Source of the DNA: Lysobacter sp.
GTDB taxonomy: Bacteria > Pseudomonadota > Gammaproteobacteria > Xanthomonadales > Xanthomonadaceae
Assembly: GCA_013141175.1 (NCBI GenBank)
Contig: JABFRN010000001.1
Location: 3,678,001 to 3,742,000 of the forward strand
DNA length: 64,000 nucleotides
Direction: 5' to 3'
A program made the translations under genes and the position numbers. The notes beneath the pieces are model-generated. The model saw only the letters and a list, made by a program, of their open reading frames with translations, ran no database searches and was not told the DNA's origin. Shown here piece after piece: positions 1-64,000 of this stretch; position 1 is the first letter of the stretch; every line of letters begins with the position of its first letter.

Positions 1-295
1 CGGCAGGACCGCCGACATCGGCGATCAGATTCTCGCCCTGCAGATTGCCGGACACGAACGGCTGTGCGGCGACCGCCATTCCGGCGTTGAGCAGACGCTG
101 ATGCAGATACGCGCGGCGTCCGGCGTTGTCCTCGGCATCGGCCATGCGGCGGACGTCCATATGCCAGGTGCCGTGCGCGGTGTTCTTCGTGATGTCGCGA
201 TGAGCGGGCGCGCGTGGTTGGCTGGACGCGCAGGCGGCGACCAGCAAAGCCGGGAGTGCGATCGTACCGATCAGTGCGAGGCGGCATACGGACAT
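1..295 (-). CDS. Lipoprotein, start only (possible M28-type peptidase), cut by window edge
   Basis: The minus frame opens at the ATG at 295 and stays open to the window edge. The first 22 residues are a lipoprotein signal peptide ending in the lipobox L-V-A-A-C, with Cys22 as the lipidation site, so the protein should be membrane-anchored and exported. The next ~75 residues (HMDVRRMAD..., later GENLIAD) resemble the N-terminus of M28-family zinc aminopeptidase lipoproteins, but no metal ligand is inside the window, so the family call is an inference. It is divergent from the response regulator gene at 489. Confidence 0.5.
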   Translation of the reverse strand, partial: MSVCRLALIGTIALPALLVAACASSQPRAPAHRDITKNTAHGTWHMDVRRMADAEDNAGRRAYLHQRLLNAGMAVAAQPFVSGNLQGENLIADVGGPA

Positions 296-389
296 GTTGA
301 TCGGGACCAGCAGGCGAAAGGCAGGAGCGTGCCAGAGAAACCGGGCGGGGTGCGGTGCCGGAAGTCACCGGCCCCGGATGCGCCGACCC

Positions 390-411
390 GGGGTAGGCAT
401 TTTCCTACCCC
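390..411. promoter_or_regulatory. Perfect palindrome GGGGTAGG-N6-CCTACCCC, candidate NarL-family box
   Basis: Two perfect 8-base arms are separated by CATTTT, in the divergent space upstream of a NarL/GacA-type response regulator gene. The geometry (about 7-8 base arms, 6-base spacer) matches boxes bound by dimers of this regulator class, such as the GacA box TGTAAG-N6-CTTACA. It could equally form an RNA hairpin. Binding is inferred. Confidence 0.4.
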
Positions 412-430
412 GTAAAGCGGCGAAGTCCGC

Positions 431-459
431 TTGTCCGCATCGGCGGCCTTGCCTAGTCT
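431..459 (+). promoter_or_regulatory. Candidate sigma-70 promoter of the response regulator
   Basis: TTGTCC (431-436) and TAGTCT (454-459) are separated by 17 bases and lie 20 bases below the palindrome and 30 bases above the ATG at 489. Both hexamers are partial matches only. Confidence 0.35.
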
Positions 460-488
460 GTGCGCAGGACGACTCCACAGGGACCGAC

Positions 489-1136
489 ATGACGATCCGC
501 GTATTCCTTCTCGACGATCACGCGCTGGTGCGCAGCGGCATGCGCATGATGCTCTCGGCCGAAACCGATATCGACGTGGTCGGCGAAGCCGACACCGGCG
601 AGATCGCGCTGCCGATGATCCGCAAGCTCATGCCCGACATCGTGTTGTGCGACCTGCATCTGCCCGGCATCAGCGGCCTCGAAGTCACCGAGCGCATCGT
701 CAAGGGCGACTATGGCTGCAAGGTCGTGGTGGTGTCGGTGCTGGAAGACGGACCGATTCCGAAACGATTGATCGAAGCCGGCGCGTCCGGCTATGTCGGC
801 AAGGCCGGCGACGCGGCCGAGCTGTTGCGTGCGGTGCGCGATGTCGCTCGCGGCAAGCGCTTCCTGGCCAACGGTGTGGCCCAGCACTTGGCGCTGGCGG
901 GTATCGGTGGCGGAGCGTCGCCGTTCGACAGCCTGTCGCCGCGCGAGTTGGAAGTGGCGATGCTGTTGGCGCAGGGCCTGCGTCAGGAAGAGATCGCGAA
1001 GCGGCTCAGCCTCAGCGCCAAGACCGTCAACACGCACAAGGCGCGTCTGTTCGAGAAACTGGAGATCCAGGACAGCATCGCGCTGGCCCGGCTGTGTTCG
1101 CAATACGGGTTGAGCGATCCCGCGCGCGTCGTGTGA
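489..1136 (+). CDS. NarL/GacA-type two-component response regulator
   Basis: A 215-residue protein with an N-terminal receiver domain (about 1-120: acidic pair D9-D10, phospho-acceptor D55 in CDLHLPG, switch Lys in GYVGKAG) and a C-terminal LuxR-type helix-turn-helix (about 145-205, LSPRELEVAMLLAQG then SAKTVNTH). This is the architecture of DNA-binding regulators of the GacA/UvrY/NarL group. The ATG at 489 was chosen over upstream in-frame starts because the receiver domain begins exactly there, after AGGGACC. No sensor kinase gene lies nearby. It converges on rne, only 18 bases away. The regulon is unknown. Confidence 0.85.
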   Translation: MTIRVFLLDDHALVRSGMRMMLSAETDIDVVGEADTGEIALPMIRKLMPDIVLCDLHLPGISGLEVTERIVKGDYGCKVVVVSVLEDGPIPKRLIEAGASGYVGKAGDAAELLRAVRDVARGKRFLANGVAQHLALAGIGGGASPFDSLSPRELEVAMLLAQGLRQEEIAKRLSLSAKTVNTHKARLFEKLEIQDSIALARLCSQYGLSDPARVV

Positions 1137-1144
1137 CGCGCGCG
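1121..1144. terminator. GC-rich hairpin over the response regulator stop codon
   Basis: CGCGCGCGTC and GACGCGCGCG pair around a GTGT loop; the TGA stop at 1134-1136 is inside the hairpin. It lies between two convergent genes. There is no T-tract, so terminator function is only likely. Confidence 0.4.
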
Positions 1145-1154
1145 GGGCGACCCA

Positions 1155-4100
1155 TCAAGCTTTGAGGCTGTCGGTGTCGTCGCTGGAGGCGTCGTCGGTG
1201 CCGGAAACCGCCACCGTGGCATCCGGTAAAGGATCGAACAACTGCAGACCGATACCGTACTGCGGCGCCGCGATGTCGTTGGCGAGTTCTGCCGCGACTT
1301 CCGGCGCAGCGACGATCACCGCAGGCTCCGCAACGGGTGTCGCAGCTGGCGCAGAAACGAATTCCACGACCGGTGCTTCCACGGGGACCGCCGCGACCGG
1401 AACCGCTTCGGCAGCGGGTGCGTCGATGATTTCGGCGGCGTGGGGCACGACAGGTGCCGTCTCGGCAATGCTTGTTTCGACAGTATCCGTCTGGATTGCG
1501 GCTGTCTCGACAGCGGCCAGTTCTGCGGGGGCAGGCTCAATGGCGGCGATGGTGCGCTCGACCGGTACGGTTTCGATCACGGGCTCTGCTTCGATCCGCG
1601 CGGGCGCGGGCGCCATCGACGTCTCGGCTGCAGGCGCAGGCGGTGCGACTTCGACGGCAACGGGTGCAGTGGCGACGACAGGCGCGCGCTCCGCGACAGG
1701 CAGATCGTCGAAATCGAACTCGGGCTGATTGCGATCGACGGCGGACTGGGGCTCGTCGCTGGTCAACGCATCGTCGGCCATGACTTCGCCGGCAACGGCG
1801 CCTTCGCCATTGCCACGACGACGACGGCGACCGCCACGACGACCGCGACGACGACGGCTGCTGCCGTCCTGTGCGGCGTCATCGCCGCCGTCGGCTGCGA
1901 ATTCCTGATCGCCCATCTGCGCATCATCGGTCGTCGTCGCTGCGGTATCGATCTCACCGGTCGACAACATTGCTGCAGTCGTCAACGGTACGACCGGCTG
2001 CAGCGCAATCGCTTCGATCGGCGGCAGTGCCTGTGGCTTCGGCGCTTCGGCCGCAGCGGCCACCGCACGCTCTTCGCGACGGGGTTTGTCGGGATTCGCG
2101 GCTTTGGGCAGCTGTTGTTGCGGCTGCGGCTGCGGCGATGGCGGTTGAGGCGGGTTTTGAGGTGGCCGCGGCTGCCCTTGTTTCTGCTGCTGCGGCTGCT
2201 GCTGACGTGGCGCTTGCGGCTGGCGCGGTTCGCCTTGCTGCGGCTTCGGTGCCTGGCCCTGTGGCGCGTTGCGCCGCTGATCGTCGCGGCGCTCATCCCG
2301 GCGCTGATCGCGCTGGCCTTTTGGACCACGCTCATCCCGGCGCTGATCGCGACGCGGACTACCGTTGCGGTCCGGACGTTCGTTGCGATCGCGACCCTGC
2401 TGAGAACCGGACTGCGGACGGCTGGGGGCCGGAGCGGGCGATGGCTCACTGCCGAACAGACCTTTCAACCAACCCATGAAGCCACCGGGCTTGGCGGCCG
2501 GGGTGGGCTGCGCGAACGCAGGTGCGGGGACCGACGCCTGTTGCGGCTGCGCTTGCACTGCGGCTGCGCGGGGCGCTTCCTCGCGCTCCTCCCGGTCTTC
2601 GCGCATCGGTGCGGGACGCGCCGGTTTGACGTTGGTCACGGCCGGCGCTGCAGGCACATTGAGGTTCGCCTTCGTCAGCGCGATCGTCGCCAGCTTGCGC
2701 GGCGTGCCGCGCTGGTAGCTCGGCTTCGAAGTCTCTTCGGTCAGCTCGTTCTCGCGGATGCGGGTGACTTCGTAATGCGGCGTGTGCAGCGATTCGTCGG
2801 CGACGATCACGATCGGCGAGTCGTGGCGCTTCTCGATCTCGCTCAGTGCGCGGCGCTTTTCATTGAGCAGATAGTTGGCGATCTCCACCGGGACCTGTAC
2901 CAGCACCTGGCCGGTGTTGTCCTTCATCGCGTGCTCTTCGGTGAGCCGGATGATCGACAGCGACAGCGATTCGATGCTGCGCATGCGGCCATGACCGTCG
3001 CAGCGCGGGCAGACGAGCTGGCTGGATTCGCCGAGGCTCGGGCGCAGGCGCTGGCGTGACATCTCCATCAGGCCGAACTTGGAAATGCGGCCGAGCTGGA
3101 CGCGGGCGCGGTCGTGCTTCAGCGCCTGGGCGAGGCGGTTTTCGACGTCGCGCTGGTGCTTGTTCGACGCCATGTCGATGAAGTCGATCACGACCAGACC
3201 GCCCAGATCGCGCAGACGCATCTGGCGCGCGACTTCATCCGCCGCTTCGAGGTTGGTGTTGAACGCGGTCTCCTCGATGTCGCCGCCCTTGGTGGCGCGC
3301 GAGGAGTTCACGTCGACAGCGGTCAGCGCTTCGGTCTGATCGATCACCAGCGAACCGCCGGAAGGCAGGCGGACCGAGCGCTCGTAGGCGTTCTCGATCT
3401 GCGATTCGATCTGGAAGCGGTTGAACAGCGGGGTGTCGTCGGTGTACGTCTTGAGCTTGCGCAGGTTCTGCGGCATCACCTGCTCGACGAACTCTTTCGC
3501 TTCTTCGTACATCTCCGGCGTGTCGACCAGGATCTCGCCGATATCGGCGCGCATGTAGTCGCGCAGCGCGCGGATGATCAGGCGCGATTCCTGGTAGATC
3601 AGGAACGGAGACGGTTTCTTCAGCGCGGCTTCGGCGATGGCTTTCCAGACGCTGAGCAGGTAGTCGAGATCCCACTGCAGCTCTTCGGCATCGCGACCGA
3701 CGCCTGCGGTGCGGATGATGACGCCCATTTCATCGGGAATCGCGAGCACATCCATCGCCGCCTTCAATGCGGCGCGGTCGTCGCCTTCGATCCGGCGCGA
3801 GACGCCACCGGCGGTGGGCGAGTTCGGCATCAGCACCATGTAACGGCCGGCCAGCGAAATGAACGTGGTCAGCGCCGCGCCCTTGTTGCCGCGCTCTTCC
3901 TTGTCGACCTGGACGACGATTTCCTGGCCTTCGCGCAGGAGTTCCTTGATGCCGGCCTTGTGATGGTCCACACCGGCCTGGAAGTAGTCGCGCGAAATTT
4001 CCTTCAAAGGCAGGAAGCCGTGCTTTTCCCCGCCGTATTCGACGAAGGCCGCTTCCAGCGACGGTTCGAGCCGGGTGATCCGGCCTTTGTAGATGTTGGA

Positions 4101-4214
4101 CTTCTTCTGTTCCTTGGACGGCCGTTCGATATCGATGTCGTAAAGCGTCTGGCCGTCGACGATCGCGACGCGCAGTTCTTCTGCCTGCGTCGCATTGATC
4201 AGCATGCGTTTCAT
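1155..4214 (-). CDS. rne: Ribonuclease E
   Basis: The endoribonuclease that starts mRNA decay, matures rRNA and tRNA, and scaffolds the degradosome at the inner membrane. The 1019-residue product starts [10 protein letters not shown]. It has an S1 RNA-binding domain (about 35-120), the catalytic core with metal-binding D301 (AVDVNSS) and D344 (VVIDFIDM), and the zinc-link CPRC at 402-405. From about residue 550 the protein is a low-complexity Pro/Gln/Arg then Ala/Pro/Val-rich tail with an Arg-rich block, the expected disordered scaffold region. The start at 4214 is the family start; the frame continues 61 codons further upstream but without RNase E similarity. A long leader precedes it. Confidence 0.97.
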
Positions 4215-4727
4215 GGTCTTGCGTTCCTCACGCGCATCAACCCCGCTCGAGAGCGGGCGCGCGGAACGCCATGGGCGTTTTCGCCTCTGGAGACTGCCGG
4301 CGGCACCGTCGCGCGCTTGTCCCGTCCGGAGGCGGGCCTGCCGATCGGCAGGCGCGCGGCATGCGCCGCTTGAAGTATTCCAGCGCTGCAACACCACGGC
4401 GAACCGCGGGAGCGCTTGTTGTTCTCAACGTGTTACAGGCCGGCTGCCTGCGTCGGCTGCGCTTGGGGCGCGACGATGCGGCGGCACGGGACGTGTTCAG
4501 CACGAGTGTCTGACGCACCCGGCGATAACCGGCTTTGCCGACAAGCCGCTAACATGGCCGCCCCGAGGGCGGTGGTCGCGTACTGCATCGGATATCGCGG
4601 AGGAGGCGGGCTTTCGGCCCATTCGAGCGACGAGACGCCAAAGCGTCTTTGTCGCTAACTCCCTGCGAAATCAACCCCTTATATCGCGCGGCGAGTGTAA
4701 CAGATCACCACCCCGGATCACGACCCC
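4215..4727. other. rne/rluC divergent intergenic region with long rne leader
   Basis: About 510 bases with no convincing gene separate rne (minus) and rluC (plus). Several GC-rich inverted repeats occur, including the 16-base perfect palindrome CCTGCCGATCGGCAGG at 4337-4352. The A+T-richer part (about 4660-4700) near rluC probably holds promoters. In enterobacteria the rne 5' UTR folds and mediates autoregulation by RNase E; a comparable role here is inference. Confidence 0.55.
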
Positions 4728-5705
4728 ATGACTGAACCAGCGCATTCCCCACCACCGGCGGGCAAGGTCCGCCTTGTCCGTATCGACGAGGACCGGGCCG
4801 ACCAGCGGCTGGACAATTTCCTGTTCGGTCAGCTCAAGGGCGCACCCAGGTCATTGATTTACAAGATCATCCGCAGTGGTCAGGTGCGCGTGAACGGCGG
4901 TCGGGCCAAGGCCGAAACCCGGTTGGAGGACGGCGACGAGGTACGGATTCCACCAGTGCGGTTGGCCGAGCCGGGCGAAAAGGGCACGCCGGCGCGCGGC
5001 CTGCTGGATGCCATGGCCGCCAGTATCGTGTTCGAGGACGCCCGGCTTCTGGCGATCAACAAGCCGACCGGCGTCGCCAGCCACGGCGGCAGCGGGATCA
5101 GTTTCGGCGTGATCGAGACCCTTCGCGCCCTGCGCCCGAAGGAAACGCTGGAGCTGGTCCACCGGCTGGATCGCGATACTTCCGGTCTGATGATCATCGC
5201 CAAGAAGCGTTCGGCCCTGCTCGAGCTGCAGGCGCTGATGCGCGAAAGCGATGCCGACGACGGCCGCGGGATCGCCAAACGCTATCTGACCCTGCTGGTC
5301 GGACGGATGCCCGACGGCACCATGAGCGTCGACGCGCCGCTGCATATCGGCCTGCGCCAGGGCGGCGAGCGCCATGTCCAGGTCCACGCTGGCGGCAAGG
5401 CTTCGCTCAGTCATTTCCGGGTACTGGAGCGTCGCGGCGGACATTCCTATTGCGAAGTGCGGATCGAGACCGGCCGGACCCATCAGATCCGCGTCCACGC
5501 GCAGCACATCGGCCATCCGGTTGCGGGCGACGACAAATACGGCGACCCGGAAGTCAACAAACGCCTGCGCGAACAGCTCGGCCTGAAGCGGCTGTTCCTG
5601 CATGCCGCATCGCTGGAATTCGCATTGGACGGCGGTCGCGTGCCGTATGCGCTGGACGCGCCGTTGGCGACGGAGCTGGTGGATGCGTTGGATCGGTTGG
5701 GGTGA
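4728..5705 (+). CDS. rluC: 23S rRNA pseudouridine synthase C
   Basis: A 325-residue RluA-family pseudouridine synthase. It has an N-terminal S4 RNA-binding domain (about 25-85, RLDNFLFGQLKG... VRVNGGRA) and a catalytic domain with the signature HRLDRDTSG at 145-153, where D148 is the catalytic Asp. By family it modifies U955, U2504 and U2580 of 23S rRNA (E. coli numbering). Divergence from rne, as here, is the common gamma-proteobacterial arrangement and supports RluC over RluD. Confidence 0.93.
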   Translation: MTEPAHSPPPAGKVRLVRIDEDRADQRLDNFLFGQLKGAPRSLIYKIIRSGQVRVNGGRAKAETRLEDGDEVRIPPVRLAEPGEKGTPARGLLDAMAASIVFEDARLLAINKPTGVASHGGSGISFGVIETLRALRPKETLELVHRLDRDTSGLMIIAKKRSALLELQALMRESDADDGRGIAKRYLTLLVGRMPDGTMSVDAPLHIGLRQGGERHVQVHAGGKASLSHFRVLERRGGHSYCEVRIETGRTHQIRVHAQHIGHPVAGDDKYGDPEVNKRLREQLGLKRLFLHAASLEFALDGGRVPYALDAPLATELVDALDRLG

Positions 5706-5750
5706 TGCGGGGGGCGGCATCTGAAAACGGTGCGTCTGTAAATGCAACAG

Positions 5751-5764
5751 TTGTCAGGCGACAA
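5751..5764. promoter_or_regulatory. Inverted repeat TTGTC-AGGC-GACAA upstream of the DUF6161 gene
   Basis: Perfect 5-base arms with a 4-base spacer, followed by two further GACAA-type steps (5767-5771 and 5783-5787) before the chosen start at 5790. It looks like a small repressor operator, but no regulator gene is linked. Confidence 0.3.
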
Positions 5765-5789
5765 GGTGACAATGCCCAAGAGGACAATC

Positions 5790-7052
5790 ATGGAAGAGCA
5801 TATGCATTCTGAAGAACAGCTGTTTACTGTCGATCTGGGAGGCAACGGCGGCATGCTGGAGCCATACGGCTGCCTAGAGCTCCAGGCCTGGTTGAACAAA
5901 GAGATCGAATATTGGCGGGCGTTCGGAATGCCCGGCTTTCACGACTTTCCCGGCTATCTGGGTGGAATTTCCGAGAAGATTGGTGGCTTGCGTGAGGCAT
6001 CTCATTTGTCCATGCGCCTCGCTGAACTTGGAAGAGAATCGAAGCTCAGTCGCGATATTCCCGGAGAGCAAAAAGATATCAGGCGAATCCAGTCGCTGAT
6101 CGGTCAGATTTACCTGCTCGATGCGGACAAAGCGGACAAAAAACCTTTGCCGCACAGCTCGAGCGCCATAGCCAAAGCGATCGACCACATTCGGGAGCAG
6201 TATGGAATGGATGCGGCCCGTTACTTCGCGGCATTGCAAGTGCCATCGGATCGCAGTCCTCCTCACCCTAAATCGATCGAAGAATGGTACGGCGTGTTTG
6301 CGGGACTGATGTTCATCGATGCGAAGTCTGCGGTCGCAGACCTGAGTATCGGTGCGAATCAGCTCGCCTTCGATGCGCTTCGCGGCGACATGTCACGGCT
6401 GTTCGAAGGCAATACACAACGTCTTGTGCAGATGGAGCATGATCATCGGGTTTGGGCCGGACGAGGCGAGGTGCTCGTTGATAAAATCAATACGGCATTC
6501 GAGTCGTCCCAAGCGATGCGCGAGCAGCAATACGGCGCATTGATTTTAGCCCATGAAGAGAAAATGACGCATATCCGGGAGATATTCCGCAACGAGTCCG
6601 CGTTGCACGCACCGGCTGAGTATTGGAGTGTGAAAGCGTTGATGCATCGTCGTGCGACCAAGTTTCTCGGGGCGCTGTCATTCGTCGCGATCTTCGCTTC
6701 CGCATGGTTCGTAGGCACCAATGTGCACGACATTCTTAGCAATACGAAGAGCGGTGAACTTCCCGAGACTTGGCGGCTCGGTCTTTTGGCCGTGCTGGGC
6801 GTATTCTCGGTGTGGGCGGTTCGGTTGGTGGTACGGATGTTCCTGAGTCATCTTCATCTGGCTGGAGATGCAGAAGAACGTGTCGTCATGCTGAAGACCT
6901 ATCTGTCTTTGTTACAGGATGGAAAAACCGATTCTGCTGAAGATCGCCATCTGATTTTGCAGGCGCTCTTCCGCCCTGCTACGGACGGTATCGTCAAAGA
7001 CGAAGGTGTGCCGACGTCAGTGTTTGAATTGTTGACCCGGAATTCGAAATAG
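5790..7052 (+). CDS. DUF6161-type membrane protein of unknown function
   Basis: A 420-residue protein from the ATG at 5790 (AGAGGA six bases before it; in-frame starts at 5742 and 5772 are possible). The first ~300 residues look soluble and mostly helical. Two hydrophobic segments follow (about 308-326, FLGALSFVAIFASAWFVG, and about 345-365, GLLAVLGVFSVWAVRLVV). The C-terminus carries a conserved block (DAEERVVMLKTYLSLLQDGK..., LILQALFRPATDGIVKD) that I recognise as the DUF6161 C-terminal domain. No function is known. Codon use is visibly A/T-richer than its neighbours (many AAA, ATT, TTG), which suggests horizontal acquisition between rluC and the thioesterase gene. Confidence 0.75.
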   Translation: MEEHMHSEEQLFTVDLGGNGGMLEPYGCLELQAWLNKEIEYWRAFGMPGFHDFPGYLGGISEKIGGLREASHLSMRLAELGRESKLSRDIPGEQKDIRRIQSLIGQIYLLDADKADKKPLPHSSSAIAKAIDHIREQYGMDAARYFAALQVPSDRSPPHPKSIEEWYGVFAGLMFIDAKSAVADLSIGANQLAFDALRGDMSRLFEGNTQRLVQMEHDHRVWAGRGEVLVDKINTAFESSQAMREQQYGALILAHEEKMTHIREIFRNESALHAPAEYWSVKALMHRRATKFLGALSFVAIFASAWFVGTNVHDILSNTKSGELPETWRLGLLAVLGVFSVWAVRLVVRMFLSHLHLAGDAEERVVMLKTYLSLLQDGKTDSAEDRHLILQALFRPATDGIVKDEGVPTSVFELLTRNSK

Positions 7053-7457
7053 GTGAAGCACTTTTCTGTTGAGAACATGGTCGAGAACGGACCTGGACTC
7101 TCGTTCCACGGTGCGCTCCCGGTTGCTGCAGGCCGACTTGTCGGATGTCGCTGGCGAAGGGATGCAGGGGCCGTGGAAATCATGCACATGCACATGAATC
7201 GGCATTTTTATACCAAGCTGCCGACAGTGGTGTGTCGAGCCAAAGTAGCCACTGGCGAACCATTTTTCCTTCGCTCGCAGCTTGCGTCGATGCATTGAGC
7301 AGTTGCGAAGACTCCGTCCATGAGGGGTCTTCGGAGGCCATGTGCGACGCGAATGGCCGACTCGTAGGCGAGCTCATTTGCGCTTTCCTTGAATCTGGGC
7401 TTGTTACTCCCGGTGTGGTCGTTATTCGCAAGTGCCTTTGACAGGTTCGGATTGTGG
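7053..7457. other. Gene-free stretch after the DUF6161 gene
   Basis: About 400 bases, A+T-richer than the surroundings. Short open frames exist on both strands (for example 7208-7510 minus and 7145-7441 plus), but none has a recognisable domain, a good ribosome site or normal codon bias. It is probably the flank of acquired DNA or a decayed element. Confidence 0.4.
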
Positions 7458-8234
7458 TTAAACCACCGGAATCGCTCCAACTCCGCCTGTTGATCCGTGC
7501 AACTCCGCACCGATCATCGTCAGCAGTTCGGCCTCGTGCGTGAGATGGAAAAGATGCCCGGCTTCGATCGGCAGCAGGCGGACATCGGCGCTGCTTTTCG
7601 TCCGCCAACCGTCCATGTCCGCAGGGTCGACCATCCGGTCGTCGTTGCCATAATAGACGACGATGGGGCGATCCAGCGGCGCCCGCTCACGGTAAGCGTA
7701 GGTTTCGACCAGCGAAAAATCCCCACGCAGCATCGGCAACAGCATGGCCATCAATTCAGGCGAATCGATGATCGATTGCGACATGTTGCCATAGCGGCCC
7801 AGTCCCTTCACCAGATCGGCATCGGCGAGTGCGTGGAGTTGCGGATGCGGGGATTTTCGGTCCGGCGAGCGGGTGGCGCCGATCAGCAGCCGCTCCGGCT
7901 GGCGCAGCCCCATTTCGCGCAGGCGGTGGGTCAGCTCGAATGCGATCAGGCCGCCGAGGCTGTGGCCGTAGAACACGAATGGACGGTCCAACCGTGTTGA
8001 AATCTGTCCGGCAAGCGCGTCGATCAGTGGCGCCATCGACGTATACGCCGACTCGACGATCCGCGATTCGCGGCCCGGCAGGCGTGTCGCCAGCACATGC
8101 GCGCCGGGCAGGGCTTTGTTCCATTTGCCGAAGACGCTGGCGCCTCCGCCGGCATGGGCGAAAGCGAACAAGCGCACCGGTGCATCGGATCCTTGTCCGA
8201 AGTCTGTGAACCAGATGGGGGCGGTAGAGGACAT
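7458..8234 (-). CDS. Type II thioesterase (alpha/beta hydrolase)
   Basis: A 258-residue protein of the GrsT/TEII family. Visible motifs are FAHAGGG near residue 26, the nucleophile elbow GHSLGG at 90-95 (Ser92), the acidic region YYGNDDRMVDP at 195-204 and a catalytic His at 227 (EAGHLFH). Such enzymes release wrong acyl groups from carrier proteins of non-ribosomal peptide or polyketide synthases, yet no such synthase is in the window. The ATG at 8234 is preferred over a GTG 15 codons upstream because family similarity starts there. It is the last gene of a likely phhB - DUF3592 - thioesterase unit. Confidence 0.8.
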   Translation of the reverse strand: MSSTAPIWFTDFGQGSDAPVRLFAFAHAGGGASVFGKWNKALPGAHVLATRLPGRESRIVESAYTSMAPLIDALAGQISTRLDRPFVFYGHSLGGLIAFELTHRLREMGLRQPERLLIGATRSPDRKSPHPQLHALADADLVKGLGRYGNMSQSIIDSPELMAMLLPMLRGDFSLVETYAYRERAPLDRPIVVYYGNDDRMVDPADMDGWRTKSSADVRLLPIEAGHLFHLTHEAELLTMIGAELHGSTGGVGAIPVV

Positions 8235-8296
8235 GAGCGATGGGCTTCCGGTGCGGGTGCGATGCTTCCTGCTGGTCACTGCAAGGGCGAGTGGAT

Positions 8297-8743
8297 CTAG
8301 CGGCGCGCTTCGCGGTGCGCAAGCATCCTCGCATACAGCGCCAAAGCCAACCCCGCGAAGCCGGCAAACAGCCAGCCCCAGGGGATGTCGCCTGTTTCGC
8401 CGTCGACACGCACGTGTTGCGGATCGCCTTCGACGTAGCGCACCGGGATGCGCTCACCTTCGGCCAGTCGCCGGGCCTCGTCGCCCGAGACATGCTTCGC
8501 CGGCACCGCGACTTCGCCGCTGGCGGTGACGTACTTCACATTGATGGTGCGGGCCTGGTAATTGCCGTCGCGGGCGATCAGCCATTTCGGCGGATCGGTG
8601 GCGACCATCAGTGCATCGTGTCCCTTGAACCGGAACATCGCATTCTCGTAAAGCGTCATTCCGCCCATCATGAAACCGGTGCCGGAGAGAATGAACAACA
8701 GCGCTATGAACGTGTATTTGCCGGTCGGACCCTGCATGCTCAT
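8297..8743 (-). CDS. DUF3592 membrane protein
   Basis: A 148-residue protein with an N-terminal membrane segment (about 10-30, FIALLFILSGTGFMMGGMTLY), a beta-rich middle (about 55-118: QARTINVKYVTASGEV..., then GERIPVRYVEGDPQHVRVD) and a C-terminal membrane segment (about 122-138). This two-helix layout with an extracytoplasmic domain is the DUF3592 pattern. Function unknown. It starts 4 bases after the phhB stop, so the two are surely co-transcribed. Confidence 0.75.
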   Translation of the reverse strand: MSMQGPTGKYTFIALLFILSGTGFMMGGMTLYENAMFRFKGHDALMVATDPPKWLIARDGNYQARTINVKYVTASGEVAVPAKHVSGDEARRLAEGERIPVRYVEGDPQHVRVDGETGDIPWGWLFAGFAGLALALYARMLAHREARR

Positions 8744-8747
8744 TCCA

Positions 8748-9089
8748 TCAATGGATCAGTGCGTCGGCTTTCGCCGCGCAGATGAAGTCGTTTTCGCTGA
8801 GGCCGCCGACATCGTGGGTCGAGAAGCGTACTTCGCAGCGATCGAAGTGCACGCCGAGGTCGGGGTGGTGGTCCTCGCGGTGGGCGATATGCACCAGCGC
8901 ATTGACGAACGACATCGTGCGGTAGTAATCCGGGAAGGTGTAGGTCTTCACAAGCGCATGCCCGTTCTCGGCCAGTGTCCAGCCGGGCAGTTGCGGCATC
9001 AGCTCGGCGATCTGGGCGGGCGGCAGGCGATGCTCATGGCCCCGACGCGGGATGCAGTGGGCCTGGGCCAGTGGAATGAGGTCGGACAC
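8748..9089 (-). CDS. phhB: 4a-hydroxytetrahydrobiopterin dehydratase
   Basis: A 113-residue pterin-4a-carbinolamine dehydratase, which recycles the pterin cofactor used by aromatic amino acid hydroxylases. The active-site signature is present as [25 protein letters not shown] (motif about 69-93, key His pair HH). The GTG at 9089 is chosen because AGGAG lies 7 bases upstream and similarity starts at SDLIPLAQ; the frame runs further upstream without support. Phenylalanine hydroxylase is not in the window. Confidence 0.9.
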
Positions 9090-9177
9090 GGCAAAACTCC
9101 TGGGTGGGATCGGGCCAAGCTGAACGCTGTTCCGCCAGCGTAACGAAAGGCCGACGAGCACGAGCGGATGGGGCCGC

Positions 9178-9183
9178 TAGAAT
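9178..9183 (+). promoter_or_regulatory. Candidate -10 box of nfuA, placing the start at the ATG
   Basis: TAGAAT at 9178-9183 ends 6 bases before the nfuA ATG at 9190, so initiation would fall on or next to the A of the start codon, giving a leaderless mRNA. No Shine-Dalgarno sequence is seen before the ATG, which agrees. The -35 region is weak. Confidence 0.35.
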
Positions 9184-9189
9184 AGCCCG

Positions 9190-9783
9190 ATGATCCAGAT
9201 TTCCGAATCCGCCCAGTCGCATTTCCGCCGTTTGATCGAACGCGAGGCCCTGCCGGGGCTTGGCGTACGCTTGAGCGCCATGCATCCCGGCACGCCGCGT
9301 GCGGACGTGCGTCTTGAGTTCGCCGAGCCTCATGACCTGCAGGGCGACGAATGGGCGGTGGATTGCGAGGGTTTCACGCTGTGGTTGGATGCAGGCAGCG
9401 TGCAGTATCTCGATGGTGCCGAGATCGATTACACGACGCAGGCCACCGGCGGGCAGTTGCAGATCCGGGCGCCGAAGATCAAGGGTGAGGTGCCCACCGA
9501 ATCGGCATCGCTGGTGGAACGCGTGCGCTGGCTGGTCGAACACGAGATCAATCCGCAACTCGCCCAGCACAAAGGGCATGTTTCGGTCCAGGAAATCACC
9601 GCCGATGGCGTGGTCCTGCTCAACTTCGGCGGTGGTTGCCACGGCTGTGGGATGGCCGATGTGACTTTGAAGCAGGGGATCGAGAAAACCCTGATGGAGA
9701 AAGTGCCGGGCGTGACCGCAGTACGCGACGCGACCGACCACGCCAGCGGAACGGCACCCTACATCGCGCGTTCGTCGAACTGA
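9190..9783 (+). CDS. nfuA: Iron-sulfur cluster carrier NfuA
   Basis: A 197-residue protein. It has an N-terminal degenerate A-type (HesB/IscA-like) domain (about 1-95) without the three A-type cysteines, and a C-terminal NifU-like domain with the cluster-binding pair C150-x-x-C153 ([11 protein letters not shown]). By family it carries a [4Fe-4S] cluster to client apo-proteins, especially under stress. The first ATG directly follows a -10-like box (see 9178). The next gene starts 13 bases after its stop. Confidence 0.93.
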
Positions 9784-9796
9784 CCGGCTGCGCCGC

Positions 9797-11470
9797 GTGT
9801 TTTCCGCCGCGGAACTGATCGAGACCCTTCACGCTCGTGACGGGCGTCGTTGGCCATTGCATACGGATCGTCCGTTCGGCACGTTTCCGCCGACCTGGCG
9901 GGCCTGGTTCCTGGCGATGAACGAGCGCCCCGGTGCCGTCATGGGCGCACCGGTGGTCGATTACCTCAATGTTCTGCTGACCAGAGCTCCGGGCAGAGCG
10001 CCTGCTGCGAGCGTCGAACTGGGCCGTTGGAAGGCGTTCGCGAGTCTTGCCCGTCAGCAATGGGATCCGGCGCCGCGCGATCAGCGTGGCGTTCGGCGCA
10101 TCGCCGTCGTGACTTCGGGCCTGCTGCACCTGTTCTTCGCGCTGATGCTGCTTTGGGTGGGCTACGTGGCGATCGGCGACGCCCCGCCAGAGGCGCGCGA
10201 AGCGGGCGAATCGGTACAGGTCGAATACATCGGGACAGGCACACCCGCCGAGACGGGTGCTGCACCGGCGCCCGGCGAGACGGATGCGCCTGCTGCGGCA
10301 AGTGCGGGGGCGCCATCACGGACGGCCGCCGCCTCGCCGCCGCCGACAGCCTCCTCGTCCGCCCGGCAGGAAAACAGCAACGATCAACCACCGCAGCCAG
10401 CACAGGCGGTCAGCGCCCAATCCCTGGTGGTGACCGAAACCGCCCAGCCCGATATCGATTTCACCCTGCCGGCGCCGGTTCCGCGCGATCTGTCGCTGCC
10501 GCAGCTGGAGATTGCGACTCCGGAACTGACCACCGAGATCGCCAAGGTCGAAACCTTCGAGCCACGTCCTTCGGTGCGTGTGCTCGAACGTCCGACGCCA
10601 CAGTCGCCCACGCCGACCGTGCCCACGCTGCGTACTGGAATCGCGGAGATCGAAGTGCGGCAGCCGCTGCCGCAAGTCGAGGTGCGCGCATTGCCGCAGA
10701 CGCCAGTACGCGCGCCGCAATTGCGCGAGCCCACGCTGCGGGCCACACCGAGTGAAATCCAGGTGCGGGCCCGCCCGGCGCCGACGGCCGCGCCAACCGC
10801 TGCGGCTTCGCCGACGCCTGCGCCTTCTGCGCCGGCAAACACCGCAGCAGCGGGGCGTTCGCCATCCACGGCCACGGCAAGCGTTCCAGCGGCGGGTGGT
10901 AGACCGCAGGCGCAGGGCACCGGGCGTCCGGCCAGCGTCGCGCCGTCGGGTGCGGGGCCATCGCCATCGCCGCGCCCGGGCACTGCCGCCAGCCCGACCC
11001 GCAGCGATGACTGGGGCGACTCCAATCGCAATGTACCCGGCAACAGTACCGCCGGCCGCAATCCGGGCCTGTTCAACAGCGATGGCACCGTCCGCCTGCC
11101 CGGCGATGGCGGTCGCGCGGGCGGCGGGTTGCCGCCGGGTACGGTCATCGAGGACTTCGAGAAGATCGATCGCATGGGCACATGGCTGAAGCGCCCGCCA
11201 TTCGACTACACGCCCACGCGTTTCGACCGTTTCTGGGTGCCCAACCGTTCGCTGCTGGAAGAATGGGTGAGCCGCGGGATCAAGAAAGTGGCGATCCGGA
11301 TCCCTGGCACCACCAAGCGGATCGAATGCACGGTGTCGCTGCTGCAGGCGGGTGGCGGCTGCTCGCTCTACGACCCCAACCTGCAGGATCAGGAAGCCAT
11401 CGCGCGTCCACCGCCGGATGTGCCGTTCAAACCGGAGCTTCAGGAAGACAAGGACAGCCTGAAAAAATAA
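9797..11470 (+). CDS. Transmembrane repetitive protein, Pro/Ala-rich, unknown function
   Basis: A 557-residue protein with a GTG start 13 bases after nfuA. Residues about 1-100 are a cytoplasmic-looking domain; one hydrophobic helix follows (about 105-125, VVTSGLLHLFFALMLLWVGYVAI); then comes ~330 residues of Pro/Ala/Thr-rich low complexity with recurrent 'EVR.LPQ' and 'VRAPQLREPTLR' type units; last is a globular C-terminal domain (about 455-557) with two Cys (IECTVSLLQAGGGCSLYD) that could form a disulfide in the periplasm. The layout (one helix plus extended Pro-rich spacer plus small end domain) is TonB-like, but no TonB C-terminal motif is seen. Similar proteins are annotated in Xanthomonadaceae as 'transmembrane repetitive protein'. 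Confidence 0.75.
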   Translation: MFSAAELIETLHARDGRRWPLHTDRPFGTFPPTWRAWFLAMNERPGAVMGAPVVDYLNVLLTRAPGRAPAASVELGRWKAFASLARQQWDPAPRDQRGVRRIAVVTSGLLHLFFALMLLWVGYVAIGDAPPEAREAGESVQVEYIGTGTPAETGAAPAPGETDAPAAASAGAPSRTAAASPPPTASSSARQENSNDQPPQPAQAVSAQSLVVTETAQPDIDFTLPAPVPRDLSLPQLEIATPELTTEIAKVETFEPRPSVRVLERPTPQSPTPTVPTLRTGIAEIEVRQPLPQVEVRALPQTPVRAPQLREPTLRATPSEIQVRARPAPTAAPTAAASPTPAPSAPANTAAAGRSPSTATASVPAAGGRPQAQGTGRPASVAPSGAGPSPSPRPGTAASPTRSDDWGDSNRNVPGNSTAGRNPGLFNSDGTVRLPGDGGRAGGGLPPGTVIEDFEKIDRMGTWLKRPPFDYTPTRFDRFWVPNRSLLEEWVSRGIKKVAIRIPGTTKRIECTVSLLQAGGGCSLYDPNLQDQEAIARPPPDVPFKPELQEDKDSLKK

Positions 11471-11485
11471 TCGCGTGCCTACGTA

Positions 11486-11509
11486 AAAGGGAGCCTCTCG
11501 GCTCCCTTT
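11486..11509. terminator. Bidirectional terminator
   Basis: AAAGGGAGCC-TCTC-GGCTCCCTTT, perfect 10-base arms with A/T ends, lying between the convergent repetitive-protein gene and the cytochrome gene. Confidence 0.8.
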
Positions 11510-11537
11510 CGATTTGGAACGCACGGCTTCAACGTGG

Positions 11538-11987
11538 TCAGCGGTTGTGCAGATCGCCCAGCGGACCTGCCTGCGAAGCGAAGTATGCGGCGAGGTCGGC
11601 GATCCCCTGATCGTCGAGCTTGCCGGCCTCGGCCGCACCCTTGATCTGGACGGACATCAACGCATGGTCACGACCACCGTCGCGATACTGCTGGATCGTA
11701 TGGAAGAGGTAGTCCTGGTATTGACCGGCAAGGACCGGATAGGTCGCATCGATCGGTTTGGCACCACCAGCGCCGTGGCAGTCGACACACGCCTGGCCGG
11801 TCGTGCTCAATGTCTTGTCGACCGCGATCAGTGCGCCGCGGGCCCCGTCGCCATCGTAGGCACCGATATGTTTGTGTGCAGCCTCGTGGGCCTCGCCTCC
11901 TGCCGCCGGTGCTTCGGTTTTCGAGCAGGCAGCAAGGACAAGGCCGATGGCCAGGGTTAAGGCGATCGCAAGGGGGCGTTTCGTCAT
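11538..11987 (-). CDS. Cytochrome c lipoprotein
   Basis: A 149-residue protein with a lipoprotein signal (LVLAAC, Cys about 19) and one class I cytochrome c domain with the heme site CVDCH, followed by a likely Met axial ligand (ALMSVQ) and a C-terminal DDQGIADLAAYFASQ helix typical of cytochromes c4/c5/c553. It should be an electron carrier anchored in the periplasm. The ATG at 11987 is chosen because the signal peptide starts there. It lies 11 bases downstream of the other cytochrome gene, so the two form an operon. Confidence 0.85.
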   Translation of the reverse strand: MTKRPLAIALTLAIGLVLAACSKTEAPAAGGEAHEAAHKHIGAYDGDGARGALIAVDKTLSTTGQACVDCHGAGGAKPIDATYPVLAGQYQDYLFHTIQQYRDGGRDHALMSVQIKGAAEAGKLDDQGIADLAAYFASQAGPLGDLHNR

Positions 11988-11998
11988 GCGGGCGGCGC

Positions 11999-12352
11999 TC
12001 ACTTCTTCAGACTCGAAAGGTAGGCGGCAATGTCGGCGATGTCCTGCTCGGAAAAGCTCTGCCCCTGCGCCTGCATGGTCGGGTGCTTGCGTCCACCCTG
12101 CTTGTAGGCGGTCAGCGCATTGACCAGATACTCGGGCGTCTGCCCGGTGATTTTCGGGACCTGGTAGTTCGGGTAGGCATTCTTGTAGCCGGTGACGCCG
12201 TGGCAACCCTGACAGGTGTAGGTCAGTTGCTTGCCTCTCTCGGGAGAGCCGGTAGCGGGAGTCTGCGCATGCGCTGCGAGCGAGGCGAAGAGAAAAAGGC
12301 AGCCGGCGAGCAGCGGAAAACGATTCGGCGATCGGATCATGTCTGGCGTCAT
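11999..12352 (-). CDS. Periplasmic cytochrome c (c553/c4 type)
   Basis: 117 residues if read from the ATG at 12352; a second ATG 4 codons later (12340) fits equally. A Sec signal peptide (FPLLAGCLFLFASLAAHAQ) is followed by one cytochrome c domain with heme site CQGCH, axial Met candidate in HPTMQAQ and the end helix DIADIAAYLSSLKK. Together with the next gene it looks like a split two-heme c4-like system feeding a terminal oxidase. No oxidase gene is in the window. Confidence 0.85.
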   Translation of the reverse strand: MTPDMIRSPNRFPLLAGCLFLFASLAAHAQTPATGSPERGKQLTYTCQGCHGVTGYKNAYPNYQVPKITGQTPEYLVNALTAYKQGGRKHPTMQAQGQSFSEQDIADIAAYLSSLKK

Positions 12353-12658
12353 GTCAGGGCAGTGGTGTCGGGCTTGACTACGGATCGGGGCACAGGCTTC
12401 GCACTGCTTGGCATGTCGTTTGAGGTCCACACCGAGCACCGTCGCGAGCGTGCAATCCGAACAGTATAGCGTGCGCCCAAAGCGTGTCATGTCCTTTGTC
12501 GCGGTCTCGCCCGGGACGGGCGGTCGGCCGGGCATCATGGTGCGCGCCGCCGATGCCGTTGGACTCGCGCGCATGACACGGGTCACCATGACCTCTGGCC
12601 GATGCTGGTCGCTGAAGGGTGATATACCTTGATACAACACCTCACAACCATCCCGACG
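12353..12658. other. Divergent promoter region, cytochromes / RND pump
   Basis: About 305 bases with no credible gene. The minus-strand promoter candidate at 12463-12490 serves the cytochromes. The region just above 12630 (GATATACC at about 12621-12628) may serve the pump operon. Confidence 0.5.
12463..12490 (-). promoter_or_regulatory. Candidate sigma-70 promoter of the cytochrome c pair
   Basis: Reading the minus strand, ATGACA (12490-12485), 16 bases, then TATACT (12468-12463). The -10 is a 5/6 match. The start point would be near 12456, giving a leader of about 100 bases. Confidence 0.45.
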
Positions 12659-13816
12659 ATGCCCACAATGCCTGCTGATCCCTCATCGCGTCCACCGGTC
12701 AGCAAGATCGCCCATGCCCGTGTTTTCGGCATTGCGATCCTGGTCAGCTGCCTGGCCCTGACGGCCTGTAAATCCGGCGCTGACGGCGATGCCGACAAAG
12801 CCAAAGCCGAGGCGGAGGAGAAGAAGGCCCAGGACGCCGTACCTGTGGAAGTAGCCCGAGTCTCGCGCCGGGCGATCGCCGCCAGTTACACCGGCACCGC
12901 GCCTCTGGAAGCCCGGGGCGAGTCGCAGGTCGTCGCCAAGACATCCGGCGTCGCGCTGCAGGTGCTGGTCGAAGTGGGCCAGCAGGTGCGGGCGGGGCAG
13001 GTGCTGATCCGGCTCGACTCCGACCGTGCCGCACTGCAGGCGGCGCAGAGCGCGGCGCAGATGCGCAAGCTCGAGGCCAACTACCACCGTTCGCTGCAAC
13101 TGTCGAAGCAGCAGCTCGTCAGCGCCAACGATCTCGATCAGCTCAAGTTCGACCTCGAGAACGCGCGTGCGGTGAACCGGCTCGCGAATCTCGAAATGTC
13201 CTACGCCAACGTGACCGCGCCGATTTCAGGTGTGATCGCCGAGCGTTCGATCAAGGCCGGCAACTTCGTCCAGATCAACACGCCGATTTTCCGCATCGTC
13301 GACACCTCGCGACTGGAAGCGACGCTCAATGTCCCCGAGCGCGAATTGGCCACGCTCAAGGCCGGTTTGCCCGTGCAACTCCAGGTCGATGCCTTGCCCG
13401 GGCGCCCGTTCCAGGGTCGCGTCGATCGCGTCGCGCCGGTGATCGATTCCGGCAGCGGTACGTTCCGGGTGATCTGCGCGTTCGAAAGCGGCGGCTTGCT
13501 GCAGCCGGGCATGTTCGGCCGGATCAAGATCGACTACGACCAACGCGCCGATGCGCTGGTCGTGCCGCGCGTCGCGCTGCTCGACGATGAGGGCGACCCG
13601 GCGGTATTTGCGGTGAAGAGCGGCAAGGCCGCGCGCGTGCCGGTCAAACTGGGCTATATCGACGGGCAATGGGCGGAAATCCGTTCGGGATTGGCCGAAG
13701 GCGCCCAGGTCGTGGTCGCGGGCAAGACCGCGCTGCGCGACGGCACGTTGGTCCAGGTGCTCGGCGCGCCCGGCGCGAAGCCGGCGGTCGCAGCAACTGC
13801 GGCAAAGCAGAACTGA
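12659..13816 (+). CDS. RND efflux periplasmic adaptor (membrane fusion) lipoprotein
   Basis: A 385-residue HlyD/AcrA-type adaptor that links an inner-membrane RND permease to an outer-membrane channel. It has a signal with lipobox (LALTAC), a biotinyl-lipoyl-like barrel (GESQVVAKTSGVALQVLVEVGQQVRAGQVLIRLD), a short alpha-hairpin, the second lipoyl half (MSYANVTAPISGVIAERSIKAGNFV), a beta-barrel and a membrane-proximal domain. The ATG at 12659 is preferred over an upstream TTG at 12629. The next gene begins 13 bases after its stop. No outer-membrane factor is encoded nearby, so a shared TolC-like channel must be used. Confidence 0.9.
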   Translation: MPTMPADPSSRPPVSKIAHARVFGIAILVSCLALTACKSGADGDADKAKAEAEEKKAQDAVPVEVARVSRRAIAASYTGTAPLEARGESQVVAKTSGVALQVLVEVGQQVRAGQVLIRLDSDRAALQAAQSAAQMRKLEANYHRSLQLSKQQLVSANDLDQLKFDLENARAVNRLANLEMSYANVTAPISGVIAERSIKAGNFVQINTPIFRIVDTSRLEATLNVPERELATLKAGLPVQLQVDALPGRPFQGRVDRVAPVIDSGSGTFRVICAFESGGLLQPGMFGRIKIDYDQRADALVVPRVALLDDEGDPAVFAVKSGKAARVPVKLGYIDGQWAEIRSGLAEGAQVVVAGKTALRDGTLVQVLGAPGAKPAVAATAAKQN

Positions 13817-13829
13817 GCCTGGGGGCCAC

Positions 13830-16800
13830 GTGAGCAAGGACAACGCAGTGCACGGCTCGACGGGCCCGTTCAATCTTGTCGAGTTCTCGACCCGGCGTCG
13901 CGTCACCATTGCGATGATGACCATCACGCTGGTGCTGTTCGGCGTGATCGCGCTCGGAGACCTCAAAGTCAACCTGTTGCCGGACTTGAGCTATCCGACG
14001 CTCACGGTACGCACCGAATACACCGGCGCGGCGCCCTCCGAAATCGAAACCCTGATCAGCGAGCCGGTGGAAGAAGCCGTGGGCGTGGTCAAGGGGCTGC
14101 GCAAGCTGAAGTCGGTCTCGCGGACCGGCCAGAGCGATGTCGTGCTCGAGTTCGCATGGGGCACCGACATGGACCAGGCCAGCCTGGAAGTGCGCGACAA
14201 GATGGAAGTCGTGCAGTTGCCGCTGGAAGCCAAAAAGCCCGTGCTGCTGCGCTTCAATCCGTCGACCGAGCCGATCCTGCGCCTCGCGCTGTCGCCGAAG
14301 GTCGCTGGGGACGAGGCCGATGCGATCCGTCGGTTGACCGATCTGCGTCGTTACGCAGACGATGATCTGAAGAAGAAACTCGAACCGGTCGACGGCGTGG
14401 CGGCGGTCAAGGTCGGCGGCGGCCTGGAGGACGAGATCCAGGTCGATATCGACCAGCAGAGACTCGCCCAGCTCAACCTGCCGATCGCGACGGTCGTGAG
14501 TCGCCTGCAGCAGGAAAACATCAATATCTCCGGCGGTCGCCTTGAAGAAGGCTCCCAGCGTTATCTTGTGCGAACCGTCAACCAGTTCGCCAGCGTCGCC
14601 GAAATGCGCGAGATGCTGGTTACCACGCAGTCCGGCGGCAACAGCGCAGCCGACAGCGCGGCGCAGCAGATGGCCCGCGTCGCCGCCGCCAGCGGCGATG
14701 CGGCCTCGATGGCCGCCGCTGCATCGGTGCAGAGTTCGAGTTCCGGATCGTCTTCGGCAGTGGCCGGCGGCATGCCGGTGCGGTTGAAGGATGTCGCCGA
14801 TGTGCGTCAGGGCTACAAGGAGCGCGAAGCGATCATCCGTCTGGCCGGCAAGGAAGCGGTCGAACTGGCGATCTACAAGGAAGGCGACGCCAACACCGTC
14901 GCCACCGCCGACGCGATCGCCGCGCAGCTCAAGCGGATCGAGGACCAGATCCCCGACGATGTCGAGCTGACGACCATCGACGACCAGTCGCAGTTCATCC
15001 GCAATGCGATCAGCGACGTCAAGAAGGATGCGGTGATCGGCGGCCTGCTCGCGATCCTCATCATCTTCCTGTTCCTGCGCGACGGCTGGAGCACGTTCGT
15101 GATCTCGCTGTCGTTGCCGGTCTCGATCATCGCGACCTTCTTCTTCATGGGCCAGTTCGACCTCAGCCTCAATGTGATGTCGCTGGGAGGATTGGCGTTG
15201 GCGACCGGTCTGGTGGTCGACGACTCGATCGTGGTGCTTGAAAGCATCGCCAAGGCGCGGGAGCGCGGCCTCGGCATTCTCGAAGCCTCGATCCAGGGCA
15301 CCCGCGAAGTCAGCATGGCGGTCGTCGCGTCGACCCTGACCACGATCGCGGTGTTCCTGCCGCTGGTGTTCGTACAGGGCATCGCCGGCCAGTTGTTCCG
15401 GGACCAGGCACTGACCGTCGCGATCGCGATTGCCATCTCGCTGGTGGTGTCGATGACGTTGATTCCGATGCTCAGCGCACTGAAAGGGCGCCCGGCATCG
15501 GGTTATGCCGACGAGCCGGCGCATCCGCAAAACGAGGAGATCGCGGCTGCGCATCGCGATGTCCTATCGCTGGTGAAGCTACCGCTCGGGCTGCAGATGC
15601 CCGTGGCCATCCGTTGGTTGTTGACCATCGCAGCCTTTCCGATCATGTTCCTGCTCGGCAGTCTGCTGTCGGTCAGGAATATGAATTTGTTGTTCGTTTG
15701 GCCGCTCGGATTGACATGGTCCGCTGCAGCAAGATGGATGTTGTGGCTTGTTCTGTTGGCTCTCAGGATTGTCGTCTTCCCGATGTGGATGATCTTTCTG
15801 TTCTTGTCCTTGTATGGCGCGCCGATTTGTTATGGGCTGGCGCGATTCGTGATTGCGGCCTGGCGTCTCGCGTCCAAGATTGTCGGGCCGGTCATGCGCA
15901 AGCTCAGCGATCTGGCGATGGCGCCGTACTCGCGCGCCGAACGCGGCTATCTGCGCCTGCTGCCCGCAGCGCTGACCCGGCCGGCGCTGGTGCTGTCCGC
16001 AGCGGCCATCGCGTTCGCCGGGACGCTGGCGCTGGTGCCGATGCTGGGCGCGGACCTGATTCCGCAGTTGGCCCAGGACCGTTTCGAAATGACGGTCAAA
16101 CTGCCGCCCGGCACGCCGCTGCGCGCGACCGACGCATTGGTCCGCGATTTGCAGCTCAAGCACAGCAAGGACGATGGTATCCGCACGATGTTCGGCGTCA
16201 GCGGCAGCGGCACGCGGCTGGACGCCAACCCGACCGAGAGCGGCGAGAACATCGGCAAGCTGACGGTGGTGATGGCCGATGGCGGCAGCAAGGACATCGA
16301 AGCGGCGCAAACCGATCGCCTGCGCAAGACGATGGAGGAGACTCCGGAAGCCCAGGTCGATTTCGCCCGCCCCGAGCTGTTCAGTTTTTCGACGCCGCTG
16401 GAGATCGAATTGCGCGGACAGGATCTGGCGTCGATCGAACGCGCGGGCCAGCAGATGGCGGCGATGTTGCGCGCCAATCCGCACTATGCCGACGTCAAGT
16501 CGACGGTGGAGCAGGGCTTCCCGGAGATCCAGATCCGCTTCGACCAGGATCGCGCCGGTGCGCTCGGCCTCAGCACGCGACAGATCGCCGACGCGGTGGT
16601 GCAGAAAGTGCGCGGTGAAGTGGCCACGCGTTACAGTTTTCGCGATCGCAAGATCGACGTGCTGGTACGCGCCCGGGAATCGGATCGGTCATCGCTGGAA
16701 GACATCAAGCGTCTCATCGTCAATCCGGGCAGCGATCGCCCGGTGACCCTCGACGCGGTGGCCGAAGTGGTCGCCACCACCGGCCCCAGCGAGATCCATC

Positions 16801-17555
16801 GCGCCGATCAGGTGCGCGTGGCGATCGTGTCGTCCAACCTGCGCGATATCGACCTCGGCGCCGCGGTTCGCGAAGTCGATCAGATGGTCGCGGCGAAGCC
16901 ACTGGATGCGGACGTGCGCATGCACATCGGCGGCCAGGGCGAAGAGCTGAAAGAGTCGATCAATTCGCTGATCTTCGCTTTCGCACTGGCGGTGTTTCTC
17001 GTCTACCTGGTGATGGCCTCCCAGTTCGAATCGTTGCTGCATCCGTTCGTCATCCTGTTCACCATCCCGCTGGCGATGGTCGGCGCGGTGCTGGCCTTGT
17101 TGCTGACCGGTTCAACCGTTTCGGTCGTGGTGTTCATCGGTCTGATCCTGCTGGTCGGTCTGGTGACCAAGAACGCGATCATCCTGATCGACAAGGTCAA
17201 CCAGTTGCGCGAGGAAGGCGTCGCCAAGCGCGATGCGCTGGTCGAGGGCGCACGCTCGCGCCTGCGCCCGATCATCATGACCACGCTGTGCACGCTGTTC
17301 GGCTTCCTGCCGCTGGCGCTGGCCTTCGGCGAAGGTGCGGAAGTGCGCTCGCCGATGGCGATCACGGTGATCGGTGGCCTGCTGGTGTCGACGCTGCTGA
17401 CGCTGGTGGTGATTCCGGTGGTCTACGATCTGCTCGATCGCCGGACCGACGGTTACTACCTCGAACGTGGCCGCCGTGCGCGTCGCGAGGCGCTGGAAGC
17501 AGCCGATGCCATCGATCATGAGGCCGGTACGGTTCCGGGCGAGGGCACGGCATGA
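13830..17555 (+). CDS. RND efflux permease 1, extended with extra membrane segments
   Basis: A 1241-residue HAE1-type proton-driven permease with a GTG start after GGGGCC. The TM4 proton-relay signature LVVDDSIVVLE is present near residue 465. The protein is about 200 residues longer than usual (1020-1050). There is a Ser/Ala-rich insert of about 45 residues in the first porter loop (about 270-312) and about 130 extra residues between the two halves (about 555-690) with three to four hydrophobic stretches (for example WLLTIAAFPIMFLLGSLL). The gene overlaps the next permease by 4 bases (ATGA), pointing to translational coupling. Confidence 0.9.
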   Translation: MSKDNAVHGSTGPFNLVEFSTRRRVTIAMMTITLVLFGVIALGDLKVNLLPDLSYPTLTVRTEYTGAAPSEIETLISEPVEEAVGVVKGLRKLKSVSRTGQSDVVLEFAWGTDMDQASLEVRDKMEVVQLPLEAKKPVLLRFNPSTEPILRLALSPKVAGDEADAIRRLTDLRRYADDDLKKKLEPVDGVAAVKVGGGLEDEIQVDIDQQRLAQLNLPIATVVSRLQQENINISGGRLEEGSQRYLVRTVNQFASVAEMREMLVTTQSGGNSAADSAAQQMARVAAASGDAASMAAAASVQSSSSGSSSAVAGGMPVRLKDVADVRQGYKEREAIIRLAGKEAVELAIYKEGDANTVATADAIAAQLKRIEDQIPDDVELTTIDDQSQFIRNAISDVKKDAVIGGLLAILIIFLFLRDGWSTFVISLSLPVSIIATFFFMGQFDLSLNVMSLGGLALATGLVVDDSIVVLESIAKARERGLGILEASIQGTREVSMAVVASTLTTIAVFLPLVFVQGIAGQLFRDQALTVAIAIAISLVVSMTLIPMLSALKGRPASGYADEPAHPQNEEIAAAHRDVLSLVKLPLGLQMPVAIRWLLTIAAFPIMFLLGSLLSVRNMNLLFVWPLGLTWSAAARWMLWLVLLALRIVVFPMWMIFLFLSLYGAPICYGLARFVIAAWRLASKIVGPVMRKLSDLAMAPYSRAERGYLRLLPAALTRPALVLSAAAIAFAGTLALVPMLGADLIPQLAQDRFEMTVKLPPGTPLRATDALVRDLQLKHSKDDGIRTMFGVSGSGTRLDANPTESGENIGKLTVVMADGGSKDIEAAQTDRLRKTMEETPEAQVDFARPELFSFSTPLEIELRGQDLASIERAGQQMAAMLRANPHYADVKSTVEQGFPEIQIRFDQDRAGALGLSTRQIADAVVQKVRGEVATRYSFRDRKIDVLVRARESDRSSLEDIKRLIVNPGSDRPVTLDAVAEVVATTGPSEIHRADQVRVAIVSSNLRDIDLGAAVREVDQMVAAKPLDADVRMHIGGQGEELKESINSLIFAFALAVFLVYLVMASQFESLLHPFVILFTIPLAMVGAVLALLLTGSTVSVVVFIGLILLVGLVTKNAIILIDKVNQLREEGVAKRDALVEGARSRLRPIIMTTLCTLFGFLPLALAFGEGAEVRSPMAITVIGGLLVSTLLTLVVIPVVYDLLDRRTDGYYLERGRRARREALEAADAIDHEAGTVPGEGTA

Positions 17556-20500
17556 GCATCGCGGAACTCAGCATCCGTCGACCGGTCACGGCAGTGATGC
17601 TGTTCGTGTCGCTGTTCGTGATCGGCCTGATCGCCGCACTGAGGCTGCCGCTGGAGGCGTTTCCGGAAGTGTCGCCGCCTTTCATCTTCGTGCAGATGCC
17701 GTATTCCGGCTCGACGCCGGAGGAGGTCGAGCGCACGGTGCTGCGTCCGGTCGAAGAAGCGATTTCGACGATGTCCGGCGTCAAACGCATGGATTCGTCG
17801 GCGCGTGCCGACGGAGCCAATGTGTTCCTGCAATTCTCGGACTGGGACCGGGATGTGGCGATCGCCGCGTCCGAGGCGCGCGAGCGGATCGACGCGATCC
17901 GCGACGACCTGCCGGACGATCTGCAGCGCTATTTCGTGATGAAATTTTCGACCACCGATCAGCCCGTGCTGCGGGTGCGCCTGGCGGCGCAGAGCGATCT
18001 GACCGGCGCCTACGACATGATCGAGCGCGAGTTCAAGCGCAGGCTCGAACGCATTCCCGGTGTCGCACGCGTCGAGATTTCAGGGGCGCCACCGAACGAA
18101 GTGGAGATCGCCGTCGACCCGGACCGGCTCACTGCGCACGGCGTCGGTATCAATGACCTGAACATGCGTCTGCAGGCGGTCAATTTCTCCGTTTCCGCAG
18201 GGCAGATCAATGACGGTGGCCAACGCATGCGCGTGCAGCCGGTCGGAGAGCTCGGCGATCTCGATCAACTGCGCAACCTGGTGGTCGACGGAAAGGGCAC
18301 GCGCCTGCGCGACATCGCCGATGTCCGCTTCAAACCGTCGCGGATGAACTACGGCCGCCGTCTCGACGGCAGGCCCGCAGTCGGCATCGACGTGTTCAAG
18401 GAGCGCAACGCCAACCTCGTCGAGGTGTCGCGCAACGCGCTCAACGAAGTGGAGAACATCCGCAAGGAGCCGGCGCTGCAGGATGTGCAGATCAAGGTCA
18501 TCGACAACCAGGGCGACAATGTCACCACGTCTCTGCTTGAACTGGCCGAAGCCGGCCTGATCGGATTGCTGCTGTCGATCGCCGTGCTGTACTTTTTCCT
18601 GCGGCACTGGGCATCGACCCTGATGGTCACGTTGGCGATCCCGATCTGCTTCGTGATCACCCTCGGCTTCATGTATTTCTCCGGAGTCACGCTCAACATC
18701 CTGTCGATGATGGGGCTGCTGCTGGCGATCGGCATGCTGGTCGACAATGCGGTCGTGGTGGTCGAGAGCATCTATCAGGAGCGCGAAAAGAATCCCGGCA
18801 ATCCGCGCCTCGCATCGATTCTGGGCACGCGGCACGTCGCCATCGCGCTTTCGGCCGGCACGCTCTGCCATTGCATCGTTTTCCTGCCGAATCTGTTCGG
18901 CGAAAGCAATTTCATCAGCATCTACATGTCGCAGATCGCGATCACCATTTCCGTCTCGCTGCTGGCCTCCTGGCTGGTCGCGGTGAGCCTGATCCCGATG
19001 GCATCGGCGCGGATGAAGACGCCTCCGGTGGTGCGCAGCGCGAGCGGCATCATTCCGCGCCTGCAGCACCGCTATGCGCAGCTGTTGCGTTGGTCGCTGG
19101 AGCATCGCGGCAAGAGCATCCTCGGCATCGTGCTGATCATCCTCGTCAGCCTGATTCCGATGAAGATGACAAAGGTCAACATGTTCGGCGGCGATGAGGG
19201 CGGCGAGGCCAATGTCTACTATCAGTTCAAGGGCAGCTTCACCAAGGAACAGATGTCGGACGAAGTGCTCACGGTCGAGAATTTCCTCAACGCCAACCGC
19301 AAGCGTTTCCACATCGAACAGTTGTACTCGTGGTACAGCGAGGATGGTGGTGCATCGACCAAGATCACGTTCGACACGGAAAAGGCCGAACGGCTCAAAC
19401 CATTGATCGATACCCTGAGCAAGGAGCTGCCGAAATCCGCGCGCGCGACGATCGGGATCGGCAACAACGACGGTCCGGGCGGTGGTGGTGGCGGTCCCAA
19501 CGCGGAGAGTCTGCAGGTGCGTCTGGTCGGCGATTCGACCCAGGCGTTGCGCGAGCTCGCGGATGACGTGATTCCGATTCTCGCCAGGACTCCGGGGTTG
19601 CGCGACGTACGCATCGATTCCGGCGACCAGAACAGTGAATTGTCGATGCGCGTCGACCGCGAGCGGGCGGCGGCTTTCGGCTTCAGTGCGGAGGACGTTT
19701 CGCGCTTCGTCGGTCTTGCCCTGCGTGGCGCCCCGCTGCGCGAATTCAAGCGCGGCGAGAACGAAGTGCCCGTATGGGTACGCTTCGCCGGGGCCGAGAA
19801 GTACGGCGTCGCCGATGTTGCGGCCTTCACGGTGCGCTCGCCGGATGGCCGGATGGTTCCGCTGCTGGCGATGGTCGATGTCACCGTGAAGCCTGCCGCC
19901 ACCGAGATCACGCGCGCCAACCGGCAGACCGCATTGACGATCCAGGCGAACCTGGTCGATAAAGTGACGCCGGAGGAAGCACGCAAGTCCATCGAAGAAA
20001 CGTTGAAGAAAATCTCGTTTCCGGCGGGCTACAGCTTCACCTTCGATCAGAGCAACGGCTTCGACGACGGCGAAGCGATGCAGCAGATGATGTTCAACCT
20101 GATCATCGCACTGGTGATGATCTATGTGGTGATGGCGGCGGTCTTCGAGTCTCTGATGTTTCCGGCAGCCATCATGTCCGGCGTGCTGTTTTCGGTGTTC
20201 GGCGTGTTCTGGTTGTTCTGGCTGACCGGCACGGAGTTCAACATCATGGCCTTCATCGGCATCCTGGTGCTGATGGGCGTGGTGGTGAACAACGGGATCG
20301 TGATGATCGAGCACATCAACAACCTGCGACGACGCGGCATGTCGCGCACCGATGCGCTGGTCGAAGGCAGTCGCGAGCGCCTGCGCCCGATCCTGATGAC
20401 GATGGGCACGGCGATCCTGGCGATGGTGCCGATCGCGATGGGCAACACGCAGATGGGCGGCGACGGACCGTCGTACTTCCCGATGGCCCGCGCCATCGCC

Positions 20501-20659
20501 GGAGGCCTGGCGTTCTCGACGATCGTCAGTCTGCTGTTCCTGCCGACCATCTACGCGATTCTCGACGATATGCGCGCCGCCACCGCGCGCACGATCCTGC
20601 GGGCGAAGGGCAAGCAGGGCGTGCCGGCAGCGGCGGTTGTCGCGATCAACGCCGAATGA
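17552..20659 (+). CDS. RND efflux permease 2
   Basis: A 1035-residue permease of normal length with the TM4 signature LLAIGMLVDNAVVVVES (about 395-411) and a Gly-run loop (about 640-655) in the second porter region. It has a different sequence from permease 1, so this is not a recent duplication. One adaptor plus two unlike permeases recalls MdtABC, where the two permeases form a mixed trimer; that assembly here is inference. The operon ends at a hairpin (20664-20684). Substrate unknown. Confidence 0.92.
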   Translation: MSIAELSIRRPVTAVMLFVSLFVIGLIAALRLPLEAFPEVSPPFIFVQMPYSGSTPEEVERTVLRPVEEAISTMSGVKRMDSSARADGANVFLQFSDWDRDVAIAASEARERIDAIRDDLPDDLQRYFVMKFSTTDQPVLRVRLAAQSDLTGAYDMIEREFKRRLERIPGVARVEISGAPPNEVEIAVDPDRLTAHGVGINDLNMRLQAVNFSVSAGQINDGGQRMRVQPVGELGDLDQLRNLVVDGKGTRLRDIADVRFKPSRMNYGRRLDGRPAVGIDVFKERNANLVEVSRNALNEVENIRKEPALQDVQIKVIDNQGDNVTTSLLELAEAGLIGLLLSIAVLYFFLRHWASTLMVTLAIPICFVITLGFMYFSGVTLNILSMMGLLLAIGMLVDNAVVVVESIYQEREKNPGNPRLASILGTRHVAIALSAGTLCHCIVFLPNLFGESNFISIYMSQIAITISVSLLASWLVAVSLIPMASARMKTPPVVRSASGIIPRLQHRYAQLLRWSLEHRGKSILGIVLIILVSLIPMKMTKVNMFGGDEGGEANVYYQFKGSFTKEQMSDEVLTVENFLNANRKRFHIEQLYSWYSEDGGASTKITFDTEKAERLKPLIDTLSKELPKSARATIGIGNNDGPGGGGGGPNAESLQVRLVGDSTQALRELADDVIPILARTPGLRDVRIDSGDQNSELSMRVDRERAAAFGFSAEDVSRFVGLALRGAPLREFKRGENEVPVWVRFAGAEKYGVADVAAFTVRSPDGRMVPLLAMVDVTVKPAATEITRANRQTALTIQANLVDKVTPEEARKSIEETLKKISFPAGYSFTFDQSNGFDDGEAMQQMMFNLIIALVMIYVVMAAVFESLMFPAAIMSGVLFSVFGVFWLFWLTGTEFNIMAFIGILVLMGVVVNNGIVMIEHINNLRRRGMSRTDALVEGSRERLRPILMTMGTAILAMVPIAMGNTQMGGDGPSYFPMARAIAGGLAFSTIVSLLFLPTIYAILDDMRAATARTILRAKGKQGVPAAAVVAINAE

Positions 20660-20663
20660 TGAT

Positions 20664-20684
20664 CCGCGAGGCTGGGCCTCGCGG
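20664..20684. terminator. Terminator hairpin between RND operon and TraB-family gene
   Basis: CCGCGAGG-CTGGG-CCTCGCGG, perfect 8-base arms, 4 bases after the permease 2 stop and followed by GTTGTTT. It serves the plus strand and possibly both. Confidence 0.7.
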
Positions 20685-20690
20685 GTTGTT

Positions 20691-21944
20691 TCAAGACATC
20701 AACTTGCCGAGGATTCTTGCGCCACCGATCCAGATGCCGGCCATGCTTCCGAAGTTGGTGAGCAGGAAGTTCAGCAGCGTGCGCGAGACCCGGTTGCGAT
20801 ACCAGCCGCGCAGGGTCTGCACATCGTCGCGCAATCCCAGGAAGTCGGCATAGGTGGGTTTGCGGATGCGGGCTTCGACCAGCGCGCTGAAGGTGCCGGT
20901 GGGCACGCCCATGCGAAAGGGCTTGAGCGGTGCCAGCAGGGCGGCGGTCAGGATGCTGAGCGGATGTCCGCCCGCGATCAGGCAACCCAGCGCCGCGAGC
21001 GAGGACGTGAACATCACCCACTGTTTCAGCAGTTCGGCGCCCATCTCGAAACCGCCGTGCCAGAAACCGAAGCCGATGCCGCCCACGATCAGGCAGGTCA
21101 ACGCGATCTTGAACCACGGGATCCTGCTCTTTTTGTGCACGTACTCGAGGCCCGTGCGGATCGATCCGGGCGACTCGGTGTCTTCACGCAGATGCTTGGC
21201 CAGCCCCTGCAGATGTCCGGCACCGACCACCGCCAGCACTTCACGGCCGCTGTCCTGCGTCTGTATTTCGCGCAGACGCGCGGCCATGTAGGCATCGCGT
21301 TCGGCGATGACGGTGTCGTAGAGCGCCGGACTGTCGGCGGCGAATTCGCTGAAGCTCGCCTCCAGCATGTCGCCTTCCTTTAAGCCTTCGATCTGTTCGT
21401 CCGAGACTTCCTCGTTGCCGAACAGCGAGGCCATCAGCCCGACGGAGACTTTCGCGCGCCCCCACCAGCCCAGGCGCTGCATCGCGCGCCTGAAGGTCAA
21501 ACCGACATCGCGATCGATCAATTCCAGCGCCAGCCCGCGTTCCCGCGCGTCGAGCACAGCGGCCTTGAGTTCGGCGCCGGGCTCGATGCCCAACTGTTCC
21601 GCGAGTCGCCGCTGGTAGGCGGCCAGCGCGAGATTCGCGGCGAATACCGCGGTCTTGCCTTCGCGCAGCACTTTCACCAGGTCAAGTTTCGCGAGCGCAT
21701 CGGGATCGGTCAGCGCCTGTGCGCGCTGTGGGTCGAGTTCAACCGCGATGGTGTCGTAGTCGCCGGTTGCGATCGCCGCCCGCACCACGTCGACGCTGGT
21801 TTTCGATACGTGAGCCGTGCCCAGAAGGGTGTAGCGGATGCCGTCGCGCTCGACGATCGCATGGGGTTGACCATGGAGTGGGCCAACGTCGACGGGATCC
21901 TCTGCGGCGGGGGAAACGTCGGTGGTGTGGTCGCTCATCGTCAT
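20691..21944 (-). CDS. TraB/PrgY family protein
   Basis: A 417-residue protein with the TraB/TIKI-fold signatures GTAHVS (about 41-46), DTIAVELDPQRAQ (about 64-76) and the C-terminal-side VVGAGHLQG (about 230-238), followed by three to four membrane helices in the last ~140 residues. Family members include PrgY, which lowers pheromone production in Enterococcus, and the TIKI metalloproteases; the His and Glu in these motifs are putative metal ligands. A bacterial role outside that system is unknown. It is the last gene downstream of aguAB, 70 bases away. Confidence 0.85.
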   Translation of the reverse strand: MTMSDHTTDVSPAAEDPVDVGPLHGQPHAIVERDGIRYTLLGTAHVSKTSVDVVRAAIATGDYDTIAVELDPQRAQALTDPDALAKLDLVKVLREGKTAVFAANLALAAYQRRLAEQLGIEPGAELKAAVLDARERGLALELIDRDVGLTFRRAMQRLGWWGRAKVSVGLMASLFGNEEVSDEQIEGLKEGDMLEASFSEFAADSPALYDTVIAERDAYMAARLREIQTQDSGREVLAVVGAGHLQGLAKHLREDTESPGSIRTGLEYVHKKSRIPWFKIALTCLIVGGIGFGFWHGGFEMGAELLKQWVMFTSSLAALGCLIAGGHPLSILTAALLAPLKPFRMGVPTGTFSALVEARIRKPTYADFLGLRDDVQTLRGWYRNRVSRTLLNFLLTNFGSMAGIWIGGARILGKLMS

Positions 21945-22014
21945 CCGGATGTGGGGAGGAAAGAACCGGCGCTTCCGGCGCCGGGTGTGCCTGCGTTTCG
22001 AGCAACGACATCGA

Positions 22015-22917
22015 TCAGTCGCGATAACGCTTCAGCAGATCGCCGTAGGCGTCGATACGGCGGTCGCGCAGGAACGGCCAGATCCGGCGCACGTGTTCGC
22101 TTCGGGCCATGTCGAGCTCGGCCATCAGGATCGTCGCTTCGGTACCGGCTTCGGCGAGGAACTCGCCCTGCGGGCCGAGGATATGGCTGCTGCCCCAGAA
22201 ATCGATGCCGGCGGTGCCGAGTGGAGAAGGCTCATGACCGACGCGATTGCACGACAGTACCGGTATCCCGTTGGCGACCGCATGACCGCGATGGCTGAGG
22301 AGCCATGCATTGCGCTGGCGATCCTTTTCCGCCTGTTCGTCGCTGGGGTCCCAGCCGATGGCTGTTGGATACAGCAACAGTTCCGCGCCTGCGAGCGCCA
22401 TGAGCCGCGCCGCTTCCGGATACCACTGGTCCCAGCACACGAGCACGCCAAGCCGGCCGACCGAGGTGTCGATCGGCGTGAAGCCGAGATCGCCGGGCGT
22501 GAAGTAGAACTTTTCGTAGAAGCCCGGATCGTCCGGGATATGCATCTTGCGGTACTTGCCGGCGGTGCTGCCGTCGGCGTCGAACACCACCGCGGTGTTG
22601 TGGTACAGCCCGGCGGCGCGGCGTTCGAACAGCGAACTCACCAGCACCACCCCATGGAGTTTCGCCAGCGCGGCAAGACGCTCGGTACTGGGGCCGGGAA
22701 TCGTTTCGGCGAGATCGAATTCGTCGACGGACTCGTGCTGACAGAAGTACGCGCCGTTGTGCAGCTCCTGCAACAGCACGAGCTTCGCGCCGCGCTTCGC
22801 AGCTTCGCCGACGCGAGCCTCGATCGCCGACAGATTCGCCTCGGCGTTGCCATCGCCCTGATCGATGACCGCCTGTTCCTGGATCAGTGCGACCGGCACA
22901 TGGGTGCGCTTGCTCAT
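22015..22917 (-). CDS. aguB: N-carbamoylputrescine amidase
   Basis: A 300-residue nitrilase-superfamily enzyme that hydrolyses N-carbamoylputrescine to putrescine, CO2 and ammonia, the last step of the agmatine route. The catalytic triad is visible: Glu51 (LLQELHNGAYF), Lys124 (KYRKMHIPD) and Cys161 (LVCWDQWYPEAAR). The ATG at 22917 overlaps the aguA stop by 4 bases; the frame extends further upstream but inside aguA. Confidence 0.95.
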   Translation of the reverse strand: MSKRTHVPVALIQEQAVIDQGDGNAEANLSAIEARVGEAAKRGAKLVLLQELHNGAYFCQHESVDEFDLAETIPGPSTERLAALAKLHGVVLVSSLFERRAAGLYHNTAVVFDADGSTAGKYRKMHIPDDPGFYEKFYFTPGDLGFTPIDTSVGRLGVLVCWDQWYPEAARLMALAGAELLLYPTAIGWDPSDEQAEKDRQRNAWLLSHRGHAVANGIPVLSCNRVGHEPSPLGTAGIDFWGSSHILGPQGEFLAEAGTEATILMAELDMARSEHVRRIWPFLRDRRIDAYGDLLKRYRD

Positions 22918-23951
22918 GCGATGAGCCCCTCGGGTAATTGCATGGTCAGGCAATGCAGACTGCCGTTCTGCCAGATCAGCGGCCGGCAGGGCACCGGCAC
23001 GATCGCACGACCGGGGAAGGCTTCGGCCATCGCTTCCTGCGCGCGCGCATCCGCGACATCGCCGTAGGACGGGATGAGTACCGCAGCGTTGATGATCAGG
23101 AAATTGGCGTAACTCGCGGCCAAGCGACGCCCCTCGTCGAAGACGGGTTTCGGCCAGGGCAGTGCGAACAATCGATACGGCGTGCCGTCGCGCGTGCGCA
23201 GCGAGGCCAGCTCGGCGGCCATCGCCTGCAGCTCGGGGTAATGGGTGTCGGTGACATCATCGCAAGCCTGGTAGACGATGACGTCCTCCGCAGCGAAGCG
23301 GGCGAGGGTGTCGATATGCGCGTCGGTGTCGTCGCCTTCCAGATAGCCGTGGTCGAGCCAAAGCACACGGTCCTGGGCGAGCCAGCCGGACAATCGCGTG
23401 GTCAACGCTTCGCGCGAAGCATCCGGATGACGTTCGTGCAGGCAGCGCCAGGTCGTGAGCAGGGTGCCGGCGCCGTCGGTTTCGATGGCGCCGCCTTCGA
23501 GCGCGAAGTCGATCTCATGACGTTGCGCATCGGCGAAGACGCCTTGCGAGACCAGCGCTTCGATCAAACGATCGTCGCGGCCGGCTTCGAATTTGCCGCC
23601 CCAGCCGGTGAAGCGGAAATCGAGCAACCGGAAGGATCGGGATTCGCTCGAACGCAAAGTCACCGGCCCCGAGTCGCGCAGCCAGGTATCGTCGTATTCG
23701 ACGGTGATGAATCGCACGCGATTCATATCGACGCGCGCCGAGCGCAGTCGGGCCTCGGCGTAAATCTGCAGGTCATCGTCGGCGATGCAGATCACCGCCG
23801 TCTGGAATGCGGTAATCGCCGCAACGAGGGCGATATAGGTTTCCTCGACATCGACCAGACGCAGGGCCCAGTCGGTGCCGTCGTGAGGCCAAGCGATCAA
23901 TACTGCGGATTGTGGTTCCCATTCCGCAGGAAAACGATACGTTCCAATCAT
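22914..23951 (-). CDS. aguA: Agmatine deiminase
   Basis: A 345-residue peptidyl-arginine-deiminase-family enzyme converting agmatine to N-carbamoylputrescine and ammonia. Supporting motifs: YDDTWLRDSGP, ALEGGAIETDGAGTLLTT, DHGYLEGDDTDAHID and the catalytic Cys334 in NGSLHC. It starts at the ATG at 23951, 2 bases after the stop of the upstream small gene, and overlaps aguB. With aguB it makes putrescine from decarboxylated arginine. Confidence 0.95.
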   Translation of the reverse strand: MIGTYRFPAEWEPQSAVLIAWPHDGTDWALRLVDVEETYIALVAAITAFQTAVICIADDDLQIYAEARLRSARVDMNRVRFITVEYDDTWLRDSGPVTLRSSESRSFRLLDFRFTGWGGKFEAGRDDRLIEALVSQGVFADAQRHEIDFALEGGAIETDGAGTLLTTWRCLHERHPDASREALTTRLSGWLAQDRVLWLDHGYLEGDDTDAHIDTLARFAAEDVIVYQACDDVTDTHYPELQAMAAELASLRTRDGTPYRLFALPWPKPVFDEGRRLAASYANFLIINAAVLIPSYGDVADARAQEAMAEAFPGRAIVPVPCRPLIWQNGSLHCLTMQLPEGLIA

Positions 23952-23953
23952 CG

Positions 23954-24283
23954 TCAGCGGATCGGCGGTTTCGGTCCGACTTCGTTGGCGCCGGCACGGA
24001 TGGCGACGGCATCGATCACGCGATCCTTCTCGAAATAGACGACGAAGTTCGAATAGGTCCAGCGGTTGATCGTCGGCCACTTGCGGCTTTGACCGCCGCG
24101 TGGTGCGAGACGCTGTGCGGGCGCACCGAATTTGCGTTCGACATCGGCCATGCGCATGCCGCGTGCCGGGAGTGTCATGCCAGCCTCTCCGTTCACGCGC
24201 TCGATCAATAGCGTCTCGGCGAAAGCCTGTGGGGCGGCCACGAGCAGCGCGGCGGCGAGGATGGCAATGGAGAGATGGCGCAT
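23954..24283 (-). CDS. Small secreted protein of unknown function
   Basis: A 109-residue protein with a clear Sec signal (MRHLSIAILAAALLVAAPQAFA, cleavage about residue 22). The mature part has the pattern RGMRMADVERKFGAP... followed by WTYSNFVVYFEKDRVIDAV, which resembles the SmpA/OmlA (BamE-like) fold signature of short periplasmic proteins. It ends 2 bases before aguA and so leads the polyamine operon, though no enzymatic link is visible. Confidence 0.7.
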   Translation of the reverse strand: MRHLSIAILAAALLVAAPQAFAETLLIERVNGEAGMTLPARGMRMADVERKFGAPAQRLAPRGGQSRKWPTINRWTYSNFVVYFEKDRVIDAVAIRAGANEVGPKPPIR

Positions 24284-24402
24284 GGGGGAATCTCCTCAAG
24301 CGGAATGCGGATGGCATGCGGAGGCGGGCGCCCACGCGGTCCGGTCGATTGTAAGCGCATCGCCACGAAGCGCGCGATCATCCCGGGCCGGTGCCCAGAC
24401 GC

Positions 24403-24431
24403 GACAAAGGCCGCGAGAAGCGGCCTTTGTC
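24403..24431 (-). terminator. Terminator of rpmJ
   Basis: GACAAAGGCCGC-GAGAA-GCGGCCTTTGTC, perfect 12-base arms, about 50 bases after the rpmJ stop. It contains A/T-rich shoulders in place of a T-tract. Confidence 0.7.
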
Positions 24432-24483
24432 CGGAACTGCGATCGAGGCGCGATATCTCGACGCCTGATCGAAAACCGCTGGA

Positions 24484-24609
24484 TCAGCGCTGACGCGCCT
24501 TGAAGCGGGGATTCGACTTGCAGATCACGAAGACCTTGCCACGGCGGCGGACGACTTTGCAGTCGCGGTGACGGGCCTTCGCCGACTTCAGGGAGGACAA
24601 GACCTTCAT
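24484..24609 (-). CDS. rpmJ: 50S ribosomal protein L36
   Basis: A 41-residue basic protein, [20 protein letters not shown]... ending FKARQR. It is the longer L36 form in which the zinc-binding set is only partly kept (C17 and C30 visible; the classic C-C-C-H set is incomplete), that is the YkgO-like C-minus type. It is monocistronic and divergent from cmk. Confidence 0.9.
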
Positions 24610-24784
24610 GTGGAACCTCGGCGATAACGCAGTTGGGTGAATGGGAATGACGCGAAAGGTGACGCAGCCGCCTATTCTGCCGACATTTCGCAGGTGATTC
24701 AAGTGGTTGCATCCGCAAGGCCCCGGTCGCAGGACAAGGGTGCCGGCTACAATGGCCGTCCCGCAACCTTCGCCGAGACCCGAC

Positions 24785-25486
24785 ATGCCCGATCCTGCCG
24801 TCCCGACGCCAAGTACGGACAACCGTGCTGTCGCTGTCCTGACCATCGATGGCCCGTCTGGATCCGGCAAGGGCACGATCAGCCGGCTGATCGCGTCCCG
24901 GTTGGGTTGGCACTACCTGGATTCGGGCGCTCTGTATCGCGGTGTCGGCGTCGCGGCCAGTTGGGCAGGTCTTGATCTCGCCGACCCGGCAGCCTTGGTC
25001 CGCTGTGCTTTCGATGCCCAGATCCGTTTCGAGGAAGCCGCCGACGGCGAGCTGCGGGTGATCGTGAACGGGGTCGACGCCACCGACGAACTGCGTACCG
25101 AAACCGCCGGTGCGGCGGCGTCGGCCATTGCCGCAGTGCCCGAAGTCCGGTCGGCATTGAAGGAGCGGCAGCGCGCATTTCGACGCCCGCCGGGACTGGT
25201 TGCCGACGGCCGCGATATGGGTACGGTGATCTTCCCCGATGCTGCCTTCAAGGTGTTTTTGACCGCCAGCCCCGATGAGCGGGCCGAAAGGCGCTATAAG
25301 CAGTTGAAAGACAAGGGGGTTTCCGTTATCTTCGACGACCTGCTGCGGGAAATCCTCGCCCGCGACGCCCGCGATGCCAATCGCGCGGTGGCGCCCTTGC
25401 GACCGGCCGACGACGCCGTTTGCATCGACACCACCGGCCTTGGCATCGACACGGTCGTCGAACGCGTGTTGGCACTCGTGACCTGA
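24785..25486 (+). CDS. cmk: Cytidylate kinase
   Basis: A 233-residue (d)CMP kinase making (d)CDP from (d)CMP and ATP. P-loop GPSGSGKGT (about 23-31), the CMP-binding region [10 protein letters not shown], and the lid with the [11 protein letters not shown] motif are all present. The ATG at 24785 is chosen over an in-frame start at 24707; a TACAAT -10-like box at 24746-24751 also argues for the shorter form. It lies directly before rpsA, the conserved bacterial order. Confidence 0.93.
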
Positions 25487-25493
25487 CGCGCGG

Positions 25494-25511
25494 GGGTCGT
25501 TTCGGCGACCC
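25494..25511 (+). terminator. Hairpin after cmk / start of the rpsA leader
   Basis: GGGTCG-TTTCGG-CGACCC, 6-base arms, 8 bases after the cmk stop. It lacks a T-tract, so it may be a leader stem or processing site instead of a terminator. Confidence 0.35.
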
Positions 25512-25525
25512 GAACGAGAGGTTTC

Positions 25526-25720
25526 ATGCGGCAGGCCCAAGGTCCGACGTATCCGGTGCGCACGCATCGGGCGGCGGTTTTTTCACTTCTCACTCTTACG
25601 GCCACAGGCAATCCCGCCCAGGCCCCTACGGGTGGACCGGTGCTCGACATGGCGTTCGGCGGATTCGTTCGACGCGCATGCGCTCCGGTCTATGTCATCT
25701 ACAGAGCAATCAATCCATGA
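25526..25720 (+). CDS. Possible upstream reading frame in the rpsA leader
   Basis: A 64-codon frame ([14 protein letters not shown]... RAINP) starts at an ATG 5 bases after GAGAGG, a better ribosome site than rpsA itself has, and its TGA stop overlaps the rpsA ATG in an ATGA arrangement. No homology is recognised. It could couple translation to rpsA, or be chance in GC-rich DNA. Confidence 0.25.
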
Positions 25721-27408
25721 CCGAATCATTCGCAGAACTGTTCGAACAGAGCGCGGCAGCCAATCTGTCCAAGCTCAAGCCCGGCTCCATCGTGATCGGC
25801 ACCGTCGTCGATGTCCGCACCGACGTGGTGGTCATCAACGCCGGCCTCAAGTCCGAGGGCATTGTCCCGATCGAACAGTTCCGTAACGACGCCGGCGAGA
25901 TCGACGTCGCAGTCGGCGACACCGTGAAGGTGGCGCTGGACTCCCTCGAAAACGGCTTCGGCGAAACCGTCCTCTCCCGCGACAAAGCCAAGCGCGCGAT
26001 GGTGTGGGACGAGTTGGAAGAAGCGCTGGAAAAGAACGAAACCATCACCGGCCGCATCAGCGGCAAGGTCAAGGGCGGTTTCACCGTCGACATCAAGGAT
26101 GTCCGCGCATTCCTGCCCGGCTCGCTGGTCGATGTGCGTCCGGTGCGCGACCCCGTGTATCTGGAAGGCAAGGAGCTCGAATTCAAGCTCATCAAGCTGG
26201 ACCGCAAACGCAACAACGTGGTCGTTTCCCGGCGCGCCGTGGTCGAGAGCGAGCATTCGGAAGAGCGCGAGCAGTTGCTCGAGAAGCTGGTCGAGGGCGC
26301 CAAGCTCAAGGGCGTGGTCAAGAACCTCACCGATTACGGCGCGTTCGTGGACCTCGGCGGCATCGACGGCCTGCTGCACATCACCGACATGGCCTGGAAG
26401 CGCGTGCGCCATCCGTCCGAAGTGGTCGAAGTCGGCCAGGAACTCGAAGTCCGCGTGCTCAAGTACGATCGCGAGCGCAATCGCGTCAGCCTCGGCCTGA
26501 AGCAGCTGGGCGAGGATCCGTGGGACAACATCGCCCGCCGTTATCCGTCGAACATGCGCATGTTCGGCAAGGTCTCCAACGTCACCGATTACGGCGCGTT
26601 CGTCGAGATCGAGCCGGGCGTCGAAGGCCTGGTCCACGTGTCCGAAATGGATTGGACCAACAAGAACGTCAACCCGTCCAAGGTCGTGCAGGTCGGCGAT
26701 GAAGTCGAAGTCATGATCCTCGACGTGGATGAAGAGCGTCGCCGCATTTCGCTGGGCATGAAGCAGTGCTCCTCGAATCCGTGGGAAACCTTCGCCGCGA
26801 TCCACAAGAAGAACGACAAGGTGTCGGGCCAGATCAAGTCGATCACCGATTTCGGCATCTTCATCGGTCTGGATGGTGGCATCGACGGCCTGATCCACCT
26901 CTCGGATCTGAGCTGGAACACCACCGGCGAAGACGTGGTCCGCAACTTCAAGAAGGGCGACAACCTCGAAGCCGTCGTGCTCGCGGTCGATCCGGAGCGT
27001 GAGCGCATCAGCCTCGGCGTGAAGCAGCTTGAACAGGATCCGTTCGGCCAGTTCATGGCGACCAATCCGAAGGGTACGAAGATCACCGGTACGGTGAAGG
27101 AAGTCGACGCGAAGGGTGCCATGATCGATCTGGGCGACGGCATCGAAGGTTATGTCGGCGCGCGCGACATCAGCTACGACCGCGTCGACGACGCCAGCCA
27201 GCATCTGAAGGTCGGCGACAAGATCGAAGCCAAGCTGATCGGCATGGACCGCAAGGGTCGCACCCTGCAGTTGTCGATCAAGGCGAAGGACGAAGCCGAG
27301 ACCCAGGAAGCGATGGCCGAGTACAACAAGGTCTCCTCCGATGCCGCGAGCGGCACCACCAAGCTCGGCGCTTTGTTGCGCGAGCAGTTGGACAGCCGGT
27401 CCGAGTAA
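25717..27408 (+). CDS. rpsA: 30S ribosomal protein S1
   Basis: A 563-residue mRNA-binding ribosomal protein, near the usual 557. Six S1 (OB-fold) repeats can be followed through the recurring [14 protein letters not shown]-type segments from about residue 20 to 520; repeats 1-2 are the diverged ribosome-binding pair. The ATG at 25717 lacks a strong Shine-Dalgarno sequence, as is usual for rpsA, where S1 represses its own translation. Confidence 0.97.
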
Positions 27409-27423
27409 TCCGCACCATGGTCT

Positions 27424-27453
27424 GCGGCGGCCCGGATCGAACCGGGTCGCCGC
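27424..27453 (+). terminator. Hairpin between rpsA and ihfB
   Basis: A 12-pair stem (GCGGCGGCCCGG with CCGGGTCGCCGC, one G-T pair) around ATCGAA, 15 bases after the rpsA stop. No T-tract is present. It may cut read-through into ihfB or stabilise the rpsA message. Confidence 0.5.
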
Positions 27454-27495
27454 CGTACCTGTCTCCTGCGGCCCTTTGAAGGATTGCGAACGCCC

Positions 27496-27798
27496 ATGAC
27501 CAAGTCCGAACTGATCGAGATCCTGTCCCAGCGTCAGAGTCATCTGAAAGCCGACGACGTCGATCTTGCGGTCAAGTCGCTGCTGGAAATGATGGGTAGC
27601 TCGCTGGCCGAAGGCGAGCGGATCGAAATCCGCGGCTTCGGCAGCTTTTCCCTGCATTACCGCCCACCCCGCACGGGCCGCAACCCGAAGACGGGAGATG
27701 CCGTGGCGCTGCCCGGCAAGCACGTGCCGCATTTCAAGCCCGGCAAAGAGTTGCGTGACCGGGTCAGCGGCGTCATCCCACTGCCGTCGGAAGATTGA
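27496..27798 (+). CDS. ihfB: Integration host factor beta subunit
   Basis: A 100-residue HU/IHF-family DNA-bending protein. The family signature runs [21 protein letters not shown] (about 45-65), with the intercalating Pro region at NPKTGD. The location directly after rpsA is the conserved place of ihfB (himD). The ATG at 27496 is chosen over a start four codons upstream because MTKSELIE is the family start. Confidence 0.95.
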
Positions 27799-27971
27799 TC
27801 CCGACCAGGCAGTGATGCGGTTCGAGGCCTGCCATGGCCTTCTTCGGGCGCCGATCCGGGATGCTGCCGGCTTCCGTTGGCTTCGATCCATCGTCATCGA
27901 TCGTCTGGCGGCATACACTGGCGGCGTTTCAATTGCGATTTCCGTCCCACTTCGGCGAGCCCCCGCATCCC

Positions 27972-28262
27972 ATGCGTCCATTGCGCGCACTAGCTGCTTT
28001 CCTGTTCCTGATCGCTGGGGTCGTTCTGGGTGCCTTGAATCCGACGCCGGTGATGGTCGATCTGGGTCTGGTCCACCTGCGTGCCGGGCTGGGCGTGATT
28101 CTGCTGTGCGCGCTGCTGGTGGGCGTCCTGGTGGGCGGCCTGGCGATGACCGCATCGGTGGTCCTGCCGTTGCGCCGGGAATTGCGGCGCAGGCGGAAGA
28201 CCGAACCGGAGCGCGGCCAGACGGACGCGTCGACACCCGATTTCTCCTCACCGGAGCCCTGA
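27972..28262 (+). CDS. lapA: LapA-family (DUF1049) membrane protein
   Basis: A 96-residue protein with two membrane helices (about 5-25 and 40-65, GVILLCALLVGVLVGGLAMTASVV) and a charged C-terminal tail (RRELRRRRKTEPERG). This is the LPS assembly protein A pattern, and it sits one base upstream of lapB. The ATG at 27972 is the family start; the open frame continues upstream without support. It acts in the inner membrane as LapB's partner in LPS homeostasis. Confidence 0.88.
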   Translation: MRPLRALAAFLFLIAGVVLGALNPTPVMVDLGLVHLRAGLGVILLCALLVGVLVGGLAMTASVVLPLRRELRRRRKTEPERGQTDASTPDFSSPEP

Positions 28263-28263
28263 G

Positions 28264-29442
28264 ATGGCCTTTGTCTCCGAATGGTTCTGGTTCTTTCTGC
28301 TGATTCCGCTGGCAGCGGTGATCGGATGGGTGATCGGTCGACGCGGTGGTGAACGCCATAGCGACCATCAGGTCAGCAGGCTTTCGACCACCTACTTTCG
28401 CGGCCTCAATTACCTGCTCAACGAACAGCCCGACAAGGCGATCGAACTGTTCCTGCATGTCGCCGAACTGGACAAGGACACATTCGAGACTCAAGTCGCG
28501 CTTGGGCATCTGTTCCGCCGCCGTGGCGAAGTCGATCGCGCCATTCGCCTCCACCAGGGGCTGGTCCAGCGGCCCGATCTGAACGATCAGCAGAAAGTGC
28601 AGGCTTTGCTCGCACTGGGCGAGGACTACATGCGATCCGGGCTGCTCGATCGCGCCGAAACCGTGTTCAGCGATCTCGCCAAGCTCGACGACCGCGCGCC
28701 GCAGGCACTGCGTCATCTGATCGACATCTATCAAGCCGAGCGCGATTGGCAGCAGGCGATCGACAAGGCATCGCGCTTCGAAGCGGTGACCGGCGAGTCG
28801 ATGGGCAAGTTGATCGCGCAGTTCGAGTGCGAACTGGCCGAACGCCATCGCGCCGCCGGCGACAGCGATCAGGCGCGTGCGGCGATCGCGCGCGCCTATG
28901 CCGCCGATTCGAATGCCGTCCGTGCCGGCATGCTCGAAGGCAGGATCGAGTACGACGCCGCACATTATCCGGCGGCTATCCGTGCTTACGAGCGCGCCGC
29001 CCGTCACGATCCGGATTACCTGCCCGATATCCTGCCATCGCTGTCGGTCTGCTATGAGCGCGTCGGCGATCCCACTGGCGCACGCAACTTCTTCACCGAA
29101 ATGTGCGAGCACTACCGTGGCATCGCGCCGGTGCTGGCGTTGACACGACTGGTCGAAACGGGGGAGGGCATACATGCGGCCCGCGACTATCTGGCGTTGC
29201 AGCTGAAGGAACGTCCTTCTGTGCGGGGCGAGGCGGCATTGATCGACCTGAGTCTTGCCGACCACACCGACCCCATCGCAACCCTGCACGATCTCAAGCA
29301 TGTCACCGAACAACTGCTGGTCCGCAATCCCAGCTATCGGTGCAAGAGTTGCGGTTTCGGGGCCCGGAGTCATCACTGGCAATGCCCGAGCTGCAAAGCG
29401 TGGGGCACGGTGAAGCCGTTGCTCAACTACGCCGTGGTCTGA
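28264..29442 (+). CDS. lapB: LPS assembly protein B
   Basis: A 392-residue protein with an N-terminal membrane anchor (about 5-22), about nine TPR helical repeats (about 40-345), and a C-terminal rubredoxin-type metal knuckle C-x-x-C ... C-x-x-C (CKSCGFGARSHHWQCPSC, about 363-380). In E. coli LapB (YciM) recruits LpxC to the FtsH protease and so limits LPS synthesis. Its position leading into glycan genes fits a role in envelope polysaccharide balance. Confidence 0.95.
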   Translation: MAFVSEWFWFFLLIPLAAVIGWVIGRRGGERHSDHQVSRLSTTYFRGLNYLLNEQPDKAIELFLHVAELDKDTFETQVALGHLFRRRGEVDRAIRLHQGLVQRPDLNDQQKVQALLALGEDYMRSGLLDRAETVFSDLAKLDDRAPQALRHLIDIYQAERDWQQAIDKASRFEAVTGESMGKLIAQFECELAERHRAAGDSDQARAAIARAYAADSNAVRAGMLEGRIEYDAAHYPAAIRAYERAARHDPDYLPDILPSLSVCYERVGDPTGARNFFTEMCEHYRGIAPVLALTRLVETGEGIHAARDYLALQLKERPSVRGEAALIDLSLADHTDPIATLHDLKHVTEQLLVRNPSYRCKSCGFGARSHHWQCPSCKAWGTVKPLLNYAVV

Positions 29443-30459
29443 ATGGATCCGTTGTCGGCGGGTTTGATCGGCTGGTGCGCGCTGTTCGCGGCCATCGGTG
29501 CTGCGGGCACATGGATGGCACGTGCCTACGCCCTGCAGCGGCAGTTGGTCGATCAACCCGGCGAGCGTCGCAGTCATCGCGTCGCAACCCCTCGCGGCGG
29601 CGGCATCGCGATCGCGCTGGCGTTCCTGATCGCATTGGTGGCCATGATCCTGAGGGAGCCACGCGAGATCGTTCTGTTGGCATGCGCCGGTTTCGGCCTG
29701 CTGCTGGTCGCGGGCATTGGTTGGATGGACGACCATCGTCCGCTGTCGCCGTGGCTGCGGCTCACCGTGCATGCGGTTGCTGCGGGTTGGTTGGGTGTCG
29801 GCTTCTATCTGTCTGGTGCCAGCGGTGCTGTCGCGATCACGACATTCGCATCGGCACTGGTCTTGGTGAATATCTGGAATTTCATGGACGGCATCGATGG
29901 CCTCGCAGCGACGCAGGCGGTGCTGGCCGCTGCGGCCTTCGTTTTCCTGACAGGCAGTTTGCTTGCGATTCATCTCGGGTTGGCGTTGATCGCGTCAACC
30001 TTGGCGTTCCTGCCGTTCAATTTTCCCCGGGCCAGTATTTTTCTTGGGGATGTGGGCAGCGGGGCGTTGGGCTTTGCGTTGGCGCTGATGTTGGGAATGT
30101 CTCTGGATGCCATGCCGCTTCAGGCCTGGCCGCTGGTTTTCCTCCCACTGAGTGCGTTCCTGCTCGATGCCGGCCTCACCTTGTCCATGCGGATGTTGCG
30201 TGGAGAACGCTGGTGGATGCCGCACGTCGAACATGCGTATCAGCGCTGGGCACGCTGCACCGGCCGTCATCCGCCGGTGACAGCGGGATACGCGGTTTGG
30301 ACGTTGCTGATGTGTGTGGGCATGGTGCTGCTCTGGAAAAGAAATCCGAGAGGGATGGAGATGGTGGTTCTGGTGTGTCTGGCGATCGGATGTGGGTTCT
30401 GGTACGGATTGCGTCGTTACGCGACCGCGGATGACGTGAACAGGGAGACAGGCGCATGA
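29443..30459 (+). CDS. WecA/MraY-like undecaprenyl-phosphate sugar-1-phosphate transferase
   Basis: A 338-residue polytopic enzyme with about ten hydrophobic segments. The paired Asp motif GWMDDHRPL (D96-D97) and the NFMDGIDGLAA motif (D149, D152) are the Mg-binding signatures of the polyprenyl-phosphate N-acetylhexosamine-1-phosphate transferase family; a late loop PHVEHAYQRW stands in for the HIHH region. It begins immediately after the lapB stop with no gap and overlaps the next gene by 4 bases. It should start O-antigen or exopolysaccharide repeat units; the exact sugar is unknown. Confidence 0.88.
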   Translation: MDPLSAGLIGWCALFAAIGAAGTWMARAYALQRQLVDQPGERRSHRVATPRGGGIAIALAFLIALVAMILREPREIVLLACAGFGLLLVAGIGWMDDHRPLSPWLRLTVHAVAAGWLGVGFYLSGASGAVAITTFASALVLVNIWNFMDGIDGLAATQAVLAAAAFVFLTGSLLAIHLGLALIASTLAFLPFNFPRASIFLGDVGSGALGFALALMLGMSLDAMPLQAWPLVFLPLSAFLLDAGLTLSMRMLRGERWWMPHVEHAYQRWARCTGRHPPVTAGYAVWTLLMCVGMVLLWKRNPRGMEMVVLVCLAIGCGFWYGLRRYATADDVNRETGA

Positions 30460-32369
30460 GCAGCATGAAAGATCGCCTTGCCGGCGCATGGCCGCGGACC
30501 GCGATTGTCCTGCACGATCTGTGCATGGTCGCGCTGTGCTGGACGGGACTGGTGCAGTTCCGTTACGCGATGCAGGGTGCCGCCGTCCTGCCTTCGGTAT
30601 GGTCCACCGAAATGCTGCTGGTATTGGTGGCGCAAGGCCTGGTGTTCTGGCAGGTCGGTCTGTACCGCGGCGTGTGGCGGTTCGCCAGCGTCCCTGATCT
30701 CGTGAATATCCTCAAAGCGAGCATGTTCGGCCTGCTCGCCATTCTGTTGGTGCTTTTCATCTACAACCGGCTGGGCCAGGCGCCGCGCTCGGTGCTGGTG
30801 ATGTATCCGCTCGTGTTGACGCTCATGCTGGGCGCACCTCGCCTGTTGTATCGCTCATGGAAAGACCATGGACGGATCAACAGCGACAAGTCGGCAGTGC
30901 GGGTTCTGATTCTTGGTGCGGGACAAGCGGGCGAAGCCCTGGTTCGCGATCTGCGCCGCACCGGCGCCTACCAGCCGGTAGGCTTTCTCGACGATGCGAG
31001 CAAATTGCGCGGCAGTCATCTGCACGGGGTCCCGGTGTTGGGCCGGATCGACGATCTGATCCATATCGCCCCGGAAACCGCAGCGAAACTGCTGGTGATC
31101 GCGATGCCTTCGGTCGATGCGGAACGCATGCGCCGGGTGATCGAAGCCTGCGAACGTACCGGGCTGCCGTTCCGGATGGTGCCGCGTCTCAATGACATTC
31201 TCGAAGGACGTTCGCTGCCCGGCGAGCTCAAGGAAGTCGCGATCGAGGACCTGCTCGGCCGCGATCCGGTGGTGCCCGACTGGAAAGCGATGCGCGACTG
31301 GCTCGGCGGGCGCAGTGTGCTGGTCACGGGCGCGGGTGGCTCGATCGGCTCCGAACTCTGTCGCCAGTGCGCCCGACATGGCGCCAGCAAGATCGCATTG
31401 GTGGAGATCGACGAGCTCGCGTTGACCACGACCCAGATGCGGCTGCGACGCGATTTTCCGGGCATCGAACTGGCGCAGGTGCTGGGCGACTGCGGCGACC
31501 CTGCGGTCATGCGCCACGCGCTGGATCTGGTGAAGCCCGACGCAGTCTTCCATGCCGCCGCATATAAACAGGTGCCCTTGCTCGAGGCGCAATTGCGGGA
31601 GGCGGTACGCAACAACGTGCTGGCGACCGAAACGGTTGCTCGCGAGAGTGCCGCGGCAGGCGTCGGCACGTTCGTACTGATTTCCACCGACAAGGCCGTC
31701 GATCCGGTCAACGTGCTCGGCGCAACCAAGCGTCTGGCGGAGATGTTGTGCCAGTCGCTGGCGGACCCGAGGTCGACCCGGTTCGTCACCGTGCGTTTCG
31801 GCAATGTGCTCGATTCCGCCGGAAGCGTGGTGCCGCTGTTCCGCGAGCAGATCCGCAGCGGCGGCCCGGTGACGGTGACCGATGCCGAGGTCACGCGATT
31901 CTTCATGACCATTCCCGAAGCCTGCCAGTTGATCCTGCAGGCCTCCGCGATCGGCTCGCAGCAGGCGATCTACACGCTCGACATGGGCGAGCCTGTGTCG
32001 ATCCGTTTGCTCGCCGAACAGATGATCCGTCTGGCCGGCAAACAGCCGGGGCGCGACATCGCGATCGTCTACACGGGTCTGCGCCCGGGCGAAAAACTGC
32101 ACGAGACCCTGTTCCATGCGGACGAGCGCTATCGTCCGACCTCGCATCCGAAAATCCTGCAGGCGGCGCCCCGGCAGGTGCCTGTCGACGTCATTGCCGC
32201 GTCGCTCGTACGCATGCGCGAAGCGAGCATCCGCTACGATCTGGACGCGCTGGCGACCATGCTGCGCGAGGCGGTGCCCGAGTTCGTGCCCGCAGCGGCG
32301 GGCGGCGATACCCATGCGCACGCAGCGACGGTGGTAGCATTTCCGGCCCGTAACGCGCGTAGAACCTGA
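30456..32369 (+). CDS. Membrane-bound UDP-sugar 4,6-dehydratase (WbpM/CapD/PglF type)
   Basis: A 637-residue protein. Four N-terminal membrane helices (about 15-130) are followed by a CoA-binding-like Rossmann segment ([20 protein letters not shown]) and an extended SDR catalytic domain with NAD motif [13 protein letters not shown] (about 288-300), [12 protein letters not shown] and [17 protein letters not shown]. These enzymes make 4-keto-6-deoxy nucleotide sugars at the membrane. The SDR Tyr is replaced, as in this subfamily, here by Leu (see findings). The ATG overlaps the WecA-like stop; galU follows with a 1-base overlap. Confidence 0.92.
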
Positions 32370-33283
32370 TGTCTTCGAACAGTTCCGCTCCCCGTATCCG
32401 CAAGGCGGTTTTCCCGGTTGCCGGGCTCGGTACGCGTTTCCTGCCGGCGACCAAGACGGTGCCGAAGGAAATGCTGCCGATCGTCGACAAACCGTTGATC
32501 CAGTACGCGGTGGACGAGGCGGTCGAGGCCGGTTGCGACACCCTGATCTTCGTGACCAACCGCTACAAGCATGCGGTCGCGGATTATTTCGACAAGGCGT
32601 ACGAGCTCGAACAGAAGCTGGAAAAATCAGGCAAATACGAACAGCTCGATCTGATCCGGAATATCCTGCCGCCGCATGTGCGCGCGGTATTCGTGACCCA
32701 GGCCGAAGCCCTCGGGCTGGGGCATGCGGTGCTCTGCGCCAAGGCCATCGTCGGCGACGAACCTTTCGCGGTGCTGCTGCCGGACGACCTGATCTGGAAC
32801 CGTGGCGACGGCGCGTTGAAACAGATGGCGGATGCGGCCGAAGCCACTGGCGCCAGTGTGATCGCGGTCCAGGACGTGCCGCGCGAACAGACCGGCAGCT
32901 ACGGTATCGTCGCGACCGACGCGTTCTCGGGACGTTCGGCACGGATCCGCGCCATCGTCGAAAAGCCCAGGCCCGAGGTGGCGCCGAGCAATCTTGCCGT
33001 GGTCGGCCGGTATGTCCTCGACGGCCGGATCTTCGACCTGCTCGAACGGACAACGCCCGGTGCAGGCGGCGAGATCCAGCTGACCGACGCGATCGCAACT
33101 CTGCTCGCCGAGAAGCCCGTGCATGCCTACCGGTTCCAGGGCACGCGCTTCGACTGCGGCACCCATCTCGGGCTCATCGAAGCGACGATCCGCTATGCAC
33201 TGGATCACGAGACGCTCAGCGACGCCGCTCGCGGCATGATGAAGAACGCACTCAGCGAACTCGGTGTGGTCGATCTCGACTGA
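32369..33283 (+). CDS. galU: UTP-glucose-1-phosphate uridylyltransferase
   Basis: A 304-residue nucleotidyltransferase forming UDP-glucose from UTP and glucose-1-phosphate. Motifs: [22 protein letters not shown] (about 9-30) for nucleotide binding, [13 protein letters not shown], and [11 protein letters not shown] near the C-terminus. The start overlaps the upstream stop (TGATG). It ends a five-gene string lapA-lapB-wecA-like-dehydratase-galU that supplies envelope polysaccharide. Confidence 0.95.
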
Positions 33284-33404
33284 ACCGGTTGATGCCGTCG
33301 CGGTGTCCGCCCAATTGGCGGCTGTTGCCGCTTCCGACATGGCCTTCAACGCATTGATTCGACGCACGCGTTCGGCCAAACGTGCGCTAACGCCTGCATC
33401 GGTC

Positions 33405-33440
33405 GTAAAAAAGAAACGGGGCGCGTGATCGCACCCCGTT
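33405..33440 (-). terminator. Rho-independent terminator of the beta-oxidation operon
   Basis: On the minus strand AACGGGG ... CCCCGTT (33440-33415) is followed by TTTCTTTTTTAC (to 33405). It lies 30 bases after the thiolase stop: a strong stem plus U-tract, the clearest intrinsic terminator in the window. Confidence 0.88.
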
Positions 33441-33471
33441 CTGAATCGCGGAAACGTGGCCGGGCGCAGGA

Positions 33472-34677
33472 TCAGAGCGCTTCAAAGATCCCTGCCGCGC
33501 CCATGCCGGTGCCGATGCACATCGTCACCATGCCGTATTTCTGCTGGCGGCGACGCATGCCGTGCACGATCGTCGCGGTGCGGATCGCACCGGTCGCGCC
33601 GAGCGGGTGTCCCAGTGCGATCGCGCCGCCGAGCGGATTGACCTTGCCCGGGTCGAGCTCGCAGGTGCGGATGACCGCCAGTGCCTGCGCAGCGAAGGCT
33701 TCGTTGAGCTCGATCCAGTCCAACTGATCCTTGCTCAGACCCGCCTGCTTGAGCGCTTTCGGAATCGCGGCGATCGGGCCGATGCCCATCACTTCCGGGC
33801 GCACGCCCGCGACCGAGAAGCTGACGAAACGGGCCAGCGGGGTAAGGCCGTAGTCCTTGATCGCCTGTTCCGAAGCCAACAACACCGCGCCGGCGCCGTC
33901 GCTCATCTGCGAACTGTTGCCGGCGGTGACCGTGCCGCCGAACTGGCCATTGCGGAACACCGGCTTGAGCTTGGTCAGGCCTTCGATCGACGAATCCGGT
34001 CGCGGGCCTTCATCGTTTTCGATCAGCGCCTTCTTCAGGTGCACGGCATTGCCGGCGAGATCCGGGATACGCGAGACCACTTCGTACGGCGATATTTCGC
34101 TGCGGAACTCACCGGCCTGGATTGCGGCCATGGCCTTCTGGTGCGAGGCGAGGGCGAAGGCGTCCTGGTCTTCGCGCGAGACCTTCCACTCCTCGGCGAC
34201 CTTCTCGGCGGTGATGCCCATGCCATAGGCGATGGCGATGTGATCGTTGTCGAACACGCTCGGCGCCATCGCGATCTTGTTGCCCATCATCGGTACCATC
34301 GACATCGATTCGGTGCCGCCGGCGAGCATCAGGTCGGCGTTGCCGAGGCGGATCTGGTCGGCAGCCATCGCCACCGCCTGCAGGCCCGACGAGCAGAAAC
34401 GGTTGATGGTCTGCGCAGCGATGGTGTTCGGCAGGCCGGCCAACAGCAGGCCGATACGCGCCACGTTCATGCCTTGCTCGCCCTCGGGCATCGCGCAGCC
34501 GATGATGGCGTCGTCGATGCGGGCAAGGTCGATGCTTGGCGCCTGGGCGACGACGCTGCGCAGCACGTGCGCCAGCATGTCGTCGGGACGGGTGTTGCGG
34601 AAAACGCCTTTGGGAGCCTTGCCGACCGGCGTGCGGGTGGCGGCGACGATGTAGGCGTCCTGGATTTGCTTGCTCAT
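33472..34677 (-). CDS. fadA: Acetyl-CoA C-acyltransferase (3-ketoacyl-CoA thiolase)
   Basis: A 401-residue thiolase that cleaves 3-ketoacyl-CoA with CoA in beta-oxidation. Catalytic residues are visible: Cys95 (NRFCSSGLQ), His357 (ALGHPLGATGA) and Cys387 (CIGTGMGAAGIFE). The last gene of the regulator-fadB-fadA operon, 90 bases after the fused enzyme, followed by an intrinsic terminator. Named FadA by operon partner; FadI is the close alternative. Confidence 0.93.
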   Translation of the reverse strand: MSKQIQDAYIVAATRTPVGKAPKGVFRNTRPDDMLAHVLRSVVAQAPSIDLARIDDAIIGCAMPEGEQGMNVARIGLLLAGLPNTIAAQTINRFCSSGLQAVAMAADQIRLGNADLMLAGGTESMSMVPMMGNKIAMAPSVFDNDHIAIAYGMGITAEKVAEEWKVSREDQDAFALASHQKAMAAIQAGEFRSEISPYEVVSRIPDLAGNAVHLKKALIENDEGPRPDSSIEGLTKLKPVFRNGQFGGTVTAGNSSQMSDGAGAVLLASEQAIKDYGLTPLARFVSFSVAGVRPEVMGIGPIAAIPKALKQAGLSKDQLDWIELNEAFAAQALAVIRTCELDPGKVNPLGGAIALGHPLGATGAIRTATIVHGMRRRQQKYGMVTMCIGTGMGAAGIFEAL

Positions 34678-34722
34678 GGATTGACTCCGGATTCGAGATT
34701 CGTGTTGAAAGGATTCGGCGGA

Positions 34723-34753
34723 GATCCGGGCTGCATGTCTGCGAGCCCGGATC
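34723..34753 (-). repeat. Intercistronic stem-loop between fadB-like gene and thiolase
   Basis: GATCCGGGCT and AGCCCGGATC, perfect 10-base arms around an 11-base loop, inside the 90-base spacer. It is probably an mRNA-stabilising or attenuating structure, as no T-tract follows. Confidence 0.5.
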
Positions 34754-34767
34754 GTCTACTTCGAATC

Positions 34768-37140
34768 TCAGTTCCTCAAAGGTTTGCCTGTTTCAAGCAT
34801 GTGCTTGATCCGGGCCTGGGTCTTCGGCATCTGCGCCAATGCGACGAAATGCTCGCGTTCCAGGCGGATCAGCCACTCTTCGTCCACCAGCGCGCCACGA
34901 TCCACGTTGCCGCCGCACATCACCGTGGCGATGCGGGTGGCGATTTCGGCGTCGTGCGGCGAAATGAAGCGGCCTTCCAGCATGTTCGCCAGCATCATCT
35001 TGAAGGTGGCGATACCGACATCACCTGCGACCTGGATACGGCGTGCGGGCATCGGCGGTCGGTAGCCGGATTCGGCCAACGAAAGCGCCTGCTGTTTGGC
35101 GATATGCAGCAGTTCGTAGGCATTGAAGGCGACCACGTCGTCCTTGCGCAGCAGGCCCATTTCCTTCGCTTCGACCGCCGAGGCCGACACCTTGGCCATC
35201 GCCACATTCTCGAACAGCGGCTTGAGTTGGGCGAACACGTCGCCGCCCGGCCCCGCCGCCTGCGAAGCGCGGACCGCGAACTCCTTCAGACCGCCACCGG
35301 CCGGCAGCAGACCGACGCCGGCTTCCACCAGGCCGATATAGCTTTCGAGATGGGCTACGGTACGGGCGGTATGCATCTGGAACTCGCAGCCGCCGCCAAG
35401 GGCGAGGCCGCGCACCGCGCCGATCACCGGCACCAGCGAATACTTGATCCGCTGGCTGGTGGCCTGGAAGTTGGCGACCATCGCCTCGAAGCCTTTCACG
35501 TCGCCGGCCTGGAGCAGACCGAGCGCGCCGGAGAGATCGGCACCGGCCGAGAACGGCTCTTTCGGCTGCCAGATCACCATGCCGCGGAAATCGCGTTCGG
35601 CGATCGCGATGGCTTCCTGCAGGCCGTTGAGCACATGGTCGTTGACCGTGTGCATCTTGGTCTTGAACGAGGCCACGGCCACGCCGTCGCCGTCGTGCCA
35701 CAGGCGCACGCCGTCGTTTTCGTACACGGTTTCGCCGGGCGCGAAGCGCTCGCCCAGCAGCGGATCGGGGAAACGCTGGCGCTTGTACACCGCCAGTGCC
35801 GAACGCGGCAGATTGGCCGATTTCGCCGGGCTGAAGCTGCCGTCGGCGGCATGCACGCCATCGCGGCCGTCCAGCACCCATGCCGGGAGCGGGGCGTCAC
35901 TCATCGCCTTGCCGGCAGCGATGTCATCGGCGATCCACTGCGCCACCTGCTTCCAGCCGGCGGCCTGCCAGGTCTCGAACGGACCGAGCGCCCAGCCGTA
36001 GCCCCAGCGGATGGCCAGATCCACGTCGCGCGCGGTGTCGGCGATATCGGCCAAATGGTAGGCGCTGTAGTGGAACAAGTCGCGGAACATGGCCCACAGG
36101 AACTGCGCCTGCGGGTGCGCGCTCTCGCGCAATTTGGCGAACTTGTCCGCCGGGTTCTTGATCTTCAGGATTTCGACCACTTCAGGCGCCGCGCCGCGGT
36201 CCGAGGCGCGATAGTCCTGCTTTTCCAGATCGAGGACCACGATGTCCTTGCCGACTTTGCGGAAGATGCCGGCGCCGGTCTTCTGGCCCAGCGTGCCCTT
36301 CGAGATCAGCGCACCCAGCCAGGCGGGCGCGTTGAAGTATTTGTGCCACGGGTCGTCCGGCAGGGTGTCGGCCATCGTCTTGATGACGTGTGCCATGGTG
36401 TCCAGACCGACCACATCGGAGGTGCGGTAAGTCGCCGATTTCGGGCGACCGGCCAGCGGGCCGGTCAGGCCGTCGACTTCGTCGAAGCCGAGCTTGAACG
36501 CATGGGTGTGGTGGATCGTGGCCAGAATCGAGAACACGCCGATACGGTTGCCGATGAAATTCGGGGTGTCCTTGGCGTAGACCACGCCTTTGCCGAGCGT
36601 GGTGGTGAGGAAGGTTTCGAGACCTTCCAGCACCGCCGGCTCGGTGGTCCTGGCCGGAATGAGTTCCGCCAGATGCATGTAACGCGGCGGGTTGAAGAAG
36701 TGCACGCCGCAGAAACGATGACGAAGTTCTTCCGGAAGAACTTCCGACAACTTGTTGATTCCCAAGCCGGAAGTGTTGCTGGCGAGGATCGCGCTGGGGG
36801 AGACGAAGGGGGCGATCTTCTTGTACAGATCCTGCTTCCAGTCCATCCGCTCGGCGATCGCTTCGATGATCAGGTCACAGCCGCGCAGGTGCTCCAGCCC
36901 GGTGTCGTAGTTGCCCGGAGTGATCGCTTCGGCCAACGACTTGCTGGCCAGCGGCGCCGGCGAGAGCTTGCCGAGGTTGGCGAGAGCCTTGAGCACCACG
37001 CCGTTGGGGTCGCCTTCTTTCGCGGCGAGATCGAACAGCACCGTATCGACGCCGGCGTTGGTCAGGTGGGCGGCGATCTGCGCACCCATGACACCGGCCC
37101 CGAGGACCGCGGCACGCCGTACAAGCGGTTTCTGAGACAT
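34768..37140 (-). CDS. fadB: 3-hydroxyacyl-CoA dehydrogenase / enoyl-CoA hydratase fusion
   Basis: A 790-residue bifunctional beta-oxidation enzyme. The NAD-binding dehydrogenase domain comes first (GAGVMGAQIAAHLTNAG at about 14-30; the catalytic His region GVHFFNPP), followed by its C-terminal dimer domain, then a crotonase domain (about 470-700: FSAGADLSG, GAVRGLALGGGCEF). E. coli FadB has the opposite domain order, so this is the FadN-like type and the symbol is functional only. AGGA lies 8 bases before the ATG. It follows the regulator gene after 65 bases. Confidence 0.9.
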   Translation of the reverse strand: MSQKPLVRRAAVLGAGVMGAQIAAHLTNAGVDTVLFDLAAKEGDPNGVVLKALANLGKLSPAPLASKSLAEAITPGNYDTGLEHLRGCDLIIEAIAERMDWKQDLYKKIAPFVSPSAILASNTSGLGINKLSEVLPEELRHRFCGVHFFNPPRYMHLAELIPARTTEPAVLEGLETFLTTTLGKGVVYAKDTPNFIGNRIGVFSILATIHHTHAFKLGFDEVDGLTGPLAGRPKSATYRTSDVVGLDTMAHVIKTMADTLPDDPWHKYFNAPAWLGALISKGTLGQKTGAGIFRKVGKDIVVLDLEKQDYRASDRGAAPEVVEILKIKNPADKFAKLRESAHPQAQFLWAMFRDLFHYSAYHLADIADTARDVDLAIRWGYGWALGPFETWQAAGWKQVAQWIADDIAAGKAMSDAPLPAWVLDGRDGVHAADGSFSPAKSANLPRSALAVYKRQRFPDPLLGERFAPGETVYENDGVRLWHDGDGVAVASFKTKMHTVNDHVLNGLQEAIAIAERDFRGMVIWQPKEPFSAGADLSGALGLLQAGDVKGFEAMVANFQATSQRIKYSLVPVIGAVRGLALGGGCEFQMHTARTVAHLESYIGLVEAGVGLLPAGGGLKEFAVRASQAAGPGGDVFAQLKPLFENVAMAKVSASAVEAKEMGLLRKDDVVAFNAYELLHIAKQQALSLAESGYRPPMPARRIQVAGDVGIATFKMMLANMLEGRFISPHDAEIATRIATVMCGGNVDRGALVDEEWLIRLEREHFVALAQMPKTQARIKHMLETGKPLRN

Positions 37141-37205
37141 GTTCTATATCCTGTTGATTACGTTTGGGTTTTTAATGAAATAAAGCTGGACGAATGATGT
37201 GCCCG

Positions 37206-37835
37206 TCAGTTGATCTTGCCGGCCTTGAAACCTGCCGAAGCGAAGCGGATCAGTTCCTGTGCGGCGCGCTGGCGATGCGCGGTTTCGGCGACGCCGCTCG
37301 GGCGTTTGATCATGCCGAAGTCGGCCATGGCGTAGGTCAGGGACCCGGCCAGGAAGTCGAGTCGCCAGTACAACTCTTCCTTGCTCAGGCCGGGCATGCA
37401 GCCGGAAATGGCCTTGGCGAACTCGCGCAGCACGTGCCCGTACTGTTCCGACAGGAACCGGCGCAGGCCGTCGTTCTTCTCGGCGTAGGCGCGGGCGATC
37501 ACGCGGATGAAAGCGCCGCCGCCGTGGCGGTCCTGCGCCATCGCCAATGCCGGTTCGACGAAAGCGGCGAGTATCGCGTCGAGGTCCGCCGGATCCGCCG
37601 CGACGGCCGACTGCAATTGCGACAGGCGCTGCGCACTCATTTCGTCCATGCGTCGGCGGAAGACCTCGTTGACGAGATTTTCCTTGCTGCCGAAGTGGTA
37701 GTTGACCGCTGCGATGTTGACGTCGGCCTGGCTGGTGACCTGGCGGAGCGATGTGCCGCCGAACCCGTATTGGGCGAAGAGGGTCTCCGCAGCGTCGAGG
37801 ATCCTTTCCTTGGTCGAGAACTGGGCTTTGCTCAT
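37206..37835 (-). CDS. psrA: TetR-family regulator, PsrA-like
   Basis: A 209-residue repressor with an N-terminal TetR helix-turn-helix (about 8-55: RILDAAETLFAQYGFGGTSLRQVTSQADVNIAAVNYHFGSKENLV) and a C-terminal ligand-binding helical domain like that of PsrA, the fatty-acid-sensing regulator of beta-oxidation in Pseudomonas and Xanthomonas. It is the first gene of the operon it presumably controls, and a perfect PsrA-type operator stands 58 bases upstream of its start. Acyl-CoA or free fatty acid as inducer is by analogy. Confidence 0.88.
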   Translation of the reverse strand: MSKAQFSTKERILDAAETLFAQYGFGGTSLRQVTSQADVNIAAVNYHFGSKENLVNEVFRRRMDEMSAQRLSQLQSAVAADPADLDAILAAFVEPALAMAQDRHGGGAFIRVIARAYAEKNDGLRRFLSEQYGHVLREFAKAISGCMPGLSKEELYWRLDFLAGSLTYAMADFGMIKRPSGVAETAHRQRAAQELIRFASAGFKAGKIN

Positions 37836-37892
37836 GGATCGGTCCGGGTCCGGGGAAGGGCATCGAAAGGCGATTCGCGGCGACTGGCTGAA

Positions 37893-37908
37893 TCAAACGC
37901 TTGTTTGA
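37893..37908. promoter_or_regulatory. PsrA-type operator TCAAAC-GCTT-GTTTGA
   Basis: A perfect 6-base-arm palindrome matching the published PsrA consensus (G/C)AAAC-N2-4-GTTT(G/C), in the space between the TetR gene and ndk. This is the expected spot for autoregulation of the psrA-fadB-fadA operon. Confidence 0.75.
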
Positions 37909-37979
37909 GCCTACACCGAACCGGGCCGGGCTGCAAAACGTGACCGTCGACAAAGGTGCAAGGAGACCACGCGCCGGGT

Positions 37980-38032
37980 TAGAATCCTCTGCAGCCTAAT
38001 CGGCTAAACCCGCGTCCACACGCGGGTTTTTC
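37980..38032 (+). ncRNA. Putative short transcript with intrinsic terminator upstream of ndk
   Basis: TAGAAT at 37980-37985 could be a -10 box. From about 37993 two abutting hairpins follow: AGCC-TAATC-GGCT (37993-38005), then AAACCCGCGT-CCAC-ACGCGGGTTT (38006-38029) with a T-tract. It is on the plus strand, where no gene precedes it, so the terminator must end a small RNA or a truncated ndk leader. The -35 is weak. Confidence 0.4.
38006..38031 (+). terminator. Intrinsic terminator upstream of ndk
   Basis: A perfect 10-base stem with a 4-base loop and five T residues, 66 bases before the ndk ATG. On the opposite strand it also ends in A/T, but the psrA-side gene is transcribed away from it. 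Confidence 0.8.
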
Positions 38033-38096
38033 CTTCCCCTTCATGTTATCTTTCGGCCGCTCGACTGCAGCCGACTACTCCCCGGAGACTTTTCTC

Positions 38097-38522
38097 ATGG
38101 CGCTGGAGCGCACCATTTCGATCATCAAACCCGATGCCGTCGCCAAGAACGTCATCGGTCAAATCTATTCGCGTTTCGAGCAGGCCGGTCTCACGGTCGT
38201 CGCCGCGAAGATGAAGCATCTCTCGCGCAAGGAAGCCGAAGGCTTCTACGCCGTGCATCGCGAACGCCCGTTCTTCAACGCGCTGGTCGAATTCATGACC
38301 TCGGGCCCGGTGATGATCCAGGTACTGGAAGGCGAGAACGCCGTGCTCAAGAATCGCGAGCTGATGGGCGCCACCAATCCGAAGGAAGCCGCCGCAGGCA
38401 CGATCCGCGCCGACTTCGCTTCCTCGATCGACGCGAACGCCGTGCACGGTTCGGATTCGTTGGAAAACGCAGCGATCGAAACCGCGTATTTCTTCGCGGC
38501 GACGGAACTGTGCCCGCGTTGA
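38097..38522 (+). CDS. ndk: Nucleoside diphosphate kinase
   Basis: A 141-residue enzyme that transfers the gamma-phosphate between NTPs and NDPs. The phospho-acceptor His117 lies in NAVHGSDS, and N-terminal [13 protein letters not shown] is the family signature. The ATG at 38097 is taken because family proteins begin MALERT; the frame extends upstream to 38043 without support. It is followed by rlmN, the usual gamma-proteobacterial order. Confidence 0.96.
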
Positions 38523-38526
38523 TGCC

Positions 38527-39708
38527 ATGAACGAGGTCGCGCAAAAGCAGAATCTGCTCGACCTTGATCGCGAAGGTCTGGAGTGCTTCTTCGCCGACAC
38601 GCTCGGCGAGAAGCGCTACCGCGCGCACCAGGTGATGAAGTGGATCCATCACCGGCATGTCACCGACTTCGTCGAGATGACCGATCTCGGCAAAGCGCTC
38701 CGCGCCAAGCTCGAAGCGCACGCTGAAGTGCGCGTGCCGCTGGTCCAGCTCGACAAGCCTTCCGAAGACGGCACCCACAAGTGGCTGCTCGGCATGGACG
38801 GCAAGAATGCGATCGAAACCGTTTACATTCCCGACAAGGGCCGCGGCACGCTGTGCGTGTCCTCGCAGGTCGGCTGCGGTCTGAACTGCCAGTTCTGCTC
38901 CACCGCGACCCAGGGCTTCAACCGCAATCTGTCGACCGCCGAAATCATCGGCCAGGTCTGGGTGGCCGCTCGCCACCTCGGCAACGTTCCGCACAAACAG
39001 CGCAAGCTCACCAATGTCGTGATGATGGGCATGGGCGAGCCGATGCTCAATTTCGACAACGTCGTGCGCGCCATGAGCGTGATGCGCGACGATCTGGGCT
39101 ATGGCCTAGCCAACAAGCGCGTGACCCTGTCGACGGCCGGCGTGGTGCCGATGATCGATCGCCTCGCGGTGGAAAGCGACGTGTCGCTCGCGGTGTCGTT
39201 GCATGCGCCGAACAATGAACTGCGCAGCCAACTGGTGCCGCTCAACAGGAAATATCCGATCGAAGAACTGATGGACGCCTGCGTGCGCTACGCGCTGCGC
39301 AAGAAAGGCACCTCGATCACGTTCGAGTACACGCTGATGAAGGGCGTCAACGATCAGCCGCAGCAGGCGCGCGAACTGGTACGCCTGCTGCGCGCGTTCG
39401 ACAACGCGGTGCAGATGAAGGACGCGGCGAAGGTCAACCTGATCCCGTTCAATCCGTTCCCCGGCACGCGTTTCGAGCGCCCGGACGAGACTGCGATCCG
39501 CGCGTTCCAGAAACAGCTCAACGACGCAGGCATGATCGCGCCGGTCCGCCGCACCCGCGGCGACGACATCGATGCGGCGTGCGGCCAGCTGAAAGGGCAG
39601 GTCGCCGATCGCACCCGGCGCCAAGCCGAATTCAACAAGACGCTCGAATCGCGCGGGGGGCGCGGCGCGGGCGGCAACGAACCGGGGACAGTCCATGCCG
39701 CTGCATGA
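38527..39708 (+). CDS. rlmN: Dual-specificity rRNA/tRNA adenine-C2 methyltransferase
   Basis: A 393-residue radical-SAM enzyme that methylates C2 of A2503 in 23S rRNA and A37 in some tRNAs. The cluster-binding C117-x3-C121-x2-C124 ([12 protein letters not shown]) is present, and a late Cys in the segment DIDAACGQL is the family's resolving/methyl-carrier Cys. It starts 4 bases after ndk. The C-terminal tail is Gly/Arg-rich. Confidence 0.95.
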
Positions 39709-39795
39709 CCGGCTGCTCCTCATCCACCGATCCGACGCCTCGGTGGGCGTCGTATTCGCACCAGCAGGACGCTTTGCTTTGGGGAGCAGCACGCA

Positions 39796-40635
39796 ATGAC
39801 ATCCTCCGAGACCGGCATGCCCGAGAGCGCTCGTGGCATCGGTGAACGTCTTCGCCAGACCCGCATCCGTGCCGGCCTGACGCCATCCGAGGTCGGGTCG
39901 CAGCTGAAAATGCCGACCTACGCCATCGAAGCCCTCGAACGCGAGGACTGGGCCCGTATCGGCGCGCCAGTCTTCATCCGGGGACAGTTGCGCAGCTACG
40001 CGCGCTTGCTGGGGCTTCCCGCGGACGCGATTGTCGAAAGTCTCTCGATGCCGATCGATGCCCCGGCCGAACTGGTCCCGCAGACCTACACGCCCAGAAT
40101 GCATCTGGTCGCCGAGCAGACCAAGATGCGTCTGGTGTATGTGGTCCTGACCGCGGCGATCGCAGTGCCGGTGTGGCTGGCGACCCGTTCGCACCTCGAC
40201 AGCGCCGTCGACACGGTGTCGCTCGATGCCGATGCGCCGCTTTCGTTGCCGCAGCAGGGGATGTCACCGAGCGCGACCACACCGCAGCAAGTCGATACCG
40301 CATCGGCTGCTCGGGCGGCACCTCTGGTCGCTTCGATCACGCCGCCGATGCCGCAACGCGCCGTGTCGAACGCGGATCTGTCGGTCACCTTCAGTGGCGA
40401 AAGCTGGGTCCGCGTCAGCGCGCCGGACGGCACCGTGATCGAGCAGACACTGGTCCAGCCCGGACAGCAGCGCGTGTTCAAACCCGGGCAGGTCGGCAAG
40501 GCGGTCCTCGGCAACGCCCAAGCCGTCTCCATGCAGTATCGCGGTCAAGCGATCGACCTGACGCCTTACATCCGAGCGAATGTGCTGCGCTTTACGGTAT
40601 CCTCTGACGGCTCACTCCAGCCGGTCGATCGCTGA
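39796..40635 (+). CDS. rodZ: RodZ-like helix-turn-helix membrane protein
   Basis: A 279-residue protein with an N-terminal Cro/Xre-like HTH domain (about 12-90: GERLRQTRIRAGLTPSEVGSQLKMPTYAIEALE), one membrane helix (about 112-132, LVYVVLTAAIAVPVWLA), a Ser/Pro/Ala linker, and a C-terminal periplasmic beta domain (about 190-270, SVTFSGESWVRVSAPDG). RodZ links MreB filaments to the cell wall machinery and keeps rod shape. GGGGAG stands before the ATG. The position after rlmN fits RodZ, although pilF, usually between them, is absent. Confidence 0.88.
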   Translation: MTSSETGMPESARGIGERLRQTRIRAGLTPSEVGSQLKMPTYAIEALEREDWARIGAPVFIRGQLRSYARLLGLPADAIVESLSMPIDAPAELVPQTYTPRMHLVAEQTKMRLVYVVLTAAIAVPVWLATRSHLDSAVDTVSLDADAPLSLPQQGMSPSATTPQQVDTASAARAAPLVASITPPMPQRAVSNADLSVTFSGESWVRVSAPDGTVIEQTLVQPGQQRVFKPGQVGKAVLGNAQAVSMQYRGQAIDLTPYIRANVLRFTVSSDGSLQPVDR

Positions 40636-40639
40636 GGGG

Positions 40640-40657
40640 GCCCGGCACAGTCCGGGC
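40640..40657 (+). terminator. Hairpin after rodZ
   Basis: GCCCGG-CACAGT-CCGGGC, 5 bases after the rodZ stop. It is followed by about 230 bases of spacer with no gene before yfgM. Confidence 0.45.
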
Positions 40658-40890
40658 TTCCCGCACCTGCCATCCGTGTCGGAGCGATCAGGAAACATCG
40701 CGTCACGCCACCAATCCCGTCGCAGTGCCGATGCTTCTCCATGCACGGCGGCCATTTCCGACGATGGCCGGTTCCGACGGCCGGGATTCAGGCGCCGCTT
40801 GCTACAACGTCGCGGCGATATCGCGGCGCGATGCGTTTCCGCCAAACCCTCCACAGACACCGCCGCACTCAACAGACACGATACCGACCC

Positions 40891-41523
40891 ATGGCGATCG
40901 ACGATCTCCTCGACGAACACGAACAAAGCGAACGCGTACGCACTTGGCTGCGCCAGAATGCCGCCGGCCTCATCGGTGGTGTTGCCCTTGGATTGGCCGC
41001 GATCTACGGCTGGTTCTGGTGGCAGGATCAGGTCAATGCCAAGCGCACGAAGGCCAGCAACGACTACCAGATCGTTGTCGAGCAGATCAGATCCGGCAAT
41101 CTCAAGGAAGCCCAGGCCAAGGCCGGTGCCCTCAAGGAAACCCCGTTCGCCGCGCTTGCGGCGCTTGATCTGGCCAAGGCGCAGGTCGACGGCGGGCAGC
41201 GCGATGCCGCCATCGCCACGCTGCGATCGATCAAGATCGACGACACCGTGATCGCACCGGTGGTTTCGCAGCGTCTCGCCCGGCTGCTGATGGATGCCGG
41301 TAAGAACGAAGAAGCACTGAAATTGCTGACTGGCCTGGACGATGCCGTCGCCCAGGAAGTTCGCGGCGATGCGCTGTTCGCGCTCGGCCGCAAGGACCAG
41401 GCTCGCGATGCCTACACCAAGGCGCTGGCCTTGCTGGATGTCGCGGCGCCGCAGCGCCGACTCGTCGAACTGAAACTGACGCAGGCCGGCGGCACGCCGC
41501 CCAAACCCGAATCCGCCTCTTGA
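40891..41523 (+). CDS. yfgM: YfgM-type membrane-anchored TPR protein
   Basis: A 210-residue protein with one N-terminal membrane helix (about 25-45, AAGLIGGVALGLAAIYGWFWW) and a periplasmic TPR domain. E. coli YfgM (AncA) works with PpiD at the Sec translocon and in envelope stress signalling. The ATG at 40891 is the family start (MAIDDLLDEHEQ). It stands 10 bases upstream of bamB, the conserved partner order. Confidence 0.88.
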   Translation: MAIDDLLDEHEQSERVRTWLRQNAAGLIGGVALGLAAIYGWFWWQDQVNAKRTKASNDYQIVVEQIRSGNLKEAQAKAGALKETPFAALAALDLAKAQVDGGQRDAAIATLRSIKIDDTVIAPVVSQRLARLLMDAGKNEEALKLLTGLDDAVAQEVRGDALFALGRKDQARDAYTKALALLDVAAPQRRLVELKLTQAGGTPPKPESAS

Positions 41524-41551
41524 GCACGTCACATTGAGCAAGCCGAACACG

Positions 41552-42748
41552 ATGAACCCCCATTCGATTTCGCGCGGACGCGTCATGTTCCGCGTCGCCT
41601 TCCTGACCGTCGTGGTCGCGCTGTCCGGTTGCAGTACCGTCAAGGGCTGGTTCGAGATCGGCGACAAATCCAAGAAAGCCGCCAGCAAGCCTGCCGAGCT
41701 GACCGAATTCACGCCGTCCACCACCGTCTCGCGCTTGTGGACGGCAAAGGCTGGCAGCGGCGAACCGCGCATCGGCGTTGTCCAGGCACCCACCGTCGCC
41801 GATGGTCGTGTCTACGCGGCAGCCATCGAGGGCGGTGTCCGCGCTTTCGACCTGCAGACCGGCGCCAGCGTATGGCAGTACAAGACCAAGTTGTCCGTCT
41901 CCGGCGGTCCCGGGGCAGGTGAAGGTCTGGTCGTGGTCGGTACGCTGGATGGCGATGTGATCGCGCTGGATGCCGCGACCGGCACCGAGAAATGGACCGC
42001 GAAGGTCAACAGCGAAATCATCGCCGCGCCGACCATCGGCCAGAGCACGGTGCTGGTGCGCTCGAACGATGGTCGCATCACCGCGTTCGACGCAGCCAAC
42101 GGCCAGCGCCGCTGGTTCTGGAACCACGATCTCCCGTCGCTGACCGTCCGCGGCAATGACGCGCCCGTCCTCGGTCCGGGCTTCGTGTTCGTCGGCAACG
42201 ATGACGGCACGCTGGCTGCACTGTCCATCGTCGATGGTCGTCCGCTGTGGGATCAGGCGATCGGTCTGCCCGACGGCCGCACCGAACTCGACCGCATGGC
42301 CGACGTCGACGGCTCGCCGGCGCTCGATGGCGCCACGCTCTTCGCCACCAGTTACAAGAAGCAGACGCTCGCGATCGATGCGCCCAGCGGCCGTCCGCTC
42401 TGGTCGCAGGATCACGGCGGCGCGGGTCGCGTCGGCGTCGCCAGCGATCGCGTGATCGTTGCCGATCCGGCGGGTGTGGTCTGGGCGCTCGACAAGAATG
42501 GCGGCTCGGCGATGTGGCAGCAGGCCGGTCTGGCCCGACGCATGCTGTCCGGCGCTGCGGTGCAGGGCGATTTCGCGGTTGTCGGCGATTACGACGGCTA
42601 TCTGCACTGGCTGCGGCTGGACAACGGCGATTTCGGTGCCCGCGTCCGCGTCGGTCGCGACCCCGTGCGCGCTGCGCCGGTCGTGGTCGATGGCGTGCTG
42701 ATCGTACAGACCGCATCCGGCGATCTCGGTGCCTATCGGCTGCAATAA
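41552..42748 (+). CDS. bamB: Outer-membrane assembly lipoprotein BamB
   Basis: About 398 residues, an eight-bladed PQQ-type beta-propeller lipoprotein of the BAM complex that folds outer-membrane proteins. The signal ends in the lipobox VALSGC. Propeller repeats are visible as AAT(G/N)...W or 'DAATGTEKWTAKV'-type segments from about residue 85 to 395. The start is uncertain: TTG at 41534, ATG at 41552 or ATG at 41585 all leave a working signal peptide; 41552 is a middle choice. Confidence 0.93.
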   Translation: MNPHSISRGRVMFRVAFLTVVVALSGCSTVKGWFEIGDKSKKAASKPAELTEFTPSTTVSRLWTAKAGSGEPRIGVVQAPTVADGRVYAAAIEGGVRAFDLQTGASVWQYKTKLSVSGGPGAGEGLVVVGTLDGDVIALDAATGTEKWTAKVNSEIIAAPTIGQSTVLVRSNDGRITAFDAANGQRRWFWNHDLPSLTVRGNDAPVLGPGFVFVGNDDGTLAALSIVDGRPLWDQAIGLPDGRTELDRMADVDGSPALDGATLFATSYKKQTLAIDAPSGRPLWSQDHGGAGRVGVASDRVIVADPAGVVWALDKNGGSAMWQQAGLARRMLSGAAVQGDFAVVGDYDGYLHWLRLDNGDFGARVRVGRDPVRAAPVVVDGVLIVQTASGDLGAYRLQ

Positions 42749-42770
42749 CCGGCCCGGATGACATTCTCCA

Positions 42771-42803
42771 GCGGCCCCGGGTAGTCTCACTGCCCGGGGC
42801 CGC
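42771..42803 (+). terminator. Long GC hairpin between bamB and der
   Basis: GCGGCCCCGGG and CCCGGGGCCGC, perfect 11-base arms with an 11-base loop, then CTGTTTC. It lies 22 bases after the bamB stop. Confidence 0.6.
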
Positions 42804-42851
42804 CTGTTTCATGCTTCCCTATCCAAACCTCCTCGACTTCGATCCGATCCC

Positions 42852-44267
42852 ATGCTGCCGCTGGTTGCCCTCGTAGGCCGTCCCAATGTCGGTAAATCGA
42901 CGCTCTTCAACGCGTTGACCCGCACCCGCGACGCGCTCGTCCACGACGAGCCGGGCGTGACCCGTGACCGCAATTACGGCGTCTGCCGTCTCGTCGAAGA
43001 CCGGCCGTTCGCGATCGTCGACACCGGCGGCATCGCCGGCGAAAGCACGCATCTGGAAAACGCCGGCCTGGCTGGTGCGACCGCGCGGCAATCGCGCGCC
43101 GCAGCAGAGGAAGCCGATCTCGTCTTGTTCATCGTCGATGGCCGCGAAGGCCCGTCGTCGCTGGACGACGAAATCCTGCGCTGGCTGCGCAAGACCGCAC
43201 GCCCGGTGGTGCTGGTCGTCAACAAGACCGATGGCATCGACGCCCGCGCCGCGCTGGCCGAATTCTCGCGCTACGGCATCGCCGATGTGCTCGCGATCTC
43301 GTCCGCGCACCGGCACGGCATCGATCATCTGCTCGACGATGTGATGGCGCGTCTGCCCGCCGAGGGCGACTCCGCAATCCTGGACAACGATCCCGAGCGC
43401 GTGCGTATCGCCTTCGTCGGTCGCCCCAATGTCGGCAAGTCGACGCTGGTGAATCGCATGCTCGGCGAAGAGCGGATGATCGCGTCCGAAGTGCCGGGCA
43501 CCACCCGTGACTCGATCGCCGTCGATCTGGAGCGCGATGGCCGCAAATACCGGCTCATCGACACCGCCGGGATCCGGCGCAAGGCGAGGGTGGAGGAAGC
43601 GGTCGAAAAATTCTCGATCGTGAAAACCCTGCAGGCCATCGAGCACTGCCAGGTCGCGGTGATCATGCTCGACGCCACCGAAGGCGTGACCGATCAGGAC
43701 GCCAGCGTGCTCGGCGCGGTGCTCGATGCCGGTCGTGCGCTGGTCGTCGCGGTCAACAAGTGGGATGGCCTGAGCACCTACCAGCGCGAACAGACCGAAG
43801 GCCTGCTGTCGCGCAAGCTGTCGTTCGTGAACTGGGCCGAGGCGGTGCATATCAGCGCCAAGCACGGCTCCGGCCTGCGCGAACTGTTCGCGGCGATCCA
43901 TCGCGCGCATCATTCGGCCACGCGCCAGTTCAGCACCTCGGAAGTCACGGTGGCGATGGAAGTCGCCTACGAAACCAATCCGCCGCCGACGGTTCGCGGC
44001 CACGTGTCGAAAATGCGTTTCGCGCATCCGGGCGGCGACATGCCGCCGACCTTCGTCGTCCACGGCTCGCGCTTGCGCAGTTTGCCGGAGAGCTATCGGC
44101 GCTATCTGGAAAACTTCTTCCGCAAACGTTTCAAACTGGTCGGTACCCCGGTGCGTTTCGTGTTCAAGGAAGGCGAGAATCCGTACAAGGACAAGAAGAA
44201 CGTCCTGACCGAAGGCCAGCAAGCCAAACGTCGTCGCCTGATGCGGCATGTGAAGAAGAACAAATAG
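42852..44267 (+). CDS. der: Ribosome biogenesis GTPase Der (EngA)
   Basis: A 471-residue tandem GTPase needed for 50S subunit assembly. Both G domains are complete: G1 motifs GRPNVGKST at about 9-17 and again at about 190, each followed by a DTGGI or DTAGI G3 box and an NKTD or NKWD G4 box. A C-terminal KH-like domain (about 375-455) follows. Its linkage with bamB is conserved across gamma-proteobacteria. Confidence 0.97.
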
Positions 44268-44316
44268 AGCGGACTGATCCTCCATCCGGCTGTCGAAAGC
44301 CAGCTCCCCGCGCGAA

Positions 44317-44916
44317 GTGAAAGCTCCCATCTCCCCCGGCGACATCACCCTCGGTCTGCTCGCAGGCGGCAAGGCCTCGCGTCTGGGCGGTATCGACAAG
44401 GCATGGCTCGAACGCGACGGCATGCCGCAGGTCCTGCGCTGGCAACGCCGGTTTTCCGGTGAGGCCGCCGCGTTGCTGGTATCGGCGAATCGCGATCTCG
44501 ACCGCTACGCTGCGCATGGTCTGGCTGCGCTCCCCGACCGCACACCCGACGCAGGCCCGCTCGGTGCGCTCGACACGCTCGCGGCGGCCTGTACGACCCC
44601 TTGGTTGTTCACGCTGCCGGTGGACTTGATCGGGACCAACGATTGTCTCTTGCGCACGCTCGCGAGCCAGCGTGGCGAAGACGGCGCGTTCGCGGTCGAC
44701 GACGATGGCGCGCAGCCGCTGGTGGCGCTGTGGCGTTGCGACGCACTGCTCGTCGCCTGCAAAGAAGCCCTCGTGGCCAACGATTGCGCCATCCATGCGC
44801 TGCAGTCGCGATTGAAGATGACCCGGGTGGTTTTCTCCGGCTTCCGATTCGGTAATCTCAACACCCCGGACGATCTCCACAACGCCGGCATCGCGACGGA
44901 CATCCCATCGACATGA
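44317..44916 (+). CDS. mobA: Molybdenum cofactor guanylyltransferase
   Basis: A 199-residue enzyme that joins GMP to molybdopterin to form the MGD cofactor. The nucleotide-binding signature GLLAGGKASRLGGIDKAWL (about 14-32) and the late DLIGTND-type Asp region are present. It uses a GTG start. Its stop overlaps the moeA ATG by 4 bases, so the two are coupled. Confidence 0.9.
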   Translation: MKAPISPGDITLGLLAGGKASRLGGIDKAWLERDGMPQVLRWQRRFSGEAAALLVSANRDLDRYAAHGLAALPDRTPDAGPLGALDTLAAACTTPWLFTLPVDLIGTNDCLLRTLASQRGEDGAFAVDDDGAQPLVALWRCDALLVACKEALVANDCAIHALQSRLKMTRVVFSGFRFGNLNTPDDLHNAGIATDIPST

Positions 44917-46136
44917 GCTTTCCCACCCGCATCGGTTTCGACGAGGCGCGTCGCATCATCGGCGAAGTCGCCGCACGCCGACGCATGCCCGCAGAGCGTG
45001 TCGCGCTTGCGAAGGCGCACGGGCGGGTGCTCGCGCAGCCGTTGACCGCGCGGTTGCCGCAACCGGGTTTCGACAATTCGGCGATGGATGGTTTCGCGCT
45101 GCGCCATGCCGATCTCGATGCGGAAGGCGAGTCGGCGCTGACGCTGGTCGGCGAGCAGTTCGCAGGCCGGGCGCAGGCGCTGACGGTCGGCGTCGGCGAA
45201 TGCGTGCGTATCACGACCGGCGCGCCATTGCCCGTTGCTGCCGACACCGTCGTGATGAAAGAGAACACCCGGCTCGATGGCGACATCGTGCGCATGCTGC
45301 TGAACCCGCGACCGGGCCAGCATGTCCGCCGCGCAGGCGAGGATGTGCAGGTCGGGGATGCCTTGCTGGCTGCAGGACAGATGCTCACGCCGAGCCGGAT
45401 CGCCTTGGCCGCAGGGCAGGGCATGGATCGCCTCGAAGTCGCGCGTCGGCCGACGGTCGCGGTGTTCACCACGGGCGATGAACTGGTCGAACCCGGATTG
45501 CCGCTGCGGCCGGGCGAGCTGTACAACAGCAATCGCGAACTGTTGATGGGCCTGCTGCGCGCCGACGGCTTCGAGCCCGTCGCGTGGCCGAATCTGATCG
45601 ATGATCCCGCCGCGATCGATGCGGGTCTGCGCCATGCCGGGCATGCCTTCGATGTGGTGATCACCTGCGGCGGCGTGTCCGCAGGCGAGAAGGATCACCT
45701 CCCGGAATTGCTGCAGGCCGAAGGCATCGTGCATTTCTGGAAGGTGCGGATGAAACCCGGCATGCCGGTGCTGTTCGCCGATGGCGGCCGTCTCGGTGAC
45801 GCGCAGTTCCTGTGCCTGCCGGGCAATCCCGTGTCGGTCCTGGCGACGTATCTCACCCTCGGCCGTGCGCTGCTCGATGGCCTGCAGGGGCGAGTCGAAC
45901 CACGACCGCGCTTGCGCGCACGGCTCGACACGGCGTGGCGGAAGACGCACGATCGCCTCGAATTCCTCCGTGGCCGTCTGTCTTGCGACGATGAAGGCCG
46001 ACTGCACGTACAGCCCAACCCCGCCGACGGCTCGCATCGCATGCGTGCCGCCGCCGACAGCGATGCGTTGATCGTGCTGGCTGAAGGCGAGCAGAGGCTG
46101 GAGGCGGGGAGTGCGGTGGATGTGCTGCCGTATTGA
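44913..46136 (+). CDS. moeA: Molybdopterin molybdotransferase
   Basis: A 407-residue MoeA, inserting molybdate into adenylated molybdopterin. Recognisable blocks are FDNSAMDGFAL (about 51-61), MKENTRL, the MPT-binding FTTGDELVEPG (about 186-197), the nucleotide region TCGGVSAGEKDHLPELL and LPGNPVSV (about 305-312). It sits between mobA and a ThiF/MoeB gene in a molybdenum cofactor cluster. Confidence 0.94.
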   Translation: MSFPTRIGFDEARRIIGEVAARRRMPAERVALAKAHGRVLAQPLTARLPQPGFDNSAMDGFALRHADLDAEGESALTLVGEQFAGRAQALTVGVGECVRITTGAPLPVAADTVVMKENTRLDGDIVRMLLNPRPGQHVRRAGEDVQVGDALLAAGQMLTPSRIALAAGQGMDRLEVARRPTVAVFTTGDELVEPGLPLRPGELYNSNRELLMGLLRADGFEPVAWPNLIDDPAAIDAGLRHAGHAFDVVITCGGVSAGEKDHLPELLQAEGIVHFWKVRMKPGMPVLFADGGRLGDAQFLCLPGNPVSVLATYLTLGRALLDGLQGRVEPRPRLRARLDTAWRKTHDRLEFLRGRLSCDDEGRLHVQPNPADGSHRMRAAADSDALIVLAEGEQRLEAGSAVDVLPY

Positions 46137-46146
46137 AAACCCTTCC

Positions 46147-46170
46147 TGTCATCCCGAGCGCAGCGAAGGA
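46147..46170. repeat. Short dispersed-type repeat unit
   Basis: TCATCCCGAGCGCAGCGAAG within the 115-base gap before moeB resembles the 'TCATCCCGAGCG.AGCGA.GG' units scattered between genes of many proteobacteria. It is the only copy seen in this window, so the repeat call rests on memory of the motif. Confidence 0.3.
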
Positions 46171-46251
46171 CCTGCTTGATTGCGTCCGGCATCGAGAAAA
46201 AAGCGGGCATTTCTCTGCACTCGCGTCGACCGCATTACACTTCGCGAACCC

Positions 46252-47400
46252 ATGACTATTTTTGATATCACCCCGTCGGAAGCCCTCGATCGCCAACGCC
46301 GCGGCGCTGTGCTGATCGACGTTCGCGAGTCGCACGAGCGCGCGCTGGGCATGGCCGATGGCGCGCACGGCATCGCGATGGGCGAACTGATCGCAGCCGC
46401 AGCGGAACATTTGCCGGAGAAGGCCGTCGAAGTGCTGCTGATCTGCCAGAGCGGGATACGCTCGCTGCGCACCGCCGAAGCGTTGGCCGCACAGGGCTAC
46501 GCGAACGTCGCGTCGGTCGCTGGCGGTACGCAGCGCTGGATCGCGGAATCCTTGCCGATCGTGAAACCTGTCGGCGGCATCGATGCGGATGACGTCGATG
46601 CGGATTTCGCCGAGCGCTACTCGCGCCACCTGCGCCTGCCGCAGGTCGGACTGGAAGGACAGCGAAAACTCGAGGCGGCGCGCGTGCTGCTGGTCGGTGC
46701 CGGCGGGCTCGGTTCACCGGCCGCGTATTACCTCGCAGCTGCAGGCGTCGGCATGCTGCGCATCGCAGACGACGACGTGGTCGACCGCAGCAACCTGCAG
46801 CGGCAGATCCTGCATGCCGACGCGCGCATCGGCACCGCGAAGGTCGACTCCGCCGCGATCGCGCTGTCGGCGCTGAATCCGCGCACCCGCATCGAGACGA
46901 TCGCCGAGCGCGTGAACAGCGCGAACGTCGAACGCCTGCTCGATGGCGTCGATATCGTGGTCGACGGTGCCGACAATTTTCCGGCACGCTATCTGCTCAA
47001 CGATGCCTGCGTGAAACTCGGCAAGCCGCTGGTCTACGGTGCGGTGCATCGTTTCGAAGGCCAGGCCAGCGTGTTCGACGCCGGCCGCCGTCGAGGTACC
47101 GCACCGTGCTATCGCTGTCTGTTCCCCGAGCCGCCGCCACCGGAGGCCGCGCCGAACTGCGCCGAAGCCGGTGTGCTCGGCGTGCTGCCGGGCGTGATCG
47201 GCCTGATCCAGGCAACGGAAGCCATCAAGCTGATCCTGGACATCGGCGATCCGCTGATCGGGCGCTTGCTGCAATTCGATGCGCTGTCGATGCGCTTCCG
47301 CGAAACGCGTCTGCAGGCGGATCCGGGGTGTGCGATCTGCGCACCCGGGACGCCGTTCCCGGGTTATGTCGACTACGCTGCCTTCTGTGCCGGCGGATAG
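46252..47400 (+). CDS. moeB: MoeB/ThiF-type adenylyltransferase with N-terminal rhodanese domain
   Basis: A 382-residue two-domain protein. Residues about 1-105 form a rhodanese domain with active Cys65 (LLICQSGIRS). Residues about 120-382 are a ThiF/MoeB E1-like domain with GAGGLGSP (149-156), the ATP-handling R/K region SNLQRQILH, two zinc CxxC pairs (C286/C289 and C360/C363) and the family Cys303. It should activate the C-terminus of MoaD or a related sulfur carrier by adenylation and may supply the sulfur itself. The start is the ATG at 46252, where the rhodanese begins; no strong Shine-Dalgarno sequence is seen. Confidence 0.9.
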   Translation: MTIFDITPSEALDRQRRGAVLIDVRESHERALGMADGAHGIAMGELIAAAAEHLPEKAVEVLLICQSGIRSLRTAEALAAQGYANVASVAGGTQRWIAESLPIVKPVGGIDADDVDADFAERYSRHLRLPQVGLEGQRKLEAARVLLVGAGGLGSPAAYYLAAAGVGMLRIADDDVVDRSNLQRQILHADARIGTAKVDSAAIALSALNPRTRIETIAERVNSANVERLLDGVDIVVDGADNFPARYLLNDACVKLGKPLVYGAVHRFEGQASVFDAGRRRGTAPCYRCLFPEPPPPEAAPNCAEAGVLGVLPGVIGLIQATEAIKLILDIGDPLIGRLLQFDALSMRFRETRLQADPGCAICAPGTPFPGYVDYAAFCAGG

Positions 47401-47458
47401 TCGTGCCGCAGCGTGCAGCAGCCGATATGCGCGGCGGAAAAAACGAGCGGAGCGAACG

Positions 47459-48382
47459 ATGAGTCGACTTGCGATGTATCGGATCCTGGTGCTGGCGGCA
47501 TCGGCGATGGCGTGTCACCGCGTCGAAGCGGCTAAAGTCTGCGAATTCCCCGCGCGCGAGATGGCGGCATCGGCATCTGCCGTGCGTATCGCGCAGATCG
47601 CATGCGATGAACACGCGCTCTGGCGCAGACCGTTCATCAATGCCCAGGGGCGCATCGTCAGGCTCGCGGCCATGGAAGGCGAGAAGGAAACGCTCGGCGA
47701 CGGACAGACGCCGGCGTGGCGTCGGGTCGCGCACTACTGGAAGGCGTCGGGTCTGCTCGACAACAACGTTCGCTGGGAGAAGACCCAGATCGAACAGGGC
47801 GGGCAAGCGAGAAGAAATGGTGCATCCGATTGCGTCGGCGACGCGCAGGACTGGGCCGCAAAAGCCGCCTGTCGCGCCTTCCTGATCGATGTGCCATGGT
47901 CGGCGGTGTTCGTCTCGCATGTCATGAAGAGCGCAGAAATATCGGATTTCCTCGTTTCTTCGTCGCATTACTATTACATCCGGGACGCCGCGCGACGCCC
48001 GCTCGAAGGACCGTATCGGCTGGTCGATCCCGCCACCGAAAAGCCGTCAGTGGGCGATCTGGTCTGTTACCTGCGCGAAAAGAACCGGGTCTACGGCTAC
48101 CGGGGATTGCTCGCATATCTCGGCGGCTCGGCCAAGCCGCTCGATTCGCATTGCGACATCGTGGTCGGCGTGGATATCGACGGCGACAGCAAGCTCTATG
48201 CGATCGGCGGCAATGTCATTCATGGCGTGACGATGCGGAAACTGAATCTCAACGCGCGGGGGCTGCTGTCTTTGCCGATGGAAAAGGAGGGTGACGATGC
48301 GCGGGTGTTCGAGATCGGGGACGAAAAGGATCACAACTTCAATCGTCAGGACTGGGCGGCTCTGCTGAAATTGAACAGATAG
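47459..48382 (+). CDS. DUF2272 secreted protein
   Basis: A 307-residue protein with a signal-like N-terminus (LAMYRILVLAASAMACHRVEA). The C-terminal half (about 155-305) is the DUF2272 domain: PWSAVFVSHVM, SSSHYYYIRDA, KPSVGDLVCYLR, SHCDIVVGVD, IGGNVIHGVTMRKL. The order of Ser/Cys-like, His and Asp positions recalls NlpC/P60 and CHAP amidases, but the catalytic Cys position reads Ser/Ala here, so activity is uncertain. GGAG precedes the ATG at 47459. Confidence 0.8.
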   Translation: MSRLAMYRILVLAASAMACHRVEAAKVCEFPAREMAASASAVRIAQIACDEHALWRRPFINAQGRIVRLAAMEGEKETLGDGQTPAWRRVAHYWKASGLLDNNVRWEKTQIEQGGQARRNGASDCVGDAQDWAAKAACRAFLIDVPWSAVFVSHVMKSAEISDFLVSSSHYYYIRDAARRPLEGPYRLVDPATEKPSVGDLVCYLREKNRVYGYRGLLAYLGGSAKPLDSHCDIVVGVDIDGDSKLYAIGGNVIHGVTMRKLNLNARGLLSLPMEKEGDDARVFEIGDEKDHNFNRQDWAALLKLNR

Positions 48383-48404
48383 AATCCGTTCGCTTTTCGG
48401 ACGC

Positions 48405-49178
48405 TCATCGCGACATGAATGCCGACAGGGCTTCGCCGAATGCCGCGTGGAGCGAAATATCGTTGTGATCGGCGGTATCGATGCGCACGACCTCCGGCGA
48501 TATCGCCAGCGCGGCGATCAAGCGTTTCGTGCAGATCTCGGGGACGATATCGTCGCGTCCGCCATGCACGATCAGCACCGGCCGATTGAACGTGCGCAGC
48601 GCTTTCGCCGATTCGTAGCGTTCGTCCAGCAGCCAGCCCACCGGGAAAATCGGATAGTGCGCCTTTGCGGCGCCGATCATGCTGTCGAACGGCGTGATCA
48701 GCGCCAGCCGCTCCACCGGCCGCTGACCAGCGACCTGACTGGCGATGCCGCTGCCGAGACTGCGGCCGATCACCGCGATCCTCTGGCCGGGATGCCGCCG
48801 CCGCACTTCATCGAAGACGGCGAGCGCATCGGGCACCAGCGCGGCTTCGCTGGGTTCGCCGGTGCTGGCGCCGTAGCCGCGATATGCGACCAGATAGACG
48901 CTGCGGCCGGGAAACATGCGCACGAAATCTTCGCGGTTCGCTTCGATACGTTCGGTATTGCCGCCGAAGTAGAGGATCGGATCGGCCTGGTCGCGGTTCA
49001 ACACCCAGCCCCGTAGCGTCGCGTCGGGACGTTTCAGTTCGAAATCGGTGCCGGCCGCATCGATGGTCGTGGTCCAACCGTAATAGATCATCTGCCGCTG
49101 CCTGGCGTGCAGGAACCAGCATGCGCCAGCATATGCAAGCGTGGTCGATGCGACGAATATCCACAGGAACAAACGCAA
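48405..49178 (-). CDS. Membrane-anchored alpha/beta hydrolase (Bem46-like)
   Basis: A 257-residue protein with an N-terminal membrane helix (about 3-25) and a serine hydrolase fold: YRGYGASTG near 100-108, nucleophile elbow GRSLGSG (about 142-148), acid in VHGGRDDIVP and catalytic His in DHNDI. The start is TTG at 49178 with AGGAG 7 bases upstream, which decides it. Substrate unknown. It is convergent with the DUF2272 gene. Confidence 0.82.
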   Translation of the reverse strand: MRLFLWIFVASTTLAYAGACWFLHARQRQMIYYGWTTTIDAAGTDFELKRPDATLRGWVLNRDQADPILYFGGNTERIEANREDFVRMFPGRSVYLVAYRGYGASTGEPSEAALVPDALAVFDEVRRRHPGQRIAVIGRSLGSGIASQVAGQRPVERLALITPFDSMIGAAKAHYPIFPVGWLLDERYESAKALRTFNRPVLIVHGGRDDIVPEICTKRLIAALAISPEVVRIDTADHNDISLHAAFGEALSAFMSR

Positions 49179-49218
49179 TCCGCTTCTCCTAGATGCCCGC
49201 GAAACGCGTGCGTGCTGT

Positions 49219-49857
49219 TCAGTCTATCGCCAGGCCTGCGTAGCGTGCGAGCGCCATCAGGTCTTTGCCCTGGATCAGCGGCATGGCATCGTTGAGGCGG
49301 TCCTCGTCCCAATGCCACCATGCGATGCGTTCCATCAGATCGCGGCCGGTTTCGTCGAAACGATATCCGGCGACCTGGTTCGCGCCGACGACGATGGCAT
49401 ACGGTGGGACGTCCTTGGTCACGGTTGCACGCGCGCCGATGATGGCGCCGTTGCCGATACGGGCGCCGGACATGATCATCGATTCATAGCCCACCCAGAC
49501 GTCATGGCCGATGACGATGTCGCCTGTCGGTGCCCACAGGAATTCGGGGCTGGGCAGGAAGTTGAAGGAGTGCGGCGTCAATGCTTCCATGCTGTGGCCA
49601 TGGTTGCCGCCCAGCATGAACGTCGTGCCGGATGCGAACTGGCAGAAATTGCCGATGTGCAGCCGGTCGACCGGAAGATCGTTCACCGTGTCGAGTTCGG
49701 GGAACGAATACCTGACCCGCTTCTGGAACGGTTCCTTGTGGTAGTAACCGTTGTACCAACTATGTCGCCCTTCCGCCAAGACGATGCCTTTGTGCTCGCG
49801 GATGTCCGGATCGGTATCCAGACGCTGGCATTCCGTGAAATGCGAAAAGTAAGACAT
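49219..49857 (-). CDS. CatB/Vat-like xenobiotic O-acetyltransferase
   Basis: A 212-residue left-handed beta-helix acetyltransferase. Hexapeptide-type turns run through IGNFCQFASGTTFMLGG, GDIVIGHDVWVGYESMIMSG and IGNGAIIGARATVTKDV; the catalytic His is in GGNHGHSMEALTP. This is the family of chloramphenicol (CatB) and streptogramin A (Vat) acetyltransferases, but many members have unknown natural acceptors. The N-terminus (WYNGYYHKEPFQKRVRY) matches the family's acceptor-side loop. AAGGA lies 7 bases before the ATG. Confidence 0.85.
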   Translation of the reverse strand: MSYFSHFTECQRLDTDPDIREHKGIVLAEGRHSWYNGYYHKEPFQKRVRYSFPELDTVNDLPVDRLHIGNFCQFASGTTFMLGGNHGHSMEALTPHSFNFLPSPEFLWAPTGDIVIGHDVWVGYESMIMSGARIGNGAIIGARATVTKDVPPYAIVVGANQVAGYRFDETGRDLMERIAWWHWDEDRLNDAMPLIQGKDLMALARYAGLAID

Positions 49858-49972
49858 ACGCGCGTCCTTTGCGGGTAGGGCTGTACCAATGTGTGGTGTT
49901 GGAGCTCACTGGATTATGACTGCATCGCATCGTGATTTCGATACGCGACGGGGCAATGCGCCGACCTGCGCA

Positions 49973-50278
49973 TCAACGTGCCTGCGCTTTCTGTGCGGAC
50001 TCGAAAGCGGCCAGTTGTCCAGGCGTCGCGTCCTTCTGGTATTTCGCCTTCCATTCGCCGAAGGGCATGCCGTAGACCGCTTCGCGGGCGGCGTCCTTGT
50101 CCAGTTCGATGCCGCGCTCGTTCGCAGCCTCGCGATACCAGTCCGCGAGGCAGTTGCGGCAGAAGCCGGCGAGGATCATCAGGTCGATGTTCTGCACATC
50201 GCGGCGTGCGTTCATCAAGTGGTCGCGCAGACGGCGGAAGGCGGCGGCTTCGAGTTCGGTGACGGTCTGCGGGTCCAT
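49973..50278 (-). CDS. DUF1244 protein
   Basis: A 101-residue acidic helical protein with the DUF1244 signature AAAFRRLRDHLMNARRDVQNIDLMILAGFCRNCLADW, where the paired Cys (CRNC) may bind metal, followed by YGMPFGEWKAKYQ. Function unknown. Start at 50278 (MDPQTV) is preferred over 50326, where the frame begins only 15 bases from the folD ATG on the other strand. Confidence 0.8.
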   Translation of the reverse strand: MDPQTVTELEAAAFRRLRDHLMNARRDVQNIDLMILAGFCRNCLADWYREAANERGIELDKDAAREAVYGMPFGEWKAKYQKDATPGQLAAFESAQKAQAR

Positions 50279-50340
50279 GGCGGGCTTATCGGTGGGGACA
50301 TCGGAGATAATAGGATGTCCTGTCATCCTGATCGAACTTC

Positions 50341-52801
<2,461 letters not shown>

Positions 52802-52935
52802 GGCAGGTCGCTTGCGCGGCACTGCCGCGCGGCCTGCCGAACGCGCGGCCATGGATGGCCGGGCTGGACTCTCCGAATGCCGATGATGTGCCGCCATGGA
52901 CGGCATCGCCGCTCCCCATTCCGACTGCCGAAGAC

Positions 52936-54528
52936 ATGACCAGCACTCACGCCGACATCCACAGCGACGACATCCACGCTCACCGCATCCTGATCCTCGA
53001 TTTCGGCGCGCAATACACGCAGCTGATCGCGCGGCGCATCCGCGAAATCGGCGTCTACTGCGAAATCTGGGCGTGGGACCACGATCCGGCCGACATCGCC
53101 AAATTCGCGCCGAAGGGCATCATCCTGTCGGGCGGGCCGGAATCGACGACCGAGGCAGGCTCGCCGCGCGCGCCGCAGCAGGTGTTCGACAGCGGCCTGC
53201 CGATCCTCGGGATCTGCTACGGCATGCAGACGATGGCGATGCAGCTCGGCGGTCACGTCGAGGGCGGGCATCACCGCGAATTCGGCTATGCCGAAGTCGA
53301 AGTGCTGGGCGACGACAGGCTGCTGGGGGCGCTGACCGATCACCTCGGCCGCGCAGGGCTCGACGTGTGGATGAGTCACGGTGATCGGGTGACGAAAATT
53401 CCCGATGGTTTCAGCGTCACCGGCCGCACCGACAGCGTGCCGATCATCGCGATGGCCGACGAAGCGCGGCGCTGGTACGGCGTGCAGTTCCATCCCGAAG
53501 TCACCCACACCAAGCAGGGCGAGACGCTGCTGCGTCGTTTCGTGCTGGACATCTGCGGCTGTCAGGCGCTATGGACGGCGGCGAACATCATCGACGACCA
53601 GATCGCGCGCGTGCGCGCGCAGGTCGGCAGCGACGAAGTGATCCTCGGCCTGTCCGGCGGCGTCGATTCCTCAGTGGTCGCGGCGCTGCTACATCGCGCG
53701 ATCGGCGAACAGCTGACCTGCGTCTTCGTCGATACCGGCCTGCTGCGCTGGAAGGAAGGCGACCAGGTGATGGCGATGTTCGCAGAGCACATGGGTGTGA
53801 AGGTCGTGCGCGTGAATGCCGCCGACCGTTATTTCAATGCGCTGGTTGGCGTGGCCGACCCGGAAGCCAAGCGCAAGATCATCGGCGGTCTGTTCATCGA
53901 GATCTTCGACGAGGAATCGAACCGACTGGCCAATGCGAAGTGGCTGGCGCAGGGCACGATCTATCCCGACGTGATCGAGTCCGCCGGCAGCAGGACCGGC
54001 AAGGCGCATGTGATCAAGAGCCATCACAATGTCGGCGGCCTGCCCGAGCACATGAAGCTCGGCCTGGTCGAACCGCTGCGTGAACTGTTCAAGGACGAAG
54101 TGCGCCGCCTCGGCGTCGAACTCGGCCTGCCGCGCGAGATGGTCTATCGCCATCCGTTCCCGGGCCCGGGTCTGGGCGTGCGCATCCTCGGCGAAGTGAA
54201 GCGCGAATACGCCGAACTGCTGGCGCAGGCCGACGCGATTTTCATCGAGGAACTGCGCAAGGCCGACTGGTACGACAGGACCTCGCAGGCGTTCGCGGTG
54301 TTCCTGCCGGTGAAGTCGGTGGGCGTGGTCGGCGATGCCCGTGCCTACGAATGGGTGATCGCGCTGCGCGCGGTCGAAACCATCGATTTCATGACCGCGC
54401 ACTGGGCGCATCTGCCCTACGATTTTCTCGACACCGTCTCGCGCCGGATCGTCAACGAGCTGAAGGGCATCTCGCGGGTGGTCTACGATATTTCCGGGAA
54501 GCCGCCAGCGACGATCGAGTGGGAGTGA
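52936..54528 (+). CDS. guaA: GMP synthase (glutamine-hydrolysing)
   Basis: A 530-residue enzyme that aminates XMP to GMP. The N-terminal class I glutamine amidotransferase has Cys94 (GICYGMQ), His186 and Glu188 (FHPEV); the ATP pyrophosphatase P-loop is SGGVDSS (240-246); the dimerisation domain ends in ..ATIEWE, the usual C-terminus. The ATG at 52936 is chosen because the His/Asp-rich short N-terminus directly precedes the amidotransferase; the frame is open far upstream inside guaB. Confidence 0.96.
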
Positions 54529-54708
54529 TCGGGTGCGCATCCGGGTTCGATATCAAAGCATCGCTTCGGCAGTATTCCCTTTGTTGACGGCTGCGCGTTT
54601 CGACTGGATTTCCTTGAATTCCGTTCGAAAATGACAACGCGAGCATTCCATGAAAAAGATCATCCATGGCCTTCTACATGTCGCAGGATTGAACCGTATC
54701 CCGGTCCG

Positions 54709-54743
54709 GACACCGTCCCGCGCCGGATCGTCAACGAGCTGAA
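54709..54743 (+). repeat. 35-base partial duplicate of guaA 3' coding sequence
   Basis: 34 of 35 bases equal 54430-54464 inside guaA (starting GACACCGTC, ending GAGCTGAA), with a single T/C difference. The protein reading DTV-RRIVNEL is kept, then the similarity stops. Confidence 0.85.
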
Positions 54744-54797
54744 TGTCGGGAAGCGAGTCAACAACACCCCGGGCGCAGGCGCTTCCGCCCGAATGTC

Positions 54798-54835
54798 GCA
54801 AGCCTCGCCTCGCCATCCGGCGGGGCGAGGCTTGC
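54798..54835. terminator. 12-base-arm hairpin in the guaA downstream region
   Basis: GCAAGCCTCGCC and GGCGAGGCTTGC, perfect arms around a 14-base loop. It could be a terminator for either strand or a REP-like unit; no T-tract. Confidence 0.45.
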
Positions 54836-55109
54836 CGACAGATGGAATACACAATGATCTTCCCGATACCGGGTTTCGTTTACGCAATCTCCGGGGCCCG
54901 GCGCGCGATGCAACCGTCGATCGGCGTCAGGCGGGAGTCGAGTGAAGATGGGGAAACTCCAGCATGCGCTGACTCGCCGCAAGAACCCCTGTCGCAGCAG
55001 CTACTTGGGCGGCTCGGCAACCATCGCGTGGGCGTGATGGGCTTCCAGTCGAGCGTTCGTCCGGTTAGGATCGACGCAACGGCGAACGGGGTGGTGGAAG
55101 GATTTCGTC

Positions 55110-55613
55110 ATGAAGAAGATGGTCGTGATCGCGTTCGTATTCCTGGGAATGATCCTGGGTCTACAGATGCTGCGGTCGAAAATGTCGAAAATCGACGAAG
55201 CTCTCGTCTACGAGTATTACCAGGACAACATCAATGCCACGCGGCGTTTCGATGCCAGGAAACTGTGCGCGATGTACGACCTGAAGTATCGTATGGTCGA
55301 TGTCAGTCGTGGGCCACGCGGCGAGGAACGGATCGAGATGGGACGGCAGGAAGCCTGCAAAGCCGTCGACGAGTCGATGACGATGATGAAGAAGCTCGTG
55401 GAAAAAACCCGGGTGGAGCCGGAATTCAAGTACACGATCGAATCGGTTTCGATTTCCCCCGATCGCAGGCAGGCGACTGTCAAGCTGCGCGCCTCCATGC
55501 GGATCGGCAAAAAACTGTCGATCACCTCGAGCGGAACAGAGACGCTGGTGAGACGTTTGGGCGATATGCGCAGTCTCACCAGTGAAACCAGAAGCAAGGT
55601 TTCCATGCGCTGA
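55110..55613 (+). CDS. Small membrane-anchored protein, unknown function
   Basis: A 167-residue protein with an N-terminal membrane anchor (about 3-20, KMVVIAFVFLGMILGLQML) and a periplasmic-side domain of mixed helix and strand (about 35-150). The pattern of an early helix (YEYYQDNINATRRFDARKLCAMYD) and three late strands resembles NTF2/SnoaL-like folds, but I do not recognise a family. GGAAGGA stands 6 bases before the ATG. It converges on the sigma-54 activator gene. Confidence 0.7.
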   Translation: MKKMVVIAFVFLGMILGLQMLRSKMSKIDEALVYEYYQDNINATRRFDARKLCAMYDLKYRMVDVSRGPRGEERIEMGRQEACKAVDESMTMMKKLVEKTRVEPEFKYTIESVSISPDRRQATVKLRASMRIGKKLSITSSGTETLVRRLGDMRSLTSETRSKVSMR

Positions 55614-55622
55614 AGCATGCGT

Positions 55623-57521
55623 TCAGCGCGTGCGTTCCGGCTTGCCGAGCCGCCGGTACAGCGTGCTGCGGTTGACGCCAAGCAATCGTGCTGCACGGGC
55701 GACGTTGCCGTCGCAGGCGGCGAGCGTTCCGCGCATCGCGGTTTCTTCCAGGGCATCGAGTTGCGCGAAGCCTCCGGCGGGTGGCGATGATGCCATCGCC
55801 TCGGATCTTGGCGTCTGCAAATAGCCGGGCAGGGCATCGATACCGATTTTCGCGCCATCGTCGTGCAGCGCAACGAGCGTGCGCAGGCACGCGACGAGCT
55901 GGCGCCAGTTGCCGGGCCAGGCGTACGCGGCAAGAGCGCGCTGAGCTTCGCTGGTCAACGAGCGGTGCTGCGCGATCCCGGACCACAGCGCATCGACGAT
56001 CATCGCGCGATCCGCGGCATTGCGTAGAGGCGCAAGCCGTTCGATGTGGTGCGCGACGCGATAGTAGAGATCGGCGCGGAAGCGACGTTCGGCGATGGCG
56101 GTTTCAAGATCGCAGTGGGTCGCGCAGATCAGGGCGAAATCGAGTTTCACCGGTTTTCCGCCGCCCAGCGGCGACAGTTCGCGTTCCTGCAGCACACGCA
56201 GCAGGCGGGGTTGCAGCGCGAGCGGCATATCGCCGATTTCGTCGAGGAACAGCACGCCGCCATTGGCCTGGCGCAGCAGTCCCGGATTCCCCTGGCGGCG
56301 CGCGCCGGTGAAGGCGCCTTCCTCGTAACCGAAGAGTTCGGCTTCGATCAGGCCTTCCGGAAGCGCGGCGCAGTTCACCGCAACGAACGGCTGCCCGTGC
56401 CGCGCGCAGCGGCGGTGCAGTTCGCGGGCGAAGACCTCCTTGCCGGTGCCGGTTTCGCCAACGACCAGTACCGGCAATTCGGCATCGAGTACGCGGCAGG
56501 CGCGATCCAGCGCTGCGGTGATGGTGGCATCGAAGAGCGGTGCATCGATGGTGCGCATCGACGGCCGGGCAGTGCCGTGGGCATGAGCGCTGCGTGCCGG
56601 TGCGGGGGGTATGCCGATGCGTCGCGCCGTGTCGCTTGCGTCGATACGCCCGAACAGCGCACGCCCGAAGCGATCGCGCAGCACCCCATCGCGACGCAGC
56701 AGCGAAAGCGCATCGTCGAACAATCCGTCGTAGGTGGCATGGCCGAGATCGTCGCGCTGCAGGTCGAGCAGCGCCAGGCCGGCCTGATTCGCGGCGACGA
56801 GTTTGCCCGCGCGGAAGGCGAGCAGGCCTTCGCGCGCAGAGCCGAGCAGGGTGGGATCGCGATGCAGGCGGAGCAGTTCGCAGTCGTCGATGCCGTCGTC
56901 GAAATAGCGGTGCTCGATATTCGCGACCGCCATCCGTACCAGTCCCAGCGCGTGCAGATGCTGGGCGCGGGAGTCGCCGGTGATGTCGAGCACGCCGACG
57001 AGCTGGCCGTACGGGTCGTGGATGGGTGTCGCGTTGCAGGTGAGGATGCCGTGGGTGGCGCGGTAGTGCTCGCTGCCGCGCACTTCCACTGCGCGGCGTT
57101 CGACGATCGCGGTGCCGATGGCGTTGGTGCCGACCTGCGCCTCGTTCCAGCAGGTGCCCGGCATCAGTGCGACGCGTCCTGCCTTGTCGAGGAACTGCGG
57201 ATGCCCGGCGGCGTCGAGCACCCATCCCGTGTCGTCGGTCAGCACCACGATGCTGCGGCTGGCATCGGCGTCGCTGGACAGGCTGTCGAGTTCCGCGCGG
57301 GCGAGTCGCCACAGCCGCTCGTTGCGTTCGCGCATCTCGCGCAGGCGCGCGTCGGGAATCGGTTCGATCGATGGCGAACCTTCGGCGGGCAAGCCCAAGC
57401 GACGGCAGCGCTGCCACGACTGCAGGATGGTCTTAGGCACTTCCGATGGCGCGACATTGCCGCGCTCGAAGAACGCGCGCCGCGCTTGCGAGAAATCCGT
57501 GCTGCTTTGAATCCGGGACAT
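55623..57521 (-). CDS. AcoR-like sigma-54-dependent activator
   Basis: A 632-residue enhancer-binding protein. The N-terminal sensor region contains a GAF-type domain (about 75-205, with GTCWNEAQVGTNAIGTAI, the AcoR/GAF hallmark). The central AAA+ domain has Walker A GETGTGKE (355-362), the sigma-54 contact loop GAFTGA (402-407) and Walker B GGVLFLDEIGDM. A Fis-type HTH ends the protein (ARAARLLGVNRSTLYRRL). The ATG at 57521 has GGAGG 5 bases upstream. It is divergent from an aldehyde dehydrogenase gene with a -24/-12 promoter, its evident target. The inducer is unknown (acetoin, alcohols or aldehydes by analogy). Confidence 0.93.
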   Translation of the reverse strand: MSRIQSSTDFSQARRAFFERGNVAPSEVPKTILQSWQRCRRLGLPAEGSPSIEPIPDARLREMRERNERLWRLARAELDSLSSDADASRSIVVLTDDTGWVLDAAGHPQFLDKAGRVALMPGTCWNEAQVGTNAIGTAIVERRAVEVRGSEHYRATHGILTCNATPIHDPYGQLVGVLDITGDSRAQHLHALGLVRMAVANIEHRYFDDGIDDCELLRLHRDPTLLGSAREGLLAFRAGKLVAANQAGLALLDLQRDDLGHATYDGLFDDALSLLRRDGVLRDRFGRALFGRIDASDTARRIGIPPAPARSAHAHGTARPSMRTIDAPLFDATITAALDRACRVLDAELPVLVVGETGTGKEVFARELHRRCARHGQPFVAVNCAALPEGLIEAELFGYEEGAFTGARRQGNPGLLRQANGGVLFLDEIGDMPLALQPRLLRVLQERELSPLGGGKPVKLDFALICATHCDLETAIAERRFRADLYYRVAHHIERLAPLRNAADRAMIVDALWSGIAQHRSLTSEAQRALAAYAWPGNWRQLVACLRTLVALHDDGAKIGIDALPGYLQTPRSEAMASSPPAGGFAQLDALEETAMRGTLAACDGNVARAARLLGVNRSTLYRRLGKPERTR

Positions 57522-57531
57522 CGTGCCTCCA

Positions 57532-57548
57532 TGTCGCAAAATGCGACA
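57532..57548. promoter_or_regulatory. Upstream activator site 1, TGTCGCA-N3-TGCGACA
   Basis: A perfect 7-base-arm palindrome 141 bases upstream of the -24 element, next to the activator's own start. The position suits enhancer-binding by the AcoR-like protein and possible autorepression. Confidence 0.6.
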
Positions 57549-57607
57549 GCCGTTGCGACGGCCGTAGCAATAAACACCACAAACCGCGACGCGGCGCAAT
57601 CGGGGAA

Positions 57608-57624
57608 TGTTGTGCATTGCAACA
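57608..57624. promoter_or_regulatory. Upstream activator site 2, TGTTG-N7-CAACA
   Basis: It has the same 17-base length and outer pattern (TGTYG...CRACA, TGC in the right half) as site 1. It lies 65 bases above the -24 element; a further TGTCGCA half-site follows at 57630-57636. Confidence 0.5.
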
Positions 57625-57688
57625 TCGATTGTCGCAAGTGCTCGTCAATGCTGGAATCCGTCCATGCTGCAATGCGTCAACCGTGAAT

Positions 57689-57704
57689 TGGCACCGGACT
57701 TGCA
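57689..57704 (+). promoter_or_regulatory. Sigma-54 promoter of the aldehyde dehydrogenase operon
   Basis: TGGCAC-CGGAC-TTGCA matches the -24/-12 consensus TGGCAC-N5-TTGCW in every position. It ends 33 bases before the ATG at 57738. Confidence 0.88.
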
Positions 57705-57737
57705 GTTGGTAAGGACACAGTCCACACGGAGTCCGCC

Positions 57738-59261
57738 ATGAACGCTCTCGCAAAACCGAACAGTCACGACCACACCGCGATCTTCAAACCGCAGTACGAC
57801 AACTACATCGGCGGCAAGTGGGTGGCGCCGCACAGCGGCGAATACTTCGACAACATCACCCCGATCACCGGCAAGGTCTTCACCCGCATCGCACGCTCGA
57901 ACAAGGACGACATCGAAGCCGCGCTCGACGCCGCGCACGCCGCCAAGGACGCCTGGGGCAAGACCACCACCACCGAACGCGCGAACATCCTCAACCGGAT
58001 CGCAGACCGCATCGAACAGAATCTCGACGTGCTGGCCCACGCCGAAACCTGGGACAACGGCAAGCCGATCCGCGAGACGATGAATGCCGACGTGCCGCTG
58101 ATGGCCGATCACTTCCGCTATTTCGCCGGCGCGGTCCGCGCGCAGGAAGGCAGCCTCAGCGAGATCGATCACGACACCATCGCCTATCACTTCCACGAAC
58201 CGCTGGGCGTGGTCGGCCAGATCATCCCGTGGAACTTCCCGATGCTGATGGCGGCGTGGAAGCTCGCGCCGGCATTGGCTGCGGGCAACTGCGTGGTGCT
58301 CAAGCCGGCCGAACAGACGCCGGCCAGCATTCTGGTGCTGATGGAAATCATCGGCGACCTGCTGCCGCCGGGCGTGCTCAACGTCGTCAACGGTTTCGGT
58401 CTGGAAGCCGGCAAGCCGCTGGCATCGAGCCCGCGCATCGCCAAGATCGCGTTCACCGGCGAAACCACCACCGGCCGCCTGATCATGCAGTACGCCAGCC
58501 AGAACCTGATTCCGGTGACGCTGGAACTCGGCGGCAAGTCGCCGAACATCTTCTTCGCCGATGTGATGGCCGAAGACGACGATTTCCTCGACAAGGCGGT
58601 GGAAGGCTTCGTGCTGTTCGCGTTCAACCAGGGCGAAGTCTGCACCTGTCCGTCGCGCGCGCTGATCCACGAATCGATCTACGAAAAGTTCATGGAGCGG
58701 GTGATCGTGCGGATTGCCGCGATCAAGCAGGGCGATCCGCTCGACCCGAGCACCATGGTCGGCGCGCAGGCATCCAGCGAACAGTTGGAGAAGATCCTCA
58801 GCTATATCGATATCGGCAGGCAGGAAGGCGCCGAAGTGCTGATCGGCGGCGAGCGCAACGTGCTCGGCGGCGACCTTGCCGGCGGCTATTACGTGAAGCC
58901 GACGGTGTTCAAGGGCCACAACAGGATGCGCGTCTTCCAGGAGGAAATCTTCGGGCCGGTGGTGTCGGTCACCACGTTCAAGACCGAAGAGGAAGCGCTG
59001 CAGATCGCCAACGACACGCTGTACGGCCTGGGTGCGGGCATCTGGAGCCGCGATGCCAGCCGCCTGTATCGCGTCGGCCGCGCCATCCAGGCCGGCCGCG
59101 TTTGGACGAACTGCTATCACGCGTATCCGGCGCACGCCGCGTTCGGCGGATACAAGCAATCCGGTATCGGCCGCGAGAACCACAAGATGATGCTGGACCA
59201 CTATCAGCAGACCAAGAACCTGCTGGTGAGCTATTCGCCGAAGGCGCTGGGCTTCTTCTGA
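57738..59261 (+). CDS. NAD-dependent aldehyde dehydrogenase (AcoD/ExaC type)
   Basis: A 507-residue aldehyde dehydrogenase. The oxyanion/active-site motifs are IPWNFPM (about 163-169), general base Glu263 (LELGGKSPN) and nucleophile Cys302 ([11 protein letters not shown]). The double Cys (C302, C304) is typical of the acetaldehyde/AcoD/ExaC subgroup used in ethanol or acetoin breakdown. It is controlled by the adjacent sigma-54 promoter and divergent activator. A DUF779 gene follows after 48 bases. Confidence 0.93.
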
Positions 59262-59309
59262 TCCGATGTCGCCGCCGGGCCTCGTGCCCGGCGGCGTTGG
59301 AGACACGAC

Positions 59310-59687
59310 ATGCCCGATCCGCCGCTGCAGGTGATGGCGACGTTGAGTGCGCTGCAATTGATCGACAAGCTGCGCGCGCGCCACGGCGCGCTGATGTTCC
59401 ACCAGTCCGGGGGCTGCTGCGACGGTTCGTCGCCGATGTGCTTCCCGGAGGGCGAATTCATCGTCGGCGACAACGATGTCTGCCTGGGCGAAATCGGCGG
59501 TGCGTCGTTCTACATCAGCCGGCCGCAGTTCGAGTATTGGAAACACACGCAGCTGATCATCGATGTCGTCGAAGGGCGCGGCGGCATGTTTTCCCTGGAA
59601 AACGGCGAGGGTGTGCGCTTCCTGGTGCGCTCGAGGCTGTTCGCGGACGACGAATTCGCGGCGTTGGAGGCGGCAGGTCGGGTCTGA
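59310..59687 (+). CDS. DUF779 protein
   Basis: A 125-residue protein of the DUF779 family with the conserved Cys-rich segment HQSGGCCDGSSPMCFPEGEF (about 32-51) and YISRPQFEYWKHTQLIIDV. The cluster of Cys could bind metal. DUF779 genes regularly sit beside AcoD/ExaC-type aldehyde dehydrogenases, as here, which suggests an accessory or maturation role, but none is proven as far as I know. Confidence 0.85.
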   Translation: MPDPPLQVMATLSALQLIDKLRARHGALMFHQSGGCCDGSSPMCFPEGEFIVGDNDVCLGEIGGASFYISRPQFEYWKHTQLIIDVVEGRGGMFSLENGEGVRFLVRSRLFADDEFAALEAAGRV

Positions 59688-59705
59688 CGGTTTTTCAACG
59701 GCCTG

Positions 59706-60878
59706 TCAGGCCTCCACGGTAGCGATGAGGTCCAGATCCGCTGGATCGGCGGCGCGCTGCGCCCAGAAGCCCGATTCCGGCCACCGCTGTTCCATGCGGT
59801 AGAACGCGACCAGCCGTTCGCGATAGACGCGATGGATATCGAGGAGATGATCCGCGTAGCGCGAAAGCGCATCCGCATCGCCTTTCCCGCATTCGATGAT
59901 CGCCTGCGCGGCACGCAGACCGGTGTACAGCGCGTTGGAGATGCCTTTCGATGACAACGGGTCGAAGGCGAGCGCGGCATCGCCCACGGCGAGCCAGCGT
60001 TGCCCGTCTTCAGGCACGCCTACGGGCCGATCGAGATGATGGCTCGACGCGTCCGCGCCTTGCGGGGGCGACGACGGTCTGTAGCCATGCTCTTCGCACA
60101 GCGCGCGCATGCGCGGAGCGGCCTGCAGCACGCTCCACAACCCTTCGCGCGTGAGCACGGTGCGGCGGTCGGCGAGATCCGTATTGCAGAGGAAAGAAAC
60201 CAGGCGCTCGCGCGAGGGCAACAGCACGCTGTACCACCAGCCGTGCTCGACGGCTTCGATCCAGGTACGGCCATCCCGATCGGTATCCATGTCGCTGCGC
60301 AGGCGCATGTGGAAGGCGAGCAGCCGGTCGTATTCGATCCGTTCGGCGCCGAGCTGGCGCGCAAGCGTGGCCGGTCGCCCGGTGGCGTCGATCAGCCATC
60401 GGCATTCGATGGCGTCCTCCGTACCCCGCGTGCGCAGCTGAAGGTGGTAGCGCCCCTCGTTCGAAGCCGATGCGATCAGCGACAGTTTCGCATCGCGCAC
60501 GATCTCCGCGCCCGATGCGCGTGCGTGGTCGAGCAGTGCCGCGTCGAAGCGCAAGCGGTCCAGCTGCAGGCCATGACCGTGCAGTTGGAACATGAAGTCG
60601 TTGGCGCGCGGTGCGTCGTCGCCCCAGAACGCGAGCGTGCCATGGCTGGCGCGGTGGCCGTCGGCGAGCACGCGTTCGAGCGCGCCGAGATCGCGCAACA
60701 GATGGCGTGCCGATGGCGGCAGACCTTCGCCGACCTTGTACTTGCCGTTCTGCAGCCCCCGCGCACTGCCGGCATCGGCCAGCAGTACGCGAAGTCCGGC
60801 GCGTGCGAGCACGGTCGCTGCGGCGGCCCCGGCCGGGCCGCCGCCTGCGATCGCGACATCGTAGACACTTGCGCCCAC
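59706..60878 (-). CDS. lodB: LodB-like FAD-dependent maturation protein
   Basis: A 390-residue flavoprotein of the tryptophan-halogenase/geranylgeranyl-reductase fold. FAD motif AGGGPAG (11-17), a central RWLIDATGR and a late GDAALAFDPLSSKGISNAL block are present; the halogenase WxWxIP motif is absent. It starts at GTG 60878, 3 bases after the upstream stop, with no strong ribosome site, so it is coupled to the lodA-like gene. By analogy with Marinomonas LodB it should create the tryptophylquinone cofactor in its partner. Confidence 0.82.
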   Translation of the reverse strand: MGASVYDVAIAGGGPAGAAAATVLARAGLRVLLADAGSARGLQNGKYKVGEGLPPSARHLLRDLGALERVLADGHRASHGTLAFWGDDAPRANDFMFQLHGHGLQLDRLRFDAALLDHARASGAEIVRDAKLSLIASASNEGRYHLQLRTRGTEDAIECRWLIDATGRPATLARQLGAERIEYDRLLAFHMRLRSDMDTDRDGRTWIEAVEHGWWYSVLLPSRERLVSFLCNTDLADRRTVLTREGLWSVLQAAPRMRALCEEHGYRPSSPPQGADASSHHLDRPVGVPEDGQRWLAVGDAALAFDPLSSKGISNALYTGLRAAQAIIECGKGDADALSRYADHLLDIHRVYRERLVAFYRMEQRWPESGFWAQRAADPADLDLIATVEA

Positions 60879-60881
60879 GTG

Positions 60882-63800
60882 TCAGTCGTCGCGTCTGTGG
60901 TGATGACGGACCGGCAACGGTGCCTGCTGCGCATCCTCCCGACTCTCGAAGTTGGCCGCCTGCGGCAGCGGTCGCGACTTGGGATGCGCCTTGAGATTCG
61001 CTTCGCCAGTCAACGCGGCTTTCAGCATCGGCTTGGCCTGCGCGGCTGCGCTCATGCTTGATGCATCCGCCGGATCCACATCGGGGCCGTACGACGCCGC
61101 CATCATCGTTTCGGGAAAAGCGGCATCGCCTTCCACGCCCGGACGCACTTCGACCAGGCCCATCGAGCCGTAGATCCGCACCATCTGTTCCATCTGCCCG
61201 GCGGTCGTGCCGTGCAGCGGCTTGTTCCAACTGGTGCGGTTGGCGAACGCTTCGAGGCGTCGTGCCATCGGCTGCGTGGGATCGATGACGATCGCGTAAT
61301 CGTCGGCGGTCAGCACATGGTTCGGCACGCGTGCCGGCCAGAACGTCGGTGCGAACGGATCGTAGGCGGTGTCGTAACCGGCACGGCAGAACGCGGTATC
61401 GGCCTGCCATGGCAGGCCCATCCAACGGTTGATATCGCCCGGGGATTGGGCATGCAATGGGCCTTTCGACGAAAGCACCGTCGCCTGGTCCAGGGTTTTG
61501 CCGTACTTCGGCGCTTTCACGCCCTCCGGCCGCACGCGAATGCGGAACGGCTTGTGGTACAGCGTCAGATGCCGCATCGGCCAGGTCATTTCGCAGCCGG
61601 GATGGAAGGCATCGGCGAGGCAGAATTCCAGTGCGGCGCGATCGAGCATCGCCGGCTGCTGCGCCAGCGGCACTTTGTCGATGCTGGCCGGCGGTGCTTT
61701 GGCCGGATCCCAATCCGACTGGAAGTCGCCGCTCATCCAGCGCTGCAGGATGTCGTACTGGGTCTGGCTGACGCTCGCGTTCTGGCGCGGGCTGTCGCCG
61801 GCCGGCACTTCCATGGCATCGCCGTAGACCCATGGCCAGGGCAGTTGATTGCCGTCGGGCGGATTCGGCGGACGGAAACTGTTGAAGACCTGACGCCGCA
61901 GCTCGGCGTTGGGATCGTATTGTCCGGTGGGCACATGCGCCGACAACTGCGCGATGAACGCCGCGTTCTCGAAATCGTAGCGGCCGTTGTGGCCGAACAG
62001 TGTGGCGAAGCCCTGATTGACCCACTGCAGCCCCGAGAGTCGCTGCAGGATCGGATAGACATCGTCGGCGAACGAGATCTCCGCAGGCGCCTGCATCCAG
62101 CCGGCCTGCACGTACAGGTCGTAGAGCAGGTCGTACATGGTCCGCTCGGATTTCACCTGCGGCGCGTAGTTCGGCGGTGCGGTGACCACCCACGCCGATT
62201 CCACCGGAATGACGCGGCCTTCGATGTTCACCGTGGCCGAGACCGGCCCGTCGCAGGTGTCGTCGTACCAGTCGTCGGCATTGATGAAACCGTTGGGATC
62301 CTTGTCGTTGAAGATCGTCGCACCCGATGGCGAAGCGGAGACGCCGTGGCCACCGAGGAACAGCAGTCGCCCGCTGGCATCGGTCTGCAGTTCGCCGATC
62401 TTCACCGGCACACCGGTGAACGCGCCCGTGCACATCACCGGCGCGGTGTTCTTGCCGGCGATGGTGCGGGGGCCGGAATCGATCACCAGGGTGTCGCGCG
62501 CAGCGACTTTCGCGTTGCGCAAGGGCACGACGGCCGCAGCGGCTTCCGAGATATCCATCGCGATCTGCCACTGGTACCAGGCGGCCTTGCGATTGGCGAC
62601 GTGGACCGACCAGAGGATGTCGGCCGAATCGGCGGTGAGCTCGCGGACGATCTCGCCGCCTGCGTTGTAGCCGTAGATGCGGAACTGCGCGGCTTCGCGT
62701 TTGAGCGCGCCGCTGGCGTCGCGATAGAAACCGACCGGCTGCGGCGCGGGATCGGCGACCTGCGGGCCGACGTAGTACGCGTCGACGCTGTTGCCGACCC
62801 GCGCGATGCCGATCGCCGGATGGATCGCGGCGCGGACGATGCGGGTGTCCTTCGCGCCCGGATAATCCACGCCGGGCGCGTATTGCGACGGGCGCGGCAC
62901 GACCGGTTCCGCCTGCGGCACGCCGTTGACGTTGCGGCGGTTCGCCGCGGAGGCGCGATACACGACCTTGCGTGCGTCGGCGATGCTGCCCGCAGGCTTG
63001 TGGGCGGGCAGGGCGTGCCACGGGTTGTAGGCGAGATTCTCGCCGTAGGTGGACTGGCCGCGCGTGCCGGCGTCCTGCTGCGGCAGGATCAGCGTCGCGA
63101 CATGGATCGGCGGGCTGTCCGTTTCGCTCCAGCGCACGGTGGCGGCATCGAGCGGCATGTCCTCATCGTTGGTCTGGAACTGGACCAGGAATCGGAACCG
63201 CGCTTCGCCGCGCTGGATGCGCGCATGCAGATCGGCGCGCAGGTAGAACGGATCGCTGTAATCGGGCCCGCCATCCGCAGGCGGCACCGGATCGACCGGT
63301 TCGAGCTTGTATTTGACATGGCGGCCTTCGCCGAAGTGCGATGGCAGGACGCTCCAGTAATCGCTGACCAGCACCGACGGCACCTGCTTGGCCATGTCGT
63401 CGAGGATCTGCTGGGTCTTGGGGTGCTGACGCAGATAGTCGTCGCCCTTGCCGTGCAGCGACTGGCAGGTGAACTCGCACATGTCCCTGGCGGTATCGAC
63501 AAAGAACACGTCGTGGTTCTGCAGGATGAAATCGTGGGTCGTGGCGTCCTGGTCAGGCTCGAGCAGTTTTTCGCCATCGACGCCGAACAGCTTGATGCCG
63601 ATCCCCATCGTGCCCTTGATGTCGGGCCGGCCCGGCTGCACGTCGCTGGAGAAACGTACCCACATCGGATACTCCGGCGCCTGCGCGAACACGCCGACGC
63701 GCAGCGCTTCTGGCAGATCCGGCTCGATCACGAAACGTCCGTGCGCCACGCCGTGCAGGCGCAGGAACACCGGCCGTGTTGCGGGGTCGCGGCCCGCAGC

Positions 63801-63965
63801 CATGCCCACGCCCTGGAAATAATCGACGAACAGTTGTTTCAGGCCGGCGATCGGATCGCTGTCGCAGCAGCACGGGCTGGGCGGCAGGGTCGGCGGTAGT
63901 GTGATCGGTGTCGCCTTGCAATCGCTTGCAGCGTTGGACGCGGATGGATCTGTGGTGTTCGACAT
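60882..63965 (-). CDS. Catalase-like domain fused to LodA-like quinocofactor amino-acid oxidase
   Basis: A 1027-residue protein. Residues 1-40 are Pro/Ser/Thr-rich with CCC at 32-34. Residues about 40-345 resemble the y4iL-type catalase-family domain: RLHGVAHG (69-76, His71 as the distal-His candidate), VRFSSDVQPGRPDIKGTMG, HDFILQNHDVFFV, NPWHALP at 314-320. Residues about 375-960 match LodA (L-lysine 6-oxidase / glycine oxidase family): IHPAIGIARVGNS (381-393), then Cys782 (LEFC) and Trp853 (LPWQAD), spaced like the Cys516-Trp581 pair that forms cysteine tryptophylquinone in LodA. No export signal is seen. AGGGGAAG lies 7 bases before the ATG. Oxidase action yields an oxo-acid, ammonia and hydrogen peroxide. 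Confidence 0.85.
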   Translation of the reverse strand: MSNTTDPSASNAASDCKATPITLPPTLPPSPCCCDSDPIAGLKQLFVDYFQGVGMAAGRDPATRPVFLRLHGVAHGRFVIEPDLPEALRVGVFAQAPEYPMWVRFSSDVQPGRPDIKGTMGIGIKLFGVDGEKLLEPDQDATTHDFILQNHDVFFVDTARDMCEFTCQSLHGKGDDYLRQHPKTQQILDDMAKQVPSVLVSDYWSVLPSHFGEGRHVKYKLEPVDPVPPADGGPDYSDPFYLRADLHARIQRGEARFRFLVQFQTNDEDMPLDAATVRWSETDSPPIHVATLILPQQDAGTRGQSTYGENLAYNPWHALPAHKPAGSIADARKVVYRASAANRRNVNGVPQAEPVVPRPSQYAPGVDYPGAKDTRIVRAAIHPAIGIARVGNSVDAYYVGPQVADPAPQPVGFYRDASGALKREAAQFRIYGYNAGGEIVRELTADSADILWSVHVANRKAAWYQWQIAMDISEAAAAVVPLRNAKVAARDTLVIDSGPRTIAGKNTAPVMCTGAFTGVPVKIGELQTDASGRLLFLGGHGVSASPSGATIFNDKDPNGFINADDWYDDTCDGPVSATVNIEGRVIPVESAWVVTAPPNYAPQVKSERTMYDLLYDLYVQAGWMQAPAEISFADDVYPILQRLSGLQWVNQGFATLFGHNGRYDFENAAFIAQLSAHVPTGQYDPNAELRRQVFNSFRPPNPPDGNQLPWPWVYGDAMEVPAGDSPRQNASVSQTQYDILQRWMSGDFQSDWDPAKAPPASIDKVPLAQQPAMLDRAALEFCLADAFHPGCEMTWPMRHLTLYHKPFRIRVRPEGVKAPKYGKTLDQATVLSSKGPLHAQSPGDINRWMGLPWQADTAFCRAGYDTAYDPFAPTFWPARVPNHVLTADDYAIVIDPTQPMARRLEAFANRTSWNKPLHGTTAGQMEQMVRIYGSMGLVEVRPGVEGDAAFPETMMAASYGPDVDPADASSMSAAAQAKPMLKAALTGEANLKAHPKSRPLPQAANFESREDAQQAPLPVRHHHRRDD

Positions 63966-63985
63966 GGTTTAACTTCCCCTGTTGG

Positions 63986-64000
63986 ACGCTCGTGGAGCGT
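63986..64000. promoter_or_regulatory. Inverted repeat upstream of the lodA-like gene
   Basis: ACGCTC-GTG-GAGCGT, perfect 6-base arms ending at the window edge, 21 bases before the ATG. It could be an operator or part of a leader hairpin; the rest of the promoter is outside the window. Confidence 0.3.

Follow-up and report, generated by a model that had tools for sequence, protein, structure and literature searches.

A LodA-type quinoprotein oxidase fused to a catalase-fold domain with phenylalanine at the distal histidine position

The fused gene and its neighbourhood

The window considered here (the whole 64,000-nt stretch of Lysobacter sp. DNA that was analysed) carries on its minus strand (63965-60882) an uninterrupted single frame for a 1027-aa protein, in which a catalase-fold domain precedes a LodA-type quinoprotein oxidase (Table 1); the plus-strand translation of the same interval is interrupted by stops. 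A single frame had been proposed in an earlier sequence-only reading, which did not give the strand, and the domains placed there at residues ~40-345 (catalase-family) and ~375-960 (LodA) are recovered here with nearly the same limits, the full LodA domain spanning residues ~378-960. The possibility that two separate genes had been joined by error is ruled out, because both domains occur in 68 of the 80 related loci that our scan of genome contigs retained, including a 95% identical homologue (L033); one of these 68 two-domain loci (L064) is frame-broken.

Table 1. Features of the fused gene and of the adjoining maturase gene (positions in the window)
Feature	Position	Strand	Basis
Fused gene: catalase-fold domain (N-terminal) and LodA-type quinoprotein oxidase (C-terminal)	60882..63965	-	Frame and domain matches
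Shine-Dalgarno-like stretch AGGGGAAG	shortly 5' of the fused-gene ATG	-	Read from sequence
Catalase-fold domain, residues ~38-350	62916..63854	-	phmmer and profile matches, AlphaFold2 pLDDT
Phe67, at the catalase distal His position (KatE H128)	63765..63767	-	Phe in 72/72 fusions; 63/63 with near-copies merged
Tyr336, predicted proximal heme ligand (KatE Y415)	62958..62960	-	Tyr in 63/63 fusions
Linker, residues ~351-377	62835..62915	-	Gap between domain matches; pLDDT blocks 70-78
LodA_N (PF17990), residues 382-594	62184..62822	-	Pfam E 3.3e-76
LodA_C (PF18417), residues 725-876, CTQ residues inside	61338..61793	-	Pfam E 9.7e-39
Asp856, active-site Asp (PlGoxA D678)	61398..61400	-	Alignment; structure entry titles name D678
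Cys860, predicted CTQ cysteine (LodA C516)	61386..61388	-	Cys in 22/22 LodA-like, 38/38 fused
Trp876, predicted CTQ tryptophan (LodA W581)	61338..61340	-	Trp in 22/22 LodA-like, 38/38 fused
GoxB/LodB-type flavoprotein maturase gene	59706..60878	-	3 nt downstream of fused gene

Both LodA domains pass the curated Pfam cut-offs (LodA_N, 256.4 bits with a cut-off of 26.3; LodA_C, 132.9 bits with a cut-off of 25), while the NCBIfam equivalog cut-offs are reached neither for GoxA (405.1 of 750 bits) nor for LodA (172.1 of 600 bits). The domain content, the Cys/Trp pair and an adjoining lodB-like gene are all present, and by these sequence features the protein is assigned to the LodA-like quinoprotein family. 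The residues previously put forward as the source of the cysteine tryptophylquinone (CTQ), C782 and W853, were misassigned: alignment to C516 and W581 of LodA rules them out and points to C860 and W876 instead. C782 is not invariant in the family (Cys in 18/22), and W853 is the Trp of a conserved WQxD motif. The AlphaFold2 model is poor near the predicted CTQ site, with residues 857-866, 868-874 and 876-878 below pLDDT 50.

The gene downstream matches both the maturase_GoxB (E 4.7e-75) and LodB (E 4e-67) models, with scores below the equivalog cut-offs in both cases. Wherever the downstream flank was 1300 nt or longer, a similar maturase gene (blastp E <= 1e-8) was found, in fused (61/61, from 64) and unfused (11/11, from 12) loci alike, the count having been entered by 64 of the 68 fused loci, with four outside the span filter. 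Judged by stop-to-stop limits, the maturase gene is adjacent and on the same strand in 59 of the 61 fused and 9 of the 11 unfused loci. Beyond the maturase family (68 loci), the next most shared neighbour, seen in 19 loci, is a frame of 1156 aa that runs antisense to the oxidase, and no wider conserved neighbourhood emerged, every other listed family occurring in at most 10 loci. No separate catalase-like gene was seen beside the oxidase in the fetched flanks, some of them short, of 12 unfused loci. In Acinetobacter, a separate relative that bears the distal His lies downstream of the fused gene in 6/7 loci.

The catalase-fold domain and its predicted heme pocket

A phmmer search pairs residues 89-355 with the catalase-related chain 3e4w/3e4y (E 1.6e-5), which we take to be the minicatalase of Mycobacterium avium, although its PDB molecule name is 'Putative uncharacterized protein'. 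When a domain profile built from 12 rows (10 fused, 2 unfused) was compared with solved structures, 3e4w was matched at 9.6e-17, the true catalase 4qol at 1.4e-10 and human catalase 1dgf at 1.9e-6; coral allene oxide synthase 1u5u (1.6e-6) and 3dy5 were matched as well. The window protein has no match to Pfam Catalase (PF00199) at E <= 0.1; its catalase homology is shown by the profile matches to solved catalases. AlphaFold2 models this domain with ten-residue blocks mostly at pLDDT 84-94, dipping to 65 at residues 51-70 and 341-350. Since GoxA and LodA alone appear among the 50 Foldseek matches listed for the full model, the catalase half is placed by its sequence only. The y4iL label that has been applied to it is taken from the earlier reading and from PMC4417212.

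Alignment with KatE equates R64, R104, R332 and R343 of the window protein with R125, R165, R411 and R422, respectively, and across the fusions the proximal Tyr and the arginines that anchor the heme vary little or not at all; the domain does not, therefore, lack heme-binding positions, and it is such a lack that would have told against the original proposal. The spacings from Arg to the distal residue (3) and from Tyr to Arg (7) equal those of the cAOS/catalase map given in PMC5617202, where the heme arginines are R64, R102 and R360, the distal residues H67 and N137, and the proximal ligand Y353. In the model Y336 lies on helix 327-347, and the block holding R64 and F67 (61-70) reaches a pLDDT of only 65. 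Y313 was rejected as the proximal ligand because its column is mostly Phe in the fusions and aligns with KatE F391, whereas Y336 aligns with Y415.

The distal side, assigned by sequence alignment, is altered in every fusion examined. Phe replaces the distal His throughout (Table 1), the 72 fusions comprising 75 fused frames less the presumed duplicates L001, L013 and L035 and the frame-broken L064, plus the window protein. For the counts over 63 fusions and 56 other relatives near-copies were merged at 95% identity (92 fused rows to 63, 59 others to 56) and rows spanning fewer than 230 model positions were left out. His occupies the Phe67 position in 52 of the 56 relatives that are not on a LodA chain, a set that includes one protein (L118) whose related domain is fused to an animal-type heme peroxidase. 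Gln149 aligns with the distal Asn of KatE (N201) and Asn150 with N202, a shift by one residue being possible. Four residues past Phe67, His71 is present in 63/63 fusions, and 44/56 of the other relatives likewise have His there; this residue might come within reach of the iron, which would revive peroxide chemistry, but alignment with KatE and the other relatives lends no support to its being the distal His. A Cys just ahead of the domain is found in 62/63 fusions.

Of the features expected of a catalase, the proximal Tyr and the heme arginines are thus found, and the PF00199 match and the essential distal His are not. A catalase-like half predicted to be without the His essential to catalases is what we single out as new. 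With that residue missing, the domain probably does not simply destroy peroxide, and the proposal that it scavenges peroxide in place is weakened by the Phe at the distal His and the Gln aligned with the distal Asn of KatE.

Distribution and evolution of the fusion

The fused architecture is already published and common to many bacteria, the window protein being the member from a new species. Table 3 of Campillo-Brocal et al. (2015; PMC4417212) contains twenty-one LodA proteins that carry a pfam00199/cd08152 y4iL-like domain at the N-terminus; every one belongs to group III, which the authors term uncharacterised. That table answers the earlier remark that no described example was known, and the novelty of the fusion is unsupported. 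Two Table 3 strains are represented among our fused loci, namely Cupriavidus sp. UYPR2.512 (L038; protein ~74-76% identical to that of the window) and Tenacibaculum ovolyticum DSM 18103 (L076), and from strain and length we infer that their genes are those of Table 3; L038 forms its own row in the tree and L076 is merged with a near-copy. No characterised fused protein was found in searches of the openly licensed PMC literature, and as a fusion the window gene is a further case of a reported, unstudied architecture.

The fused catalase-fold domains form one clade, set apart by a branch with an SH-aLRT of 100. The two parts appear to have evolved together: patristic values from the catalase-part and oxidase-part trees correlate with r = 0.95 (59 shared rows), and mean identity to the window protein is 54.1% for the catalase part and 53.8% for the LodA part (73 homologues, near-copies included). 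In the oxidase tree, whose 127 rows came down to 91 once near-copies were merged at 95% identity, unfused rows are nested inside the fused clade, some unfused relatives being up to ~80% identical, and no remnant of the catalase domain was detected below E 0.25 in 21 unfused loci. The close unfused relatives suggest repeated loss of the domain, with the qualification that the trees were built by a quick method and carry long-branch warnings, and that labels alone cannot separate loss from regain. Fused and unfused relatives ~70-80% identical offer a natural, direct test of what the heme half contributes to a CTQ oxidase, the question left by the 2015 survey (PMC4417212).

Proposed working and relation to known systems

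We propose that the protein is a CTQ amine or amino-acid oxidase whose accessory domain binds heme but is not catalatic, this domain having been acquired by a single fusion and later lost in several lineages, and we put the probability of this whole chain at roughly one half. The group-III quinoprotein would be made from a two-gene operon, and, to judge by the residues conserved in the family, its GoxB/LodB-like flavoprotein would help to form the CTQ from C860 and W876. The LodA domain would then oxidise a primary amine or amino acid and pass the electrons to O2, yielding an aldehyde or keto acid, ammonia and H2O2. The catalase-fold domain is predicted to bind heme b with Tyr336 as the ligand and with Arg64, Arg104 and Arg343 holding the heme. 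More tentatively, a distal His replaced by Phe67, together with Gln149 aligned with the distal Asn, may mark a specialised accessory heme domain, not a catalase. Such a domain would sense what the oxidase makes or react with it, the likeliest case being H2O2 used in a slow reaction of peroxidase or peroxygenase type as opposed to disproportionation. The fusion would have arisen once, its halves evolving together, and several lineages would later have dropped the heme half, so that the domain would modify the oxidase without being needed by it.

The strong form of the last enzymatic step is a rather unlikely alternative, in which H2O2 from the quinone domain is passed to the heme and a second substrate is oxidised; the probability given above for the whole chain overlaps with it. 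The parts follow the same order as in coral AOS-LOX, whose catalase-related domain uses the peroxide of its C-terminal partner (PMC5617202; 3dy5 was matched), the invariance of the altered distal pocket suggests selection for a particular chemistry, and L118 joins a related domain to a peroxidase; yet cAOS keeps the distal His that the fused domain has lost, close homologues do without the domain, and the neighbours, among which only the maturase is widely shared, hint at no second substrate. The 'self-contained two-step enzyme' suggested earlier would be possible in a non-catalase form; oxidases up to ~80% identical that lack the domain tell against an obligate pair. A specific cascade, in which the distal-His-free, Tyr-ligated heme spends the H2O2 of the CTQ oxidase on the same chain in a peroxygenase-type oxidation, possibly of the released aldehyde, is unlikely; if true, it would be a catalase-fold enzyme operating without the distal acid-base His. 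That the domain is non-catalytic, with heme bound or empty, and serves assembly, stability, localisation or regulation (for example as a peroxide or gas sensor) is a real possibility: the loss of the distal His and the close relatives without the domain agree with it, and the Cys preceding the domain could be structural, although retained heme-holding residues and conservation similar to that of the oxidase are more than a simple scaffold needs.

A true catalase, clearing adjacent H2O2 and shielding both oxidase and cell, appears quite improbable. The fold, the proximal Tyr and the heme-anchoring Arg are kept, and H2O2 is the product of amino acid oxidases (PMC4417212), but the Phe in 63/63 fusions, the missing Pfam Catalase match and the separate His-bearing relative in the Acinetobacter loci argue against it, as does coral cAOS, which retains the distal His yet is described as not scavenging H2O2 (PMC5617202). 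That the heme domain helps to assemble the CTQ cofactor is highly improbable. Making CTQ is an oxidative process and a heme would be at hand on the same chain, but the same kind of maturase accompanies unfused and fused oxidases wherever there is room, and the flavoprotein therefore seems sufficient. What may interest specialists is that the distal His has been lost so sharply and without exception from a fused heme domain whose heme-holding residues stay.

Among known systems, the Table 3 fusions share the domain order, the CTQ Cys/Trp and the lodB-like partner with the window protein (963-1072 aa, compared with 1027 here); the sections of PMC4417212 covered here carry no comment on a missing distal His or on domain loss. 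GoxA of Pseudoalteromonas luteoviolacea, a glycine oxidase (6byw and others), and LodA of Marinomonas mediterranea (2ymw, 3weu), the top Foldseek matches, have the same oxidase fold and the CTQ residues in common with it, and the counterparts of PlGoxA F316, H583 and D678 are F560, H788 and D856; both lack the catalase-like domain and are only ~21-22% identical in structural alignment. The 3e4w/3e4y chain is the best solved sequence relative of the N-terminal domain and has the proximal Arg-x-x-x-Tyr pattern, but is a separate chain of 320 aa and distant in sequence. Coral AOS-LOX (1u5u, 3dy5), as described in PMC5617202, likewise places an N-terminal catalase-related heme domain ahead of a peroxide-making domain on one chain, but its C-terminal partner is a lipoxygenase and its distal His (H67) is kept.

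The fused gene and its quinone site

The fused gene joins an N-terminal catalase-fold domain to a LodA-type oxidase domain in one uninterrupted frame, as the sequence-only reading had proposed, and its partner is a flavoprotein maturase gene (table) whose top curated models are GoxB (4.7e-75) and LodB (4e-67), both below their equivalog cut-offs. The host genome is a single contig of 4.16 Mb, of which the window covers 3678001-3742000, and LodA_N is matched in it once, at this gene. The divergent frame upstream resembles tadA (judged by eye); on the opposite strand, on the downstream side, lie DUF779 and an ExaC-type aldehyde dehydrogenase, part of a set that is convergent with the maturase gene and resembles an ordinary alcohol/aldehyde oxidation cluster.

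Features of the fused gene, its protein and its locus (residues numbered in the fused protein)
Feature	Position	Strand	Basis or equivalent
Fused gene, 1027 aa	63965 to 60882	minus	single open frame
Flavoprotein maturase gene, 390 aa	60878-59706	minus	GoxB/LodB models; 3 bases downstream of fused gene
Sigma-54 activator with GAF domain; ExaC-type acetaldehyde dehydrogenase and DUF779	55623-59687	minus; plus	
Cys ahead of first helix	residues 32-34 (63864-63872)	minus	
LodA_N	residues 382-594	minus	profile match 3.3e-76
LodA_C	residues 725-876	minus	profile match 9.7e-39
R64			KatE R125, sequence alignment
F67			KatE H128, sequence alignment
R104			KatE R165, sequence alignment
S106			KatE S167, sequence alignment
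Q149			KatE N201, sequence alignment
N150			KatE N202, sequence alignment
R332			KatE R411, sequence alignment
Y336			KatE Y415, sequence alignment
R343			KatE R422, sequence alignment

The best solved folds for an AlphaFold2 model of the protein (38-row alignment, mean pLDDT 77.9, pTM 0.62) are GoxA (6byw, E 1.3e-29) and LodA (3wev, 3.6e-25). The cysteine tryptophylquinone (CTQ) of LodA is formed by C516 and W581 (PMC4417212), which, counted on alignments, are residues 536 and 601 of the tagged chain 2ymw, where the Cys lies within WQADFFNC and the Trp is the second W in YWWPP. They align to C860 and W876, both invariant in 22/22 LodA-like proteins and 38/38 fusions, as is D856, the counterpart of PlGoxA D678. 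The predicted CTQ pair is consequently C860/W876 instead of the C782/W853 first suggested: the C782 column holds Cys in 18/22 LodA-like proteins and 37/38 fusions, unlike the invariant C860, and W853 is part of the WQxD motif. H788 and F560 correspond to PlGoxA H583 and F316 (numbered by counting, with mutant names taken from structure entry titles); among 22 LodA-like rows the H788 column is His in 16, Cys in 3 and Ser in 3. As LodA has Cys there, the active site is closer to GoxA than to LodA, and the protein scores under the equivalog cut-offs of both.

A catalase-like domain with an altered distal pocket

Residues 89-355 match 3e4w/3e4y in phmmer (1.6e-5), and a 12-row domain profile, two rows of which come from proteins without LodA on the chain, matches the 3e4w chain (9.6e-17), many true catalases, among them 4qol (1.4e-10) and 1dgf (1.9e-6), and coral allene oxide synthase, cAOS (1.6e-6). 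The expected pairing of catalase-like and LodA domains was thus borne out by LodA_N, LodA_C and, by profile, catalases; Pfam Catalase gave no match to the protein at E <= 0.1.

The pocket was compared with that of E. coli KatE, in whose sequence H128, S167, N201, R411 and Y415 were verified. Among 63 fusions left after merging at 95% identity, R64, F67, H71, R104, Q149, N150, Y336 and R343 are each present in 63/63 and R332 in 62/63, so the heme-binding position on which the sequence-only reading depended, the heme-anchoring Arg and proximal Tyr columns, is conserved. In 56 relatives without a LodA chain, the R64 and R104 columns are Arg in 56/56, the H71 column His in 44, the Y336 column Tyr in 51 (Met 3, Asp 1, gap 1) and the F67 column His in 52 (Asn 3, Gln 1). 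Regular expressions, an alignment-free second test of the distal motif, agree with the multiple alignment: R..F...HG occurs in 92/93 fused frames, whose first 420 residues never show R..H.K, while 55/61 other frames carry R..H.K and 2/61 R..F...HG, the latter two being short fragments of 155 aa (front part of the frame-broken locus L064) and 290 aa (L119).

As the heme Arg and Tyr are kept, with the spacing described for cAOS and catalase (PMC5617202), the fused domain is predicted to hold heme via Tyr336. Its distal pocket appears to differ from the catalase pocket and from that of most domains related to it, and altered residues that do not vary argue for a selected function rather than decay. 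A caveat is that the model block containing R64 and F67 (61-70) has a pLDDT of 65.

A Cys just ahead of the first helix (CCCD, CWD, CVDC), scored as any Cys 20-60 residues before R..F...HG, is found in 62/63 non-redundant fusions, all except L067; the remaining N-terminus is variable. Among relatives outside LodA chains, Met at the proximal Tyr column of L031, L032 and L116 possibly marks a change of heme ligand or heme loss. In six of seven Acinetobacter loci (L046, L049, L051, L059, L062, L064), a separate relative with the distal His lies at ~10.2-12.0 kb within the locus, downstream of the fused gene and its maturase and in their orientation; none was seen in the seventh, L052. The host genome itself carries a separate 336-aa relative (G000:C1:2142098-2143009; L143, L145), ~34% identical to the fused domain, with distal His and proximal Tyr. 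A second fusion type, L118:928-3885, joins a related domain (~192-486, distal His kept) to an animal-type heme peroxidase (PF03098, E 6.4e-69).

Distribution and history of the fusion

The sequence-only reading knew of no described example, yet Campillo-Brocal et al. (2015) tabulate 21 LodA-like proteins, 963-1072 aa long, whose N-terminal domain matches both pfam00199 and cd08152; they assign every one to group III, where the fusions form no separate subgroup, and state that none of the proteins in this group had been characterised (PMC4417212). Two of their strains are among our loci (L038, L076). The fusion is real, widespread and previously reported; in openly licensed literature we found no characterised example.

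The survey of its spread that had been called for retrieved 215 matching contig stretches, 210 encoding a relative; the best 80 of these comprise 68 fused and 12 unfused loci, a sample that favours fusions because the query was fused, 2/6 search peptides came from the catalase half and loci ranked below the best 80 were discarded. Fused tree rows are labelled Pseudomonadota, Bacteroidota, Myxococcota, Acidobacteriota, Planctomycetota, Cyanobacteriota and Bacillota. In less tilted samples, LodA_N was found in 12 of 398 Pseudomonadota genomes, one gene each, 2/12 being fused (including the window's own; phylum set by nearest named relatives), and in 8 of 296 Bacteroidota genomes (the phylum of L071), with 6/9 genes fused, counting the centre genome, picked for having the fusion. 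Ten other genomes of the window's genus divide into two with the fusion (G399, G401), four with unfused genes only (G398, G405 and G407 at 72-73% identity, G400 at 54%) and four unmatched, three of them incomplete. Two oddities were met: G426:C1:1945934-1946260 holds a stray copy of residues 1-105 of the fused protein (73% identical, in a 241-aa frame) on a different contig from that genome's full fused gene, and in L156 (G627:C54:19182-19910) the LodA_N match lies within a frame of 1464 aa, much above the usual length, the catalase-like domain being absent from the part covered; its genome also carries L042 (Gemmataceae).

The oxidase-domain tree has 91 rows, 62 of them fused; every fused row falls inside a 77-row clade that also includes 15 unfused ones, requiring at least 8 state changes, 5 forced by starred branches. 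In the heme-domain tree, built from 63 fused and 56 other domains, the fused ones form one clade, all to the same side of a branch whose SH-aLRT is 100, and distances in the two trees correlate (r = 0.95, 59 shared rows); both were built by a quick method and carry long-branch warnings. The counts by themselves fit loss or gain; one fusion followed by several losses is the simplest history, and losses would explain the survey's scatter of fusions in group III, which the oxidase tree fits. Unfused genes start just ahead of the LodA domain, with no detectable catalase-like remnant in 21 unfused loci (best match E 0.25) and no separate catalase-like relative in the flanks covered of 12. Both halves are conserved to about the same degree: across 73 homologues, counting near-copies, identity to the window protein averages 54.1% for the catalase half and 53.8% for the LodA half. 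This likely history of a single fusion with repeated loss, the corrected CTQ pair and the invariant replacement of the distal His by Phe are new here.

Proposed working and a coral precedent

The LodA half would carry out CTQ-dependent amine or amino-acid oxidation with release of H2O2, and the N-terminal domain would bind a Tyr-ligated heme. That this heme scavenges the H2O2 in place, as first suggested, is improbable, Phe67 replacing the distal His in 63/63 fusions; more tentatively, the domain might be a non-catalatic accessory, either reacting with the product of the oxidase or sensing it. The best precedent for the order of parts is the coral AOS-LOX, a fusion with lipoxygenase, but that protein keeps the distal His where the window domain has Phe67, and the shared layout therefore does not equal membership.
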